Positions 1-64,000 of a DNA stretch of 64,000 nt are shown in pieces; the stretch's first letter is position 1, and every line of letters begins with the position of its first letter. Made by a program: the position numbers and the translations under genes. The notes under the pieces were generated by a model that was given only the letters and a program-made list of their open reading frames with translations, ran no database searches and had not been told where the DNA came from. Source of the DNA: Syntrophomonadaceae bacterium (GTDB lineage: Bacteria; Bacillota; Dethiobacteria; DTU022); NCBI GenBank assembly GCA_007121075.1, contig SKMK01000016.1, positions 1 to 64,000 of the forward strand. The letters are read 5' to 3'.

Positions 1-43
1 CAACGAAGGGAAAATTCCAGGAGTAAAAAAAGCCAGCTGGTAG
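1..43 (+). CDS. rpsN: 30S ribosomal protein S14 (C-terminal end, truncated by window)
   Basis: Frame 2 reads NEGKIPGVKKASW* , the typical S14 C-terminus, directly upstream of rpsH. Confidence 0.85.
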   Translation, partial: NEGKIPGVKKASW

Positions 44-77
44 ATGATGAAAGAATGAGAGGAGGTTGTTACTGCCT

Positions 78-473
78 ATGATGACAGATCCGATTGCCGA
101 TATGCTGACACGAGTGCGTAATGCCAATAATGTGCGGCATAAAACTGTGGAGATTCCTGCTTCAAATGTAAAGCGGTCCATCGCCAATATTTTAAAGCAG
201 GAAGGGTTTATTAAAGATTACGAATTTATCAAGGATAATAAACAAGGCATTCTGCGGGTTCATCTGAAGTATGGTCCGAACCAGGAGAAAATTATCAGCG
301 GTCTGAAAAGGATCAGCAAACCCGGCTTGAGGGTGTATGTGAAAAAAGATGAACTGCCCAAGGTCCTGGGTGGGATGGGGATAGCAGTTATTTCCACCTC
401 CCAGGGTTTGATGAGTGATCGCCAGGCCCGGAAAACGGGCAGCGGCGGCGAAGTATTGTGCTATATCTGGTAG
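78..473 (+). CDS. rpsH: 30S ribosomal protein S8
   Basis: [17 protein letters not shown]... and C-terminal [11 protein letters not shown] gaggagg upstream. Confidence 0.97.
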
Positions 474-493
474 CATAGCGAGGAGGATTACCG

Positions 494-1030
494 ATGTCTC
501 GAACCGGTAAAAAGCCTGTTGCTGTACCGGAAAAGGTCCAGGTACAGTTTGAAGGAAATTACATAACCGTTACAGGCCCAAAAGGACAGCTCTCAATGGA
601 GTTGCACCGGGATATGATTGTTGAACAGGAGGAAAGCTTGATCCATGTCAAGCGCCCAACTGAAAATCCTGAACACAAATCCCTGCACGGCCTAACCCGG
701 ACTCTGATCGCCAACATGATCAAGGGGGTTACCGAAGGTTACAGCTGCAACCTGGAGCTGGTAGGTGTAGGTTACAGGGCGGCAATGGAGGGAAATAAAC
801 TGGTCTTGAATATGGGTTTTGCCCATCCGGTTGTTTTTACTCCCGGTAAAGATATGGAAATTGAGGTGCCCAGTCCCACCAAGATTATTGTAAAAGGTAT
901 CGATAAGCAGCAGGTAGGCAACCTGGCCGCGGTAATTCGCAGGACCTATCCGCCCGAACCTTACAAGGGCAAGGGTATTCGTTACGAAAATGAACAAGTC
1001 CGCCAAAAAGCGGGTAAAGCGGGTAAATAG
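494..1030 (+). CDS. rplF: 50S ribosomal protein L6
   Basis: [17 protein letters not shown]..., [21 protein letters not shown]. Confidence 0.97.
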
Positions 1031-1050
1031 TCGCCTGGAGGTGTAAAACA

Positions 1051-1419
1051 GTGCTTAAAGCAAAATCACGTCAAATCAACCGGAAAAAACGTCACCGCAG
1101 GGTCCGGACCAAGGTCTATGGGGCACCGGAGCGCCCCCGGTTAAATGTTTTCCGGAGCAGCAAACATATTTATGCCCAGGTGATTGATGATCAATCGAGA
1201 AAAACCCTGGTTGCCGCTTCCAGCCTTGATCCGCAGCTGCGTTCGGAGCTGGATTATGGCGGTAACCGCGAAACCGCCCGCAAGGTTGGGGCATTGCTTG
1301 CCAACAGGGCTGTGGGCAAGGGCATTAAAGATGTTGTTTTTGACCGGGGCGGTTACCTTTATCACGGCAGAGTAAAAGAGCTGGCCGATGGGGCCCGCGA
1401 AGCCGGGTTAAACTTTTAG
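1051..1419 (+). CDS. rplR: 50S ribosomal protein L18
   Basis: [37 protein letters not shown] start. Confidence 0.97.
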
Positions 1420-1437
1420 AAAGGGGGAATTGCACGG

Positions 1438-1935
1438 GTGTCAAAGATAGAACCATCACAAGAACTGGTAGAAAAAGTGGTCCAGGTCAATCGTGTGGCC
1501 AAAGTTGTAAAAGGAGGCCGCCGATTTAGTTTTAGCACGCTGGTAATTGTAGGTGATTACAACGGCGTGGTTGGAGCCGGCATGGGTAAAGCCGGTGAAG
1601 TGCCGGAAGCGATCCGCAAGGGGATTGAAAATGCCAAGAAGAATATGATCAATGTGCCCATGGCCGGGACTACTATTACACATGAAGTTACCGGACGTTT
1701 TGGAGCCGGAAAAGTCCTATTGAAGCCTGCTTCTGAAGGTACCGGTGTGATCGCCGGAGGGCCTGTCCGTGCGGTTTTAGAGCTGGCCGGAGTCAGGGAT
1801 ATTTTAACCAAATCCCTCGGTTCAGATAATGCAATTAACATTGTCAACGCCACCATGGAAGGCTTAAAATCGCTGAAAAGGGTCGAGGAAGTAAGTTCTT
1901 TGCGCGGTATTGAAGTAGAGAAGCTGCTTGGGTAA
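1438..1935 (+). CDS. rpsE: 30S ribosomal protein S5
   Basis: [31 protein letters not shown]... Confidence 0.97.
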
Positions 1936-1950
1936 GGAGAGTTGACAGTT

Positions 1951-2136
1951 ATGGCAAAAAAATTGCTGGTTACCCTGGTTAAAAGCCCGCTGGCTCGCAA
2001 TCCCAGGCATCGGCGCACCGTTAAAGCGCTGGGGTTGAAAAAGATTGGCCAGACAGTGGAGCATAAAGATACGCCGGTGATCAGGGGTATGGCTAATACT
2101 GTAGGTTATTTATTAAATGTTGAAGAAGTTAAGTAG
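1951..2136 (+). CDS. rpmD: 50S ribosomal protein L30
   Basis: [47 protein letters not shown]; start refined from ORF start 1942. Confidence 0.95.
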
Positions 2137-2168
2137 CTGGAGAAGCGTTATACAGGGAGGTGTAGCCG

Positions 2169-2609
2169 ATGCGTTTACACGAATTAAGGCCTCCTGAGGG
2201 AGCCAGGAAAGCGGCTAAACGTAAAGGAAGAGGAATGGCTTCCGGGCTGGGTAAGACATCCGGCCGGGGGCAAAAAGGGCAAAAAGCCCGGTCAGGCTCA
2301 GGGATCCGTCCCGGCTTTGAAGGCGGGCAGATGCCGTATTTCCAGCGTTTACCAAAGCGTGGTTTTACCAATATACATAAAAAAAGATGGAACATTGTAA
2401 ACTTGAATGATTTGAACAAATTCGAGGAAGGAACAGTAGTGACACCAGATCTTTTACTGGAAGCCGGAATTCTAAAGGATTTACGTGATCCTTTGAAAGT
2501 GCTTGGTGACGGTGAATTGGATCGCAAGCTGGAAGTCCAGGCACACCGGTTCAGCAAGCAAGCCCTGGCTAAGATTGAAGCGGCCGGTGGAAAGGCAGAG
2601 GTGATTTAA
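2169..2609 (+). CDS. rplO: 50S ribosomal protein L15
   Basis: [43 protein letters not shown]. Confidence 0.97.
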
Positions 2610-3866
2610 GTGCTGGAAACAATTCGTACAGCGTGGCGAATCAAAGAATTGAGAGAGAGAATTCTCTTTACCCTGGCCATGTTCGTGGTCTTCAGGGTCG
2701 GCTCGGCAATCCCTGTACCCGGCGTGGATGCAACTCTTTTGGCTGAATTTTTCCAGGAGGACACCATCTTCGGTTTTGTTAATATTATCGGGGGTGGCAA
2801 CCTGGCCAACTTTACCATCTTCGCCCTGGGTATTATGCCTTATATTAACGCTTCCATTATAATGAACCTTTTGACGATAGTCATACCGAAGCTGAAGGAA
2901 TGGAGCCAGGAAGGCCCTGAAGGTCGCAAGAAGATGACCCAGATTACCCGCTACGGGACCATCGTGATTGCCCTGATCCAGGCTTTCGGGTTGTCGACGG
3001 TAATTGCCGGAGAAGCTGTGGTTGATCGGACCACACTTTCATATATCACCATTATTATATCACTGACAACCGGTACTGCGTTTTTGATGTGGATGGGCGA
3101 GTTGATCACCGAAAGAGGGATCGGCAACGGTATATCACTGCTAATTTTTGCCGGTATTGTGGCCGGGTTCCCAATGGGAGTGGCCATGATTGCCGAGCAA
3201 TACCGATTTGGCGAAATTAACATGCTGCTGATTGTCCTGGTAGCCCTGGTTCTGCTGGCCTTGATTGTGGGTATTATCGGTCTTGACCAGGGACAGAGAC
3301 GGGTTAATGTACAGTACAGTAAACGCGTGGTGGGCCGTAAAATGTACGGAGGCCAGGCCACGCATATACCGATGAAAGTAAATCAGGCAGGCGTTATCCC
3401 GGTAATCTTTGCTTCGGTAATCCTGAGTTTTCCGCAAACGCTGGTCAGCTTTATTCAGCATCCGGTAGCCCAGAGCATTGCCGCAAGCCTCGGTTGGGGT
3501 ACCAACCTGAACCTGATTTTATATATGACTTTAATTATCCTGTTTACTTTCTTTTATACTGCGGTACAGTTTGATCCTTTCCAGGTGGCCGGTAATATTA
3601 AAAAATATGGCGGTTTCATACCCGGCCTGAGGCCGGGGCGTCCAACCGCCGATTACCTGGCCAGGATAACATCCCGGCTGACCACGGTGGGAGCATTTTC
3701 ACTGGCTTTTATAGCTGTGTTTCCCATTCTGCTGGAACGTTTGACCGGGATGAACATCATCTTTGGCGGCACTGGTTTAATTATTGTGGTCGGTGTGACC
3801 CTGGAAACATTTAAGCAGATTGAAAGCCACATGTTGATGCGGAGTTATCGCGGATTCATGAGATAG
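2610..3866 (+). CDS. secY: Preprotein translocase subunit SecY
   Basis: 10-TM protein with GLRPGRPTADYLARITSRLT and MRSYRGFMR C-terminus; GTG start adjoining rplO stop. Confidence 0.97.
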   Translation: MLETIRTAWRIKELRERILFTLAMFVVFRVGSAIPVPGVDATLLAEFFQEDTIFGFVNIIGGGNLANFTIFALGIMPYINASIIMNLLTIVIPKLKEWSQEGPEGRKKMTQITRYGTIVIALIQAFGLSTVIAGEAVVDRTTLSYITIIISLTTGTAFLMWMGELITERGIGNGISLLIFAGIVAGFPMGVAMIAEQYRFGEINMLLIVLVALVLLALIVGIIGLDQGQRRVNVQYSKRVVGRKMYGGQATHIPMKVNQAGVIPVIFASVILSFPQTLVSFIQHPVAQSIAASLGWGTNLNLILYMTLIILFTFFYTAVQFDPFQVAGNIKKYGGFIPGLRPGRPTADYLARITSRLTTVGAFSLAFIAVFPILLERLTGMNIIFGGTGLIIVVGVTLETFKQIESHMLMRSYRGFMR

Positions 3867-3869
3867 AGA

Positions 3870-4631
3870 ATGCTTATGATCAAGTTCAAGTCATCGAAGG
3901 AAATTAAGTTGATGCGGGAAGCCGGTAAAATTGTGGCCGAAGTCCTCGAATTGGTGGATGAAATGGTAAAACCCGGCGTTACAACTGCCAAACTGGACAG
4001 CGCAGCGGAAAAACTGATCAGGAAACACGGCGCTGAACCGGCTTTTTTAGGCTATAACAACTTTCCCGCATCTATTTGCACCTCTGTAAATAATGAAGTT
4101 GTGCATGGAATTCCAAGCTTGCGCAGACTCAAAGAGGGCGATATAATCAGCATTGATGTCGGTGTCTACCGTAAAGGTTATTATGGCGATGCCGCAGCTA
4201 CTTTTGCGGTGGGCAGGATATCAGACGAGACACAGAAACTGATTGATGTTACGAGGGAATCTCTGCAAAGAGCTATTGGAAAAATGCAGAGCGGAAACAG
4301 GCTTTCCGACATTTCCCATGCGGTTCAGGACTATGTTGAACAAAACTCGATGGCGGTTGTTCGTAATTATGTCGGCCATGGAATTGGCGAACAAATGCAT
4401 GAAGAACCACAGGTGCCTAACTTTGGGTTGCCGGGAAGAGGCCCTCTGCTTCAGAAGGGAATTGTCCTAGCCATCGAGCCAATGGTTAATGCCGGCAGCT
4501 GGGAAGTGGAAGTCCTTGATGATCAATGGACTGTGGTCACCAGTGATGGCAGTTTTTCCGCTCATTTTGAGCATACCGTGGCCCTTGGTGAAAACGGCCC
4601 AGAAGTAATGACATTTACCAACCTTTCTTAA
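3870..4631 (+). CDS. map: Type I methionyl aminopeptidase
   Basis: IKSSKEIKLMREAGKIVAEVLE, VNNEVVHGIPS, SIDVGVYRKGYYGDAAATF, VGHGIGEQMHEEPQVPNF. Confidence 0.96.
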   Translation: MLMIKFKSSKEIKLMREAGKIVAEVLELVDEMVKPGVTTAKLDSAAEKLIRKHGAEPAFLGYNNFPASICTSVNNEVVHGIPSLRRLKEGDIISIDVGVYRKGYYGDAAATFAVGRISDETQKLIDVTRESLQRAIGKMQSGNRLSDISHAVQDYVEQNSMAVVRNYVGHGIGEQMHEEPQVPNFGLPGRGPLLQKGIVLAIEPMVNAGSWEVEVLDDQWTVVTSDGSFSAHFEHTVALGENGPEVMTFTNLS

Positions 4632-4640
4632 GGGGGCGGA

Positions 4641-4931
4641 GTGATGATCGATTTGAAACCGGGACAACTGGTTCGTTCATTGGCCGGCCGCGATAAAGGA
4701 AAGCATTATTTGGTACTGTGGGAGCTTGATCAAAAATATGTGCTTCTGGTTGACGGGCGCAGGCGGCCCGTTGCCCGGCCAAAAAAAAAGAACAAAGCTC
4801 ATCTACAGCGCTATGATCGCAGAGCAGAGTTTGAAGAACCGTTTAATCCCGAAAAGGTAACCGACAACCAGGTCATTGATTTTTTAAAACAACTGGTTCC
4901 GAGGACCGGGGATTCCGAAGAGGAGGTTTAA
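4641..4931 (+). CDS. KOW-domain RNA-binding protein (L14e-like)
   Basis: [25 protein letters not shown]-type N-terminus; located between map and infA. Confidence 0.8.
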
Positions 4932-4939
4932 CTGGTAAC

Positions 4940-5161
4940 ATGAGCAAGAAAAAAGATGTTGTTGAAGTAGAAGGGACAGTAGTCGAACCGCTGCCGAATG
5001 CCATGTTCCGGGTTGAGTTGAAAAACGGGCATAAAATTCTAGCTCATGTTTCGGGCAAGATCCGGATGAACTTTATTCGCATTCTGCCGGGCGACCGGGT
5101 TTTAGTAGAATTATCGCCTTACGATCTGACTCGGGGGCGTATTACCTACCGTTATAAATAA
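4940..5161 (+). CDS. infA: Translation initiation factor IF-1
   Basis: [66 protein letters not shown]. Confidence 0.97.
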
Positions 5162-5175
5162 GGAGGTTCGCTATC

Positions 5176-5289
5176 ATGAAGGTGAGGCCCTCAGTGAAAA
5201 AGATGTGTGAGAAATGCAAGATAATCCGGCGTAAGGGCAAAATTGTTGTTATTTGTCAAAACCCGAAACATAAGCAAAGACAAGGCTAG
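5176..5289 (+). CDS. rpmJ: 50S ribosomal protein L36
   Basis: Not in ORF track (37 aa): [39 protein letters not shown] aaggaggt upstream. Confidence 0.97.
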
Positions 5290-5359
5290 GTTTTTCATTA
5301 GATAAATCACTAATGATAATCATGCCAGGAGTGATTATGCTCAAGGAGGTGTTAAAGGA

Positions 5360-5731
5360 TTGGCCAGAATTGCAGGAGTTGACTTGCCGCGTGAAAAAAG
5401 GGTCGAGATTGCATTGAGTTATATTTACGGAATCGGAAGAAACCGGGCAGCAGATATCCTGTCCCATACCGGGATCAGTTCCGATACCAGGGTGAGGGAT
5501 TTAACCGAAGACGAATTAGGCCGGCTGCGCGAATTTATCGATAAAAACTATAATGTCGAAGGGGACCTGCGCCGCGAGGTGGCTTTGAATATCAAACGCC
5601 TGGTAGAAATCGGCTGCTATCGCGGTATCAGGCACCGCCGCGGGCTGCCGGTTCGGGGACAAAAAACCAAGAATAATGCCCGGGGCCGAAAAGGACCGCG
5701 AAAAACTGTCGGCGTACGCCGTAAAAAATAA
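5360..5731 (+). CDS. rpsM: 30S ribosomal protein S13
   Basis: [29 protein letters not shown] start. Confidence 0.97.
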
Positions 5732-5767
5732 TATAATCTTTAACAAGAAGGGAGGAATAAGTAAACC

Positions 5768-6160
5768 TTGGTTAAGAAAAAAACTACTCGCTCAAAGCGT
5801 CGCGAGAAAAAGAATATTGAACGCGGGGTTGCCCATATAAAATCAACTTTCAACAATACCTTTATCAGCATCACCGATACTACTGGCAACAGCATTTCCT
5901 GGTCCAGTGCCGGCAATGTTGGGTTTAAAGGATCGCGTAAGTCGACTCCCTTTGCCGCCCAGCTGGCTGCAGAAACTGCGGCCAAAGTGGCAATGGATCA
6001 TGGAATGCGGCAGGTCGAAGTATACGTTAAAGGACCGGGTGCCGGCCGGGAAGCGGCCATCCGCTCGCTGCAGGCGGCAGGTCTTGAAGTTAACGCCATA
6101 AAAGATGTGACCCCGATTCCACATAACGGATGCCGCCCCCCGAAAAGGCGGAGAGTATAG
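5768..6160 (+). CDS. rpsK: 30S ribosomal protein S11
   Basis: [22 protein letters not shown]...[21 protein letters not shown] start. Confidence 0.97.
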
Positions 6161-6193
6161 TTACTTTAAAGAAGGAGGTGTAATATTACCTAA

Positions 6194-6820
6194 ATGGGAC
6201 GTTACACAGGAGCAGTTTGTCGTTTATGCCGCAGGGAAAAAGATAAACTTTACCTGAAGGGAGATCGCTGCTATTCCGATAAATGTGGTGTTGTGCGCCA
6301 TGCTTATGCCCCCGGCGAACACGGACAGGCAAGGCAAAAATTTTCCGAGTATGGCCAGCAGCTGCGCGAAAAACAAAAAGCTCGCCGTATTTACGGTGTT
6401 ATGGAAAAGCAGTTTCGCAGATATTTTAAAGAAGCCGATCGCCGCAAGGGGGTTACCGGCGAAGTATTGCTCCAGCTTTTGGAAAGCCGGCTGGATAATA
6501 TCGTATTTCGCATGGGCATGGCCCGTTCCCGCAATGAGGCGAGACAGCTTATCAATCACGGTCACTTTGAGGTAAACGGCCGGAAAGTTGACATACCTTC
6601 CTACCTGGTTAAGCCGGGTGACCTTGTTGCGGTCAGGGAGAACAGGAAGAATAAAGCGGTGTTCAAAGAAATCGTGGAAACAAGAGAACAGCAGGAGCTA
6701 GTTGATTGGCTGGAAGCGGATTATGAAAAACTTCAAGGTCGGGCCTTAAGGATTCCACAGCGAGATGAAATTGATGTGCCGTTGACTGAACACCTCATCG
6801 TGGAACTTTATTCCCGGTAA
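6194..6820 (+). CDS. rpsD: 30S ribosomal protein S4
   Basis: [31 protein letters not shown] (Cys-rich C+ form); ends [11 protein letters not shown]. Confidence 0.97.
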
Positions 6821-6871
6821 TCAATTAAGCACCCTCAATATATTAAGCGAGGAGGGTAAATAGGAAAAATT

Positions 6872-7819
6872 ATGATTGAAATTGAAAAGCCGAAAATTGA
6901 GTATGTAGAAAAAGATGATCAGAATAACTACGGGCGTTTTGTGGCGGAACCCCTGGAAAGGGGTTACGGTACCACCCTGGGTAACGCCCTGAGGAGGATT
7001 CTGTTGTCCTCGTTGCCCGGTGCGGCAATAACTAATGTCAAATTTGATGGAGCACTGCACGATTTTTCCACTCTTCCCGGGGTCCTGGAAGATACGATCG
7101 AGATCATTTTAAACTTAAAAGCTGTTTCTCTGAAAATACATTCAGATGAGCCGCAGACTTTAACTATTGATATCGATCACCCCGGGGCTGTAAAGGCCAA
7201 AGATATCAATGCCCCGTCCGATGTGGAAATACTGAATGAAGAGCAGCACATATGCACTCTGGAAGAGAATGCCAGGTTGTACATGGAAATGACTGCCGTC
7301 AATGGAAGAGGCTATGTCCCGGCCGAAAGGAACAAGCTGCCCCAGCAGCCAATCGGGGTTATTCCTGTAGATTCGTTGTTTTCGCCGATCCGCAAGGTTA
7401 ACTACAAAGTGGAGGATACCAGGGTCGGACAGATCACCGACTATGACAAGCTAACCCTGGAAGTGTGGACTGATGGCAGTATCAGGCCTGATGAAGCAAC
7501 CAGCCTTGCCGCAAAAATTTTAAATACCCATATTTCCCTGTTTGTTAACCTTACCGAGCAAGTTGATGAAGTTGAAATTACTACCGATCGGAAAGAAGAA
7601 GATCTGGAACGGATCCTCGAAATGACCATCGAAGAACTTGACCTTTCAGTCCGTTCATATAACTGCCTGAAACGGGCCGGGATCAACACTGTTGGTGAAC
7701 TGGTCCGCAAACCGGAAGAAGAAATGATGAAAGTACGCAACCTCGGTAAAAAATCACTGGAAGAAGTGGAGCAGAAGCTTGATGAACTCGGCTTGGGCTT
7801 CCAGAAAAGCAGGGAATAA
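6872..7819 (+). CDS. rpoA: DNA-directed RNA polymerase subunit alpha
   Basis: [24 protein letters not shown]..., C-terminal [23 protein letters not shown]. Confidence 0.98.
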
Positions 7820-7852
7820 TGCTTGAGTAAGTCTTCAAGGAGGAAATAGAGA

Positions 7853-8197
7853 ATGTCATACCAGAAGCTGAGTCGAAAAAGCGGCCCCAGAAGAGCCCTA
7901 CTACGCAGCCTGGTGACCTCGTTTTTAAAAGAAGGCACCATGGAAACTACCGCTGCCAAGGCTGCTGCTGCAAAGCCGCTGGCTGAAAAAATGATTACCC
8001 TGGCTAAAAGAGGAGATATGCATGCCCGCCGCCAGGCCCTCGCCTTTTTGCTTGATGAAGATGTGGTTACAGCCCTTTTCGACAAAGTCGGCCCCAAAAT
8101 GGAAGGCCGCGAGGGCGGTTATACCCGAATTATCCAAAAAGGACCAAGGCGGGGAGACGGAGCCCATATGGTCATTATGGAGCTTGTGTCCGATTAG
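7853..8197 (+). CDS. rplQ: 50S ribosomal protein L17
   Basis: [26 protein letters not shown]...[22 protein letters not shown]. Confidence 0.96.
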
Positions 8198-8202
8198 TCG
8201 CT

Positions 8203-9063
8203 ATGGCTGCTCAACCTTCAACAATTATTGAGGCAAAGGACGTAGATTTTTATTATCCAGGCGGGGAGGATGCTGACTCGTCTGCTCTTTCCGGAATCAA
8301 CCTTACTGTTAAGCAGGGGGAATATTTGGCCCTGGTCGGCCCCAATGGTTCCGGAAAAACTACTTTCTTGAAACTTTTAAATGCCCTTTTAATCCCTACC
8401 CATGGTCAGGTGCTGGTAAAGGGCATTTCTACAGAGGTAGAAAGTACACTGCCGGAAGTACGGCGGGCTTGTGGGATGATCTTTCAAAATCCCGACAATC
8501 AGCTTGTTGCGACTACTGTCGAGGAAGATATAGCTTTTGGATTGGAAAACCTGGCCCTCCCGCCGGAAGAAATAAGGAACAGGGTTTTTAAAACTGCAAC
8601 TTTACTGGGTTTAGAGAAATTGCTCAGGCAGCCCCCGCATTTACTGTCAGGCGGAGAAAAACAGCGAGTGGCCATTGCCGGGGTTCTGGTCATGGAGCCG
8701 GAGTGTATCCTGATGGATGAGCCCACGGCTATGCTTGACCCGGCCGGCCGCTGTGATGTCCTGAACACCGTAAGGGAGCTGAATCGGAACCGGAACATAG
8801 CAGTAATCCATGTTACCCACTTTCCGGAAGAAGCGGCCGGGGCCAACAGGGTTGTGGTCCTGAATGAAGGAAAGCTGGCCGCCGATGGAGCTCCTGTAGA
8901 AGTGATGACCGATCTTCAATTTTTGCACGGCCTGGGTTTACAGGGAACGACTGCCGTAGAACTGGCAGCGTTGCTTCGTCAAGATAGCTTTCCTCTGCCG
9001 CCGCAAATACTTTATAACCGGGAGCTGGTGGACAGCCTATGTTCATTGGGACAGAAAAGCTGA
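8203..9063 (+). CDS. ecfA1: ECF transporter ATP-binding protein EcfA1
   Basis: Walker A GPNGSGKTT, signature LSGGEKQRVAIAG, Walker B ECILMDEPTAMLD; downstream of rplQ. Confidence 0.93.
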   Translation: MAAQPSTIIEAKDVDFYYPGGEDADSSALSGINLTVKQGEYLALVGPNGSGKTTFLKLLNALLIPTHGQVLVKGISTEVESTLPEVRRACGMIFQNPDNQLVATTVEEDIAFGLENLALPPEEIRNRVFKTATLLGLEKLLRQPPHLLSGGEKQRVAIAGVLVMEPECILMDEPTAMLDPAGRCDVLNTVRELNRNRNIAVIHVTHFPEEAAGANRVVVLNEGKLAADGAPVEVMTDLQFLHGLGLQGTTAVELAALLRQDSFPLPPQILYNRELVDSLCSLGQKS

Positions 9064-9899
9064 CTCATACTTATATGCCCGGGACCCCTTTTGCCACTAA
9101 GGCTTTGCATGATATATCATTTAATTTTAAGCAGGGCGACTTTGCCCTGATTATAGGGCCATCCGGTTCTGGAAAATCTACCCTTATACAGCATTTAAAC
9201 GGTTTGCTCAAGCCGACTTCCGGGCAGGTAGTGTTTGAAGGGAAAAATATCAGTTCCGATAAACAGGAACTGCTCAGGCTCAGAAAGCGAATCGGGATGG
9301 TTTTCCAAATGCCCGAAGAACAATTTTTTTCGGAAACTGTTTTTGATGAAGTTGCTTTTGCTCCCCGCAATCAGGGTTTTGATGACAATGAAGTAGAAAA
9401 CAAGGTCATCGAAGCCCTTAAAAAATCAGGCCTTGATCCCGATGAGCTTAGAATGCGCCATCCTTTTCAACTCAGTGCTGGTCAAAAAAGGCTGGTTGCT
9501 ATAGCCGCGGTGTTGTCTTTAAACCCGGAAGTATTAATCCTTGATGAACCAACCGTGGCCCTCGATACGGCCTACCGGAAAAACCTGTTTGATCTTTTAA
9601 CCGGGCTAAACCATAAAGAAGGACTGACCATCATTATATCGACCCACCACCTGGACGAAGCAGCCGCCCTGGCCAACAGAGTCCTGGTGTTAAAACAAGG
9701 CGAACTGGCCATGTTTGGCCCGGCGGCAGAGGTATTTGGCAGGCGTGAAGAACTATATAACCTGGGCCTGGCTTTGCCCCCGGTAACAGAAATAATGCAC
9801 GGCCTTGCTGAAAAAGGTATGCCTGTAAAAACATCTGTATATACGCTGCAGGAAGCACGGCAGGCAATTAATGAAGTTAAGAGGCGGGATAGATCATGA
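9039..9899 (+). CDS. ecfA2: ECF transporter ATP-binding protein EcfA2
   Basis: GPSGSGKST, LSAGQKRLVAIAAVL, VLILDEPTVALD; overlaps ecfA1 3' end. Confidence 0.92.
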   Translation: MFIGTEKLTHTYMPGTPFATKALHDISFNFKQGDFALIIGPSGSGKSTLIQHLNGLLKPTSGQVVFEGKNISSDKQELLRLRKRIGMVFQMPEEQFFSETVFDEVAFAPRNQGFDDNEVENKVIEALKKSGLDPDELRMRHPFQLSAGQKRLVAIAAVLSLNPEVLILDEPTVALDTAYRKNLFDLLTGLNHKEGLTIIISTHHLDEAAALANRVLVLKQGELAMFGPAAEVFGRREELYNLGLALPPVTEIMHGLAEKGMPVKTSVYTLQEARQAINEVKRRDRS

Positions 9900-10693
9900 C
9901 CCGTAGTATAACCCTGGGCCAGTATATTCCGGGCCAGAGCTTTATTCATCGCCTGAATCCGCGCCTGAAAATTTTGATCCTGGTTTTGATCCTGGTCCTA
10001 CTGTTCTTGTTGGAAACTTTCGGCGCTTTGCTTGCCTCGCTGGCTACGGCCCTGGCTATGTTTGTCCTGGCCGGAATTCCTTTCAGCTACCTCATGCGGG
10101 GACTGCGTCCAATTTTTTATATTGCCTTTTTTGCCCTGATCATCTACTTTTTCTTTACTTCGGGCGGAGTGGTATTGTTACGGATCGGGTTTATCACGGT
10201 AGAATCTGAAGGGGTGGAGCAGGGATTGTTTATTGTCGCCCGCCTGGTGGCCCTGGTTCTATTTTCACTGCTTGTAACCCTGACTACAACCCCTTTATCC
10301 CTCACTCATGGGATGGGTTATTTTTTAAAACCGTTGCGCTATGTCGGTTTGCCTACTGAAGAAGTAGCCATGATCATGGCTGTAGCCCTGCGTTTTATTC
10401 CCACCCTCATGGAAGAAAGCCAGAGGTTGATGCGGGCCCAGCTGGCGCGCGGGGCGGATTTCGAGACGGGATCTATTTTCCGAAAGGCCGGGAACATGGT
10501 GCCCCTGATTGTTCCCCTCTTTGTCAGTGCTTTCCGCCGGGCCGACGAGCTGGCTATGGCCATGGAAGCCCGGGGCTACCGGATTGGTGCCAGAAGAACC
10601 CGGATGCATGAGGACATCATAACCTTTAAAGATTGGGGCGCCCTGGCCCTGGTCCTGGTTTTGGTTGCCCTGGTTTGGGTTCTTAGTCTTTGA
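9896..10693 (+). CDS. ecfT: ECF transporter transmembrane protein EcfT
   Basis: YIPGQSFIHRLNPRLKI..., AQLARGADFETG, AMEARGYRIGARRTR; overlaps ecfA2 stop. Confidence 0.94.
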   Translation: MTRSITLGQYIPGQSFIHRLNPRLKILILVLILVLLFLLETFGALLASLATALAMFVLAGIPFSYLMRGLRPIFYIAFFALIIYFFFTSGGVVLLRIGFITVESEGVEQGLFIVARLVALVLFSLLVTLTTTPLSLTHGMGYFLKPLRYVGLPTEEVAMIMAVALRFIPTLMEESQRLMRAQLARGADFETGSIFRKAGNMVPLIVPLFVSAFRRADELAMAMEARGYRIGARRTRMHEDIITFKDWGALALVLVLVALVWVLSL

Positions 10694-10888
10694 TCGGTTA
10701 AACCCGTATTTAATTATAAGTGGCTTGTTCGTTTATGGTTTACAGGCAGGCACAATATTTTGCCAGGTCTGTTTTACTACCGCTTATTTAAACCTTTGAC
10801 TGTATCAGGAGAAGAACCTTTACAGTTTATTGGTGTTCTAACCCAAAATAACGGCCGGCGTAAAAGCGGTTTGAAGGAGTCTTTAGTT

Positions 10889-11641
10889 TTGTATAATACC
10901 CTGTTGTACATCACTTACGATGGTACGAATTACAGCGGCTTCCAGGTTCAGGAAAATGCACCTACGATCCAGGAAGCTGTTGAACGGGCGCTTAGTATAA
11001 TCTATAAACAACCGGTGCGGATAACCGGTGCGGGCCGAACCGATGCCGGAGTCCATGCCCGCGGCCAGGCAGCAAACTTCATGGCGCCTTTTCTTATTTC
11101 AGAAAACAAGCTCCCCAGCGCCGTTAATGCCCTCCTACCCCCTGATATTGTGATAACCGGAGCCCGAAAGGTTGGCGCAGAGTTTCATGCCCGTTTCGAT
11201 GCCCGGCGTAAACTGTATAGCTATACCATTGACAGGGCCCTTTTCCCCCAGGTTTTAAAACGTTTTTACTGCTGGCATTTGCCCGAAAAGCTGGACCTTG
11301 ACTTGATGGTAAAAGCTGCATCGAGGTTTGAAGGGACTCATGATTTTAAGGCTTTTCAAGTATCGGGAAGCAAGGTGACCGATACACAGCGGTCACTGTA
11401 CAGGGTTGAACTTGAAAACCGGCTGGAAGAACAGTTGTTGACGATTTATTTTGAAGGAAACGGATTTTTATACCGTATGGCCAGGCTGATCACCGGTTCG
11501 CTGGTCCGGGCCGGCAGGGGAAGGCTGAACCTGGCTGAAATTGATAATGCCCTGCGGGGTGAAAATAATGCTGCGGTCGGGCCTACATCTCCTGCAGCCG
11601 GACTCTGCCTGGAAAAGATCTACTATGATCATGATTCATAA
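10889..11641 (+). CDS. truA: tRNA pseudouridine(38-40) synthase TruA
   Basis: LLYITYDGTNYSGFQVQENAPTIQEAVE..., GAGRTDAGVHARGQAANF; TTG start at 10889 with AAGGAG 9 nt upstream fits better than ORF start 10760. Confidence 0.93.
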   Translation: MYNTLLYITYDGTNYSGFQVQENAPTIQEAVERALSIIYKQPVRITGAGRTDAGVHARGQAANFMAPFLISENKLPSAVNALLPPDIVITGARKVGAEFHARFDARRKLYSYTIDRALFPQVLKRFYCWHLPEKLDLDLMVKAASRFEGTHDFKAFQVSGSKVTDTQRSLYRVELENRLEEQLLTIYFEGNGFLYRMARLITGSLVRAGRGRLNLAEIDNALRGENNAAVGPTSPAAGLCLEKIYYDHDS

Positions 11642-11704
11642 ACCAGGGAAAAGGCATGCCTAAAAAATTTTTAGCCGATAGTTCCCGTAACCGGGGTTTT
11701 AAGC

Positions 11705-11733
11705 TTGACAGGGCAGGGCCTGTATATTAAAAT
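11705..11733 (+). promoter_or_regulatory. Sigma-A type promoter for rplM-rpsI
   Basis: TTGACA (11705-11710), 17-nt spacer, TAAAAT (11728-11733). Confidence 0.7.
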
Positions 11734-11777
11734 GTAGGTTGTGGCTTGACTGGAAGAGGTTAAAGGAGAGAGTGGAA

Positions 11778-12245
11778 ATGCGCACTACATACATGGCAAA
11801 ACCAAGTGAAATTAAACGAAACTGGTATATTATCGACGCATCGAGACGCCCCCTGGGCAGGGTTGCCACAGATGCGGCAAGACTACTTAGAGGCAAACAC
11901 AAGCCGGAATATACTCCTCACCTGGATACCGGGGACCATGTCATTATCATTAATGCTGAAAAAGTGGTCCTTACAGGGCGTAAGCCGGCCCAAAAATTTT
12001 ATTACCGTCACTCCGGGTATCCCGGAGGCCTGAGAAAAGTTGATTACGCTACAATATTGGATAAAAAACCGGATAAGGCCGTTTATATGGCTGTCCGGGG
12101 CATGCTGCCACACAACCGCCTGGGGCGGGCAATGTTAAAAAAGCTGCGTGTATACAGGGATGACCAGCACCCTCACCAGGCCCAGCAACCGCAGGTCCTG
12201 GGAGAAGGACCGGATGATAAGAAGGAAGGGGGCCCTGACTCTTGA
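11778..12245 (+). CDS. rplM: 50S ribosomal protein L13
   Basis: [55 protein letters not shown]. Confidence 0.96.
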
Positions 12246-12634
12246 GCGAAGTTCTATATATAGGTACGGGACGCCGTAAGGAGTCTGTAGCAAGAGTTCG
12301 TTTAGTACCCGGCGGTGGAAGGATTGTCATTAACGGGAAGGAAATGGACGATTATTTTGGGTTGGAAACATTGAAACTGATTGTCAGACAGCCACTGGTG
12401 GCTACTGAAACCGATGGCACTTTCGATGTAATCACCAAAGTCGAAGGTGGAGGCTTTTCCGGCCAGGCCGGGGCAATCAGGCATGGGATCGCCCGCGCCC
12501 TGCTGCAGGCCGATGACAGCTACAGGTCGACATTAAAGAAGAACGGTTTTTTAACCCGGGATCCGCGTATGAAAGAACGGAAAAAGTACGGTTTGAAAAA
12601 AGCCCGCCGCGCTCCACAATTCTCCAAGCGGTAA
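12242..12634 (+). CDS. rpsI: 30S ribosomal protein S9
   Basis: [27 protein letters not shown]...[19 protein letters not shown] start. Confidence 0.97.
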
Positions 12635-12664
12635 AGGTAGCCTGAAATCATACGACATAAACTT

Positions 12665-12690
12665 AGCCCGATGCTTGCATCGGGCTTTAA
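12665..12690 (+). terminator. Intrinsic terminator after rpsI
   Basis: AGCCCGATGC-TT-GCATCGGGCT followed by TTAATT. Confidence 0.8.
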
Positions 12691-12790
12691 TTATGTATTT
12701 AATCTTATATCGGGGAAAATTTTGCAAGAAAAGATGATTGCAGTATTTAAGCATTAATTTGAAACGTAGAAGCTAAAAACGCATTTAAAC

Positions 12791-13312
12791 TTATTTTATC
12801 CCCCTCGTTTGAATGTAGTAATCAAGCTTGTTATTCAGCATTTCCCACTCTTTTTGGCTGTTTGCCAGGTCGGAATTATCCAGGTCTTTAATAACTTTCC
12901 CGGGAAGGCCCAGGACCATTTTTTTTGAAGGGATTTCTTTGTTTGGAGCAACCAGGGCACCGGCCCCGATGATAGTATGGTCGCCAACATCTGCATTATC
13001 CAAAACTTTGGCCCCGATTCCAATAACGCAGTTTTTGCCGATTGAAGCTCCGTGAACTATGGCTCCGTGGCTGATGATAGAAGCGCTCCGGATATTCAAA
13101 GAACTCCCTTTACCGGGTTCAATGATGGCATTTTCCAGGACCATTACCCCTTCTTCAAGGACTACTTTTCCTTCGTCGGCCCTGATTACCACTCCAGGCC
13201 AGATCCCCACCCCTTCTTCAAGGACAATATCTCCGATCAGTATTGCCGTGGGGTCTATATAAACTCTTTTGCCGATTAGCGGTTTTTTCCCATTGTATTC
13301 TACCAGGTTCAA
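12791..13312 (-). CDS. Gamma-carbonic-anhydrase-like left-handed beta-helix protein
   Basis: Hexapeptide repeats: VYIDPTAILIGDIVLEEGVGIWPGVVIRADEGKV, IGAGALVAPNKEIPSKKMVLGLPGKVIK. Confidence 0.85.
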   Translation of the reverse strand: MNLVEYNGKKPLIGKRVYIDPTAILIGDIVLEEGVGIWPGVVIRADEGKVVLEEGVMVLENAIIEPGKGSSLNIRSASIISHGAIVHGASIGKNCVIGIGAKVLDNADVGDHTIIGAGALVAPNKEIPSKKMVLGLPGKVIKDLDNSDLANSQKEWEMLNNKLDYYIQTRGIK

Positions 13313-13778
13313 TTAAATCACTCCTGTCTTTGTGATCAGTTTCCCGGGATTAACCTAAAACCTAATGTTTCTTCCGGGTTACCTCTTAAAGTTTCGGAAA
13401 CCTTTATTGTTATATTATCATAAACCTGGAGCGGTGATAACATTCTGTTTTTGATCCAGTTGAACGATGTTTTTCACTCCTGTGCCTTCTTACTTCATGG
13501 AGTGCCTTCTTTTTGTAAGGAGAAATATTGTTAAGAACATCGTTAATCCGGATAACAATCAATTAAAGAAGAGATCAGTTTTGTCCTAAATAGTATGGAC
13601 AAATGAGCTAATTAATACTACACTAATTTAAAACCCTGCTCAGCGAGTGGTTATTCTTTTCCGTTAAAGGGCTGGTATAATGGGAATTGAAACTTAAATT
13701 CGAAGAGGAATTGCTCTTAAAACGAAGCAGGAGTTATGAAAGCTGCCCGGATCAGCTTTATCGGGGTTTCTTGATCAG

Positions 13779-13807
13779 TTGTCAAACCGGTCGATCTAAA
13801 TTATAAT
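13779..13807 (+). promoter_or_regulatory. Sigma-A type promoter upstream of the GGGPS-like gene
   Basis: TTGTCA, 17-nt spacer, TATAAT (13802-13807). Confidence 0.6.
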
Positions 13808-13901
13808 AAGCTTAGGATAGTAAATCTCTTTCAATAATAGCGCGAGCGAGTAACAGGGGTAAAATGTTCGATTAAAGTTTTTTTAAAAGAAGGTAATAAC
13901 A

Positions 13902-14636
13902 ATGAAAGTTCAAAAATACATTGAACAAAAACTTGAGCAGGGCGCTGTCCATATCACCCTGATCGATCCTTCCCGCCAGGTGCCTGAAGCAGCCGGCAGG
14001 CTGGCCGAAACGGCTCAGGATGTAGGAAGTGATTTGATTTTTGTTGGTGGCTCCTCCGGGGTTACCCAGCGGGCCCTGACCGAAACCGCGGAAGTTGTCA
14101 AGGAGAGGGCTTCTATACCGGTACTTTTCTTTCCCACCGGTACTGAGTCGATCTGCCTTAACCTTGATGCTTTTCTAATGCTCAGCCTTCTGAATTCGCG
14201 AAACTCCAAATTTATTAGCGGGACCCAGTCAAAAGTTTCGTCGGTTTTGAAACGGTTGGATGTGGAAGTCCTGTCGATCGGATATATCATGGTTGAGCCC
14301 GGTATGAAATTGGGTGAGATCGGAGAAGCCGACCTGGTGGCCCGCGATAACTTCTGGCAGGCAATCGGCTATGCCCTTACAGCCCAGTACATGGGCATGA
14401 GCTATGTTTTCCTCGAAGCCGGAAATGGAGCGGCTCAGCCGGTACCGGCCGGTATGATCAGGGCGGTTAAGCGGGAAATCACCGTGCCCCTGATTGTGGG
14501 CGGCGGTATCCGGACGGCTATCGATGCCCGCCGGGTTCGCCAGGCCGGGGCCGATATTGTTGTGACCGGCACTGTCATTGAAACGGCGGGTTACCGCGAG
14601 AGGCTGCGCTCAATATTGAGCGCCCTTAAGGAATAA
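13902..14636 (+). CDS. Geranylgeranylglyceryl phosphate synthase-like protein (archaeal group II type)
   Basis: HITLIDPSRQVPEAAGRLAETAQDVGSDLIFVGGSSGVT, LSLLNSRNSKFISGTQ, GYIMVEPGMKLGEIG, FLEAGNGAAQPVP, IVGGGIRTAIDARRVRQAGADIVVTGTVIE. Confidence 0.85.
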   Translation: MKVQKYIEQKLEQGAVHITLIDPSRQVPEAAGRLAETAQDVGSDLIFVGGSSGVTQRALTETAEVVKERASIPVLFFPTGTESICLNLDAFLMLSLLNSRNSKFISGTQSKVSSVLKRLDVEVLSIGYIMVEPGMKLGEIGEADLVARDNFWQAIGYALTAQYMGMSYVFLEAGNGAAQPVPAGMIRAVKREITVPLIVGGGIRTAIDARRVRQAGADIVVTGTVIETAGYRERLRSILSALKE

Positions 14637-14671
14637 CATGGTCAGCTAAGAACTATTCTTAAGAAAACATT

Positions 14672-14698
14672 AAAACCCGGTCTTAGGCCGGGTTTTTT
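14672..14698 (+). terminator. Intrinsic terminator after GGGPS-like gene
   Basis: ACCCGG-tcttagG-CCGGGT followed by TTTTT. Confidence 0.7.
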
Positions 14699-15167
14699 GG
14701 TTAATATTTTTGATGCTGCTCCTATGCCCTGGCTGCATTTTGGACAAGGAAAATAACGCAAGAGCGGTTGCAATGGTCGATGCAGCACAAGTTGTGGCGG
14801 GTTGGCATGCATGGAAGCAGGCCGCGAGGATTTGCCATAGATGGCTAATTCTGAAGATAATAAAGCGAAGGTCTGCAGCTGAGTCGATGCCATTCTATGT
14901 AATTTTATCTTGCCGAACGCACCAGCGATTAGACGTCACCAGTCCAGAAAGTAGCGAGGCTGAGACATAATAAAAGGGCATCCGGCCTCATCTTTGCAAG
15001 TAAATAAGTCATAATGATGATAGGGCTTGTCATCAAGAGCACACACAAAGGAAGCCGGCACGCTGGGTTATAACACTACTCGTGTCGGAATAGATGTCAA
15101 TAAAGCAAGGATTTCTGTATCGATAGCTGAGTAGGGTAGTGATGATCCGCTAAGCTTAAATTTAAGT

Positions 15168-16082
15168 TTACCGGGCACACTCCCCGCCTCTGCCGCTTAC
15201 TGTTTCCAGGGCGTGGTCGAGCACCGGTGCAATAACGGCCAGGCATTCGGCCACTGCTTTCGGGCTGCCGGGCAGGTTTACGATCAGGGTAGAACCGCTG
15301 ATGCCGGCCACTCCCCTGGAAAGCATGGCCTTGGGCGTAGCCGCTGCTGTTTCGCGGCGGATAGCCTCTGCGATGCCGGGTACTTCCCGATCAATTACTT
15401 CAAGGGTGGCTTCGGGAGTAACATCTCGGGGGCTTAAGCCAGTCCCTCCGGTGGTAATTATTGCATCCACTTCACTTGAAAGCAGCTCCCGCATTTTGGC
15501 GGCCAGGGTGGCCTGTTCATCCGGCACAATGGCTGTCTCGGTAACATCGCCCCAGGGCAGCAGCAGGTTTTGCAGGGCCGGTCCGCTGGTATCTTCCCGT
15601 TCACCTACGGCCCCCTTGTCGCTGGCAGTTATAACGCCGAAACGATATGAAGTTTTAAGCTCCAGCTTGTCGCCTACTTCTATTTTACCCTCCCGGAGCA
15701 CTTCGGCAAAAATTCCTTCCCGGGGCATAACGCAGTCACCGGCCTGGTAATAAATGGCGCAACGGTTGTGGCATTCTTTTCCGATCTGAGTGACCCGCAG
15801 AACCGCTTCAGGGCCGGCCTGCAGCCTGGCCCCCACAGGCAGGTTGACCAGATCGATTCCCCGTGTGGTCAGATTTTCGGCAAAATCACCGGGGCCAATA
15901 TCCAGACCCTGGGCGGTCATTTTGGCAATACTTTCTTCGGCTAAAAGGCTGACCTGGCGGTGAGCAAAGCCGGCATGAGCATCATATTCCAGCCCCCTGT
16001 CTTTAATCAAACGACTTTTTCCCACATTTTTCTTACGCTGCCCTTTGTCCGGGCTGGTGCATACGGCTACTATTTCAGGCAT
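15168..16082 (-). CDS. MOSC domain / MogA-type molybdopterin adenylyltransferase fusion
   Basis: N-terminal MOSC (GLEYDAHAGFAHRQVSLL, PGDFAENLTTRGIDL, IGKECHNRCAIY) then MogA (FGVITASDKGAVGEREDTSGP, DAIITTGGTGLSPRDVTPEAT). Confidence 0.9.
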   Translation of the reverse strand: MPEIVAVCTSPDKGQRKKNVGKSRLIKDRGLEYDAHAGFAHRQVSLLAEESIAKMTAQGLDIGPGDFAENLTTRGIDLVNLPVGARLQAGPEAVLRVTQIGKECHNRCAIYYQAGDCVMPREGIFAEVLREGKIEVGDKLELKTSYRFGVITASDKGAVGEREDTSGPALQNLLLPWGDVTETAIVPDEQATLAAKMRELLSSEVDAIITTGGTGLSPRDVTPEATLEVIDREVPGIAEAIRRETAAATPKAMLSRGVAGISGSTLIVNLPGSPKAVAECLAVIAPVLDHALETVSGRGGECAR

Positions 16083-17152
16083 TATTCCTGCTCGCGGCAG
16101 TAATGGCCGGAGCGCCCTCCTTTCTTTTCGATCAGGCGGATATTTTGAATGGTCATGTTTTTATCGATTGCTTTGCACATGTCATAAATGGTCAGGGCGG
16201 CTGCGCTGACACCGGTCAGAGCCTCCATTTCCACTCCGGTCTGGCCGGTCAACTTAACCCTGACTCCCACTTCGATCCTGGCCGGATCTGCTTTTACCGG
16301 TTCAAAGTCGACTTCAACCCCTGAAATACCCAGGGGATGGGCCATCGGGATCAACCGGCCGGTTTCTTTGACCGCCATTACGGCGGCCACCTGGGCTACC
16401 CCGAGTACATCGCCTTTGGCCAGACTTCCTTCGAGAACCCGGTCCAGGGTATCCGGGGCCATGGTTATTTCGCCCCGGGCATAGGCTTCGCGGCTGGTAT
16501 GTTCTTTGTCTGACACATCAACTATCCTGGGCCGCCCGGACTGGTCGAAATGGGTAAAACCGCCACCACTTTCCTGATCCCCGTCATTGTTCCCAAAATG
16601 GCTTGCCCCTTCTGCCGAACCATTTTTTATAGTGGGAGAAAGGAAGCGGTTGCAAATAAAATTTGCCAGGGCGGCCGGATCATTAATATCAATTACCGGC
16701 ACCTCAAGATTAAGATTGCTGCTATCGGAGATAACGGCGACTGTGTTGGGCAGTAACAGCGGTTCGGGGTTAAGATCGCTCCGCACAACTTCAATCTTAG
16801 GATTTTTAGTTTTTTTGTTCCCTTCAATTATGACCAGGTCCAGGCCCTGTAAAAATTCGGCTGCGGCTTCGTTTCCACTTTTACCCCGGCCCGTACCAAT
16901 TAAAAGGTATTTCCCCGGGGTGGTGAAGCCTGCCACATCGGCACCGGCTTCAGCAAAGCGCCAGCTGTCTTTGCCCGGCAGGTCAAGGTCATAATGTTTA
17001 AGGTTGCCCTTGAGGACAGCTATTTTTAGGCCGCGCTGTTTTAGCTCCGGCACCAGGTTTTCCAGGATAGTTGTTTTACCCGTCTTGGACCGGGAAGCAA
17101 CAAGGTGAATTATTACCGGCGGCAAGTCCTCACCTCCAATTCCATTATTCAA
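16082..17152 (-). CDS. MobB / MoaC (cyclic pyranopterin monophosphate synthase) fusion
   Basis: N-terminal MobB P-loop (HLVASRSKTGKTTILENLVPELKQRG) then MoaC (RIVDVSDKEHTSREAYARGEITM, GRLIPMAHPLGISGVEV, GVEMEALTGVSAAALTIYDMCKA). Confidence 0.92.
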   Translation of the reverse strand: MNNGIGGEDLPPVIIHLVASRSKTGKTTILENLVPELKQRGLKIAVLKGNLKHYDLDLPGKDSWRFAEAGADVAGFTTPGKYLLIGTGRGKSGNEAAAEFLQGLDLVIIEGNKKTKNPKIEVVRSDLNPEPLLLPNTVAVISDSSNLNLEVPVIDINDPAALANFICNRFLSPTIKNGSAEGASHFGNNDGDQESGGGFTHFDQSGRPRIVDVSDKEHTSREAYARGEITMAPDTLDRVLEGSLAKGDVLGVAQVAAVMAVKETGRLIPMAHPLGISGVEVDFEPVKADPARIEVGVRVKLTGQTGVEMEALTGVSAAALTIYDMCKAIDKNMTIQNIRLIEKKGGRSGHYCREQE

Positions 17153-17204
17153 TTAAAAAACTTGTTTCTATTTCTCTTTATTTGCAACATCTCTTTAAAA
17201 ATTT

Positions 17205-18200
17205 TTATCCCCCGGTTTTGGACATGCCCCGCATTGCCCCGGGGTTGATTGTACGGCAACTGCCGTCGGCAGCCATCTGGTGTTCGACCGGTTTGCCGCC
17301 CAGCACTTCCCTGATCAGCCCCTGCAATGCTTTTTTGTCGTCTAAAACCGGCTGCACGGGCTTTTCGTCCTGCCAGTAAAGGCAGGCCTTTAGCGAGCCT
17401 TCAGCTGTCAGGCGGAGGCGGTTGCAGGTATCGCAGAAATGCTTGCTGATCGGGTGAATCAGGCCAATTGTCCCCTTACCCCCGGGGATGCTGTATGATT
17501 CAGCCGGGCCGGCTCCTCCCGGCAGGGGCACCGGGGTTAAAGGCAGGCCGGCTTTCTTTGCCGTTTTTTCGATAAAGCTGAGGGGCAGGTAATGACTACT
17601 GTAGCCCTGGTCATGATCGCCGATCTGCATATATTCGATGAAGCGAATATGCAGCGGTTTTTCCCGGACCAGCTGCAGGAAATCTATAACTTCATCGTCG
17701 TTTACTCCTTTCATCAGGACGGTGTTCAGTTTAACCGGGTGCAGATTGTAGTGCAGGGCGGTTTCAATGCCTTTCATAGCTTCTTCAAACTTTCCGCAGC
17801 GGGTAATTTGCCGGTATTTATCTGCATTTAAAGTGTCAAGGCTGATATTGACCCGGTTCAGACCAGCATTTTTAAGTGCTTCCGCATAGCGAGGCAAGAG
17901 GGTCCCATTGGTAGTCATAGCCAGGTCTTTAATTCCCGGAACGGCGGTAATCATCCGGATCAGCTCGACCAGGTCTTTGCGGACCAGGGGTTCTCCTCCC
18001 GTGATCCTGATTTTGCTGATTCCCAGCTCTGCGCCGGCGGAAACAACTTTCATGATTTCCTCGTAGCTCAAAATGGCATCATGCGAGGTTTGTTCGATCC
18101 CGTCGTCTCCCATACAATACACACAGCGCAAATTACAGCGGTCGGTGACCGAGATCCTCAGGTAATCATGCATCCTTCCCTGACTGTCTTTTAATGTCAT
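17205..18200 (-). CDS. moaA: GTP 3',8-cyclase MoaA
   Basis: LRISVTDRCNLRCVYCM radical SAM motif; ISKHFCDTCNRLRLTAEGSLKACLY; CGxxxx: HQMAADG, MRGMSKTGG C-terminus (GG tail). Confidence 0.95.
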   Translation of the reverse strand: MTLKDSQGRMHDYLRISVTDRCNLRCVYCMGDDGIEQTSHDAILSYEEIMKVVSAGAELGISKIRITGGEPLVRKDLVELIRMITAVPGIKDLAMTTNGTLLPRYAEALKNAGLNRVNISLDTLNADKYRQITRCGKFEEAMKGIETALHYNLHPVKLNTVLMKGVNDDEVIDFLQLVREKPLHIRFIEYMQIGDHDQGYSSHYLPLSFIEKTAKKAGLPLTPVPLPGGAGPAESYSIPGGKGTIGLIHPISKHFCDTCNRLRLTAEGSLKACLYWQDEKPVQPVLDDKKALQGLIREVLGGKPVEHQMAADGSCRTINPGAMRGMSKTGG

Positions 18201-18362
18201 AGTCTGTGGAGCTCCTTTGCTGCAATTTTTCTATTTGCTCTATTACCAGATCATTATATTTTGAACAGAAAAATTTAATCAGTTTAGTCAAAAAATAATG
18301 GCATGGGGATTTTAATGGTCATGGCAAGCTCTACCCTTTTCAGAGCTGCCAAAATATTTAAC

Positions 18363-20270
18363 TCAATACGCTTTTCCCATACTCTTACCGGCATCCCTCA
18401 TACTATACCCCCCCATGGATTCAGCTTCTTCCTGGAAATGGGGGTCGGTTATTATTTCAAAAAGGGCTTCCGCTTCCTGGCTGTTGTAAAATGAGCTGTT
18501 CATCAAAAGGTCGTACCTTTCTTCGACCAGGGGAATAAAATCAAGGTCAAAAGCCCTGGCAGCGGGCAAAATGCCCAGGCCTACCCGGGCGGTTCCGGCT
18601 GCTACCGCGGCTGCTACGTTTAAATGGGTGTGTTCTTCACGTTCATAACCGTAAATCCGGTTCGGTGAAAGACCCTCCTCGCGGAGCAGGTGATCGAAAA
18701 GAATCCGGGTTCCGGCTCCCTTCTGGCGGTTAATAAAGTTGACCCCTGACTCGTCCAGGTCGCCGACCGTTTCAATGCCGTCGGGGTTGCCCCGGGGCAC
18801 TATCCAGCCCTGCATCCGGTAAGCCAGGTTGACCAGGTGCATATCTGCCCGGGGCATCATTTTTTCGACATAAGGCCAGTTGTAATCCTTACTTTCAGGG
18901 TCAAACAGGTGCACACCGGCCAGGTGGGCCTGTCCTCTCCCCACGGCGGTAATTCCACCCATGCTGCCCAGGTGGGCCGAGGAGAGGCTTAAATAGGGGT
19001 TGCGTTCTTTTAGGGCCGAGGCCAGCAGGTCCAAGATCAGGTCATGGCTACCGGCAGCCAGCAAATTATGCCGCAGCTCAGCTTCGGGGCGGTAGAGTTC
19101 TATTTCCACTGTTTCATCCTGTTCATAGCCAAGTGAGTTGGCCGGCACAACCAGCAAGCCGTCGGCACGGACCAGGGACATGGTAACTCCCGCTCCCCTG
19201 GTCAGGGGGTTGGCAATGTAGCGGTCTTCTACGAAACCCACCGACATCCTAACGAACTCTTCTACACCTAACTCTGAAACAACCCTTCGTCCCAGGGTAA
19301 CCTTAAGCTTGTCCCTTTCCGGCAGGGGCAGGCCAAAGCAGCGGTAAATCAGGGGCCGGGCAAACCACTCCAGGCTCATGTAGGCGGAAACCGGGTAACC
19401 GGGCAAGCCAATCACCGGTTTTCCCTCGATCTTTCCAAGGATAGTCGGCTTTCCGGGCCGGGTGGCTACGCCGTGCAAAAAAGGCTCTCCCAGCTCTTCA
19501 ATGGCTGCATAAGTAAAATCTTTATCTCCAGCCGATGATCCGGCATTGATTATGATCAAATCATATTCTTTTACAGCGCCAAGCAGGGTTTCCCTGATCC
19601 GTTCAGGATCATCGGGCACGCTTGGCTTAACATCCGGGTGCGCCCCCCACTGCTTCAGATATGAAGCAATAACGGTGCTGTTGAAGTCGGGGATGCTTCC
19701 TTTTTTACGTTCTTCCCCGGGATCGATTATTTCCGATCCGCTGGGAATAACTGCCACCCGGGGGGCTTTAAGGGTGTCGATTTCAGTGACCCCCCCGGCC
19801 AGGAGCGCTCCCAGGTCCTGGGGACGGAGGCGGTGCCGGGAAGGGATAATCAGCTCACCGGCCACCACGTCTTCGCCGACGGAGCGGACATGCTGCCATG
19901 GTGTGGCCGGGGCCAGGATTTCCGCTCGCCCGTCCTGGTGGAACTGCACATCTTCCACCTTGATAACAGCATCAAATTCGGCAGATAGAGGTTCACCGGT
20001 GTTGATGTTTTGGTAATCCTGTTCCGGTTTGAGCAGCAGGGGAGCCTGATCGGAAGCTCCAAAAGTTTTTTGGGAGTGCACTGCTATTCCGTCCATTGCC
20101 GCGGCATGGTAGCTGGGCATCGAATAGCGGGCAAAAACAGCCCTTGAGGTCACCCGGTCCAATGCTTCGTCTACAGTGGTCTTCTCAGTGCGTTGTAGCA
20201 TTTCTACCCCGATCAAGAATTTTTCCAATGCTTCCCGCCGGGGGGTATTGCTTAAATATACTTTGCGCAA
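18363..20270 (-). CDS. MoeA-type molybdopterin molybdotransferase fused to C-terminal periplasmic-binding-protein-like domain
   Basis: MoeA: SMPSYHAAAMDGIAV, INAGSSAGDKDFTY, RPGKPTILGKIEGKPVIGLPGYPVSAY; C-terminal ~210 aa PBP-like domain (GSHDLILDLLASAL..., INRQKGAGTRILFDHLL). Confidence 0.92.
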   Translation of the reverse strand: MRKVYLSNTPRREALEKFLIGVEMLQRTEKTTVDEALDRVTSRAVFARYSMPSYHAAAMDGIAVHSQKTFGASDQAPLLLKPEQDYQNINTGEPLSAEFDAVIKVEDVQFHQDGRAEILAPATPWQHVRSVGEDVVAGELIIPSRHRLRPQDLGALLAGGVTEIDTLKAPRVAVIPSGSEIIDPGEERKKGSIPDFNSTVIASYLKQWGAHPDVKPSVPDDPERIRETLLGAVKEYDLIIINAGSSAGDKDFTYAAIEELGEPFLHGVATRPGKPTILGKIEGKPVIGLPGYPVSAYMSLEWFARPLIYRCFGLPLPERDKLKVTLGRRVVSELGVEEFVRMSVGFVEDRYIANPLTRGAGVTMSLVRADGLLVVPANSLGYEQDETVEIELYRPEAELRHNLLAAGSHDLILDLLASALKERNPYLSLSSAHLGSMGGITAVGRGQAHLAGVHLFDPESKDYNWPYVEKMMPRADMHLVNLAYRMQGWIVPRGNPDGIETVGDLDESGVNFINRQKGAGTRILFDHLLREEGLSPNRIYGYEREEHTHLNVAAAVAAGTARVGLGILPAARAFDLDFIPLVEERYDLLMNSSFYNSQEAEALFEIITDPHFQEEAESMGGYSMRDAGKSMGKAY

Positions 20271-20291
20271 AAGGCACCTCCATCAACCTGA

Positions 20292-21518
20292 TTACTCCCA
20301 AACTTCAACTTCCACCAGTTCCCCGGCGCTCAGGCCTTCTTTTTCAACAGGAATGACCAACACCCCATCGGCTTCAGATAAAGTGCGCAGCATCCCTGAG
20401 CGTCCGAAAACAGGAACGGCGGCAAGCCCCTCTGCAGCCGGTTCCAGTTTGACCCGCACATAATCGGTTCGCCCGGAACGTGAAGAAATATTGCGGCCCA
20501 GAGTTGCTCTTACGGTTGCCCTGAACTGTTTCTCTGCCTGTCCGGCCAGGCGATTGATGATAGCCCGGCCGAAAATCTTAAAAATATTGAGGGCGGATAC
20601 CGGGTGTCCTGGCAGGCCGAGGACCGGTTTGCCGCTGCAGTTGGCCAGCAGGGTCGGCTTTCCGGGCTGGATGGAAATACCCTCTACCAACAGGCCTGGT
20701 TGGCCCAGTTCCTGCATAGTTCGTGCTGTATAATCACGGGTACCCACTGAACTGCCGCCGGAGAAAACCAAAAGATCCACTTCAGTTAGCATAGAACTGC
20801 TTTGTTCCAGGAAAGCCCCGAAGCGATCAGGCAGAATGCCCCCGTTCTTTGCTCCTGCACCCAGCTGCCTGGCCAGATGAAGCAGAGCCGGGGCGTTACT
20901 GTCCCTGATCTGGCCCGGCTCAAGTTTGGGCCTGCTGTAATCAACCAGCTCATCACCGGTGGAAAAGAATCCTACTTTGGGTCGGCGGTGCACTGCAACA
21001 TCGGTTATGCCAAGCGAAGCCAGCAAGCCGATTTCAGGAGCGCGAAGCAGGTGCCCTTTTGTCAAGGCCGGATCGCCTTGTTTTAAATCCTCTCCCCGGT
21101 GGATTACATTTTCTCCGGGAGCAACCTGGCGAAAGCTCTGGATCATAGTTCCGGTAGCTTCGGTATCTTCGACCATGATCACCGCATCGGCTCCATCAGG
21201 GAGCATACCCCCGGTGTGCACCAGGCTGCACTGCCCGGGGCTGATTGGAGGAGCCGGCTCTCCCATCAGGACTTCTCCGATGCATTCCAGCATGGCCGGT
21301 ATCCCTTCCCCGGCGCCGAAAGTATCTTTGGCGGCAACAGCGTAGCCGTCTACAGTGGACCGGTTAAAATCGGGAATATTTTCAGGAGCGTAGATATTAT
21401 CCGCAAGGCAGTAGCCACCGGCATTTTCCAGGTCCAGGGTTTCACTTTCCAGCGGGTTAAAGTGCTCTTTAATAATTTTTAAAACTTGATCGGGGTCTGT
21501 GACCCGCATTAATTTCAT
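20292..21518 (-). CDS. moeA: Molybdopterin molybdotransferase MoeA
   Basis: IPDFNRSTVDGYAVAAKDTFGA, VFSGGSSVGTRDYTA, IQPGKPTLLANCSGKPVLGLPGHPVSALN. Confidence 0.93.
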   Translation of the reverse strand: MKLMRVTDPDQVLKIIKEHFNPLESETLDLENAGGYCLADNIYAPENIPDFNRSTVDGYAVAAKDTFGAGEGIPAMLECIGEVLMGEPAPPISPGQCSLVHTGGMLPDGADAVIMVEDTEATGTMIQSFRQVAPGENVIHRGEDLKQGDPALTKGHLLRAPEIGLLASLGITDVAVHRRPKVGFFSTGDELVDYSRPKLEPGQIRDSNAPALLHLARQLGAGAKNGGILPDRFGAFLEQSSSMLTEVDLLVFSGGSSVGTRDYTARTMQELGQPGLLVEGISIQPGKPTLLANCSGKPVLGLPGHPVSALNIFKIFGRAIINRLAGQAEKQFRATVRATLGRNISSRSGRTDYVRVKLEPAAEGLAAVPVFGRSGMLRTLSEADGVLVIPVEKEGLSAGELVEVEVWE

Positions 21519-21574
21519 TTAAGCACCTCGGTTCAACTAAATAAGCCGCGCCTCCTCTTAAAAGAAAACGCGGC

Positions 21575-21682
21575 CTTTTTGGCATAGTCTCCTTTCCAAA
21601 TACGGGAGGCGGGGGGATTTCTCCCCCAACCCAGGCCTTCCACCATAACCGCAAGCGGCTGTAGGTAAACAGGCTCGGAGTT
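21575..21682 (-). ncRNA. Moco (molybdenum cofactor) riboswitch-like leader upstream of moeA
   Basis: Minus strand reads CTCCGAGCCTGTTTACC...GGGGGAGAAATCCCCCCGCCTCCCGTATTTGGAAAGGAGACTATGCC; the CGCCTCCCGTAT-TGGAAAGG...ATGGC/ATGCC core matches my recollection of the E. coli moaA Moco RNA; next downstream genes are Moco biosynthesis. Confidence 0.85.
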
Positions 21683-21703
21683 TTTATTAAATTAACCAAA
21701 ATA

Positions 21704-21712
21704 ATTATAACA
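21704..21712 (-). promoter_or_regulatory. Extended -10 promoter element upstream of Moco leader
   Basis: Minus strand TGTTATAAT (TGnTATAAT) just upstream of the aptamer; weak -35. Confidence 0.5.
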
Positions 21713-21720
21713 TATCATGC

Positions 21721-22251
21721 TTAATACGGGAACAGCAGCAGTCCCAGGACGGCCCCGGCGGCGATAAAAAAAAGAGGGTTAAATTTAGTAGCCAGGCCGC
21801 CGGCCAGGATCAGGGCAAAAATAAGAGCCGTGGAGTAATCAATGATCGCCGTTTGGCCAAGTGTAAAAGAAGCCAGCAGGATTAAGGCGATCAGCGCTGA
21901 GCGGAGGCCCATCAGGAATTTTTCAGTCCCGGGAGTATGGATCAACCCGGCCAGGAATCGCGAAAGCAGCAGAATGAGGATCAGTGAAGGAGAGATTACA
22001 CCCAGGGAGGCAATCAATGATCCTGCCAAGCCGGCCGTAGTGTAACCGATAAAGGTGGCGGCATTGATTGATATTGGCCCGGGGGTCATTTCCGCTATGG
22101 CTATAATATCCAGAAATTCAGAGGAAGTAAGCCATCCGTGGGTTTTGATTACCTCTGCTTCCATAAGGGGGATCATGGCATATCCGCCGCCAATGGTGAA
22201 AAGACCCACTTTAAAGAAAGACCAGTACAACGACAGCAGAATTACTTCCAT
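21721..22251 (-). CDS. Chromate transporter (ChrA half)
   Basis: FFKVGLFTIGGGYAMIPLMEAEVI, LDIIAIAEMTPGPISINAATFIGY. Confidence 0.9.
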   Translation of the reverse strand: MEVILLSLYWSFFKVGLFTIGGGYAMIPLMEAEVIKTHGWLTSSEFLDIIAIAEMTPGPISINAATFIGYTTAGLAGSLIASLGVISPSLILILLLSRFLAGLIHTPGTEKFLMGLRSALIALILLASFTLGQTAIIDYSTALIFALILAGGLATKFNPLFFIAAGAVLGLLLFPY

Positions 22252-22253
22252 GA

Positions 22254-22829
22254 TCAGGTCGATTCTCCTTTCTTTCTATTGACCAGCAGGCCGATTAAAC
22301 CTCCGGCAACCAGGATCAGGATAGGGTGGGCTCCTGAAATAACGGCTGCCGCGAGCAGCAGAACACACAGGAGAATACCTTTCCATCCGTGCAAAATATT
22401 GCGGCCCATTTTGATGGCGGCGATAAAGATCAGGGCCACGATAGCCGGCCTAATCCCGTAAAAAATAGCCTGGACATAAATATTGTCTCTGACCAGAGGA
22501 TAAAGATAGGCGGCTATAGCTAGCAGGATAGCCACGGAAGGAAGGGTAACCCCGAGGGCGGCGACTGCTCCGCCTGCAGTTCCCCTTAATCGGATTCCGA
22601 TTTGGATGGAACTGTTCAAGGCGAGCGGCCCGGGCATGCCCTGGGTGATGATCAGGATATCGGAAAAATCTCCCTGGCTGACCCAGCTGCGTTCTTCGAC
22701 TACAATCCGCTGGATTATCGGTAAAATTGCATAACCACCCCCGAAAGTAAAAGTGCCCACCTTAAGAAATGTGAGCAGGATGGCACACAGGGAGACAGGG
22801 TTTTTGGTTTGTTCTGCCTGTAATGACAA
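22254..22829 (-). CDS. Chromate transporter (ChrA half)
   Basis: FLKVGTFTFGGGYAILPIIQRIVVEE, ILIITQGMPGPLALNSSIQIGIRL. Confidence 0.9.
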   Translation of the reverse strand: MSLQAEQTKNPVSLCAILLTFLKVGTFTFGGGYAILPIIQRIVVEERSWVSQGDFSDILIITQGMPGPLALNSSIQIGIRLRGTAGGAVAALGVTLPSVAILLAIAAYLYPLVRDNIYVQAIFYGIRPAIVALIFIAAIKMGRNILHGWKGILLCVLLLAAAVISGAHPILILVAGGLIGLLVNRKKGEST

Positions 22830-22848
22830 CTAAACTTCCTCGTTTCCT

Positions 22849-23355
22849 CTACGGCTCTTTCTTATGGTGGGGATCAATTTCATGTTCGTTGGGCAGGTTT
22901 ATATCTTCCCGTTCTTCAAAAACGCGCATTACTGCCTGAAGGGAGAAAACCAGGTTTTCTCTTTCGGAAGGGTTGAGATGCTGAGCCAGGTTGTTAAAGC
23001 GGAAAGAACGCCTTTCAAATACCAGTCGTGAAAGCTGGCGCCCATAAGAAGTGAGAGCCACCCGGACTATTCGACGGTCATTATCATCTCCACGGCGTTT
23101 GACCAGGTTAAGGTTGACCAGGCGATTGACCAGTCGCGTAGCTGCGCTTTCAGCAAGGTAAATTTCAGAACTTAATTCACCCATAGTCAGGCTGTCATGG
23201 AAATAAAGAACGAGCAGGGCATTAATCTGGCCGGGGGTTATACCCAGACCGGTCAGTTCACGGCTTTCTTCGGCATTCAGGTAATGCATCAGTTTTGGAA
23301 AAATAGCCTGGATGGCAGAGGTGAATTTTTCTATATCCCTGTATTCTTCGCTCAT
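22849..23355 (-). CDS. MarR family transcriptional regulator
   Basis: wHTH: LTMGELSSEIYLAESAATRLVNRLVNLNLVKRRGDDNDRRIVRVALTSYGRQL. Confidence 0.85.
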   Translation of the reverse strand: MSEEYRDIEKFTSAIQAIFPKLMHYLNAEESRELTGLGITPGQINALLVLYFHDSLTMGELSSEIYLAESAATRLVNRLVNLNLVKRRGDDNDRRIVRVALTSYGRQLSRLVFERRSFRFNNLAQHLNPSERENLVFSLQAVMRVFEEREDINLPNEHEIDPHHKKEP

Positions 23356-23701
23356 ATTGGATTTGCTCCTGGTGGTAAGGTTTTAGATGCTGGATCATTC
23401 AAATAGACAGCCCGATTATATTTTATTTTACGAACGGTTATATATTCATAGGTTATGGTATTTGCATAAATCTGTCAAGTCAGGCGAATCCTTGCAAGTT
23501 AAAAAAAGCAATTTAAATAAATCAGCAACAGGGATACAACAGGCGGCCTATCAATTGTTCGCCGCTTTAAGATTTGGTATACTAAATACAAGAAACAAAA
23601 GGCATCGACGAATAAAAGCCACCAGGCCGGGCCGATATTTAAACGGCTGCTGGTTAATTCTCTAAGTAGAAATCTCCGGTTTAAAGGCGGGTGTTTAATC
23701 A

Positions 23702-24559
23702 ATGCTTTCAATGGTAGGTATTGCTCCACATCCACCAATAATTATTCCTGAAATTGGCCGGGGCCAGCTTCAGGAAGCTCAAAAAACAGTGGATGGGATG
23801 AAGCGATTAAGCAGGGAGATCAAAGAAAAGGAACCGGAACTTTTAGTTGTTATCACACCTCACGGCCAGGTAGTGAGGGGAGGGGCGGCTGTCTTGACCG
23901 GTGAAAAATTATCCGGTGATTTTGGCCAGTTTGGGTTTCCGGGAATAAAGGTTGAAATGGAAACAGACCGGAAATTGATCGACCAGCTGGTGGAGAAAAC
24001 ATCGGAATCACCGGTAAAACCGGTTCTTCTTGGCAAACATGAACACCGTTCACCCGGCGGGAAAGTTCTGGATCACGGGGCCATGGTGCCCCTTTACTAC
24101 CTGCAGGAAGCGGGTGTTTCTGTGCCGGGTGTACACATAGCGATCAGCTTTGATTCTTATCACGAACTATACCAGTTCGGACAGGTCCTCAGGGAAGCAA
24201 TTGATAAACGAGGCGCTTCCACGGCTGTGGTAGCCAGCGGCGATTTATCCCATCGATTAAAACCGGGCGCGCCTGCCGGTTTTAATCCCCGGGGCAAAGA
24301 GTTTGATCAACTGCTTGTCAACCTGATTAGTGAAGGCCGGGTCGAAGAAATTCTTGCCATAGATCAAAGTCTAATCGAAGAAGCGGGAGAGTGCGGGTTG
24401 CGCCCGATTACAATTGCCCTGGGTGTGCTCGAAAAGTCCGGTTTTAATCCTGAGCTGTTTTCTTATGAGGGCCCTTTTGGCGTGGGCTACATGGTTGCCG
24501 CCCTGTACCCGCATAATCTAAGTTCATTTTCCGAAGAAGGGGGCCAGGTTAATGGCTAA
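23702..24559 (+). CDS. amrB: AmmeMemoRadiSam system protein B (MEMO / class III extradiol dioxygenase-like)
   Basis: GIAPHPPIIIPEIGRGQL, VVITPHGQV, VVASGDLSHRLKPGAPAGF; followed by AMMECR1 and radical SAM genes. Confidence 0.88.
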   Translation: MLSMVGIAPHPPIIIPEIGRGQLQEAQKTVDGMKRLSREIKEKEPELLVVITPHGQVVRGGAAVLTGEKLSGDFGQFGFPGIKVEMETDRKLIDQLVEKTSESPVKPVLLGKHEHRSPGGKVLDHGAMVPLYYLQEAGVSVPGVHIAISFDSYHELYQFGQVLREAIDKRGASTAVVASGDLSHRLKPGAPAGFNPRGKEFDQLLVNLISEGRVEEILAIDQSLIEEAGECGLRPITIALGVLEKSGFNPELFSYEGPFGVGYMVAALYPHNLSSFSEEGGQVNG

Positions 24560-25079
24560 AAAGGACTCAAACCTTCATCCGGCGGGTCTGGCCCGTAAAG
24601 TGTTGGAGTATTATCTTAGTGAAGGCCAAATGCCCAGGCTGCCTGAGCCGTTGCCGCCGGAATATGAAACCAGGGCCGGAGTTTTTGTTTCCTTAAAAAA
24701 AAGCGGTCAGCTTCGAGGTTGTATCGGCACTTTTGAACCGGTTCGTGATAACCTGGCCGAAGAAATTGCCGCTAATGCTGTTAGCGCTGCCGTAAGGGAT
24801 CCCCGCTTTCCACCGGTGACCAGGGAGGAACTGCCGGAACTGGATCTCTCAGTTGATATACTGGGACGCATTGAAAAGGTGGACAGCGAAGAAGAGCTTA
24901 ATCCCAAAGAATATGGGATCATGGTTTGTAAAGGTCCACGTACGGGATTGTTGCTGCCGGACCTGGAAGGGGTCGATACGGTTGAACAGCAGGTTGACGT
25001 AGTCTGTCGCAAGGCGGGTATAGCGCCTGGTGAAAAACCGGAGCTGTATCGCTTTAAAGTAACGCGATATCCTGAATAG
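24552..25079 (+). CDS. amrA: AmmeMemoRadiSam system protein A (AMMECR1 domain)
   Basis: GVFVSLKKSGQLRGCIGTFEP, ISANAVSAAVRDPRFPPVTREEL-type motifs. Confidence 0.92.
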   Translation: MAKKDSNLHPAGLARKVLEYYLSEGQMPRLPEPLPPEYETRAGVFVSLKKSGQLRGCIGTFEPVRDNLAEEIAANAVSAAVRDPRFPPVTREELPELDLSVDILGRIEKVDSEEELNPKEYGIMVCKGPRTGLLLPDLEGVDTVEQQVDVVCRKAGIAPGEKPELYRFKVTRYPE

Positions 25080-25193
25080 CGGGGGCCGGGTTTATAACCG
25101 GGAAGTTGATCAGAAGCTGTTGGTTTTGCGAATTCTGGTATGGCTGCGGCAATGATATCACGATAAAACTGATGGGCAGGGAGTAAAGATAAA

Positions 25194-26210
25194 ATGCAGA
25201 AAGCAAGGTTTTACCAAAAAAAAGACGATAAAGTTGAGTGCTTGCTTTGTCCCCGCGGGTGCCTTTTAAAAGAAGGGCAGGTCGGGACCTGCGGAGTACG
25301 GGAAGTAAAGGACGGTGAATTGTACTCAACTAACTATGGTGCCCTGGCGGCAGTAAACCGGGATCCGATCGAAAAGAAACCTTTGTACCATTTTTATCCC
25401 GGCCAGTTAATTCTTTCTCTGGGCACTTTTGGATGCAACCTACTTTGTTCGTTTTGCCAGAACTGGACCCTGGCCCGGGGACGACCGGAACAGGCTCCGA
25501 AAGTGGTTAGCCCTTCCGATGTCCTTGACATGCTGGAAAAAGAAGGAGGACCGGACAGTGTCCCCGGTGTAGCTTACACTTATAACGAGCCGTTAATCTG
25601 GTATGAATTTGTTTATGACACGTCCCGTCTTCTTCATAAACACGGTTACAAGAATGTCCTTGTAACCAACGGCTATATTAACCGGGAACCTCTTGAAAAA
25701 CTGCTCCCCTATATTGACGCTATGAATGTTGATGTCAAGTCGTTCAATGACAATTTTTACGGTGAATACTGCCGGGGTGAAATAGGGCCGGTAATTAAAA
25801 CCGTGGAAACGGCGGTTAAAGCATGCCATGTTGAAGTAACCTGCCTGCTTATCCCCAATGTTAATGATAGCCCGGCCGACCAGGAAAACTTGGCCCGGTG
25901 GCTTGGTGATTTAAGCCCGGATTTAGTCCTGCACTATTCCCGATACTTTCCCCAGTATAAACTTGACAAACCTCCCACACCGGTAGAGGTGCTCGAGAAA
26001 TCAAGGGAAATAGCGCGCCGGTATTTGCGATATGTTTTCCTGGGGAATATTGACCTGCCGGGTGCATCTGATACCATTTGCCCGTACTGCGGCAACCTGC
26101 TTATCTCCCGCAGCGGTTTTCGGGCCCAGCTGACCGGCCTGGATGGAAATCACTGCAATAACTGCGGAAGCTGGATTAATATCGTCCTGCCTGAAAATAA
26201 AAATAAATAA
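25194..26210 (+). CDS. amrS: AmmeMemoRadiSam system radical SAM enzyme
   Basis: CLLCPRGCLLKEGQVGTCGVR, GTFGCNLLCSFCQNW, GVAYTYNEPLIWYEF, C-terminal CPYCGNLL...CNNCG. Confidence 0.95.
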   Translation: MQKARFYQKKDDKVECLLCPRGCLLKEGQVGTCGVREVKDGELYSTNYGALAAVNRDPIEKKPLYHFYPGQLILSLGTFGCNLLCSFCQNWTLARGRPEQAPKVVSPSDVLDMLEKEGGPDSVPGVAYTYNEPLIWYEFVYDTSRLLHKHGYKNVLVTNGYINREPLEKLLPYIDAMNVDVKSFNDNFYGEYCRGEIGPVIKTVETAVKACHVEVTCLLIPNVNDSPADQENLARWLGDLSPDLVLHYSRYFPQYKLDKPPTPVEVLEKSREIARRYLRYVFLGNIDLPGASDTICPYCGNLLISRSGFRAQLTGLDGNHCNNCGSWINIVLPENKNK

Positions 26211-26371
26211 TGTTGGGAAAACTATTCACATGATGGTAAAATAATATTAAATATAATAGGTTTAGGAGAGTGCAGGTATTTATATATAGAGTATCGAATA
26301 TAACAGCTATTATCAGCAGCTAATATAACCTTCTATCCTACCCGGGTTATTTAAAGAGGGATCAACTCAAA

Positions 26372-27205
26372 GTGGCGATACTGGATCGAATCATAGCAGC
26401 AATTCTTCAACTTAATGTTGAATGGCGCGATGTAGTTGATATTATTATCATGGCTTACGTGTTTTATCGCATTATTTTAATTATCCGCGGGACCAGGGCT
26501 GAGCAGTTGGTGAAGGGCCTGATCGTCCTGCTTATAGCCATGGTGATCAGCGACCAGGTCGGCTTTGATGCCCTTAACTGGACTCTTCGCCAGGCAATGA
26601 CGGTTGGTCTGATTGCCATACCGATTGTTTTTCAGCCCGAACTTCGCCGGGCCCTGGAACATCTTGGCCGGGGCAAAATATTTAAAAGCACATACTGGAG
26701 CTGGAGCACCCAGGATTTTGAAAAAATGCTTGATGAGTTAACCAAGGCCATTCCCGTCCTGGTGAAAAAACGGATTGGGGCTTTAATTGTCATGGAACGC
26801 TCCACCGGCCTGAAAGAATGGGTGGAGACTGGAATTGCAGTAAATGGAGTAGTAACCGCTGAACTGCTGGTAAACATTTTTTTCCCTCGCAGCCCCCTCC
26901 ACGATGGCGCGGTCATTATCCGCGGTGATCAGATTGTTGCCGCCGGCTGCTACCTGCCCCTGACGGAAGATCCAGGTTTAAGTAAAGAGCTGGGCACCAG
27001 GCACCGGGCCGGAATTGGCATTACCGAAAATTCAGATGCAGTGGCGATTATTATTTCTGAAGAAACCGGCATCATTTCTGTTGCCCACGACGGAGTTTTG
27101 ACCCGTTACCTGGATGAGAAAAAGCTGCGTAGAATCTTGATAGATTTGTGTAAACCCGGGCGCAGTGACAGCTTCAATCTATGGTCATGGAGGAATGGTA
27201 AATAA
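26372..27205 (+). CDS. cdaA: Diadenylate cyclase CdaA
   Basis: IFFPRSPLHDGAVIIRGDQIVAAGCYLPLTEDPGLSKELGTRHRAGIGITE (DGA and RHR motifs); GTG start. Confidence 0.96.
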   Translation: MAILDRIIAAILQLNVEWRDVVDIIIMAYVFYRIILIIRGTRAEQLVKGLIVLLIAMVISDQVGFDALNWTLRQAMTVGLIAIPIVFQPELRRALEHLGRGKIFKSTYWSWSTQDFEKMLDELTKAIPVLVKKRIGALIVMERSTGLKEWVETGIAVNGVVTAELLVNIFFPRSPLHDGAVIIRGDQIVAAGCYLPLTEDPGLSKELGTRHRAGIGITENSDAVAIIISEETGIISVAHDGVLTRYLDEKKLRRILIDLCKPGRSDSFNLWSWRNGK

Positions 27206-27207
27206 TT

Positions 27208-27939
27208 ATGGATAAATTCTTGCGCAGCAACAATTTTGCCCGGATGCTGGCTATTTTCATGGCTCTGATCCTGTGGTTGTTTGTCACCGGAGATAAAATT
27301 ACCCGGACCACCCCCGCACGCCAAACCTGGCAGGACGTACCTCTGCGGGTGGAAAACCTGGACCCGGATTACGTGATTACTGATATGCCTACTTCAGTTG
27401 ATTTAACCCTGGAAGGGCTGCCGGAAAATTTCGAAGATTTAACCCTCCAGGAACTCGATGCTTTTGTCGACCTTTCCGGAAAAGAACCGGGAAGCCAGCT
27501 GGTTCGGGTCCAGAGCCGCTCACCGCGCGGCCTGAGTGTAGTTTCTTATGAACCGGAACAGATCAGGATAGTTATTGAAGAATACCTCTCCGATAATTTT
27601 CAGGTGGAAATTGATTTTGTCGGCGAACCGGCCGATGGATGGCAGCTGGTTGGTTATACGGTGGAACCGGAAGCGGTCTTGATTGGCGGCCCTGAATCAA
27701 AATATGCCCAGGTGGAGCGGGTCATGGCCATGATCGATCTGTCCGGGATGAAATACGTGGAGAGGGTTGAGCCGGAACCGACTGCCTATGATGAAGAAGA
27801 GACCCCGGTGGCTAACTTGCTTATCGACCCTGAAACTGTCACCGTGCGTGTAGAATTTGAACGGGAAGAAGAGCCTGAAGAAGATCCAGAAGATGAAAAT
27901 GATGAAGAAATAGAGAATGATGAACAGCCGGAAACGTAA
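27208..27939 (+). CDS. cdaR: YbbR-domain protein CdaR
   Basis: MDKFLRSNNFARMLAIFMALILWLFV and YbbR-like repeats; between cdaA and glmM. Confidence 0.9.
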   Translation: MDKFLRSNNFARMLAIFMALILWLFVTGDKITRTTPARQTWQDVPLRVENLDPDYVITDMPTSVDLTLEGLPENFEDLTLQELDAFVDLSGKEPGSQLVRVQSRSPRGLSVVSYEPEQIRIVIEEYLSDNFQVEIDFVGEPADGWQLVGYTVEPEAVLIGGPESKYAQVERVMAMIDLSGMKYVERVEPEPTAYDEEETPVANLLIDPETVTVRVEFEREEEPEEDPEDENDEEIENDEQPET

Positions 27940-27946
27940 TTTTTTC

Positions 27947-27975
27947 TTGCAATATGGGCTTATATGCCCTATTAT
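27947..27975 (+). promoter_or_regulatory. Putative promoter upstream of glmM with inverted repeat in spacer
   Basis: TTGCAA - 17 nt (contains GGGC-TTATAT-GCCC) - TATTAT. Confidence 0.4.
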
Positions 27976-28022
27976 AAAAAACTGTAAAAGATAATGTTAA
28001 TAGTTTCTGAGGAGGCCTGCTA

Positions 28023-29363
28023 TTGGAAAAACTATTTGGTACTGATGGAATCAGGGGTGTGGCCAACCGGGATTTAACCCCTGAACTTGCTTATAAAATT
28101 GGAAGGATCGCGGCCTGGATGCTGGGCCGTGACACTGAATACCCCCTGTTCGTGATCGGCCGAGATACCCGCCTTTCTGGGACCATGTTGGAAGGGTCCC
28201 TTACAGCGGGTATTAATTCTGTAGGGGGGGGAGTCCGCCTGCTGGGAGTTATTTCGACACCGGCCGTTGCCTACCTGACCAGGCATTTAAATGCTTCAGC
28301 CGGGGTTGTCATCTCTGCATCTCACAACCCTATCGAAGACAACGGCTTAAAAATATTTTACAGCACCGGATTTAAACTGCCCGATTCCCTGGAAGAAGAA
28401 ATCGAAAAATATTACAGGCAGGAAACAGATGAAATCCCCCGTCCTGAAGGCTCCGAGCTGGGACAAGCTTTTCATGACGGTGAAGCCATCCAGAAATACC
28501 TGGACCATTTGATGAACAACTCATCTTCCCTGGAAGGGTTGTCTCTTGTAGTTGACTGCGCTCACGGAGCTGCCTGCAGGGTGGCCGGAGATCTGCTGCA
28601 GCAGCTCTCCGCGAAGGTGAAAATGATTCACGATGAACCTGATGGAAGCAGGATCAACGTCGATTGCGGGGCTACTGATACCGCCGATCTGCAGAGGGAA
28701 GTGGTTGCTGGCGGCGCTTCCCTGGGGCTGGCCTTTGACGGCGATGCCGACCGCCTGATTGCCGTTGATGAGAACGGTGAAATTGTTGATGGAGATGCCA
28801 TTATGGCCATCTGCGCGGTTGACCTGGCGGAAAAAAACCGGCTCAAACATAATACCCTGGTAGCCACTGTTATGAGCAACGGCGGGCTTGATATATTAGC
28901 TGAAAAACACGGCTTAAAAGTGGTCCGCACCAAGGTGGGAGATCGCTACGTATTGGAAAAAATGATCGAGGATGGTTATAACCTTGGCGGAGAGCAGTCC
29001 GGGCATGTTATTTTCTCTGATCACGCCACAACCGGCGACGGCTTGCTAACTGCTTTAAAACTGCTTAATGTAGTCCAGGAAAAACAGCAGCCTCTCTCAG
29101 AACTTGCTTCCCACCTGGAACGCCTGCCCCAGGTTCTAGTCAATAAAAAAGTAAAAACAAAAGAAGGCTGGGACGAAAACAAGCGCATTATTGACGCTAT
29201 AAATAAAATTGAGCAAGATCTGGGCAAACGCGGCCGTATCCTGGTCCGTCCTTCCGGCACTGAAGCAAAATTCAGGGTTATGCTGGAAGCTTCTCTTTCC
29301 GAAGATAAGTTAAAAGAATATGCCAATTCCCTGGCTGATATTATTGCCGAAGAACAATCATAA
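28023..29363 (+). CDS. glmM: Phosphoglucosamine mutase GlmM
   Basis: LFGTDGIRGVANRDLTPELAYKIGR, ISASHNPIEDNGLKIF, FDGDADRLIAVDENG; TTG start. Confidence 0.97.
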   Translation: MEKLFGTDGIRGVANRDLTPELAYKIGRIAAWMLGRDTEYPLFVIGRDTRLSGTMLEGSLTAGINSVGGGVRLLGVISTPAVAYLTRHLNASAGVVISASHNPIEDNGLKIFYSTGFKLPDSLEEEIEKYYRQETDEIPRPEGSELGQAFHDGEAIQKYLDHLMNNSSSLEGLSLVVDCAHGAACRVAGDLLQQLSAKVKMIHDEPDGSRINVDCGATDTADLQREVVAGGASLGLAFDGDADRLIAVDENGEIVDGDAIMAICAVDLAEKNRLKHNTLVATVMSNGGLDILAEKHGLKVVRTKVGDRYVLEKMIEDGYNLGGEQSGHVIFSDHATTGDGLLTALKLLNVVQEKQQPLSELASHLERLPQVLVNKKVKTKEGWDENKRIIDAINKIEQDLGKRGRILVRPSGTEAKFRVMLEASLSEDKLKEYANSLADIIAEEQS

Positions 29364-29538
29364 TTGTGCCAGGGGTCGGAGTGTTAATACTTTTTGATAA
29401 TTCAGTTTTGATCAGCCCTCACGACTGCTTTATGCCGAGTAAAATGAATATCCTAAATTGCCTCCACTTATAATTGTGTTTATCTGGTATTAGCCTGATC
29501 AAATAGAATTAACCTGGTATTAAACGGGGGACTAAAAT

Positions 29539-31377
29539 ATGTGCGGTATTGTCGGGTACACAGGAACCGGAGAAGCCGGCCGGGTATTGGTCGAGGGATT
29601 AAAGAAGCTGGAGTACCGGGGCTATGATTCTGCCGGGGTTGCTCTTCATGATAACGGCCGGTTAATTGTTACCAAGGCTGCCGGTTCAGTTGCCGACCTG
29701 GAAAAAATGCTGAACGATCAGCACCAAGCGGCCAGAGTAGGTATCGGCCATACTCGCTGGGCCACCCATGGCCCGCCTACGGACTTGAATGCCCATCCCC
29801 ACAGCAGCGCTTCCGGGGATATAGTAGTTGTTCATAACGGAATTATTGAAAATCATCGCTCACTGCGCGGGAAACTGGGCGAAGAGGCTGGTTATAAATT
29901 CCGATCGGAAACCGACAGCGAGGTACTGGCTCATCTAATAGAACATTGTTATGACGGGGATCTACTTAAAGCGGTGCGGAAAGCCGTGTCTCAAGTTGAC
30001 GGTTCCTACGCCCTTGTAGCTACCTGTATCAGGGAACCGGATCGCCTGGTATGTGCCCGCAAAGACAGTCCCCTGATTATCGGGCTGGGTAATGGTGAAA
30101 ACTTTGTTGCTTCCGATATACCGGCCCTGCTTGCCCACACCCGCAGGGCCTGTGTCATGGATGACGGCGAATTTGCTTCGCTCACTCCCGGAAAAGTTGA
30201 AGTGTCCGGTGCAGACGGCAAACTCATCGAGAAGGATATTCTTGAAATAACCTGGGATATTGAAGCCGCGGAAAAAGGCGGTTACAATCATTTTATGCTC
30301 AAAGAAATTATGGAACAGCCTGTTGCAGTAAGAGAGACCCTGCGCCAGAGAATTGATTCTGTATCAGACCGGGTTGATCTGACTGAGTTCGATCTGCCAC
30401 CGGAACAGCTTAGGGCTCTGGAAAAGATTTATATTATTGCCTGCGGAACAGCTTATCATGCCGGGCTGATCGGCAAAATGGCTATTGAAAAGCTGGCCGG
30501 TATTCCAGTGGAAGTGGAAGTGGCTTCGGAGTTTCGGTACCGGGATCCTCATTTTAACACCAACCAGCTCGCTATTGTGATCAGCCAGTCGGGCGAAACG
30601 GCAGATACCCTGGCCGGGCTGCGCCTGGCCCGTTCAAAAGGACTTCCTGCGCTGGCTATAACCAATGTCGTTGGCAGCAGCGTATCCCGTGAGGCAGACC
30701 TGGTCCTTTATACCTGGGCCGGCCCTGAGATTGCTGTTGCATCGACCAAAGCCTATGTAACCCAGCTGGTGGCCCTCTACCTGGTAGCCATATACCTGGG
30801 GCAAACCAGGAATATCCTGGATCTCGGCCTGGCTGCAGAGCTGATAAAAAGCCTTTTGGGGCTGCCTGGACAGCTGAAAGAGGTCCTGTCTGAAGAAAAT
30901 ATTGCAAAAATACGCACATACTGCAATCACCTGGTTAACTGGGACAACGCCTTTTTTATCGGGCGCAGCCTCGATTATCCCGTGGCTATGGAAGGTGCGC
31001 TTAAGCTCAAAGAAATATCTTATATCCATGCCGAGGCTTGCGCCGCCGGTGAGCTAAAGCACGGACCGCTGGCCCTGATTGAAGAAGGGGTGCCGGTTGT
31101 AGTCCTGGCCACGCAAAAAGCTGTCCTTGACAAGACCCTCAGCAATGTCCAGGTGGTAAATGCCCGCGGCGGTGTTGTTTTTGCCATAACCAGGGAGGAT
31201 TTTGAGGATGTGGAAATGCAGGTCGATTCAATTTTTTACCTGCCTGCGGTAAACGATATCCTGGCCCCGGTTTTAAGCGTGGTACCCACCCAGTTGATCG
31301 CTTATTACACAGCGGTGGCCCGCGGTTGTTCAGTTGACAAACCCCGCAACCTGGCTAAAAGTGTGACGGTGGAATAG
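29539..31377 (+). CDS. glmS: Glutamine--fructose-6-phosphate aminotransferase GlmS
   Basis: [10 protein letters not shown]-terminal glutaminase; [14 protein letters not shown] domain; [10 protein letters not shown]-terminus. Confidence 0.98.
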
Positions 31378-31447
31378 TTTAATAATAAGCTTAATGGTTA
31401 AATTTATTTCTCCCAGGCCGGGCCTGGGGCTGGCAAAGGGGATTGAA

Positions 31448-33160
31448 ATGGCTGAAAAAACCGGAACTGAAGTAATGACCAACTTTATTTACAGCATGAT
31501 CAAAGAAGATCTAGAAAAGGGGGTGCTCGGAGATAAACGCGTACATACCCGTTTCCCACCTGAGCCTAACGGTTACCTGCATATCGGCCATGCACGGGCA
31601 ATTATTTTAAACTACAGGTTGGCCAAAATATTTAATGGGAAATTTAACCTTCGCTTTGATGACACCAACCCGATCAAGGAAGAACAGGAATTTGTCGACT
31701 CCATCATGGAGGATATTCGCTGGCTGGGCGCAGACTGGGAAGACCGGCTGTTCTTTAGCTCCGACTACTTTGAAGTAAAGTATGAATTTGCCATTCGCCT
31801 GATCCATGCCGGGAGGGCATATGTTTGCGATTTGAGCCAGGAGGAGATCAGGGAATACCGGGGGACCCTGACTGAACCGGGCAAAGAGAGCCCGTACCGA
31901 AACCGGATTGTTGATGAAAATCTTGATCTTTTTGAGCGGATGCGCAAAGGCGAATTTGAAACAGGAAGCCGGGTGTTACGGGCCAAAATCGATATGGCCT
32001 CCGGCAACCTGAACATGAGGGACCCCGTGCTTTACCGGATCCTGCATACCACGCACCACCGGACCGGTGATAAGTGGTGTATTTACCCAATGTATGATTT
32101 TGATCATCCTTTTTCCGATGCTCATGAAGGGATTACCCACTCGCTGTGTTCTATAGAATATACAGATCACCGCCCGCTTTATGACTGGATCGTAGACAAT
32201 GCCCTTGAGCTTTACCCGGAGGCAGTCAAGTTCCGTTCCCGCCAGACCGAGTTTGCCCGTTTAAACCTGACCTATACAGTCATGAGCAAGCGCAAATTGC
32301 GCCGCCTGGTGGAAGAAAAATTTGTAGAAGGGTGGGATGATCCCCGCATGCCTACGATTGCCGGGATGCGCCGAAGGGGTTTTACCCCGGCTTCCATTGC
32401 CGACTTTCAGGAGCGGGTGGGCGTATCAAGGGCGGACAGTACTGCCGATCTGGCATTGCGTGAACACTGCATACGCCAGGAGCTGGAGGCCTCGGCCCCG
32501 CGCCTTATGGCCGTGCTTGATCCGATCAAAGTAGTCATTACCAACTGGCCCGCCGGTAAAACTGAGCTTGTTGAAACGGAAAACATCCCCGGCGACGAAA
32601 ATGCCGGTACCAGAAAAGTGCCTTTCAGTGGAGTGATATATATCGAGCGCGGTGATTTCATGGAAGATCCTCCGAAAAAATTTTTCCGCCTGGCCCCGGC
32701 AAGGGAAGTCCGCCTTAAGGGAGCTTATATAATTCAATGCGATGATGTGATTAAAGACGCTGAAGGCAATATTATTGAGCTGCGCTGCAGCTATGATCCC
32801 CGGACTAAAAGCGGAGCCGACACCAGCGGCAAAAAAGTGAAAGGGGTAATCCACTGGGTTTCTGCCGAACACGCTGCCTGGATCAAAGTAAACCTCTACG
32901 ATAATCTTTTTACCATAGAAAACCCGGAAGAAGAGCGGGATCTTGATTTCACCAACAATATTAATCCGCAATCGCTTGTTGTCTGTGAAAACATACCTGC
33001 CGAACCGGCAGTTGTTGAAGCAACCCCCGGTTCCCGGTTCCAATTTCTCCGTAAGGGCTATTTTTACTATGATCCTGCAGCTGCGAGCGTCAGCAAACCG
33101 GTCTTTAACCGGGTTGTTCCCCTTAAAGACAGCTGGGCAAAGGCAAAACAAAAAAGCTAG
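31448..33160 (+). CDS. glnS: Glutaminyl-tRNA synthetase
   Basis: [36 protein letters not shown]-like [37 protein letters not shown]. Confidence 0.95.
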
Positions 33161-33195
33161 CTGTCTCGAAAAGGCTGGCGGGAGGCATAAACGGC

Positions 33196-33405
33196 ATGAA
33201 TGAATATCTCCTTCAGTTAATTAACAAAGCCAAATATCCTTTCGCCATGAGTAAAAATATTGTTAAACGAAGGGCGGAGCAGTCAAAAGACAATATACCC
33301 AGGAATGAAAGGTTGGCTGAGATCAAGATGCTTTTTGTCCTGGCTGCTATTGTCTTGGCGACAGTCGTGGCGATTGTTTTTATTTATCTCATTGTGCTGT
33401 CCTGA
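33196..33405 (+). CDS. Small single-TM hypothetical protein between glnS and asnS
   Basis: 69-aa ORF with basic N-terminal half and C-terminal TM (MLFVLAAIVLATVVAIVFIYLIVLS); SD ggaggc upstream. Confidence 0.6.
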   Translation: MNEYLLQLINKAKYPFAMSKNIVKRRAEQSKDNIPRNERLAEIKMLFVLAAIVLATVVAIVFIYLIVLS

Positions 33406-33426
33406 AATGAGCTTTCTGTAAGGGGG

Positions 33427-34827
33427 ATGAAAATGGATAAAGTAACAGTGAGGCAGTTGGCTGCCGATGCTGAATATTTTGCTGATAAAGAAGTAACGGT
33501 AAACGGATGGATCAGAAACAACCGCGATCAAAAATCTTTCGGTTTTATTGCCCTCAATGATGGGACTCACTTCAACACAATCCAGATCGTCTATGAAAAA
33601 GATTTTTTGCCATATTATGAGCAGGTGGCAGCCATGCGGGTAGGATCGGCGATCAGCGCCACCGGGAAACTGGTGCTGACCCCTGAGGCCCGGCAACCGT
33701 TCGAAATAAAAGCCTCCGAAGTAAGGTTGGAAGGGGATTCTCCTTCCGATTATCCGATCCAGCCCAAGAGGCACAGCCGGGAATTTTTAAGGGAAGTAGC
33801 CCACCTGCGGCCCCGCACCAACCTGTTTAATGCTGTTTTCAGGGTCCGTTCCCTGCTTGCTTTTGCTATCCACAAGTTTTTCCAGGAAAAAGGTTTTATA
33901 TACTTGCATTCACCGATCATAACTGCGAATGACGCCGAAGGGGCCGGAGAGTTGTTTAGAGTGACCACCCTCGATCCCAAGGAGTCACCTCTTACAGATA
34001 ATGGATCAGTCGATTATAGCAGCGATTTTTTCGGTAAAAAAACGAATCTTACTGTCAGCGGTCAGCTGGAGGCCGAAATATTTGCTCTGGCTTTTAAAGA
34101 TGTTTATACCTTCGGGCCTACCTTCAGGGCCGAGAATTCCAATACTCCCCGCCATGCGGCCGAGTTTTGGATGATCGAACCGGAGATTGCTTTTGCCGAT
34201 TTAAATGACAACATGGACCTGGCCGAGGAAATGGTCAGGTATTTGATTAATTACCTGTTAGAAGAAGCTGAAACAGAAATGGATTTCTTTAATCAATTTG
34301 TAGACAAAGGCCTCAAGGAAAGGCTGCAGAATATAGTCGGCTCGGAATTTGCCCGCATCTCTTATACGGAAGCGATTGGGAAATTAAAAAAAGCGGGCCA
34401 GAAATTTGAATACCCCGTGGAGTGGGGCAAGGACCTGCAGACAGAACATGAAAGATGCCTGACTGAAAAAATTTATAAGAAGCCGGTGTTTGTGACAGGT
34501 TATCCCAGGGATATAAAAGCCTTTTACATGCGCGTAAACGATGACCAAAAGACGGTTGCGGCCATGGATCTGCTGGTGCCCGTTGTTGGTGAAATAATTG
34601 GCGGAAGCCAAAGAGAAGAACGAACCGAAGTTTTGGAGGAAAGCATGGCCCATTTTAACATTAACAGGGATGACCTGTGGTGGTACATGGAACTGCGCAA
34701 ATACGGCGGGGTCAAGCATGCCGGGTTCGGGCTCGGCTTTGAAAGGATGCTGATGTATCTCACCGGAGTCGGCAATATCAGGGATGTAATTCCCTTTCCC
34801 CGGACTGTTAGTTCTTGTGAATTCTAA
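33427..34827 (+). CDS. asnS: Asparaginyl-tRNA synthetase
   Basis: [86 protein letters not shown]. Confidence 0.96.
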
Positions 34828-35022
34828 GCCGGGGTATATTATCTTACCGGGTTCCCTTCATTATTATTAAATTTATGAAGCAAATTTTGAACAATGAAAA
34901 ATGAGGTAAGCGGTTATTTAAAAATACCGTAACCATAAAAAATGCAAGTGCACTGACAGGCTAATTGATTGATAAAGAAAGGGTATTAAAATCAATTCGG
35001 CACTGACTAAAAAACCGGAGGT

Positions 35023-36051
35023 ATGATCATGGAACCGGCAAAAGAACGCGACTGGATCATGAAGAAGCTTGATATCGGGATGGAAATGCTTTACCTGACC
35101 CTGGAAGATGTTACCGCAACCGGTCTGGAAATTGATGAGATCCTTGATTTAACCCGTAGCGCCCTGGTGGCTCACGGCAGTAAAGAATATGAGATGCCGG
35201 CTAAAATAGGGGTGCATCCTTACGAGGATGTCTTTTATCATGCCATGCCGGCTTATCTTCCATCACAAGCTGCGGTAGGCCTTAAATGGATTGAATGCTA
35301 CCCCTCCAATCCTTCCCGGTTTAACCTTCCTCAGACCTCGGGCCTGCTGGTCATAAATGACGTGGAGTCAGGATGCCCGGTTGCCCTGATGGATGCCACC
35401 TGGGTTACAGCTATGCGTACTCCCGCCGTAACAGCCCTGGCCGCCCAGGCCCTGCATCCCAATGCGGAAACCTTTGGCATGTTTGGCTGCGGGGTCCAGG
35501 GTATTGAGCACTGCCGCTTTATTGTTCACACCTTGAAAGACCTTAAAAAGATCTATGTTTATGATATAAAGGAAGAAGCGATGGACAGACTTGTTAAGAT
35601 TGTACAACCACAGGTAGGCGTTGAGATAATAAAAAGCAAAGACCCGGAAAAGGCGGCAAAAAGCAGTGCAGCAATGAGTTCGGCTACGGTGATTCTTCTC
35701 GAACAATTGTCTGTGGTTAAAGATGACTGGGTTTCCGGTGGACAGACCATTCTGCCCTGCGACCTCAATACCTTCTGGGATCCCGCTATTTCCAGGAGGG
35801 CGGACAAGTACATCGTTGACAGTGCCGAAGAACACCGCCTGTTTGCAGAAATGGGCTACTTTCCGGAAGGTTTGCCGGAAATTACCTGTGAAACTGGAGA
35901 AGTTTTGGCTGGCGCCGTCACTGGAAGAGAAAATCCGGAACAACTGGTTGTCTGCAGCAATATCGGTATGGCCGTCTGCGATGTTGTTGTCGGTAAAGAG
36001 GTTTTCAGGCGGGCTCTTGAAACAGGCATAGGCCGTATTCTACCGCTTTAA
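35023..36051 (+). CDS. Ornithine cyclodeaminase / mu-crystallin family protein
   Basis: GLLVINDVESGCPVALMDATWVTAMRTPAVTALAAQAL, GMFGCGVQGIEHCRFIV. Confidence 0.88.
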   Translation: MIMEPAKERDWIMKKLDIGMEMLYLTLEDVTATGLEIDEILDLTRSALVAHGSKEYEMPAKIGVHPYEDVFYHAMPAYLPSQAAVGLKWIECYPSNPSRFNLPQTSGLLVINDVESGCPVALMDATWVTAMRTPAVTALAAQALHPNAETFGMFGCGVQGIEHCRFIVHTLKDLKKIYVYDIKEEAMDRLVKIVQPQVGVEIIKSKDPEKAAKSSAAMSSATVILLEQLSVVKDDWVSGGQTILPCDLNTFWDPAISRRADKYIVDSAEEHRLFAEMGYFPEGLPEITCETGEVLAGAVTGRENPEQLVVCSNIGMAVCDVVVGKEVFRRALETGIGRILPL

Positions 36052-36689
36052 GGCCTGGTTTTGCAGGCATTTTTGTAGGAGTCTATTCCGCTCCAAAGCA
36101 AGTAGATGGAAACCGCCACCGATCCGAGGGCATCAATGTAGCGGGTAGCTGGAGAATCGGGGGCGATGGCTACAGAAGCCAGGGCTATCAGCACACAAAG
36201 ATCAACAATGGTTTTGGCCCGGTACATTAAGCGTTGTGAATTTATGACCGGGTTGTAATGTTCATTGGTCATTCTAGTATATCGCCGCCAGAACCAGGAA
36301 TTGGTGATCAGGCCCAGGAAGGCAATGGCCAGGCCCGGGTATACGTTTCCTCCCGGTTCAAAGGTGCCGATCCTGGCCATGGTGATGATAAACATGGTCA
36401 GGCCGGAGATACAGAGGGCTATCGCCACACTGAGCCCGGCAATTTTTTCCAGGCGAGCTTTTTGGATGGGGCTGACCTCATGTCCTTTTTCAACATACCT
36501 AAAAACGCGCCACGATATGAACAGGGCGATTAACTCCACGCTGCGGCGAATAAAATCGGCCAGCTGGGTAGTCGAGCGGCTTAAGAGAACTGCAATCCCG
36601 GTTGTCAGAGGGGCCCACATGCTCAGAAGCAGGGCGGCGATCAGGGTTTTTTCCCGGCCGGCTATCTGCTCTTTTGAAAGGGTGCTCAT
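36048..36689 (-). CDS. Cation transporter-like membrane protein (CDF-like)
   Basis: Multi-TM protein with IVDLCVLIALASVAIAPDSPATRYIDALGSVAVSIYLLWSGIDSYK resembling CDF transmembrane domain. Confidence 0.55.
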   Translation of the reverse strand: MSTLSKEQIAGREKTLIAALLLSMWAPLTTGIAVLLSRSTTQLADFIRRSVELIALFISWRVFRYVEKGHEVSPIQKARLEKIAGLSVAIALCISGLTMFIITMARIGTFEPGGNVYPGLAIAFLGLITNSWFWRRYTRMTNEHYNPVINSQRLMYRAKTIVDLCVLIALASVAIAPDSPATRYIDALGSVAVSIYLLWSGIDSYKNACKTRP

Positions 36690-36690
36690 G

Positions 36691-37422
36691 CTACCACCCC
36701 AAAAACATAAATAAGTAGACTAAAGGCAGGATTATAAATGAAGTGCCGAGGGGGACAGTCAAGGTGTCCAGGCCTTTTTTGGAGAATAGTTCCAGTACTC
36801 CGCCGAAAGGAGCGGCAATCAAAGCTATAATCAGGCTTGGCAGCCAGGATAAACCGGCATAAAAATACAGGGTCAGGAAAAGTGCCAGGCAGGCGGCGCC
36901 GATCATGGCCGCGGTGCCTTCGATAGTTTTTGCCTTTTCTATGTAGCGGTGGATAACTTTACGCCGCCCAAAAGCTTTTCCAACCAGGGCTGCGGCGGCA
37001 TCGCCAAATCCCCAGGCCATTACAGCAACGGCGGCGATGAAATGCCAGCTGGTTCCAAGCAGGCCCCAGAAAATAAAGATCAGCAGGCCAAAGCTCAGCT
37101 GGACATAAAGCAGCTGCTTTCTCAGTTCGCCCCTGCTCCGGGCCCGTTCCACAAATAATCTCTTGTAAAAAGGTGTTTTTTCAATCAGCATAAGAGCCGG
37201 GTAACCCAGTACCACTAGCAATAATGCGGCTCCGACGGCCGTGTACCAGGTGCTGAATAAATGGAGCAGTAAAAAAATTGAGAGGCTGTAGCCTACATGG
37301 TGAATTTTACGAACATATTCGGTTGGTATATCAAACCAGTATTTAAGTAAAACCGGCATCAAGGCTACGGCTATTAAATAGTAAGCCAACAGGATGACGG
37401 CCCCGATAAGATCGTTATTCAT
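36691..37422 (-). CDS. Phosphatidate cytidylyltransferase / dolichol-kinase-like integral membrane protein
   Basis: VRKIHHVGYSLSIF N-terminal motif; WGFGDAAAALVGKAFGRRK...KTIEGTAAMIGA. Confidence 0.7.
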   Translation of the reverse strand: MNNDLIGAVILLAYYLIAVALMPVLLKYWFDIPTEYVRKIHHVGYSLSIFLLLHLFSTWYTAVGAALLLVVLGYPALMLIEKTPFYKRLFVERARSRGELRKQLLYVQLSFGLLIFIFWGLLGTSWHFIAAVAVMAWGFGDAAAALVGKAFGRRKVIHRYIEKAKTIEGTAAMIGAACLALFLTLYFYAGLSWLPSLIIALIAAPFGGVLELFSKKGLDTLTVPLGTSFIILPLVYLFMFLGW

Positions 37423-37699
37423 TGTATAGTCCCCTTGTTAACTATTTGCCAAAGTCAAAGCCCGGGTCTGGCAGATCCGGCCCATATCTACAGGTGTACT
37501 TCCGGGTATTAAATATATTATAATAAATATTATATCAAAAAAGCCCTCCTATTAATACGCCCTGCAAAAAGCGTAAATTTAATCCTTTCCCCTGGCTGTG
37601 AAAAGATCTATAATTAAGCTGTAAGGTAAATAAAGGGCCTTGAAAGCGATTTAGACTACTAATCCGGCTGGAAGCCGGAGCCGGGAGGTTTGATTATCA

Positions 37700-37891
37700 A
37701 TGTGTATGATCACTTTATACAAGGGCAGTGCGAACGAAGAGAACAAAATAGCCGATAATATTACCAAGTACACCCTGGATTTGGAAGCAAAAAAGCTAAA
37801 GGTTTACCCTATGCTTAAGGAACCGCAGGAATTTACCATTGATAAGGGCCTGAGCTGGGATGAAAGCAATGATTCAATGATCATCGAATAA
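37700..37891 (+). CDS. CooT-family-like small Ni-binding protein
   Basis: MCM start motif, 63 aa, size and beta-rich pattern like CooT; assignment from motif memory. Confidence 0.5.
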   Translation: MCMITLYKGSANEENKIADNITKYTLDLEAKKLKVYPMLKEPQEFTIDKGLSWDESNDSMIIE

Positions 37892-37923
37892 CCGTCCGTT
37901 TTAATTTAACCAGGGTTAACCCG

Positions 37924-37961
37924 GGCAGTTTAACAATGCGTTGAACTGCCTTATTGTTTTT
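37924..37961 (+). terminator. Intrinsic terminator after CooT-like gene
   Basis: GGCAGTT(t)AAC-aatgc-GTT(g)AACTGCC then TTATTGTTTTT. Confidence 0.75.
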
Positions 37962-37982
37962 AGCAGGGAATGGAGGAATGAC

Positions 37983-39380
37983 GTGGCTAATTTTCTTGCA
38001 GAAAGCCTGGGTAAAAAAGCGCAGGTAGCCTATGCCGGGGGGAGCGCCGCTTTTACGATGCTGGAAAGGCTGATTCTCCTTTATGTCCCTTTTTACTATC
38101 TGCCTCCCCGTGAGTACAACCTGCCCAACTTGATTCCGGAGGAAACCTTCCTGGGCCTGGCCACTGTTCTAGGGACGGCCCTGGCTCTGGGCAGAATCGT
38201 AGATGCCGCTGCCGATCCTGTTGTTGCTTCCATCAGCGATAACCTTCGCTTGCGCCAGGGCAGGCGCAAGCCCTTTTTGTTAATCAGTGCTTTGCCCCTG
38301 GCTGCTTTTACCATGTTCAGTTTTAATCCGCCATATGTCGGCCAGGAGCATCTTGTAAACGGAATCTGGCTGGCCCTGATGATGAGCCTGTTTTATCTTG
38401 CCTTTACTGCTTATGTAAACCCTTACCTGTCCCTGCTTTCGGAATTGGGACATACCGATGCCACCCGGATCAACCTGTCCACGCTGGTAGCCCTGATGGG
38501 CCTGGCGGGGATGGTCCTGATAACCGTCATTTTTCCTGAACTGGTCGGTCGAATCCAGGATGCCGGGATTAGTCTTCGTACTTCATACCGGATAGCTGTT
38601 GCCGGGGCGGCGGCGCCCGCCCTGGTTTTACTGCTGCTTGCCGGGCTAAGCTTTCATGAATCCAGGCATTGCCGGCCTGTTACTTCCGCTCCCCTGGGAA
38701 TGCGGGAATCACTGCTCCAGGCTTTGAAAGTGAGGCCGTTCCGCCGCTTTGTGCTCGGTGAAATTTTTATGCAGTTTTCTATGAACCTGGTCACCCTGGG
38801 CATGCTTTACTATACGGTAGTAATATTCCGGCAGGAACAGCGGTTTATGACCGTGCTGGCCGCCCTTGTTTTTGGCTCTGCCCTGCTGGCGTTTCCATTG
38901 ATTAATGCCGTGGCCAAGAAAAAAGGTAAAGTGAGCATTCTTACGGTTTCTGCATTGGTCCTGGCATTCTGCTCAATGGGTGTTTTCCTGCTCAGTTTTA
39001 ACATGACAGGTTTATCTTTTTACCTGGGAGTGGGCTTATTTGGCCTGGCCGGAATTCCAACAGCTGCCTTTAGTATCCTGGTCAATCCTACGATAGCTGA
39101 AATAGCCCGCTCACAGGCTGTGCAGACCGGAGGGCGCCGGGAGGCGATCTTTTTTGGCGCCCGGGCAGTACCTCTAAAAATAACCATAGCTGTTGCCGGT
39201 GGCGTATTTGGCTTTTTATTGTCCGCTTTTGGGCGGGATCTAGGAAACCCACTGGGGGTTCAGCTGACTCTGTTCCTGGTCGCTCTGGCCAGCATCGGAG
39301 CTTTCCTGGCTTTTCGCGGCTACCCGGAAAAAGAGGTCCAGGAAGCTCTGCAGGAAGAAGAAAAACTTTTCGGCAAATGA
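37983..39380 (+). CDS. MFS transporter, GPH (glycoside-pentoside-hexuronide) type
   Basis: ALGRIVDAAADPVVASISDNLRLRQGRRKPFLLISALPLA; GTG start at 37983 with GGAGG; the ORF-track start at 37941 lies inside the terminator hairpin. Confidence 0.8.
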   Translation: MANFLAESLGKKAQVAYAGGSAAFTMLERLILLYVPFYYLPPREYNLPNLIPEETFLGLATVLGTALALGRIVDAAADPVVASISDNLRLRQGRRKPFLLISALPLAAFTMFSFNPPYVGQEHLVNGIWLALMMSLFYLAFTAYVNPYLSLLSELGHTDATRINLSTLVALMGLAGMVLITVIFPELVGRIQDAGISLRTSYRIAVAGAAAPALVLLLLAGLSFHESRHCRPVTSAPLGMRESLLQALKVRPFRRFVLGEIFMQFSMNLVTLGMLYYTVVIFRQEQRFMTVLAALVFGSALLAFPLINAVAKKKGKVSILTVSALVLAFCSMGVFLLSFNMTGLSFYLGVGLFGLAGIPTAAFSILVNPTIAEIARSQAVQTGGRREAIFFGARAVPLKITIAVAGGVFGFLLSAFGRDLGNPLGVQLTLFLVALASIGAFLAFRGYPEKEVQEALQEEEKLFGK

Positions 39381-39462
39381 GCCTGAAATAGCCCTGATAA
39401 AGCCGGGTAGTGTGGATCAGACGAAGGTAGATATTTATTTATCCCGCCGGTTTAAAGATTTT

Positions 39463-40236
39463 TCAAGATTTCTTTTCTGCTACGAAAGTTAGCTTTTGAT
39501 CTGTGGTTTTTGCCTGTTCAAAACGAAAACTGGGGTGGATGCCGCAAACAATAAAACCGGCTTGTTCAAGCAATCTGGTTACCAATTCCGGATCATAGTC
39601 CTTTTCCAGGTGCTCCTCCCGGTATCTCCTGTAGAGGCCTTTATCAATTTCCTGGAAGACCGTCAGCCTGGCTGACCACAGGTTTTCATCGGCCCTGTAA
39701 GAGCTTTCCATGATCAATATAAGTTCTTCGAATTCAGCGCTGCAGGTGCTTTCCCTTCCGAGGCTGTAACGCAGGCCAGGCCGGGTCAAATCAAAAATAA
39801 AAAGTCCGCCCGGGTTCAGGATCTTGTTAATATTGTTTAGGGTAAGATAAATTTCTTCCTCATTTAAAATGTAGTTCAGGCCATCCTGGAATAATAAAGC
39901 AAGGTCAAATTGTCTGGGTAAGTCGAGGCGGCGAAGATCCTGCTGAAAAAAACCCACCTGGAGGTTGTCTTGAGCAGATTTTTGCCGGGCCAGTTTCAGC
40001 ATCCTTTCAGAGATATCCACCCCGGCTGCAAGGTAACCTCTGTGGGCAAATGGCAATGTTGAACTGCCTGTGCCGCAGGCCAGGTCAACCACTTCCTGGG
40101 ATTCTTTGCTATTCTTATTTAGCAGCTCCTCAACATAATCGGCCCATCCATCATAGTCAACCGAGCACATAATTCGGTCATAGATTTCGGCAAAAGAGCC
40201 GTATGGCTCGCTGTCATTTTTCCATTCAGAATTCAT
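39463..40236 (-). CDS. Class I SAM-dependent methyltransferase
   Basis: VVDLACGTGSSTLPFAHRGYLAAGVDISERMLKLARQ. Confidence 0.88.
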   Translation of the reverse strand: MNSEWKNDSEPYGSFAEIYDRIMCSVDYDGWADYVEELLNKNSKESQEVVDLACGTGSSTLPFAHRGYLAAGVDISERMLKLARQKSAQDNLQVGFFQQDLRRLDLPRQFDLALLFQDGLNYILNEEEIYLTLNNINKILNPGGLFIFDLTRPGLRYSLGRESTCSAEFEELILIMESSYRADENLWSARLTVFQEIDKGLYRRYREEHLEKDYDPELVTRLLEQAGFIVCGIHPSFRFEQAKTTDQKLTFVAEKKS

Positions 40237-40276
40237 CCCTAAATATTCCCTCCATCAGGGTATTATAAGCAGATAA

Positions 40277-40305
40277 TTGACATAAGTTAGGTATACCTAT
40301 ATGAT
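40277..40305 (+). promoter_or_regulatory. Sigma-A promoter with 12-bp palindrome in spacer
   Basis: TTGACA (40277-40282), 17-nt spacer containing TAGGTATACCTA (40288-40299), TATGAT (40300-40305). Confidence 0.75.
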
Positions 40306-40390
40306 TTATGCAGGCAGTTTTTTGCGTATATTGTCTGCACCAGTTCAGCTTTTAAAACAGGAGCAGATATCGGGAAAGGAGGTATAAAAA

Positions 40391-40570
40391 ATGCTCCATA
40401 GCTATTTAAGGCAATATTTTTCTGAGGACAATAAACAGATCTTTAAATATATTGGTATAGCATTTGTAATTATCGCTTACCTGACCATAATTGAAGTAGT
40501 AGCTCCACCGGTCATATTCGACCTTGATTTTTCTGCCCTGCGCATACCTGTATCATGGTCTCTACCATAA
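40391..40570 (+). CDS. Small single-TM hypothetical protein (59 aa)
   Basis: Strong SD aaaggaggt then ATG; MLHSYLRQYFSEDNKQIFKYIGIAFVIIAYLTIIEVVAPPVIFDLDFSALRIPVSWSLP*. Confidence 0.6.
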   Translation: MLHSYLRQYFSEDNKQIFKYIGIAFVIIAYLTIIEVVAPPVIFDLDFSALRIPVSWSLP

Positions 40571-40597
40571 AGATACCCTTGATAAGGCCTGTCCATC

Positions 40598-41758
40598 TTA
40601 GTTTTTATAACAATCCTGCAGGATCTTGTAATAATCCTCCTTATTGATAGAGCGGCAGTTGCTTGGCGTGGAACCATTTATTTCCGATATCTCGGCCAGG
40701 TACTCGAAATCTTTTGGGTCCACCCCTTCAAGGTTGCTGAACCTGGGAATGCCGATTTCTATAGATAATTCAGCCAGCTTTTCAACCAGGAGCCTCGATG
40801 CTTCTTCTGCTTTTAGTTGACCTGTTTTCAGGCCGCAGGCCGAAGCGATCCGGGCATGGCGCCGGGGGTCGGCTTCGGCGTTAAATGCTGTTACCGCCGG
40901 CAAAAATACCGAGTTGGCTGTGCCGTGCGGGGTGTCATAAAGGCTGCCAAGGGCTTCCGCCAGGCAGTGAACGGCTCCTACATCGGAGTGGGAAAAAGCG
41001 ATCCCGGCCATGACAGAACCGATCATCATATCATTACGGGCCTGTTTGTTGCTATCGTCTCTTACAACAGCAGGCAGGGCGGGATAGATTCTTTCAATTG
41101 CGGCAAGGGCCAAAGCATCTGAACAAGGGTTGGCTTCCCGGCAGGTATAAGCTTCGATGGCGTGAATCAGGGCGTCCATACCCGTGGAAGCTGTCAGGCC
41201 TGCAGGCAGGGAGTAGGTGGTTTCAGGATCAACCAGGGCCAGCCCGGGGGCAAGCATTACATCTTTTACCGACATTTTAAATTTTCTTTTTGTGTCGGTG
41301 ATAACTGCAGACCGGGTTACTTCTGAGCCGGTTCCCGCTGTGGTTGGTACACAAACCAGGGGTGTTACAGCTCCGGGAACAGTGCCCTCTCCTTCATAGG
41401 AGGCAAGCGCCCCGCCGTAAACCTGCAAAAGAGCAATTGCCTTGGCTGAATCAATGACTGAGCCCCCGCCAACAGCGACAATGATATCAGCATTGAAGTG
41501 TCTCGCTTCTGCTCCCCCGGCCTCACAGTCTCTATCTATCGGGTTGGGCCTGACTTTTTCAAATATGAAACATTCAAAATTTGCTTCAGCCAGGGAAGAT
41601 ACAACCTGTTCCGCAATCCCGGCTTTCTTAACCCCGGGATCAGTCACAACAAATGCTTTTCTACCGCTTGTTATTTCTCTTATGAACTCCCCGCTCTTTT
41701 TTAATAGCCCTGTTTCGACCTCGATCCGGGTGGGCAGGTTAAAACCATATTTTTTCAA
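40598..41758 (-). CDS. Iron-containing alcohol dehydrogenase
   Basis: IIVAVGGGSVIDSAKAIALL, VPTTAGTGSEVTRSAVI, MDALIHAIEAYTC, GAVHCLAEALGSLYDTPHGTANS. Confidence 0.93.
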   Translation of the reverse strand: MKKYGFNLPTRIEVETGLLKKSGEFIREITSGRKAFVVTDPGVKKAGIAEQVVSSLAEANFECFIFEKVRPNPIDRDCEAGGAEARHFNADIIVAVGGGSVIDSAKAIALLQVYGGALASYEGEGTVPGAVTPLVCVPTTAGTGSEVTRSAVITDTKRKFKMSVKDVMLAPGLALVDPETTYSLPAGLTASTGMDALIHAIEAYTCREANPCSDALALAAIERIYPALPAVVRDDSNKQARNDMMIGSVMAGIAFSHSDVGAVHCLAEALGSLYDTPHGTANSVFLPAVTAFNAEADPRRHARIASACGLKTGQLKAEEASRLLVEKLAELSIEIGIPRFSNLEGVDPKDFEYLAEISEINGSTPSNCRSINKEDYYKILQDCYKN

Positions 41759-41817
41759 CTTGATCAGCGCTCCTTGTTTATATATTTCGTTTTATTGTTT
41801 ATGCTTTCCTTTAAAAT

Positions 41818-43167
41818 TCATGCTTTCTTTTCTTCAACCAGGTAAGCTGAGAGGAAAGCCAGGGTGATTAGCAGGGTGGAAAATAAAATAACCTGCTGGT
41901 AAACCGGCCAGGGGTAGCTCATAATACCATTAACATACTGGCCCTGCCAGCCCTTTTCCAGGATCTGTCCGACTACGAGCTGAGCTATTGCGGCTCCTAC
42001 AAAACCACCGCTGTTTGCAATACCGACCGCCACTCCTGAATATTTAGGATTCTGCAGCTCCCTGGATAAAACCATGGTTAGGATAAGGCTGGGTGTAAAA
42101 AACCCAATTACAAAAAGAACCGGGTAGAGTAAAATCCCGGCTTTGCCATTAAGATAGGGTAAAAACAGGAAAGCAGCGGTAAACATAGCAAGGAAAACGC
42201 AGGATATTAACAGGACCGGCCTTCTTCTTTCACCCATCCGGTCCGACAGGTGGCCCAACAAAGGCCCTCCAAGCATGTAGCTTATTCCGAGAAAAGTAAT
42301 GAAAAAAGAAGCCTGGCTGACCGTGTAACCTGCTTCCCCTACCAGAAAAGGATAGCTCCAGATGCCGATAAATGCTGCATAGGGGCCGTAGATGCCGAAG
42401 TGGCATAAAAATAACAGCCAACCCGATTTTTGCTTTAAAACTGTGGCAGCCCCGGCAAGGTCGGTTTTGTTTTTCCTGTTGCTTGATTTCAGCTGATTGG
42501 GGGTTGGCCTGTTGCCGCCCATCCTGTTAACCGGATCCCTGGTAAAAATGAGGTTGCCCAGCAGTAAAAGAAATGAACAGATTGCCAGCAGGTATATCAT
42601 TTCCCGCCAGCCCAGACGGGTGACCCCGGCCATAAAAGGGGACCCGGCCAAGATAACTCCAAAGCTGGCGGCAACAGCACCGAAGCCGGCTAAAAAGGCA
42701 AAAATCCGGCCCGAAAAATGAATTCCCTGCACTTTTAATAAAGAGCCCCATATAAAAGCGGCGCCAAAACTGATCATCATCCTTCCCCAGAAGAGCTGGT
42801 CGAAAGTTGTGGCGGCTGCAAAAAAGAGGGTGCCAATAGTCATCATTAATAACGAAAAAGTGGCTATCTTCCGCGGGCCAAATAGATCAATAGCCATTCC
42901 CGCCGGAACCTGCATCAGGGGGTAGAGATAAAAATATGATGATGAAAGCAGGGCAAAACCGGCGCTGCTGATGGCGAAAGTTTCGGTAAAAATATCCTGC
43001 AGCCCGGCGGTGACAAACCTGTGCAGTACGACCAGGACAAAGCCAAAAAATAAAACCATCCAGCTTAAAACGGGATAATAGTTATTAACTCTTTTTTTTT
43101 CTAAAAGTATTTTTGTACGACCTTTTTCCATAATCAATATAATGAAAACCCCTCCGGCGGATTTCAT
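41818..43167 (-). CDS. MFS transporter
   Basis: YLYPLMQVPAGMAIDLFGPRKIATFSLLMMTIGTLFFA; GGPLLGHLSDRMGERRRPVLL. Confidence 0.88.
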   Translation of the reverse strand: MKSAGGVFIILIMEKGRTKILLEKKRVNNYYPVLSWMVLFFGFVLVVLHRFVTAGLQDIFTETFAISSAGFALLSSSYFYLYPLMQVPAGMAIDLFGPRKIATFSLLMMTIGTLFFAAATTFDQLFWGRMMISFGAAFIWGSLLKVQGIHFSGRIFAFLAGFGAVAASFGVILAGSPFMAGVTRLGWREMIYLLAICSFLLLLGNLIFTRDPVNRMGGNRPTPNQLKSSNRKNKTDLAGAATVLKQKSGWLLFLCHFGIYGPYAAFIGIWSYPFLVGEAGYTVSQASFFITFLGISYMLGGPLLGHLSDRMGERRRPVLLISCVFLAMFTAAFLFLPYLNGKAGILLYPVLFVIGFFTPSLILTMVLSRELQNPKYSGVAVGIANSGGFVGAAIAQLVVGQILEKGWQGQYVNGIMSYPWPVYQQVILFSTLLITLAFLSAYLVEEKKA

Positions 43168-43439
43168 AAGATACTATATCACAGCGGTTATTCTTTTACC
43201 AAATTGGTCCAAACTCAGCTGGCTTCCGCTGATGGCTGGCCCGGAATTAGACAATCATGGTGGAGATGTGCTATACGATAGCCTTGGAGCTAATAGAAAA
43301 GGAAATAAGGCCTTTCAGTTGAATGTTAAAGTTGCCTGGCTTATATCTAACCGATATAAGTAAACCCTGGTAACCGCTGTTTGATGCGGTTTACTGCCGG
43401 TATACTTAAAAGGAACAAGAAACGGGTGAAATAATAGCG

Positions 43440-44480
43440 ATGATTATGGTTATTTGGCTGGGAATTATCCTTTGTTTGTCCCAGTCGGCAATGTTATCCG
43501 GGTTAAACCTGGCATTTTTTAGCATTAGCAAGCTGCGGCTGGAAATGGAAGCAGGTAATAACGATCGCCATGCCCAGCGAATCCTGGCTTTAAGGGAAGA
43601 CTCCAACTTTTTGCTGGTGACTATACTCTGGGCCAATGTGGCAGTAAATGTGCTCCTGGCCCTGCTTTCTGGTTCTGTCCTCACTGGTTTAATGGCTTTT
43701 CTGTTTTCCACGGTAGTTATTACAATCGTAGGTGAAATCATTCCCCAGGCTTACTTTTCCAGGCATGCCCTGAAGGTGGGCTCTTTACTTTCACCGCTCC
43801 TCCGCTTTTACCAGTTGCTGCTCTATCCTGTCGCCAAACCGACGGCCCTGGTGCTGGACAGGTGGTTGGGCAGGGAAGCCATCCCTTATTTCAAGGAAAA
43901 AGATCTGCGGGAACTGATCAGTCTGCATATGGATTCACTAGATACTGACATAGAAAAGATGGAAGGAAGGGGGGCGCTGAATTTCCTGGCCCTGGACGAT
44001 CTGCCCCTGGCTGAAGAAGGGGAGGTTATTGATACGGATAGCATTATTACCCTGGACTTTGAAGGGAGCCGGCCGCTATTTCCGAAGATCAAATCAAGCC
44101 CTGAAGATGAATTCTTGAGGCAGGTGGAAGTTTCCGGTAAAAAGTGGATTGTCCTGCTGGATCCGGCCGGTGAGCCCAGGATGGTTTTAAACTCCGATAA
44201 ATTTATCCGCAATGTTCTATTCGACATGGCCCGCTTTAACCCTTACTGGCACTGTCACCGTCCAATTATTATCAGGGATGAGAATACTCCTCTCGGTAAT
44301 GTAATCCCCCGACTTAAAGTCAACCCCCGGCATGGTGAAGACGATGTAATTGATGAAGACATAGTGCTGCTCTGGGGAAAACAGAAAAAAGTGATTACCG
44401 GTTCGGATATTCTGGGCCGGTTGTTACGAGGGATCGTTCAAAACGAGGCTGTAACATTTAAGAAGAGAATAACCGGGTAA
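43440..44480 (+). CDS. DUF21/CNNM-like membrane protein (ion transport/CorC-like)
   Basis: SQSAMLSGLNLAFFSISKLRLEMEAGNNDRHAQRIL...VVITIVGEIIPQAYFSRHALKVG. Confidence 0.75.
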   Translation: MIMVIWLGIILCLSQSAMLSGLNLAFFSISKLRLEMEAGNNDRHAQRILALREDSNFLLVTILWANVAVNVLLALLSGSVLTGLMAFLFSTVVITIVGEIIPQAYFSRHALKVGSLLSPLLRFYQLLLYPVAKPTALVLDRWLGREAIPYFKEKDLRELISLHMDSLDTDIEKMEGRGALNFLALDDLPLAEEGEVIDTDSIITLDFEGSRPLFPKIKSSPEDEFLRQVEVSGKKWIVLLDPAGEPRMVLNSDKFIRNVLFDMARFNPYWHCHRPIIIRDENTPLGNVIPRLKVNPRHGEDDVIDEDIVLLWGKQKKVITGSDILGRLLRGIVQNEAVTFKKRITG

Positions 44481-44647
44481 CACCGAAACCAAATTGATCA
44501 TGTCTCTTCCAGACAAGATCTTTATACAATATCTTTTTAGCCAGATTCATTAAGCAGCGGTTTATTGTAAAGTTAAGGGCGTGATAAAAAAGTTAGTTAA
44601 TGTTATATTATTAAAAAAAGCTGTATGGTAACCGGGAGGGTTATATC

Positions 44648-45712
44648 ATGAAACGCCGGATTTTCATAAAGAAGCTGTTAGGCTGGCTGGCCGCAATTTT
44701 TGTATTTGTAGGTTTGGGGGGCCTTGCTTATCGCTTACTTAGTGACGAGGAAGAAGTTGCTCCTGGAGAAGTTGAGGAACATGATATTGAAGTGGGAGAA
44801 GAGAGACCGGAAGAAGAGGATAAAAAGAAAGACGATAATGAAGAAGCCAAACCGGAGGAGGAAGATGAAATGGTTCCCCGCAGGGCACTGGGCAAAACCG
44901 GATATGCAGTTTCTCTTTTCAGTCTGGGTGGTGAAGCGACTGTGGAGCAGTCAGGCCAGGCGGATGAAGCCGAAGCGATTATCAACCGGGCTATCGATAA
45001 AGGGGTCAACTATATTGATACCGCCCCGACATACGGCGGAGGCGGTAGTGAGAGCAATATTGGCCGGGTAATGGACTACCGCCGTGATGAAGTGTTTTTG
45101 GCCACCAAAACCGGCGACCGCAGTTATGATGGAACCATGCGCCTGATTGAACAAAGTTTGAAACGCCTGCGCACTGATCATCTCGATCTTTATCAACTCC
45201 ACAATGTCCGGACTGCAACAGATCTGGAAGGCATATTTGCAGCTGGTGGGGCTATTAAAGCCCTGGAAAAGCTTAAAGACGAAAAGGTAATTCGCTATAC
45301 CGGGATAACCGGCCACAAGAATCCAGATGTCCTGCTGCAGGGCATCAACGAATACCCCTTTGACTGCCTTTTAATGAGCTTTAATGCCGGTGATGTACAC
45401 TATGATTCTTTTAAAGAAAATCTGCTCCAGGAAGCTGTAAATAAAGAAATGGGTATTATAGCGATGAAAGTAACTGCCAGGGGACGAATTTTCCAGGAAG
45501 GCGGTCTCCAGAATATGAAGCAAGCCCTGGATTATGTTTTTTCTTTCCCGATCAGTACAGCCATCGTCGGTATTTCAAATCAGTCAGAAGTGGATGAAAA
45601 TGCCCGGATTGCCGCTGATTTTGAGAAGCTGCCGGATGATGAAATCAAGCGTCTGGAGGAACTGGTTAAGCCGTACGAACAGGAGGCCAACTTTTTCAAA
45701 TACCACTGGTAG
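44648..45712 (+). CDS. Aldo/keto reductase with N-terminal RR-type membrane signal and acidic linker
   Basis: MKRRIFIKKLLGWLAAIFVFVGLGGLAYRLL, Glu/Asp/Lys-rich linker, then AKR domain RRALGKTGYAVSLFSLGGEA, GVNYIDTAPTYGGGGSESNIG. Confidence 0.88.
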   Translation: MKRRIFIKKLLGWLAAIFVFVGLGGLAYRLLSDEEEVAPGEVEEHDIEVGEERPEEEDKKKDDNEEAKPEEEDEMVPRRALGKTGYAVSLFSLGGEATVEQSGQADEAEAIINRAIDKGVNYIDTAPTYGGGGSESNIGRVMDYRRDEVFLATKTGDRSYDGTMRLIEQSLKRLRTDHLDLYQLHNVRTATDLEGIFAAGGAIKALEKLKDEKVIRYTGITGHKNPDVLLQGINEYPFDCLLMSFNAGDVHYDSFKENLLQEAVNKEMGIIAMKVTARGRIFQEGGLQNMKQALDYVFSFPISTAIVGISNQSEVDENARIAADFEKLPDDEIKRLEELVKPYEQEANFFKYHW

Positions 45713-45765
45713 ATAAGGAAAAAACTCACAATGTAAGCCGGCAGGCAATATAATATCCCTGACTG

Positions 45766-45816
45766 AAAGGCTCCCGCCTAACCTGGAGTATATTTGAATA
45801 AGGCGGAAGCCTTTTG
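45766..45816. terminator. Bidirectional terminator between convergent AKR and serine hydrolase genes
   Basis: AAAGGCT-c-CCGCCT ... AGGCGG-a-AGCCTTTT. Confidence 0.65.
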
Positions 45817-45848
45817 GATTGTTTTAATGTGATCATTATTTTTGTTGA

Positions 45849-47332
45849 TCAGGCTTGCTCCGGGGCAGACAATATTTTTACAGCCAGGAATCCACGCCAT
45901 AAAGCTTTAACCAGCATCAGCAAGGACAGCAAAATGATTCCGTAAACCAGGTCCGGGTGAAACAGGGCCAGGAGCTGCCAGACTGAAAACCCGGCACCGG
46001 CAGGGATGTAATATAAAAGCAGGAAAGGGACGAGCAACTCCAACAGTAACGGCAGGATTACCTTCCTGGTCAGGCTGGGGATTCCCCGGGGCCGATGTGT
46101 CCTGATTTTTTTCCCCCATTTACGCGGCAGGATTAATATAGATCTGATCACTAAAACCAGCAGGACCATGATTATTATAAGCAGGGCCAGGTATATAAAA
46201 AATGGGACCCTGGAACTGCCTTCCGGTTCATTTCCCATCAGGAACTCGGCCACACCCATGGTAATAGCGCCGGCCGGTATTTCTATCTGGCCGCTGGTAT
46301 TAGTAAAAACTACCACTCCCCACTGCTCTTCAGGCGCAAAGGCCATTGCGGCATTGAAGCCTTGCGTGGCGCCGTCATGATTCATGATCATTGTTTCATT
46401 TTCTATTCTTTTCAAAAGGCCCATGGCATATCCGCCGCCTTCATCTGTTGCAGTGCCGGGCTGATACATTGCTTCGATACTTTCTTCGGAAAGAACCTCT
46501 ACGCCGCCATATCGGCCTTGATTCAGGTACATCAGCAGGTAGCGGCACATATCTTCGGCGCTGGATATAATAAAACCGGCGGCCAGAGAGTTGTCCAGGT
46601 ACTGGACATCTGATTCCCTGGTAGCCCCGAACCAGCGGACATGCCCGGAAGCCATTCCTCCGGCTTCGCCTTCCTGTTTGGACAGGTAACTGTTTTCCAT
46701 CTCCAGAGGTTCAAATATATTAGAGCGGACATATTCTGAGTAATCCTGCCCGGTTACCTTTTCAATTACCAGGCCCAGAATAAGGTAGTTGGCGTTGGAA
46801 TAGATATAGGCTTCACCCGGCCTGTGTTCCAGAGAGGTTTTACTTAAACCCCTGACTTCTTCCTCCAGGCTTTTGGTGCTGCCTTTGGCCAGGCTGGTAA
46901 CCCCGGCCAAATTAGGAATGCCGCTGGTCTGCACCAGGAGGTGGCGCACGGTTATTTCATCCGCATCATGTTCGCCGGCCATGGTAAACCAGGGGAGGTA
47001 ATTTATTACCGGTTTATCAAGTTCTAGTTTGCCGGCCTCGACCAGTTGCATAGCGGATGCTGCAGTAAAAGATTTGCTCAAGGAGCCGATTATGAAGGAA
47101 GTTTCTGGGGTAACTTCTCTTTCGCTGTCTGCGCTTCCATATCCCTGCAGGTAGGCGATTTGGCCGTCCTGGATGATCCCCAGGGCCAGTCCCGGTATGC
47201 GGGAAATACGCATCTCACTTTCAATATAGGCATCTACCGCATCCGTATCAAGCTCTTCTGCTGAAGCAAAACAAAAGGAGCCTGCCCCGGTTATCAGCAG
47301 TAATGCCGTCAAGATGATTATAGTTCTAGTCA
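45849..47332 (-). CDS. Beta-lactamase-family serine hydrolase with C-terminal membrane domain
   Basis: FIIGSLSKSFTAASAMQL (SxxK), YSNANYLILG (YxN), C-terminal hydrophobic segments; start taken at MTRTIIILTALLL signal peptide. Confidence 0.88.
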
Positions 47333-47577
47333 TATTTAAGGCCACCTTTTTCTTATAATCCGGCAGGTTACACTTACACCATCTTACATTATACCAGTCA
47401 GGCAATTATTATAAAGTTACGACACAGATACTGCTTGAAGGTCGTATTAAATTTTGCCTATATTTTTTCTTTCCTTTATTCTTTCCTTTGACCGCAAAAA
47501 GGCATTTTTAATTCCAGGTTTTATGCTAAAATAAGTGGAGTTATGTAATATATTGTAGCGAAAGGATTGGACTTAAG

Positions 47578-47875
47578 ATGAAAGTGGCAGTATTTAATGG
47601 AAGCCCGAGAGGGAAAAGAAGCAACAGCCACCATATTGTCGAGCCCTTACTGGAAGGGGCAAAGGAGGCCGGTGCAGAAACAGAAGAGGTGTATTTTGAT
47701 TGAAAAGGATATCAAACACTGCGCTGCTTTAACGACAGCCGGCCGGGAGATGGTTGAAAAAGGTGAGGTCAGCAAAGAAACTGTAGAAAAAATCCATATG
47801 CCCCTGATGAGTGACGAAGATTATATGGTCCAGGCCAATGAATACTGGGATGACCAGATAGAAAAAGCTGATTAA
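47578..47875 (+). pseudogene. Decayed flavodoxin-family (iron-sulfur flavoprotein-like) NAD(P)H reductase
   Basis: Frame 1: MKVAVFNGSPRGKRSNSHHIVEPLLEGAKEAGAETEEVYFD* ; frame 2 continues IEKDIKHCAAL...AGREMVEKGEVSKETVEKIHMPLMSDEDYMVQANEYWDDQIEKAD, the family C-terminus; frameshift plus internal deletion. Confidence 0.75.
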
Positions 47876-47902
47876 TGTTTTTACAGAAAAGTGCCTGTTA
47901 TC

Positions 47903-47940
47903 AAACCCGATCAATATTTTTATGACCGGGTTTAATTTTT
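47903..47940. terminator. Terminator-like hairpin between pseudogene and dctM
   Basis: AAACCCG-a-TCA ... TGA-c-CGGGTTT followed by AATTTTT. Confidence 0.7.
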
Positions 47941-47989
47941 ACGTTAAAAATGGATACCCTGGGTTTTGGTGTTACGTTTCTTTGTTCTG

Positions 47990-49300
47990 CTATCTGTCCA
48001 GCATTGCTTCAGGCAAAAAAAGGGCAATTTGGGGAAAGATTGTAATTAGGATAACCACTACAAAGATGGGAATCACAAACGGAAGCGCCCCCATAAAAAT
48101 TTCTTCCAGGGGCACCTCTTTTGTAGTGCCCGCGATGGTGTATAAGTTAAGGCCCATAGGGGGTGTAATCAATCCCACCTGCATCATCAAGACACACACT
48201 ACCCCAAAAAAGATGGCATCAAAGCCCAGGCCTATAATTAGCGGATAGATAACTGGCAGGGTCAGGACCATCATTGAAACAGCATCGATGAAACAGCCGA
48301 GGAAAAAATAAATAATCAAGATCATGGCCAGAATTACATAGGGAGAAACCTCGAGTGCTACTACCAATTCGGCCAGCTCAGCCGGAATTGTAGAAAGAGC
48401 CAGAAAGTAACTGAATACTGTGGCCCCGGCCACCATGAACAGGACCATTACAGATACCCTGATTGTTTCCTGCATACCCTGAAACAAGGCCCTGAAATCC
48501 AGTTTTCTCTTTGCCAGAGCCACCAAAAACAGCAAGGCAGCCCCGGTTGCACCCGCTTCGGTGGGGCTGAACCAGCCCCTGTAGATGCCTCCCATCACGA
48601 TTATGAAAACGGCCAAAATTTCCCAGATTCCTTTTAAAGCTGTGACTTTATCTTTAAAACTGACCGGATCAGGCCTGCCGGGCGCTAAAGCAGGGTTTAT
48701 TTTGACCTGGATGACAATAATCAAAACAAAGGTTGCCACCAGAGCCAGGCCCGGTATAATGCCTGCTATCAGGAGGCGGCCGATCGATTGTTCCACCAGC
48801 ATTCCGTAAACCACAAAACCTATACTGGGAGGGATTAAAAAGCCAAGAGTCCCCCCGGCCGCAATAGTTCCTGTAGCCAGGCGGGAGGAATAGTTGAATT
48901 TTTTCATTTGGGGGTAGGCAATTGAACCCATGGCTGCTGCAGTGGCCACAGAAGAGCCCGAAACAGCAGAAAAGCCTGCGCAAGCGGCAATTGTTGCTGC
49001 ACCGAGGCCGCCCGGAAACCTGCGCAGCCATTTGTCAAAAGAATTGTACAGACTCTCAATCAGGCCGCTGCTGGTGGCAAAAGCTCCCATCAACAGGAAA
49101 AGGGGGATAACCATGTATGAATAGTTGCTGGCAACATCGTAGATGGTCCTTGATGCCACCGGCAGGGCTGCGCCCAGGGAAGTAAGGTGCCAGATGCCCA
49201 CAAATCCCACCAGCATCAAAGCCATCGCGATAGGCATTCCTAAAAAGAGCAGAAGGAAAGCTGTTACTGTGCCGGTTATTCCGACAAAAATGGGATCCAG
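47990..49300 (-). CDS. dctM: TRAP transporter large permease DctM (probable CTG start)
   Basis: LDPIFVGITGTVTAFLLLFLGMPIAMALMLVGFVGIW...SGSSVATAAAMGSIAYPQM, GFLIPPSIGFVVYG; AGGAGG 8 nt upstream of in-frame CTG at 49300; first ATG at 49237. Confidence 0.9.
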   Translation of the reverse strand: MDPIFVGITGTVTAFLLLFLGMPIAMALMLVGFVGIWHLTSLGAALPVASRTIYDVASNYSYMVIPLFLLMGAFATSSGLIESLYNSFDKWLRRFPGGLGAATIAACAGFSAVSGSSVATAAAMGSIAYPQMKKFNYSSRLATGTIAAGGTLGFLIPPSIGFVVYGMLVEQSIGRLLIAGIIPGLALVATFVLIIVIQVKINPALAPGRPDPVSFKDKVTALKGIWEILAVFIIVMGGIYRGWFSPTEAGATGAALLFLVALAKRKLDFRALFQGMQETIRVSVMVLFMVAGATVFSYFLALSTIPAELAELVVALEVSPYVILAMILIIYFFLGCFIDAVSMMVLTLPVIYPLIIGLGFDAIFFGVVCVLMMQVGLITPPMGLNLYTIAGTTKEVPLEEIFMGALPFVIPIFVVVILITIFPQIALFLPEAMLDR

Positions 49301-49313
49301 GTTTATTTCCTCC

Positions 49314-49853
49314 TCACTCTAATCGTGCGGTCGTTTTCTTGTGACGATTCCTGTCGGGTGAACTACAAAACAGCTTTTCAACGGCTGTTATTAAATCTAC
49401 TAAAAGTTCCAAAAAGAGCAGCGCGCCGCCAATAGATACCAGGATCCTGAACGGATATTGTGAAATGCGCAGGACATCTGAGACGATGGCAGCAGCTCTT
49501 CCATGAGCAATAACCCAGCCCTGCCAAACAAAGATTGCTACAATAAACATACCCAGCAAGCTCATCAAAAATTCGATTATCAGCTGTACTTTTAGGGGAA
49601 AGTACGATACCAGCAGAGTGACCCTGGGATGCCCTTTTACCTGTTGAGTATAAGCTAATCCCAGGAGAATAACTACAGCCAACATATAACGAGACAACTC
49701 AACAGCACCTGAAATCGACCATGAAAAAAATGACCGACCGATTACATCTGCAGTAGTTAAAAACATCATTGGAAGAAGCATGAACATGCTTACAGCATAT
49801 ATATAGTAAGTCAGCTTCTGTATTGTTTTCTTTACTCTCTCTTGCTGCTGCAT
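49314..49853 (-). CDS. dctQ: TRAP transporter small permease DctQ
   Basis: 4-TM protein, VIGRSFFSWSISGAVELSRYMLAVVILLGLAY. Confidence 0.88.
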   Translation of the reverse strand: MQQQERVKKTIQKLTYYIYAVSMFMLLPMMFLTTADVIGRSFFSWSISGAVELSRYMLAVVILLGLAYTQQVKGHPRVTLLVSYFPLKVQLIIEFLMSLLGMFIVAIFVWQGWVIAHGRAAAIVSDVLRISQYPFRILVSIGGALLFLELLVDLITAVEKLFCSSPDRNRHKKTTARLE

Positions 49854-49887
49854 TTATGAATCAACCTCTCGCGGCGTCCGGTAGAAT

Positions 49888-50994
49888 TTATTCCCAGTTT
49901 TCTGGGTAAGCTGGAAAGTCTACGCCATGGTTGTCAAGTTCTTCCTTGTAAAGCATTAAAGCTTCTTTACCGGGCAATCCTTTGGCTTCCATCTGTTCAA
50001 CCCATTTCATAACAACCTCTTCTGCAAACAGGTCATTCCAGCGGTCAGCTTCTTCTTTGGGAAGCTCATAAAATTCAACTCCCTCATTGGAGAGATTTTC
50101 CATAATTTCCTCGATGGCGGCAACATTTAATCCCCCGGTAAGCTTAAAGGGGTTTTCAGTTACTTCTTCGATAATAGCTCTAAGGTCTTCCGGGGTATTT
50201 TCGTAAGTGTCCAGGTTCATGGCCACCCCTTCGGTTACGCAGCCAAAAGATGCGACTATGGCATGGTTTGCTACTTCATAAAGACTGAAAGCATAATAAA
50301 GCTGGGGACAAGTTACGATGCCGTCAATATCCCCGAGTTCCATGGCCATGTAAACATCGCCCAGAGGCATGAAAACAGGTTCTGCCTCCAGCGCTTCAAT
50401 CATGTAGGTTTGCAGTCCACCCGGGGATCTCATCCGCAGCCCTTCAACATCTTCCAGGGTTTGCACCGGTTCAGTAGTCCAAAAGTACGATTGAATACAG
50501 CCGTTTAAATTAAGTATTTTAACTTCTTCAAATTCCCGGTGCAATATTTTTTCATACATGGCATTACCTATTTCAACCGCCACATCTTTACCATCCACAA
50601 ATACTGGCATGGAGAGGACATCACTCAGAGGGAATCTGCCCGGAGTCCAGGTAGCGGTAAAATAGCCTATATCTGAGAGGCCATCCGCTACGATGTCGAA
50701 GTGGTCTTCCCCTGCCCCAAGCGCTCCGCCGTAGTAAGTAGTGGTTGTAATCCGGCCGCCGCTTCTTTTTTCAAGCTCTTCGAGCATATGATCCCAGACG
50801 GTTGTACATTCGTCGCTGGTGGGAACATGCCAGCTGCTGAATTTGATTTCCATTGTTTCCGATTCACCTGTTTCTGGCTCTTCAGCGACAGGTATTTCGT
50901 CTGGGGAACAACTGGTTAGCGAAAAGATCAATAGGAGGATTAACCCTAGTAGTCCAACGATTTTGCATGTGTCATTTTTCATGTTGCTGTTCAC
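49888..50994 (-). CDS. dctP: TRAP transporter substrate-binding lipoprotein DctP
   Basis: Lipobox-like LIFSLTSCSPDE; KFSSWHVPTSDECTTVWDHMLEELEKRSGGRITTTTYYGGALG. Confidence 0.9.
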   Translation of the reverse strand: MNSNMKNDTCKIVGLLGLILLLIFSLTSCSPDEIPVAEEPETGESETMEIKFSSWHVPTSDECTTVWDHMLEELEKRSGGRITTTTYYGGALGAGEDHFDIVADGLSDIGYFTATWTPGRFPLSDVLSMPVFVDGKDVAVEIGNAMYEKILHREFEEVKILNLNGCIQSYFWTTEPVQTLEDVEGLRMRSPGGLQTYMIEALEAEPVFMPLGDVYMAMELGDIDGIVTCPQLYYAFSLYEVANHAIVASFGCVTEGVAMNLDTYENTPEDLRAIIEEVTENPFKLTGGLNVAAIEEIMENLSNEGVEFYELPKEEADRWNDLFAEEVVMKWVEQMEAKGLPGKEALMLYKEELDNHGVDFPAYPENWE

Positions 50995-51157
50995 TCCTTG
51001 TTTTTAATATCCCCTTGGTGTCATATACTTACTTATACTATACATCAGGATAAATAAAATCAGAACAATTTTTTGGAACTTTTATCCTCCTGCCTGCGGT
51101 AGTTTTGATGATAATTCCATATTAGACACCCAGACCGATACTTCCTTTACTAATACC

Positions 51158-51186
51158 TTGATTTTATAATTTGTGCAGGCTAAAAT
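51158..51186 (+). promoter_or_regulatory. Promoter of tetR-ABC operon
   Basis: TTGATT (51158-51163), 17 nt, TAAAAT (51181-51186). Confidence 0.6.
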
Positions 51187-51188
51187 GT

Positions 51189-51204
51189 AAGTGAGTATTC
51201 ACTT
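51189..51204 (+). promoter_or_regulatory. Putative TetR operator
   Basis: AAGTGA-GTAT-TCACTT inverted repeat just downstream of the -10 and upstream of the TetR gene. Confidence 0.7.
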
Positions 51205-51225
51205 GTATATAAGGGAGATTTTTTT

Positions 51226-51879
51226 ATGTCTAAAAAGAAGAACAGCAGGGAGAGGATTGTGGCAGGAGCCAGAGAGCTTTTTGCGGAGAAAGGTTACCAG
51301 GCTACCTCTATTTCTGAAATTGCCACAACTGCCGGACTTTCAGAAGGTGCCATCTACCGTTATTTTAACAGTAAGGAGGATCTCCTTCTGGCCTGTGTCA
51401 AACCGGCCCTGGATGACAGCCTGGATTTAATTAAACAGAAAGACCTGGCTGTTAGCGACCTGCGCAGTTTTACACGCCTTCTTTTAGAGAAACGATTGGC
51501 ATTATTCCACAAACATTACCTGTCATATAAAATTCTTTTTACCGAAGCCTATTTTAATAAGGACTTGTTTAAAATGATGTGCGAAACGGTTTTATCTGAT
51601 GACAGGCTAAAGGCAGGAACAGAGATGATTTTGGGCTTTGAGGAGATAAAAAGATTGCGCAATTACTTTACTATAATGCTCAGCCAGGTTTTTGCCCTTT
51701 GGAGCATTCATCATTTGCGCAACATCACCGGAGAATTAAGGGAGTATTTGCCGGAAGGCATGTCCAGGGTATCCGATCAGGATTTACTTGATGACATGAC
51801 AGACTTTATTCTTTACGGAATAACCGAAAATCCACCAGCAGGATCGGAGAAGGATGAAAACAACGGAGGCGAGGCATAA
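51226..51879 (+). CDS. TetR/AcrR family transcriptional regulator
   Basis: SRERIVAGARELFAEKGYQATSISEIATTAGLSEGAIYRYFNSKEDLLLA. Confidence 0.95.
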   Translation: MSKKKNSRERIVAGARELFAEKGYQATSISEIATTAGLSEGAIYRYFNSKEDLLLACVKPALDDSLDLIKQKDLAVSDLRSFTRLLLEKRLALFHKHYLSYKILFTEAYFNKDLFKMMCETVLSDDRLKAGTEMILGFEEIKRLRNYFTIMLSQVFALWSIHHLRNITGELREYLPEGMSRVSDQDLLDDMTDFILYGITENPPAGSEKDENNGGEA

Positions 51880-51931
51880 TAAATGGAGCGCATGTTTTTT
51901 GCAGCACATTTTGGGGCAAGGGGGCCGGGAC

Positions 51932-52798
51932 ATGTTTCAGGTTAAAGATGTAACTTATCGTTATCCAAAGAACCGTGAGGATACTATCAAAGGTATAACT
52001 TTCGACATCAGGCAGGGTGAAATTTTCGGCTTGCTTGGTCCGAGCGGTGTTGGGAAAAGCACCACCCAGAAAATTATGGTCAAGCTATTATCCGGTTATC
52101 AGGGAGAGATCTATTACCGGGGCAAGGAACTAAAGGGTTATGACAAGGAATATTATCAGGAAATCGGGGTAGGATTTGAGGTGCCGGTCCATTTTTCTAA
52201 GCTGACGGCGGAAGAAAATATAAATTTTTTTAGAAAGCTTTACCGTAACCAGGCCAATACTGATGCTATGATGAAACGTTTAGGTATTTTCGATGCACGA
52301 AATAAGAAGGTTGATCAGTTTTCCAAGGGCATGAAAATTCGGCTTAACTTTGTCCGGGCCGTTCTCAACAACCCGGCCGTGCTTTTCCTGGACGAACCAA
52401 CCATCGGTCTCGATCCTTCCAATGCACGCATCTTAAAAACAATGATTAAAGAGTACCGTGATTATGGAGGGACTGTGCTGTTGAGCACCCACCTGATGAA
52501 CGACGTCGATGAGCTGTGTGACCGGGTGGCATTTATGGTCGATGGGCAGATTGCTGAGATCGACACCCCTCAAAACCTTAAATTAAAGCATGGCGAGAAA
52601 AAAGTAGAAGTAGAGTATAATGAGCATGATGCAGGCGACAGGCCTTCAAAGCGGGCTTCTTTCGAGCTGGAAACCATTAATCGAAACGAAGAGTTCTTTA
52701 AATTGATGCGCACTAAAAAAATTATTACCATGCACAGCAAAGAAACAACGCTCGATGATATTTTCATCAAGATCACAGGGGTGGAAAAACATGCCTAA
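51932..52798 (+). CDS. ABC transporter ATP-binding protein (export type)
   Basis: GPSGVGKSTTQ, FSKGMKIRLNFVRAV, VLFLDEPTIGLDP; start MFQVKDVTYRYP. Confidence 0.92.
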   Translation: MFQVKDVTYRYPKNREDTIKGITFDIRQGEIFGLLGPSGVGKSTTQKIMVKLLSGYQGEIYYRGKELKGYDKEYYQEIGVGFEVPVHFSKLTAEENINFFRKLYRNQANTDAMMKRLGIFDARNKKVDQFSKGMKIRLNFVRAVLNNPAVLFLDEPTIGLDPSNARILKTMIKEYRDYGGTVLLSTHLMNDVDELCDRVAFMVDGQIAEIDTPQNLKLKHGEKKVEVEYNEHDAGDRPSKRASFELETINRNEEFFKLMRTKKIITMHSKETTLDDIFIKITGVEKHA

Positions 52799-53516
52799 CT
52801 TTTTAGTTCTTCTCCTGGGAGAAATAAAACGCCTGCAACGCTATAATATCATGACAGCCAGCGTAGTCGTGGCCCTGCTCTGGATCGGTGTTCTATACCT
52901 GACCGAGATACCCGATATTACATTTATCTTTCCGATGTTGATTTATGTTGACAGCACCTCAATGGCGATCTTGCTGGTTGGAGTGACCATCTTTTTTGAA
53001 AAGCAGGAAGGAAGCCTGCACACTCTGTTGGTTACACCGATAAACAAGAAAGACTATCTTTTGAACAAGTCTGTTGTCACCGTAGCCACGAGTATTGTTA
53101 CCCTTGTCATACTATATCTTTACGCAGCGATTTTTAAAGAAATTGATATGAGTTTTACCGGGCTTTTAGGGGCTGTGATTTTAGTATCCCTGTTCCACTC
53201 CCTGGTAGGTTTTCTGCTTACCTACCGATCCCGTGATTTTACCGCCCTTTTGATCAATATGATGAAGTATATGTTTATTTTTATGATCCCCACGTTGCTG
53301 GAATATATTCGAATCATCCAGCATGACCTGGTTGAAATGATCCTGTATCTGGCTCCGACCAAAGCGGCCATAATTCTGCTTTATGCCGCAGCAGGAGAAA
53401 CAGAACTTTGGGAGATCATTTATGCGCTCACCTACCTGGGAGTTGGTTCGATTGTGCTCTTTATGGTTGTTCTGAAAAAGTTTGAGCAGTTTGCAGTCCA
53501 GGAAAGCGGGGTGTAA
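52791..53516 (+). CDS. ABC transporter permease
   Basis: 6-TM hydrophobic protein translationally overlapping the ATPase gene. Confidence 0.85.
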   Translation: MPNFLVLLLGEIKRLQRYNIMTASVVVALLWIGVLYLTEIPDITFIFPMLIYVDSTSMAILLVGVTIFFEKQEGSLHTLLVTPINKKDYLLNKSVVTVATSIVTLVILYLYAAIFKEIDMSFTGLLGAVILVSLFHSLVGFLLTYRSRDFTALLINMMKYMFIFMIPTLLEYIRIIQHDLVEMILYLAPTKAAIILLYAAAGETELWEIIYALTYLGVGSIVLFMVVLKKFEQFAVQESGV

Positions 53517-53518
53517 AG

Positions 53519-54247
53519 ATGTACGGCACTTTTTTTGTCAGTGAACTAAAGAAATGGATTAGGGATCCCATGATGCGGTTTATGCTCATCTATCCGCTCT
53601 TGTTTGGATTAATCGGGCGTTACCTCCTGCCCTCAATTGCTGAAACCAGCGATTTTGCTATCGAACCCAATGCGGATTACATCCTGGCGGTACTGGCTTT
53701 GATCACCCCGCTGGCTTTTGGGGCACTGACCGGTTTTTCAGTTTTAGAAGACCGTGATGATCATATTATCAACTCGATCAGGGTCACGCCCTTGACCTTC
53801 ACCCAGTTTATGTCTTTTCGCTTGATTATTGTTGTTGTGCTCACTTTTGCAGCCTGTATTTTTGTAATGTGGTTTTCCGATATAGGCGACCTGACCTTGA
53901 GGGACATGATCGTTGTTGCTTTCCTGGCTTCTTTTAGCGCCCCGGCGACCGGCCTGGTGATCAATATTTTTTCGCACAATAAAATAGAAGGGTTTGCCAT
54001 CATGAAGCTCCTGGGGATGGTCATAATCCTGCCTGTAATATCATTGCTTTTTACCGATGCCAGGGAACTCTTTTTTGTGATTGTACCCGCTTTCTGGCCG
54101 GCAAAAATAATCAGCACAGTTGTCCGGGGAGAGGAAATTATGTACTTAAATTATAACTTTTATTTCTGGGTTGGGCTGGGCTATGCCGTGGTTGTAAATA
54201 TTATCAGCTATGTGCGGTTTTTAAAAAAAGTGGCGGGGGAAGAATGA
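53519..54247 (+). CDS. ABC transporter permease (ABC-2 type)
   Basis: Multi-TM, LEDRDDHIINSIRVTPLTFTQFMSFRLI. Confidence 0.85.
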   Translation: MYGTFFVSELKKWIRDPMMRFMLIYPLLFGLIGRYLLPSIAETSDFAIEPNADYILAVLALITPLAFGALTGFSVLEDRDDHIINSIRVTPLTFTQFMSFRLIIVVVLTFAACIFVMWFSDIGDLTLRDMIVVAFLASFSAPATGLVINIFSHNKIEGFAIMKLLGMVIILPVISLLFTDARELFFVIVPAFWPAKIISTVVRGEEIMYLNYNFYFWVGLGYAVVVNIISYVRFLKKVAGEE

Positions 54248-54250
54248 AGG

Positions 54251-56479
54251 TTATAAATCATATTCGCCATTTTTGATTATTTCAATAAAAACTTTAACCA
54301 GCTCGGGATCAAATTGTTTTCCCGCGCAGGCCTTTAATTCCTTAACTGCTTCTTCTTTACTCAGGGCCTTGCGATAAGGGCGGTCACTGGTCATTACATC
54401 GAAAGCGTCAGCGATGGCTAAAATCCGTCCTTCCAGGGGGATTTCTTCTTTTTTAAGCCCTATTGGATAGCCACTGCCATCCCAGCGTTCGTGATGTTTA
54501 TAGATCAAGTTTGCCACTTTGGCGTATTCGGGAGATGATGTAGCAATAGAACAACCTTTCTCGGGATGCTGATGCATATAGCCCCATTCTATGCTGTTAA
54601 GCGGGCTATTCTTAAACAAAATACTATCGGGAACGGTTACTTTGCCAAGGTCATGGATGCGGGCTAACAGGTTTAAATTGGTCATCTGATTGTTGGACAA
54701 GCCCAGTTTTTCCCCCATGGTTTTACTCCATGCGGAAAGTCTTTCCGCATGCCCGGTGGCAAGATAATCCCTGTGGTCCAAAGCGTTTACCATTGTTTCT
54801 ATGAGTTCCCTGTTTGTGCTGCTGCGATGAGTGAGTTTATCGCGCAGCATCAGGTCATTGGCCATCTTATATATTTCCTCAAGGTGGGTTTCCTTGCCTG
54901 TGGCTGCTGCCAGTCCGATGGAAATGCTGAGCGGGAGTTCAGGATGTTCCTGGTTATATAATTTCACACCGGAACGAATTCGTGCGGCAATTTCTGTGCC
55001 TGTTTTTTCGTCAGTCCGGGGTAGGAGCACGGCAAATTCATCGCCGCCCACCCGGGCCAGGATATCGGAACTCCGCAGGGAGCTGTCCATTGCCTTTGCA
55101 CAGGCCTTTAGCAGTTCGTCACCCCTGGCATGGCCCATTGTATCGTTGATTAGTTTAAGTTTATCCAGGTCTGCGGAAATAATGGTGATGGGATGTTCCC
55201 TGCTGGCTGACAGGCGGTTGATCTCTTCAACGAAAAAAGCCCGGTTGTAAAGGCCGGTCAAGTGGTCATGTAAGCTCAGGTATTCTAGTTTTTCTTCGTA
55301 ACGTTTACGCTCGGTTATATCTCTGGCAATGCCTTTAAAGCCAGTTATGCCTTCCTCATTGTCCCGGCGCAGGGAAACGGAGGCTTCGATGTAGAGTTCC
55401 TGCCCTTGCTTAGTGATAACTGGCCAGCCAACCGTTTTTTCCGATTTTTTGCTCCGGTAGACCCGTTTAAAGGTCTTAAATACTTCATCTGGGTTTTTGA
55501 AAATCATTCTATAACTTTTATGCATTAGTTCATCTGTTTCGTAACCGAGTATATTGCATAATGGGTCATTAAAAAATACAAACCGCCCGGCCATGTCAAT
55601 TTCATAGTATCCTTCTTCGATGGTGGAGAGGATTTGCCGGTATTTTTCTTCGGATTTTTTCAAATCATCTAAAAGTCCGTGGGATTGGTCTTCCTTCTCC
55701 CGCAGCTCCAATTCTGCTTGTTTGTGCCTGGTAATATCCCGGTAATGCCACATGTGTCCGATGAGCTGGTGGTTTTCACCATAAACGGGGATATAATCCC
55801 TTTCTAATACGCGTCCGTCTTCGAAGTAGAGTTCTTCACCGGTATCGGTCCGGTGTTTAGAGATTATTTCTTTGATCCTGCTCAGGAAAGAATCCGGATC
55901 ATTTAAATGGTGTTTAATTCTTTCAGCGATCATGGTGAAGCTGCTTCCAACCAGGACCTCAGGGTGGGCAGGTAGATAAAACATATCGCAAAAAGCCTGG
56001 TTGGCTAAAATTATATTATGGTCCTCATCTTCAACTACTATCCCGCCCTGCAGGTTTCCAACCAGGGAGTGAAACCTTTTTTCGTTCTTATACAACTCTT
56101 TGGTTTTACGTTGAGCGGTAATATCGTGATATATGACGGATAAATAACCGGGTTGATCGCTGAAAGTGGTTACTTTATGCCAGTCCTCCAGTTTTTTGTT
56201 GAACTGGTTGAACGTTAAAGCTTCACCGGTTGTTTCTACCAGCCTGTAAATGCTCATCCAGTTCAATGTACCGTTTTCAGGTTCGGGCAGGTTTTCGGCT
56301 GCTTTCCTGCCGATAAGTTCGTGTTTATTTTGGCAGGTTAGTTCTTCAAAAGCAGGGTTCACATTAACAATTACGCAATCTTCCGGTTCTCCTTCTTCGT
56401 TAATGTTAATATGCAAGCAGGCATAAGCGTCGGGCAGGTTTTCAATCAAGAAACGGTACTGCTTATTTGCTGGTTCCAT
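54251..56479 (-). CDS. PAS-PAS-PAS-GGDEF-HD-GYP sensor/signalling protein
   Basis: Several PAS domains; GGDEF as RVGGDEFAVLLPR; HD-GYP as RIHDLGK...HPEKG...HHERWDGSGYPIGL. Confidence 0.93.
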   Translation of the reverse strand: MEPANKQYRFLIENLPDAYACLHININEEGEPEDCVIVNVNPAFEELTCQNKHELIGRKAAENLPEPENGTLNWMSIYRLVETTGEALTFNQFNKKLEDWHKVTTFSDQPGYLSVIYHDITAQRKTKELYKNEKRFHSLVGNLQGGIVVEDEDHNIILANQAFCDMFYLPAHPEVLVGSSFTMIAERIKHHLNDPDSFLSRIKEIISKHRTDTGEELYFEDGRVLERDYIPVYGENHQLIGHMWHYRDITRHKQAELELREKEDQSHGLLDDLKKSEEKYRQILSTIEEGYYEIDMAGRFVFFNDPLCNILGYETDELMHKSYRMIFKNPDEVFKTFKRVYRSKKSEKTVGWPVITKQGQELYIEASVSLRRDNEEGITGFKGIARDITERKRYEEKLEYLSLHDHLTGLYNRAFFVEEINRLSASREHPITIISADLDKLKLINDTMGHARGDELLKACAKAMDSSLRSSDILARVGGDEFAVLLPRTDEKTGTEIAARIRSGVKLYNQEHPELPLSISIGLAAATGKETHLEEIYKMANDLMLRDKLTHRSSTNRELIETMVNALDHRDYLATGHAERLSAWSKTMGEKLGLSNNQMTNLNLLARIHDLGKVTVPDSILFKNSPLNSIEWGYMHQHPEKGCSIATSSPEYAKVANLIYKHHERWDGSGYPIGLKKEEIPLEGRILAIADAFDVMTSDRPYRKALSKEEAVKELKACAGKQFDPELVKVFIEIIKNGEYDL

Positions 56480-56813
56480 ACTCTCACCTGCCTTTATGAA
56501 GGCTTTTAGTTTTCAATTTCCAAAACCCCTGGGAAATTATTCACTTTTTTGAGCTTGAAGTTAATCTTTATTACTGACTCCGGTTTAAGTGAATTACTGT
56601 TTCTGGTTAGCAGTATAACTGGTTTCCGGTTTTGAATAACGTGTAAGCCAATTATAACAAATATTCTTGCTTTAAGCTAAGTAATTTTGATCAGCCTTGT
56701 TTTTTTGTATTTTTCTACAACCTTGCCGGTGACCAGGCCTGATGCTAAATTATCCCCTCCAGGGACTTTTTTCTTAAAACGGATCAAATATTTCTATAAA
56801 ACATAATAATAAA

Positions 56814-56843
56814 GCGCCGCCAGGGTTTTAGTTCCAGCGGCGC
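56814..56843 (-). terminator. Intrinsic terminator after SIMPL-domain gene
   Basis: GCGCCGC...GCGGCGC followed on minus strand by TTTATTATTATG. Confidence 0.65.
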
Positions 56844-56880
56844 CGTGAAACTTATAGAGAATCAAACTGGTAAAATGCTA

Positions 56881-57669
56881 TTAAAAAGTGTATTTTGCCG
56901 TAACGGCAGCTCTTACTTGCACCTCCTCCGGTTCTATCGGAGTAGGGGCAGGGCCTGCGTCCATAGCTTCTTCGGCTATTTCTTCGGCAACACGGAAAGG
57001 TGTGTAGTCGGTTCTTTGTTCTTCGATACTGTAGAGATCAGTTATAGATTTGCCTGCGCTTTCAGCGATCGCTTCCGCTTTTCGATTTGCTTGTTCAGTG
57101 GCTTTTTGGAGGGCTTCCATCTTCAAATCCTGGGGATCTTCCAGGTCAAAGTTAATATAATTGACTTTATTAGCTCCGGCTCTAACGGCGGTGTCGATGA
57201 TTTCTCCCACCTGATCAAGTTCGGATGTGGTGATGGTAATTTCATTACTGGCCTGGTAATATACACGTTCTTCTAAATCTCGTTCTTCGTCTCGCTCCTC
57301 GTATTGATCGGGCTGCGGCCGATCGGGCTCTCGCACCTCACGCGGCCTTTCCCGGTAGCTGCGCAGACGGTAAGATCCGGTCCTGACCTCGTCTTCAGCC
57401 AGGCCGAAATCAAGCAACGCTTCGCGCACTTCACTGGCCAGCTCCGCATTTTCTGCTACAGCCTGATCGGCTGAGCGGCTGCGAGTTTCAACTTCAACAT
57501 TTATTCTGGCCAGATCGGGTTCGGCGGATACTTCTGCTTCTCCATAAGTCTGGATAACCCTTTCTCCTTCATTTCCTCCTCCTTGTGGTTCTTCTCCTGC
57601 ACATCCAGAGAGGAAAAGTGCAGTAACCAGGATGACAGTGGTAGCCATTACGAACATTGTTTTTCTCAT
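56881..57669 (-). CDS. SIMPL (DUF541) domain lipoprotein
   Basis: LFLSGCAGEE lipobox; IQTYGEAEVSAEPDLARINVEVETRSRSADQAVAENAEL. Confidence 0.88.
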   Translation of the reverse strand: MRKTMFVMATTVILVTALFLSGCAGEEPQGGGNEGERVIQTYGEAEVSAEPDLARINVEVETRSRSADQAVAENAELASEVREALLDFGLAEDEVRTGSYRLRSYRERPREVREPDRPQPDQYEERDEERDLEERVYYQASNEITITTSELDQVGEIIDTAVRAGANKVNYINFDLEDPQDLKMEALQKATEQANRKAEAIAESAGKSITDLYSIEEQRTDYTPFRVAEEIAEEAMDAGPAPTPIEPEEVQVRAAVTAKYTF

Positions 57670-57796
57670 CTTTATACCTCCAATTCTTTTACCTTATAGG
57701 TCTTATTTTAAAAGGGTTTGATATTAAGACAAAAACTGGGGGCGTGAGGTTTCATTAAATAATAAGGACGACACCCCAAATGGTCATCCTGCTTAT

Positions 57797-58108
57797 TTAA
57801 TCGTCCACTTCTTCAAAAACTGCTACCAGTTCCTTGTTTTCACGCACAATAAAGGGGTAATTTTTGCTGGTACTTAACTTATTTCCATTTTCTTCCCACC
57901 GAACAAACTCATAACCCTCATTTGCTTCCGCTTTAACAGCCACATCCTGTCTCTCTACATAAACACCTTCCCCTGTTACTTCTCCTGCGTTTTCCGGCCT
58001 GACTTCCACTTCAACCTTGTATTCCCTGGTACAACCGGCAACCGGGAATACTGTTGCCGCTCCTAAAGCAGCCAGAATTAACATCAGGAAGACAATTTTT
58101 GTGCGCAT
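57797..58108 (-). CDS. Small lipoprotein with single bacterial InlB-type beta repeat
   Basis: FPVAGCTREYKVEVEVRPENAGEVTGEGVYVERQDVAVKAEANEGYEFVRWEENG. Confidence 0.75.
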   Translation of the reverse strand: MRTKIVFLMLILAALGAATVFPVAGCTREYKVEVEVRPENAGEVTGEGVYVERQDVAVKAEANEGYEFVRWEENGNKLSTSKNYPFIVRENKELVAVFEEVDD

Positions 58109-58377
58109 ATATAAACCCTCCGGAAGTTCAAAGTTGTAAGCTTTTTTACCAGTATATTTACCATTACCCCGCGATGTTTGTGGTTGCCGGCAACCATTTT
58201 AACTTGCACTTTCATCTACCACGATAAATTGTTTCGCCGAGTTTTGTCAAAATTAGGAGGATGCCGCTGCCACTGAAAGCACGAAAGTAAAGCAATGGAA
58301 TATTAGTAACCGGGTTATTGCTGTAAGCGGGCCGGAGTGGTAATATCTCATTAGCACTGACGGGAGGGGGCATATAA

Positions 58378-58557
58378 GTGAGTTACAAGCGGATTCAAAC
58401 CGCAGGAATAATTATTATACTTATTTTTCTATTTATAAGGGTTTTTGCTTTGAGCGGCAGTGACACTACGGCAATAAGCAGTATTGTCAATTATTCGTTT
58501 ATTGGATTGATGGCGGCTGTATTAATCCTGATGTTTATATTCAGGTACCGGCTGTAA
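58378..58557 (+). CDS. Small two-TM hypothetical protein (59 aa)
   Basis: GTG start after gggaggggg; VSYKRIQTAGIIIILIFLFIRVFALSGSDTTAISSIVNYSFIGLMAAVLILMFIFRYRL*. Confidence 0.5.
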   Translation: MSYKRIQTAGIIIILIFLFIRVFALSGSDTTAISSIVNYSFIGLMAAVLILMFIFRYRL

Positions 58558-58592
58558 ACAGCCTCCTCAGGCCCTGTTGTTTAAACTCTTTA

Positions 58593-59651
58593 TCAAAATA
58601 TTTTTTCCTTGATCCCGACAATAGTCCTGTAAAAATTTTCTGGTTCTTTTAAAAACGGTGTGTGAGCGGAATTTTCGAAGATGATCAGTTCTTTTTGGGG
58701 AGCTTCTATGTTCTGGTAATACTTTTCTACCAGCTCTGCCGGGGTGTTGTAATCCTTTTCTCCGACCATGAAAAATACGGGTACTTCCAACGCAGGTATT
58801 TCCTCAATATAGCTAAAATGAATCATTTCATCGTCATGCAGGGGAGCACCGCCCCTGTTCATGCCGCTAAGAAGGCGAAAATAGTCAATAACCCTGTATT
58901 CGGGTGCCCTCAAGGTGATCAGGGCTATTTTCCAAATTTCAAGGTCAAAGTTTCCTCCATAGTCACCTACGAGCTGGGCTAACTGCCTGTATTCGCTGTG
59001 GCTGTAAGGCGGCTCTCCCAGCTCTTCTTGAAGAAACTCTATTCTATCGCGGTGGCCTTCTTCTATGGCCCTTTCCATTGCCCAATCGTAAGCAATTTGA
59101 ACAGCCCGGCGATCATTTACTACCTGGCTTACTCCAATGTAGGTATGGATGTATTCCGGGTATTCATCAGCCAGCTCGATCCCCAGGCAGGTGCCCCAGG
59201 AATGCCCCAGCAAATACACTTTTTCTTTATCAAGGCGCTCAAGCACGTACTTTATCAGCTCGAGCCCGTCGCTTTTAAATTGCTCGATGTTCATTGTGTT
59301 TTCATCAAAGTTGCGGGGGTTTGATTTGCCCGCACCGCGCTGGTCCCAGTGCACCACAACAAATTCTTCTTCCAATTTCTGGTCCAGGTGATGAGCCAGC
59401 GGCATCTGGGTTGAACCCGGACCGCCATGCAGCCAGATCAGGACAGGATTGGCTTTATCTTCACCCCGAATGGAGATCCACTGTTCCATTCCGCCCAGTT
59501 CTACTTTTTCCAGGACAAAAATACTTCCGGGGATGATGTTTCCTTCTTCGTCCTTGATCGGTGTTGTTTGCCCCGAAGTTAGGTCGATGTAGAAGATAAC
59601 CAGCAAGAACAGGGCCATAATGCCGAGTAATATCTTCAGGACAATTTTCAA
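58593..59651 (-). CDS. Alpha/beta hydrolase (prolyl-iminopeptidase-like)
   Basis: PVLIWLHGGPGSTQMPLAHHL, VVHWDQRGAGKSNPRNF, LLGHSWGTCLGIELADEYP. Confidence 0.9.
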   Translation of the reverse strand: MKIVLKILLGIMALFLLVIFYIDLTSGQTTPIKDEEGNIIPGSIFVLEKVELGGMEQWISIRGEDKANPVLIWLHGGPGSTQMPLAHHLDQKLEEEFVVVHWDQRGAGKSNPRNFDENTMNIEQFKSDGLELIKYVLERLDKEKVYLLGHSWGTCLGIELADEYPEYIHTYIGVSQVVNDRRAVQIAYDWAMERAIEEGHRDRIEFLQEELGEPPYSHSEYRQLAQLVGDYGGNFDLEIWKIALITLRAPEYRVIDYFRLLSGMNRGGAPLHDDEMIHFSYIEEIPALEVPVFFMVGEKDYNTPAELVEKYYQNIEAPQKELIIFENSAHTPFLKEPENFYRTIVGIKEKIF

Positions 59652-59675
59652 GATATTAAATCCCCTTCACATAAG

Positions 59676-59978
59676 CTATAGTTTATCTTCCACGGCTTTG
59701 ACTTTATGCTCGATGGTGGCTTCCTTGTCCCTCCGATCATCAATTCTGATCAAGGTGCTGACCCGTTTGGCGTCACTATTGAAGGGGACTTCATGTAAGC
59801 GGCGAACCAGTTGTAGAATTTGATCCAGGTCTCCTTCGATGATTGTGCCCATAGCGGTCAGCTCGTATTTCAAACCTTCGCTGTTTTCCCGCAGTTCCTT
59901 TTCGCAGGCGGCCACGTAAGTGCTCAAACTGGTAGTACCCGTTCCAAGCGGAACAATGGAAATTTCAACAACAGCCAT
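59676..59978 (-). CDS. MTH1187-family thiamine-binding protein
   Basis: VEISIVPLGTGTTSLSTYVAACEKEL...YELTAMGTIIEGDLDQIL. Confidence 0.88.
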   Translation of the reverse strand: MAVVEISIVPLGTGTTSLSTYVAACEKELRENSEGLKYELTAMGTIIEGDLDQILQLVRRLHEVPFNSDAKRVSTLIRIDDRRDKEATIEHKVKAVEDKL

Positions 59979-60018
59979 CTAAAATACCTCCTTTAAAATT
60001 TTAAGAGTTCTTGGTAGA

Positions 60019-60543
60019 TTAAAAATCACGAAAAAACAAGGACGAAAGGGCAAACATAACCCCGGAAATGAGCAGGTAAATCCCAACCAGCACAATAATA
60101 ATTGAAAATACAACAATGGCAGAATAGATCATGCCTGCCCCAAAGGCCAGGTGAATTATTCCTGATATGACAGTGGGGGTGACATTGGCCCTGTTCTTGA
60201 GCCGGTTGGCGGTAATAAACCGGTCAACAGCCAGCATAATGGCGATAATACCGATGATGGTGCCGACCAGGGTTATAGTTACATCGGGATTGAAGAGCAT
60301 GAAAATACCCAGGACCGACACCACAACCCCTAAGGCCAGCAATATTCCCTGGTTGATGATTACATTCCAGTTAACTGCCACCGTGATAATCCTGAAGATT
60401 CCGATCACAGTGATTACTGCGCCGACGAAAACAGCCAGAAATTCGGCCACCCTGTCGGGTGCTGCGAGGAATATGATCCCTATTACCATTAACACGATCC
60501 CCAGTAGTAAGCTAACCGGTTTTACCCTGTCATAAACATACAT
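60019..60543 (-). CDS. HdeD/DUF308-family membrane protein
   Basis: Repeated TM pairs LLLGIVLMVIGIIFLAAPDRVAEFLAVFVGAVITVIGIFRI. Confidence 0.75.
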   Translation of the reverse strand: MYVYDRVKPVSLLLGIVLMVIGIIFLAAPDRVAEFLAVFVGAVITVIGIFRIITVAVNWNVIINQGILLALGVVVSVLGIFMLFNPDVTITLVGTIIGIIAIMLAVDRFITANRLKNRANVTPTVISGIIHLAFGAGMIYSAIVVFSIIIVLVGIYLLISGVMFALSSLFFRDF

Positions 60544-60728
60544 GTGATCAGCTCCTCAAAGGGGGGTAATGCTTTGATTGTGAATATTAGCTTGAACTAT
60601 AACACTTACGCATGGTTTTTTCATTGAACCCTGGATTGAAAAAACAAACAGGCTCAAGGCTTAATTTATTCGGCCTACGGATATCATACTATAAATTCAG
60701 TCAGTTGAAAATTGGAAAAGAAGATATA

Positions 60729-60766
60729 TTGAGGGCGGGAAGAAATCAACCGCCCTCAATGTTTTT
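60729..60766. terminator. Strong terminator hairpin downstream of folD
   Basis: TTGAGGGCGG ... CCGCCCTCAA, 10-bp perfect stem; T-tract on + side. Confidence 0.7.
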
Positions 60767-60821
60767 GTATATTCCTGGTTTATTATTAATTCCTGCTTCC
60801 TGTAAGGGAGCAGGCTCCTTG

Positions 60822-61700
60822 TTAGCCCATTAATTCGGCAGATTCAACGGTATTGTAGAGAAGCATGGTCACCGTCATTGGCCCTACACCGCCGGGGACC
60901 GGGGTGATATAAGAGGCTTTTTCTGAAATAGCGTCATAATCTACGTCCCCAACTAAGCGGAAGCCTTTTTTCTTGGATGCGTCCTCGATCCTGTTCACGC
61001 CAACGTCGATGACAACGGCCCCTTCCTTAACCATATCGGCTGTTATGGCCTGCGGCTTACCCATAGCAGCAACCAGGATATCAGCTTGCTTGGTATATTG
61101 AGCCGGTTCCTTGGTTCCCGTGTGGACTACAGTTACGGTTGCATTGGCAGCTTCTTTTTTCTGCATCAGCATTGCCGCCAGCGGTTTGCCGACAATATTG
61201 CTTCTCCCGCAGATGACCACGTGCTTACCGGCAGGGTCGTTGCCGGAACGCATCAGCAGTTGCTGGGCGCCGTGGGCAGTGCAGGGCAGGGGGCATTTTT
61301 CCCCTCTCAATAACAGTCCCTGGTTGACGGGATGGAAACCGTCGACATCCTTTTCAGGAGTGATAGCGTTGACAACTTTTTCTTCGTCGATGTGCTTGGG
61401 GAGAGGGAGCTGGACCAGGATGCCGCTGAACTTTTTATCGTTGTTCATTTTCTCAATTAGATTCAGCACTTCCTCTTCGGAAGTATCGGCTGGGAGGCGA
61501 ATGGTTTCTTCGTAAATACCGATTTCTTCGCACCCCTTGGCTTTACTGGTTACATAGGAAACCGAAGCCGGATCTTCTCCGACCAGGATTACCCCCAGAC
61601 CCGGTTGAATGTCTTTACCTTTAAGCTCTTCAACCTTTTTCTTCAACTCTTCCCTGATTTCACTTGCCACTTCTTTACCGGAAATAACTTTTGCGGACAT
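60822..61700 (-). CDS. folD: Methylenetetrahydrofolate dehydrogenase/cyclohydrolase FolD
   Basis: PGLGVILVGEDPASVSYVTSKAKGCEEIGI, GILVQLPLPKHIDE, PEKDVDGFHPVNQG, VPGGVGPMTVTMLLYNTVE. Confidence 0.97.
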   Translation of the reverse strand: MSAKVISGKEVASEIREELKKKVEELKGKDIQPGLGVILVGEDPASVSYVTSKAKGCEEIGIYEETIRLPADTSEEEVLNLIEKMNNDKKFSGILVQLPLPKHIDEEKVVNAITPEKDVDGFHPVNQGLLLRGEKCPLPCTAHGAQQLLMRSGNDPAGKHVVICGRSNIVGKPLAAMLMQKKEAANATVTVVHTGTKEPAQYTKQADILVAAMGKPQAITADMVKEGAVVIDVGVNRIEDASKKKGFRLVGDVDYDAISEKASYITPVPGGVGPMTVTMLLYNTVESAELMG

Positions 61701-62099
61701 AAAACTACCTCCTTTTAATGTGAGATTATAAAGGCCCCTCGGCACGTCGATCAGGCTGAAAAAAATTTGCCCTACCTGACTGATCGATGGTGCCCTGATA
61801 AATCAAACTTACCTATTTATTATATTATCCAAAACTGAGCGATTTCCTATTTCCATCGGCAAATTTTTTTGCTTTCATTTATTTTTAAGAGAAAATGACG
61901 AAAACTAACAGTAATGCCATTTTTTTTGGGGAATTTGAAAGCTTTAAGTTGTTTGAGTGTCTTTTTCTGTTACAATGGTTAAATATGGTAGTAAAAAGAA
62001 TTTTGCAATAAATGGAGCAGGTATTTCTTGAAAAAGGCAGAATCTTAATCTACTTAAATGAGCATCATGAATTGTTGCAGCAATTTGAGGAGACAATAA

Positions 62100-63182
62100 A
62101 TGCGAAAGATTTCCTTGGATATGGTCCGGCCTGGAATGATACTGGCCAAGGCGGTTTTGGGCTGTAGCGGTCAAATTCTTCTCAAATCCGGGGTAGAGAT
62201 CAAACCTCAATACATCAACTACCTCAGGAACCTGGGCATATATGTTTTATATGTCCGGGATGATCGGATTGAGGACCTTGAAGTCTCAGATGTGATCAAA
62301 GAGGAAACCCGCCACGAAGCCCGGCTGCTGGTTCAAAAAATAATGAAAAATGTCCAATCGCCCGGCTGCCAAATAAAAAGCATCAATATCCAGGACAAAG
62401 AGATTGTTAAGACCGTAAGCAAGATTATTGAAGAATTAATCGACAACAGGGATATGATTGTCCAGCTTGTTGATATAAGGGCCAAGGATGATTACCTTTT
62501 TGCGCACAGTGTCAACTGTACCGTTTTGGCCACGCTGGTTGCCGCCAGGATGAGCTATGATCAAAAAATCCTAAGGCTTCTGGCTACCGGGACCTTGCTC
62601 CATGATCTGGGCATGGTGACTGTGCCGGAAAATATTTTAAAAAAACCCGGTGAGCTGACTGAAGATGAGTTTGAATCGATTAAAAAACACCCCGAGTACG
62701 GGTTTGAGATATTTAAGAAATCACCCCTGTTTGATTCCCGGGCCGGCGCAGTGATCTTGCAGCACCATGAACGCTGCGGGGGGCAGGGGTATCCGAAGGG
62801 GATTGAAGGGGGCCGGATTACTAATCTGGCCAAGATAGTCAGTATTGCCGATGTTTATGATTCCATGACGTCAGATAAATTTCACCGCCGTTCTTATTAC
62901 CCTCACCAGACTGTTGAACTGCTAATGTCAAGAGGCGGTGAATACTTTGACATGGAAATCCTCAATTATTTTCTCTCAGCAATTGCCGCTTACCCGATCG
63001 GGTTCCACGTACTCCTTAGCAACGGGGAAAGCGGCCTCGTTATTGCCAATAACCCCGGTCTGACTTTGCGCCCGGTAGTAAGAGTGCTTTATACCGGAGA
63101 AGATTTGGCTCCCCACCCTGAAACATATGATCTGGACCTTTCCCGGGAACTGGATTTGACTATAATCAGAGTCCTCGGCTGA
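62100..63182 (+). CDS. HD-GYP domain protein
   Basis: HSVNCTVLATLVA, LLHDLGMVTVPENIL, HPEYGFEIF, LQHHERCGGQGYPKGIEG. Confidence 0.93.
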   Translation: MRKISLDMVRPGMILAKAVLGCSGQILLKSGVEIKPQYINYLRNLGIYVLYVRDDRIEDLEVSDVIKEETRHEARLLVQKIMKNVQSPGCQIKSINIQDKEIVKTVSKIIEELIDNRDMIVQLVDIRAKDDYLFAHSVNCTVLATLVAARMSYDQKILRLLATGTLLHDLGMVTVPENILKKPGELTEDEFESIKKHPEYGFEIFKKSPLFDSRAGAVILQHHERCGGQGYPKGIEGGRITNLAKIVSIADVYDSMTSDKFHRRSYYPHQTVELLMSRGGEYFDMEILNYFLSAIAAYPIGFHVLLSNGESGLVIANNPGLTLRPVVRVLYTGEDLAPHPETYDLDLSRELDLTIIRVLG

Positions 63183-63210
63183 ATAATGTATTGTCGGAGG
63201 TATCCTATTT

Positions 63211-64000
63211 ATGGAAAAAGAAACGGATAAAAGAACCTCTCTGGATAAAAATATAAGGCCTGGATGCGGAAAGAATTTTTTTGCTGTAATTAGCGATTTC
63301 CTGGATTGCCTGGTTGTTATCCTTGGTTGGCAGGGTGAAATTGTCTATATTAACGGCTTCAGTGAAAATATCACCGGTCTTTCCCCTGAACAGGCAAAAG
63401 GCAGTTATTACTGGGATGTTTTTTGTCTTGATGAAGAAAAAGTACTTTACAAGGCATTTTTTGAAAAACTTAAGCCCGAACAGTTTCCTTTTGAATTAAA
63501 AACCCAGATCACTGCTAAAAATAACACTAACTCCACTATTCTGTGGAAATACAGCATCTTGCAGGAGCAAAATATAGAGAATGGGCCCGGGGAGTATCTT
63601 GTTCTTACCGGTACTGATATTACCAGTTATGATGAAACCAACAGAAAGCTGCAGGAAGTCGGAGAAAAATACAGGACCCTGATCCACGTTTCGCCGGTTT
63701 CTGTTATTTCTTTAGATACCGCTTTCAGGGTGAAAAGCTGGAGCTCGGCTACCGAAAAGCTACTCGGGTGGACAGAAAAAAATGTTCTGGAGAAGAGTGT
63801 ATTTCAAATATTGGGCGGTAAAGAGGGCCGGTTAAAAGAATACTGTGAGCGGTCCTTGCAAGGAAGCATAAGCAACGATCTGGAGTTCACCTGCCACAGG
63901 AAAGATGGGGCGCCTGTTACAGTCAGCCTCTACCTGGCGCCGACTCGCGATCATAACGGTATAGTTGACGGGATTGTCCTGATTGCCCTGGATATTACCG
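63211..64000 (+). CDS. PAS-domain sensor protein (truncated by window end)
   Basis: Open frame from ATG 63211 after SD cggagg: MEKETDKRTSLDKNIRPGCGKNFFAVISDFLDCLVVILGWQGEIVYINGFSENITGLS..., two PAS-like units. Confidence 0.8.
   Translation, partial: MEKETDKRTSLDKNIRPGCGKNFFAVISDFLDCLVVILGWQGEIVYINGFSENITGLSPEQAKGSYYWDVFCLDEEKVLYKAFFEKLKPEQFPFELKTQITAKNNTNSTILWKYSILQEQNIENGPGEYLVLTGTDITSYDETNRKLQEVGEKYRTLIHVSPVSVISLDTAFRVKSWSSATEKLLGWTEKNVLEKSVFQILGGKEGRLKEYCERSLQGSISNDLEFTCHRKDGAPVTVSLYLAPTRDHNGIVDGIVLIALDIT

Follow-up and report, generated by a model that had tools for sequence, protein, structure and literature searches.

A vertically inherited group II GGGPS-family prenyltransferase in one class of Bacillota and its probable role in a minor prenylglyceryl lipid

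We found that a Bacillota MAG from soda-lake sediment carries a genuine member of group II of the GGGPS family, the group formed by archaeal (IIa) and bacterial (IIb) enzymes, and that this gene is vertically inherited in one Bacillota class. It lies at 13902-14636 on the plus strand of the 64,000-nucleotide stretch of contig that was analysed (hereafter the window), where an intact open reading frame with an ATG start encodes a TIM-barrel prenyltransferase of 244 aa. Judging from the sequence, the enzyme most likely takes a polyprenyl diphosphate as donor and prenylates a glycerol phosphate, by family precedent G1P, at its C3 hydroxyl. The product would be a single-chain prenylglyceryl phosphate, most likely serving as a minor carrier or modifier lipid and not as a bulk membrane phospholipid. 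We give this explanation as a whole, a vertically inherited group II GGGPS feeding a low-abundance single-chain carrier or modifier lipid, an even chance of being correct.

The earlier note had read the protein as an archaeal-type, group II-like GGGPS and not a Bacillus PcrB, and phylogeny against PcrB had been proposed as a check. Curated HMMs, the ranking of solved structures and the tree all agree with that reading. The window protein scored 256 bits with NCBIfam NF003198 (cut-off 247), 199.6 with TIGR01769 'phosphoglycerol geranylgeranyltransferase' (cut-off 161.55) and 192.7 with TIGR01768 (cut-off 113.25), and matched Pfam PF01884 at 4e-41. With the PcrB-specific equivalog NF003197 it reached just 52.6, about one fifth of the cut-off of 260, which places it outside PcrB. 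Among solved relatives the archaeal group IIa enzymes 6jo3 and 6nke (Thermoplasma) and 4mm1 (M. thermautotrophicus) ranked highest at 181-188 bits, followed by the group IIb enzyme of Flavobacterium (4jej) at 123 bits, with PcrB (3vzx, 61 bits) and A. fulgidus GGGPS lowest at 39-61 bits. A profile of the clade ranked the solved structures in the same order as the single protein did. In a maximum likelihood tree of 50 sequences a branch with 100/100 support parted group II from PcrB and AfGGGPS; the window protein fell outside the group I clade, and the Bacillota sequences of this class formed one clade (96/94) within group II. The tree, which holds three archaeal IIa references and no FCB IIb sequences, does not settle the placement relative to IIb. 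The GGGPS motifs quoted in the earlier note are present in the open reading frame, although one of them was slightly wrong and actually reads FLEAGNGAAQPVP. We therefore regard the family and group assignment as secure. An AlphaFold2 model built on a 22-sequence alignment (A1) had a mean pLDDT of 56 and was set aside.

PF01884 matches were present in 69 of the 98 genomes of this class, and in the window's own order the GGGPS gene usually adjoins rplM-rpsI. Comparison with relatives gave dN/dS values of 0.02-0.09, indicative of strong purifying selection. When the clade profile was run against an even sample of 399 Bacillota genomes, matches of 297-440 bits occurred exclusively within this class, whereas the best match outside it reached at most 76 bits, the range expected of PcrB. 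A tblastn search against plasmids gave no match. Among solved structures the closest likeness is to archaeal IIa enzymes, which would fit contamination of the MAG with archaeal DNA or a gene transfer from archaea in the very recent past. Both are nevertheless excluded for practical purposes by the class distribution, the selection, the class-only profile matches, the single clade formed by the Bacillota sequences and the setting of the gene among bacterial ribosomal-protein genes, which is conserved across many independent MAGs. Elsewhere around the gene, the gene immediately before GGGPS encodes a metallo-beta-lactamase-fold hydrolase in many relatives (L063-L070, L074, L075), and a conserved molybdenum-cofactor-type gene block, at 15168-21518 on the minus strand of the window, is convergent with GGGPS in most family relatives.

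A likely ribosome-binding site, AAAGAAGGT, was read at 13886-13894 (plus strand), with the ATG 7 nt downstream. A terminator-like hairpin at 12665-12686 (plus strand) is predicted to close the rplM-rpsI (S9) operon upstream, so the GGGPS gene is predicted to form a separate transcription unit. The earlier note had given the gene its own promoter and terminator. Of these, the terminator alone goes beyond a suggestion: a hairpin with a T tail lies 3' of the gene at about 14672-14697 on the plus strand (-18.1 kcal/mol, z = -4.24), and its stem may be bidirectional, acting for both strands. The sigma-70-type promoter at 13779-13807 on the plus strand (TTGTCA-17-TATAAT, 11 of 12 matches) is a prediction only, because the scan of the region returned 5 promoter-like sites against a chance expectation of 3.8. 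An Rfam search gave no match.

The earlier note had named the absence of G1P source genes as an argument against its proposal. A search with NF002022 detected no G1P dehydrogenase (EgsA/AraM) in the window's genome or order. The best matches in the order reached about 94-123 bits, and those that were typed are GldA-type glycerol dehydrogenases; the top match of the window's genome, at about 94 bits, fits a glycerol dehydrogenase model best (371.6 bits, cut-off 336). Elsewhere in the phylum the matches reach about 180-285 bits and are apparently AraM-like. An Fe-ADH gene of the window (40598-41758), considered as a G1P dehydrogenase, was ruled out. The missing dehydrogenase is a weak and non-decisive argument, because the GGGPS and DGGGPS genes of Cloacimonadota likewise occur without G1P dehydrogenase, and yet their enzymes produce lipids of archaeal type when placed in E. 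coli (PMC7852524).

The active site combines conserved residues with one substitution. On alignment, Asp22 of the LIDP motif (13965-13967, this and the following codons on the plus strand) corresponds to the Mg/diphosphate aspartate of GGGPS (PMC9385802), Tyr128 (14283-14285) to Mt Y134, and Glu172 (14415-14417) to Mt E180, which polarises the glycerol C3 hydroxyl (PMC9385802). The window protein also bears the mark of group II, a Thr replacing Asn in the beta-alpha-8 phosphate-binding motif (PMC9385802): Thr224 (14571-14573) belongs to a TGT at residues 222-224, not GN. In three sequences of the sister family f7 the motif reads TGN. The conserved Asp, Glu, group II Thr and one Tyr support the proposed reaction, as does the presence of synthases for prenyl donors, one FPP/GGPP-type and one long-chain HepT-like. 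These residues of the active site are shared with archaeal group IIa GGGPS (4mm1, 6jo3/6nke) along with homology over the full length (181-188 bits). The window enzyme differs from that group in being bacterial, in belonging to a genome without G1P dehydrogenase and in carrying Phe170 (14409-14411) at the place of the second Tyr (Y178 in Mt, Y165 in Af), which has been called 'strictly conserved'. Of the Tyr/Tyr/Glu set of the G1P site it thus keeps Y128 and E172. Phe170 lowers the case for a canonical G1P-specific GGGPS and leaves the family homology untouched.

Since Phe replaces a Tyr described as strictly conserved, the G1P activity of the window enzyme may differ. Its acceptor specificity, and that of the relatives sharing Phe170, might be relaxed or shifted, for instance towards G3P, which would fit the absent G1P dehydrogenase. 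The Tyr/Tyr/Glu residues have been proposed to set GGGPS stereospecificity (PMC9385802), and promiscuity toward G3P has been reported (PMC7852524, PMC9385802). At the position matching Mt Y178, 16 of the 61 aligned relatives (the window protein and 15 others) carry Phe and 1 carries Leu. The tree implies about five gains or losses of Phe, the substitution having arisen several times. At the Mt Y134 position Phe or Leu occurs in 4 of the 61 and at the Mt E180 position Asp occurs in 2, while all seven f7 proteins retain all three equivalents. Against a changed specificity, many relatives without G1P dehydrogenase keep both Tyr, and purifying selection is strong whichever residue is present; we hold such a change to be unlikely, though a serious candidate. 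An association of Phe170 with DGGGPS-like genes was striking by eye and was rejected: with just 2 to 4 independent pairs behind it, it lacks statistical significance, and the coding had omitted fragmentary DGGGPS-like genes in G002 and G013.

In f7, yvoF (169-199 bits with NF058585, the model of heptaprenylglyceryl phosphate O-acetyltransferase) lies directly 3' of GGGPS in all seven cases. LhaT (PF07187, DUF1405) is encoded in each of the seven f7 genomes that bear GGGPS and in 1 of the 13 that lack it (Fisher p = 0.0001, relatedness ignored); the adjacency of GGGPS and yvoF is stronger evidence than such p-values. In the B. subtilis pathway described in 2025, acetylated heptaprenylglycerol arises through PcrB and YvoF and supplies the acetyl group that LhaT transfers to lipoproteins (PMC12345273). 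The f7 arrangement suggests, by analogy, that a group II enzyme occupies the PcrB slot of this acetylation pathway, its product probably being dephosphorylated and acetylated before it passes the acetyl group on to lipoproteins, as in Bacillus. It also points to a single-chain carrier lipid as the ancestral role. The window enzyme shares superfamily and reaction type with PcrB, the group Ib heptaprenylglyceryl phosphate synthase, and differs from the Bacillus PcrB-YvoF-LhaT system in belonging to group II instead of group I. Neither YvoF nor LhaT was detected in the window's order, so the f7 role cannot be transferred to it directly. The hexapeptide gene at 12791-13312, which lies upstream of GGGPS on the opposite strand in the window's genus, is gamma-carbonic-anhydrase-like and was discarded as a YvoF candidate. 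YvoF and LhaT also occur, adjacent in several cases, in Bacillota in which a full-length PF01884 protein was not found (L213-L217, from G093, G141, G139, G144 and G127, and G101, G131, G142 and G147); these genomes must either draw the lipid carrier from another source or miss the GGGPS step.

Counting against a carrier lipid, the window's genome holds two further proteins that leave room for a diether. In such an archaeal-type pathway GGGPS, a DGGGPS-like UbiA and possibly a GGR-like reductase would yield archaeol-like phospholipids and a mixed membrane of the kind suggested for Cloacimonadota. The UbiA protein (G000:C15, L078 14045-14872), which could attach a second chain, matched NF009523 'prenyltransferase' best (197.5, cut-off 269), with the DGGGPS models NF009521 (160.8, cut-off 296) and NF009522 next, all below the equivalog cut-offs. 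The best solved relative of its close homologue in G001 is MjDGGGPS (106 bits vs 49 for the next), although a small UbiA tree did not resolve the grouping with MjDGGGPS. A geranylgeranyl-reductase-superfamily protein scored 143 bits, under its cut-off of 158.8. A GGGPS/DGGGPS pair of this sort is functional in E. coli (PMC7852524). With group IIb enzymes (Flavobacterium johnsoniae 4jej; Cloacimonadota) the window enzyme has in common that it is a bacterial group II enzyme from a genome with a DGGGPS-like UbiA and no G1P dehydrogenase; it differs in that the archaeal IIa enzymes stand closer to it than 4jej does (123 bits), that the host belongs to Bacillota and not FCB and that the DGGGPS-like gene is not co-localised. 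A minority of the family carries the DGGGPS-like UbiA, unlinked to GGGPS, whereas GGGPS itself is nearly universal there; in nearly complete genomes, G017 among them, GGGPS occurs and any UbiA is missing. The lack of a detectable G1P dehydrogenase likewise speaks against a diether, which we judge improbable, if still worth weighing.

Family f5 also has UbiA genes in the vicinity of GGGPS, but these are MenA-like and loosely placed and were set aside as a pathway link. In most UbiA-bearing family members the DGGGPS-like gene adjoins a gene for a multi-pass membrane protein that is SEC59/VTE5-like by eye and has no NCBIfam or Pfam match (both genes together: L078 14045-15734, L087 8008-9697, L089 1340-3007, L091 8986-10653); in the window's genome the membrane-protein gene appears split over two frames (L078 14963-15734), possibly by a frameshift. 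A distant paralogue of this membrane protein (32% over 151 aa) is encoded at 36691-37422 on the minus strand of the window, beside a cation-efflux-family gene, and its product has no Pfam, NCBIfam or PDB match.

The proposal of G1P-linked ether lipid precursors made in the earlier note thus survives in part. The genome does hold a group II GGGPS and a DGGGPS-like UbiA, but it lacks a detectable G1P dehydrogenase, and archaeal ether lipids are not the most economical reading because the f7 GGGPS is paired with yvoF and lhaT. Archaeal-type membrane lipids are possible and do not lead; a minor single-chain prenylglyceryl lipid leads, and our best guess for the product of the window enzyme is a minor monoprenyl-glyceryl phosphate. 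It is conceivable, if rather improbable, that this Bacillota lineage, with a group II GGGPS minus the stereospecificity Tyr and no G1P dehydrogenase, makes G3P-linked or mixed-stereochemistry isoprenoid ether lipids, possibly diethers here, and so would represent a natural mixed membrane. Very unlikely, finally, is that the window's order also runs the acetyl-carrier pathway with a non-homologous acetyltransferase replacing YvoF/LhaT. The shared ancestry of the f1-f5 and f7 GGGPS clades (96/94) and the yvoF linkage in f7 speak for it; against it, a candidate gene was not found, and YvoF-like matches in the window's genome reach at most 41 bits and span the hexapeptide part only.

In published surveys the GGGPS of Firmicutes falls in group I (PcrB), while group II enzymes of bacteria come mainly from FCB (PMC6431249, PMC9385802). 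What is new here is a group II GGGPS as a class-wide core gene in Bacillota, its pairing with yvoF and lhaT in f7 and the active-site substitutions in the window's order. These findings bear on whether bacterial GGGPS genes are a sign of archaeal-like membranes or of small carrier lipids, and the natural Tyr-to-Phe variants offer material on how GGGPS discriminates between G1P and G3P.
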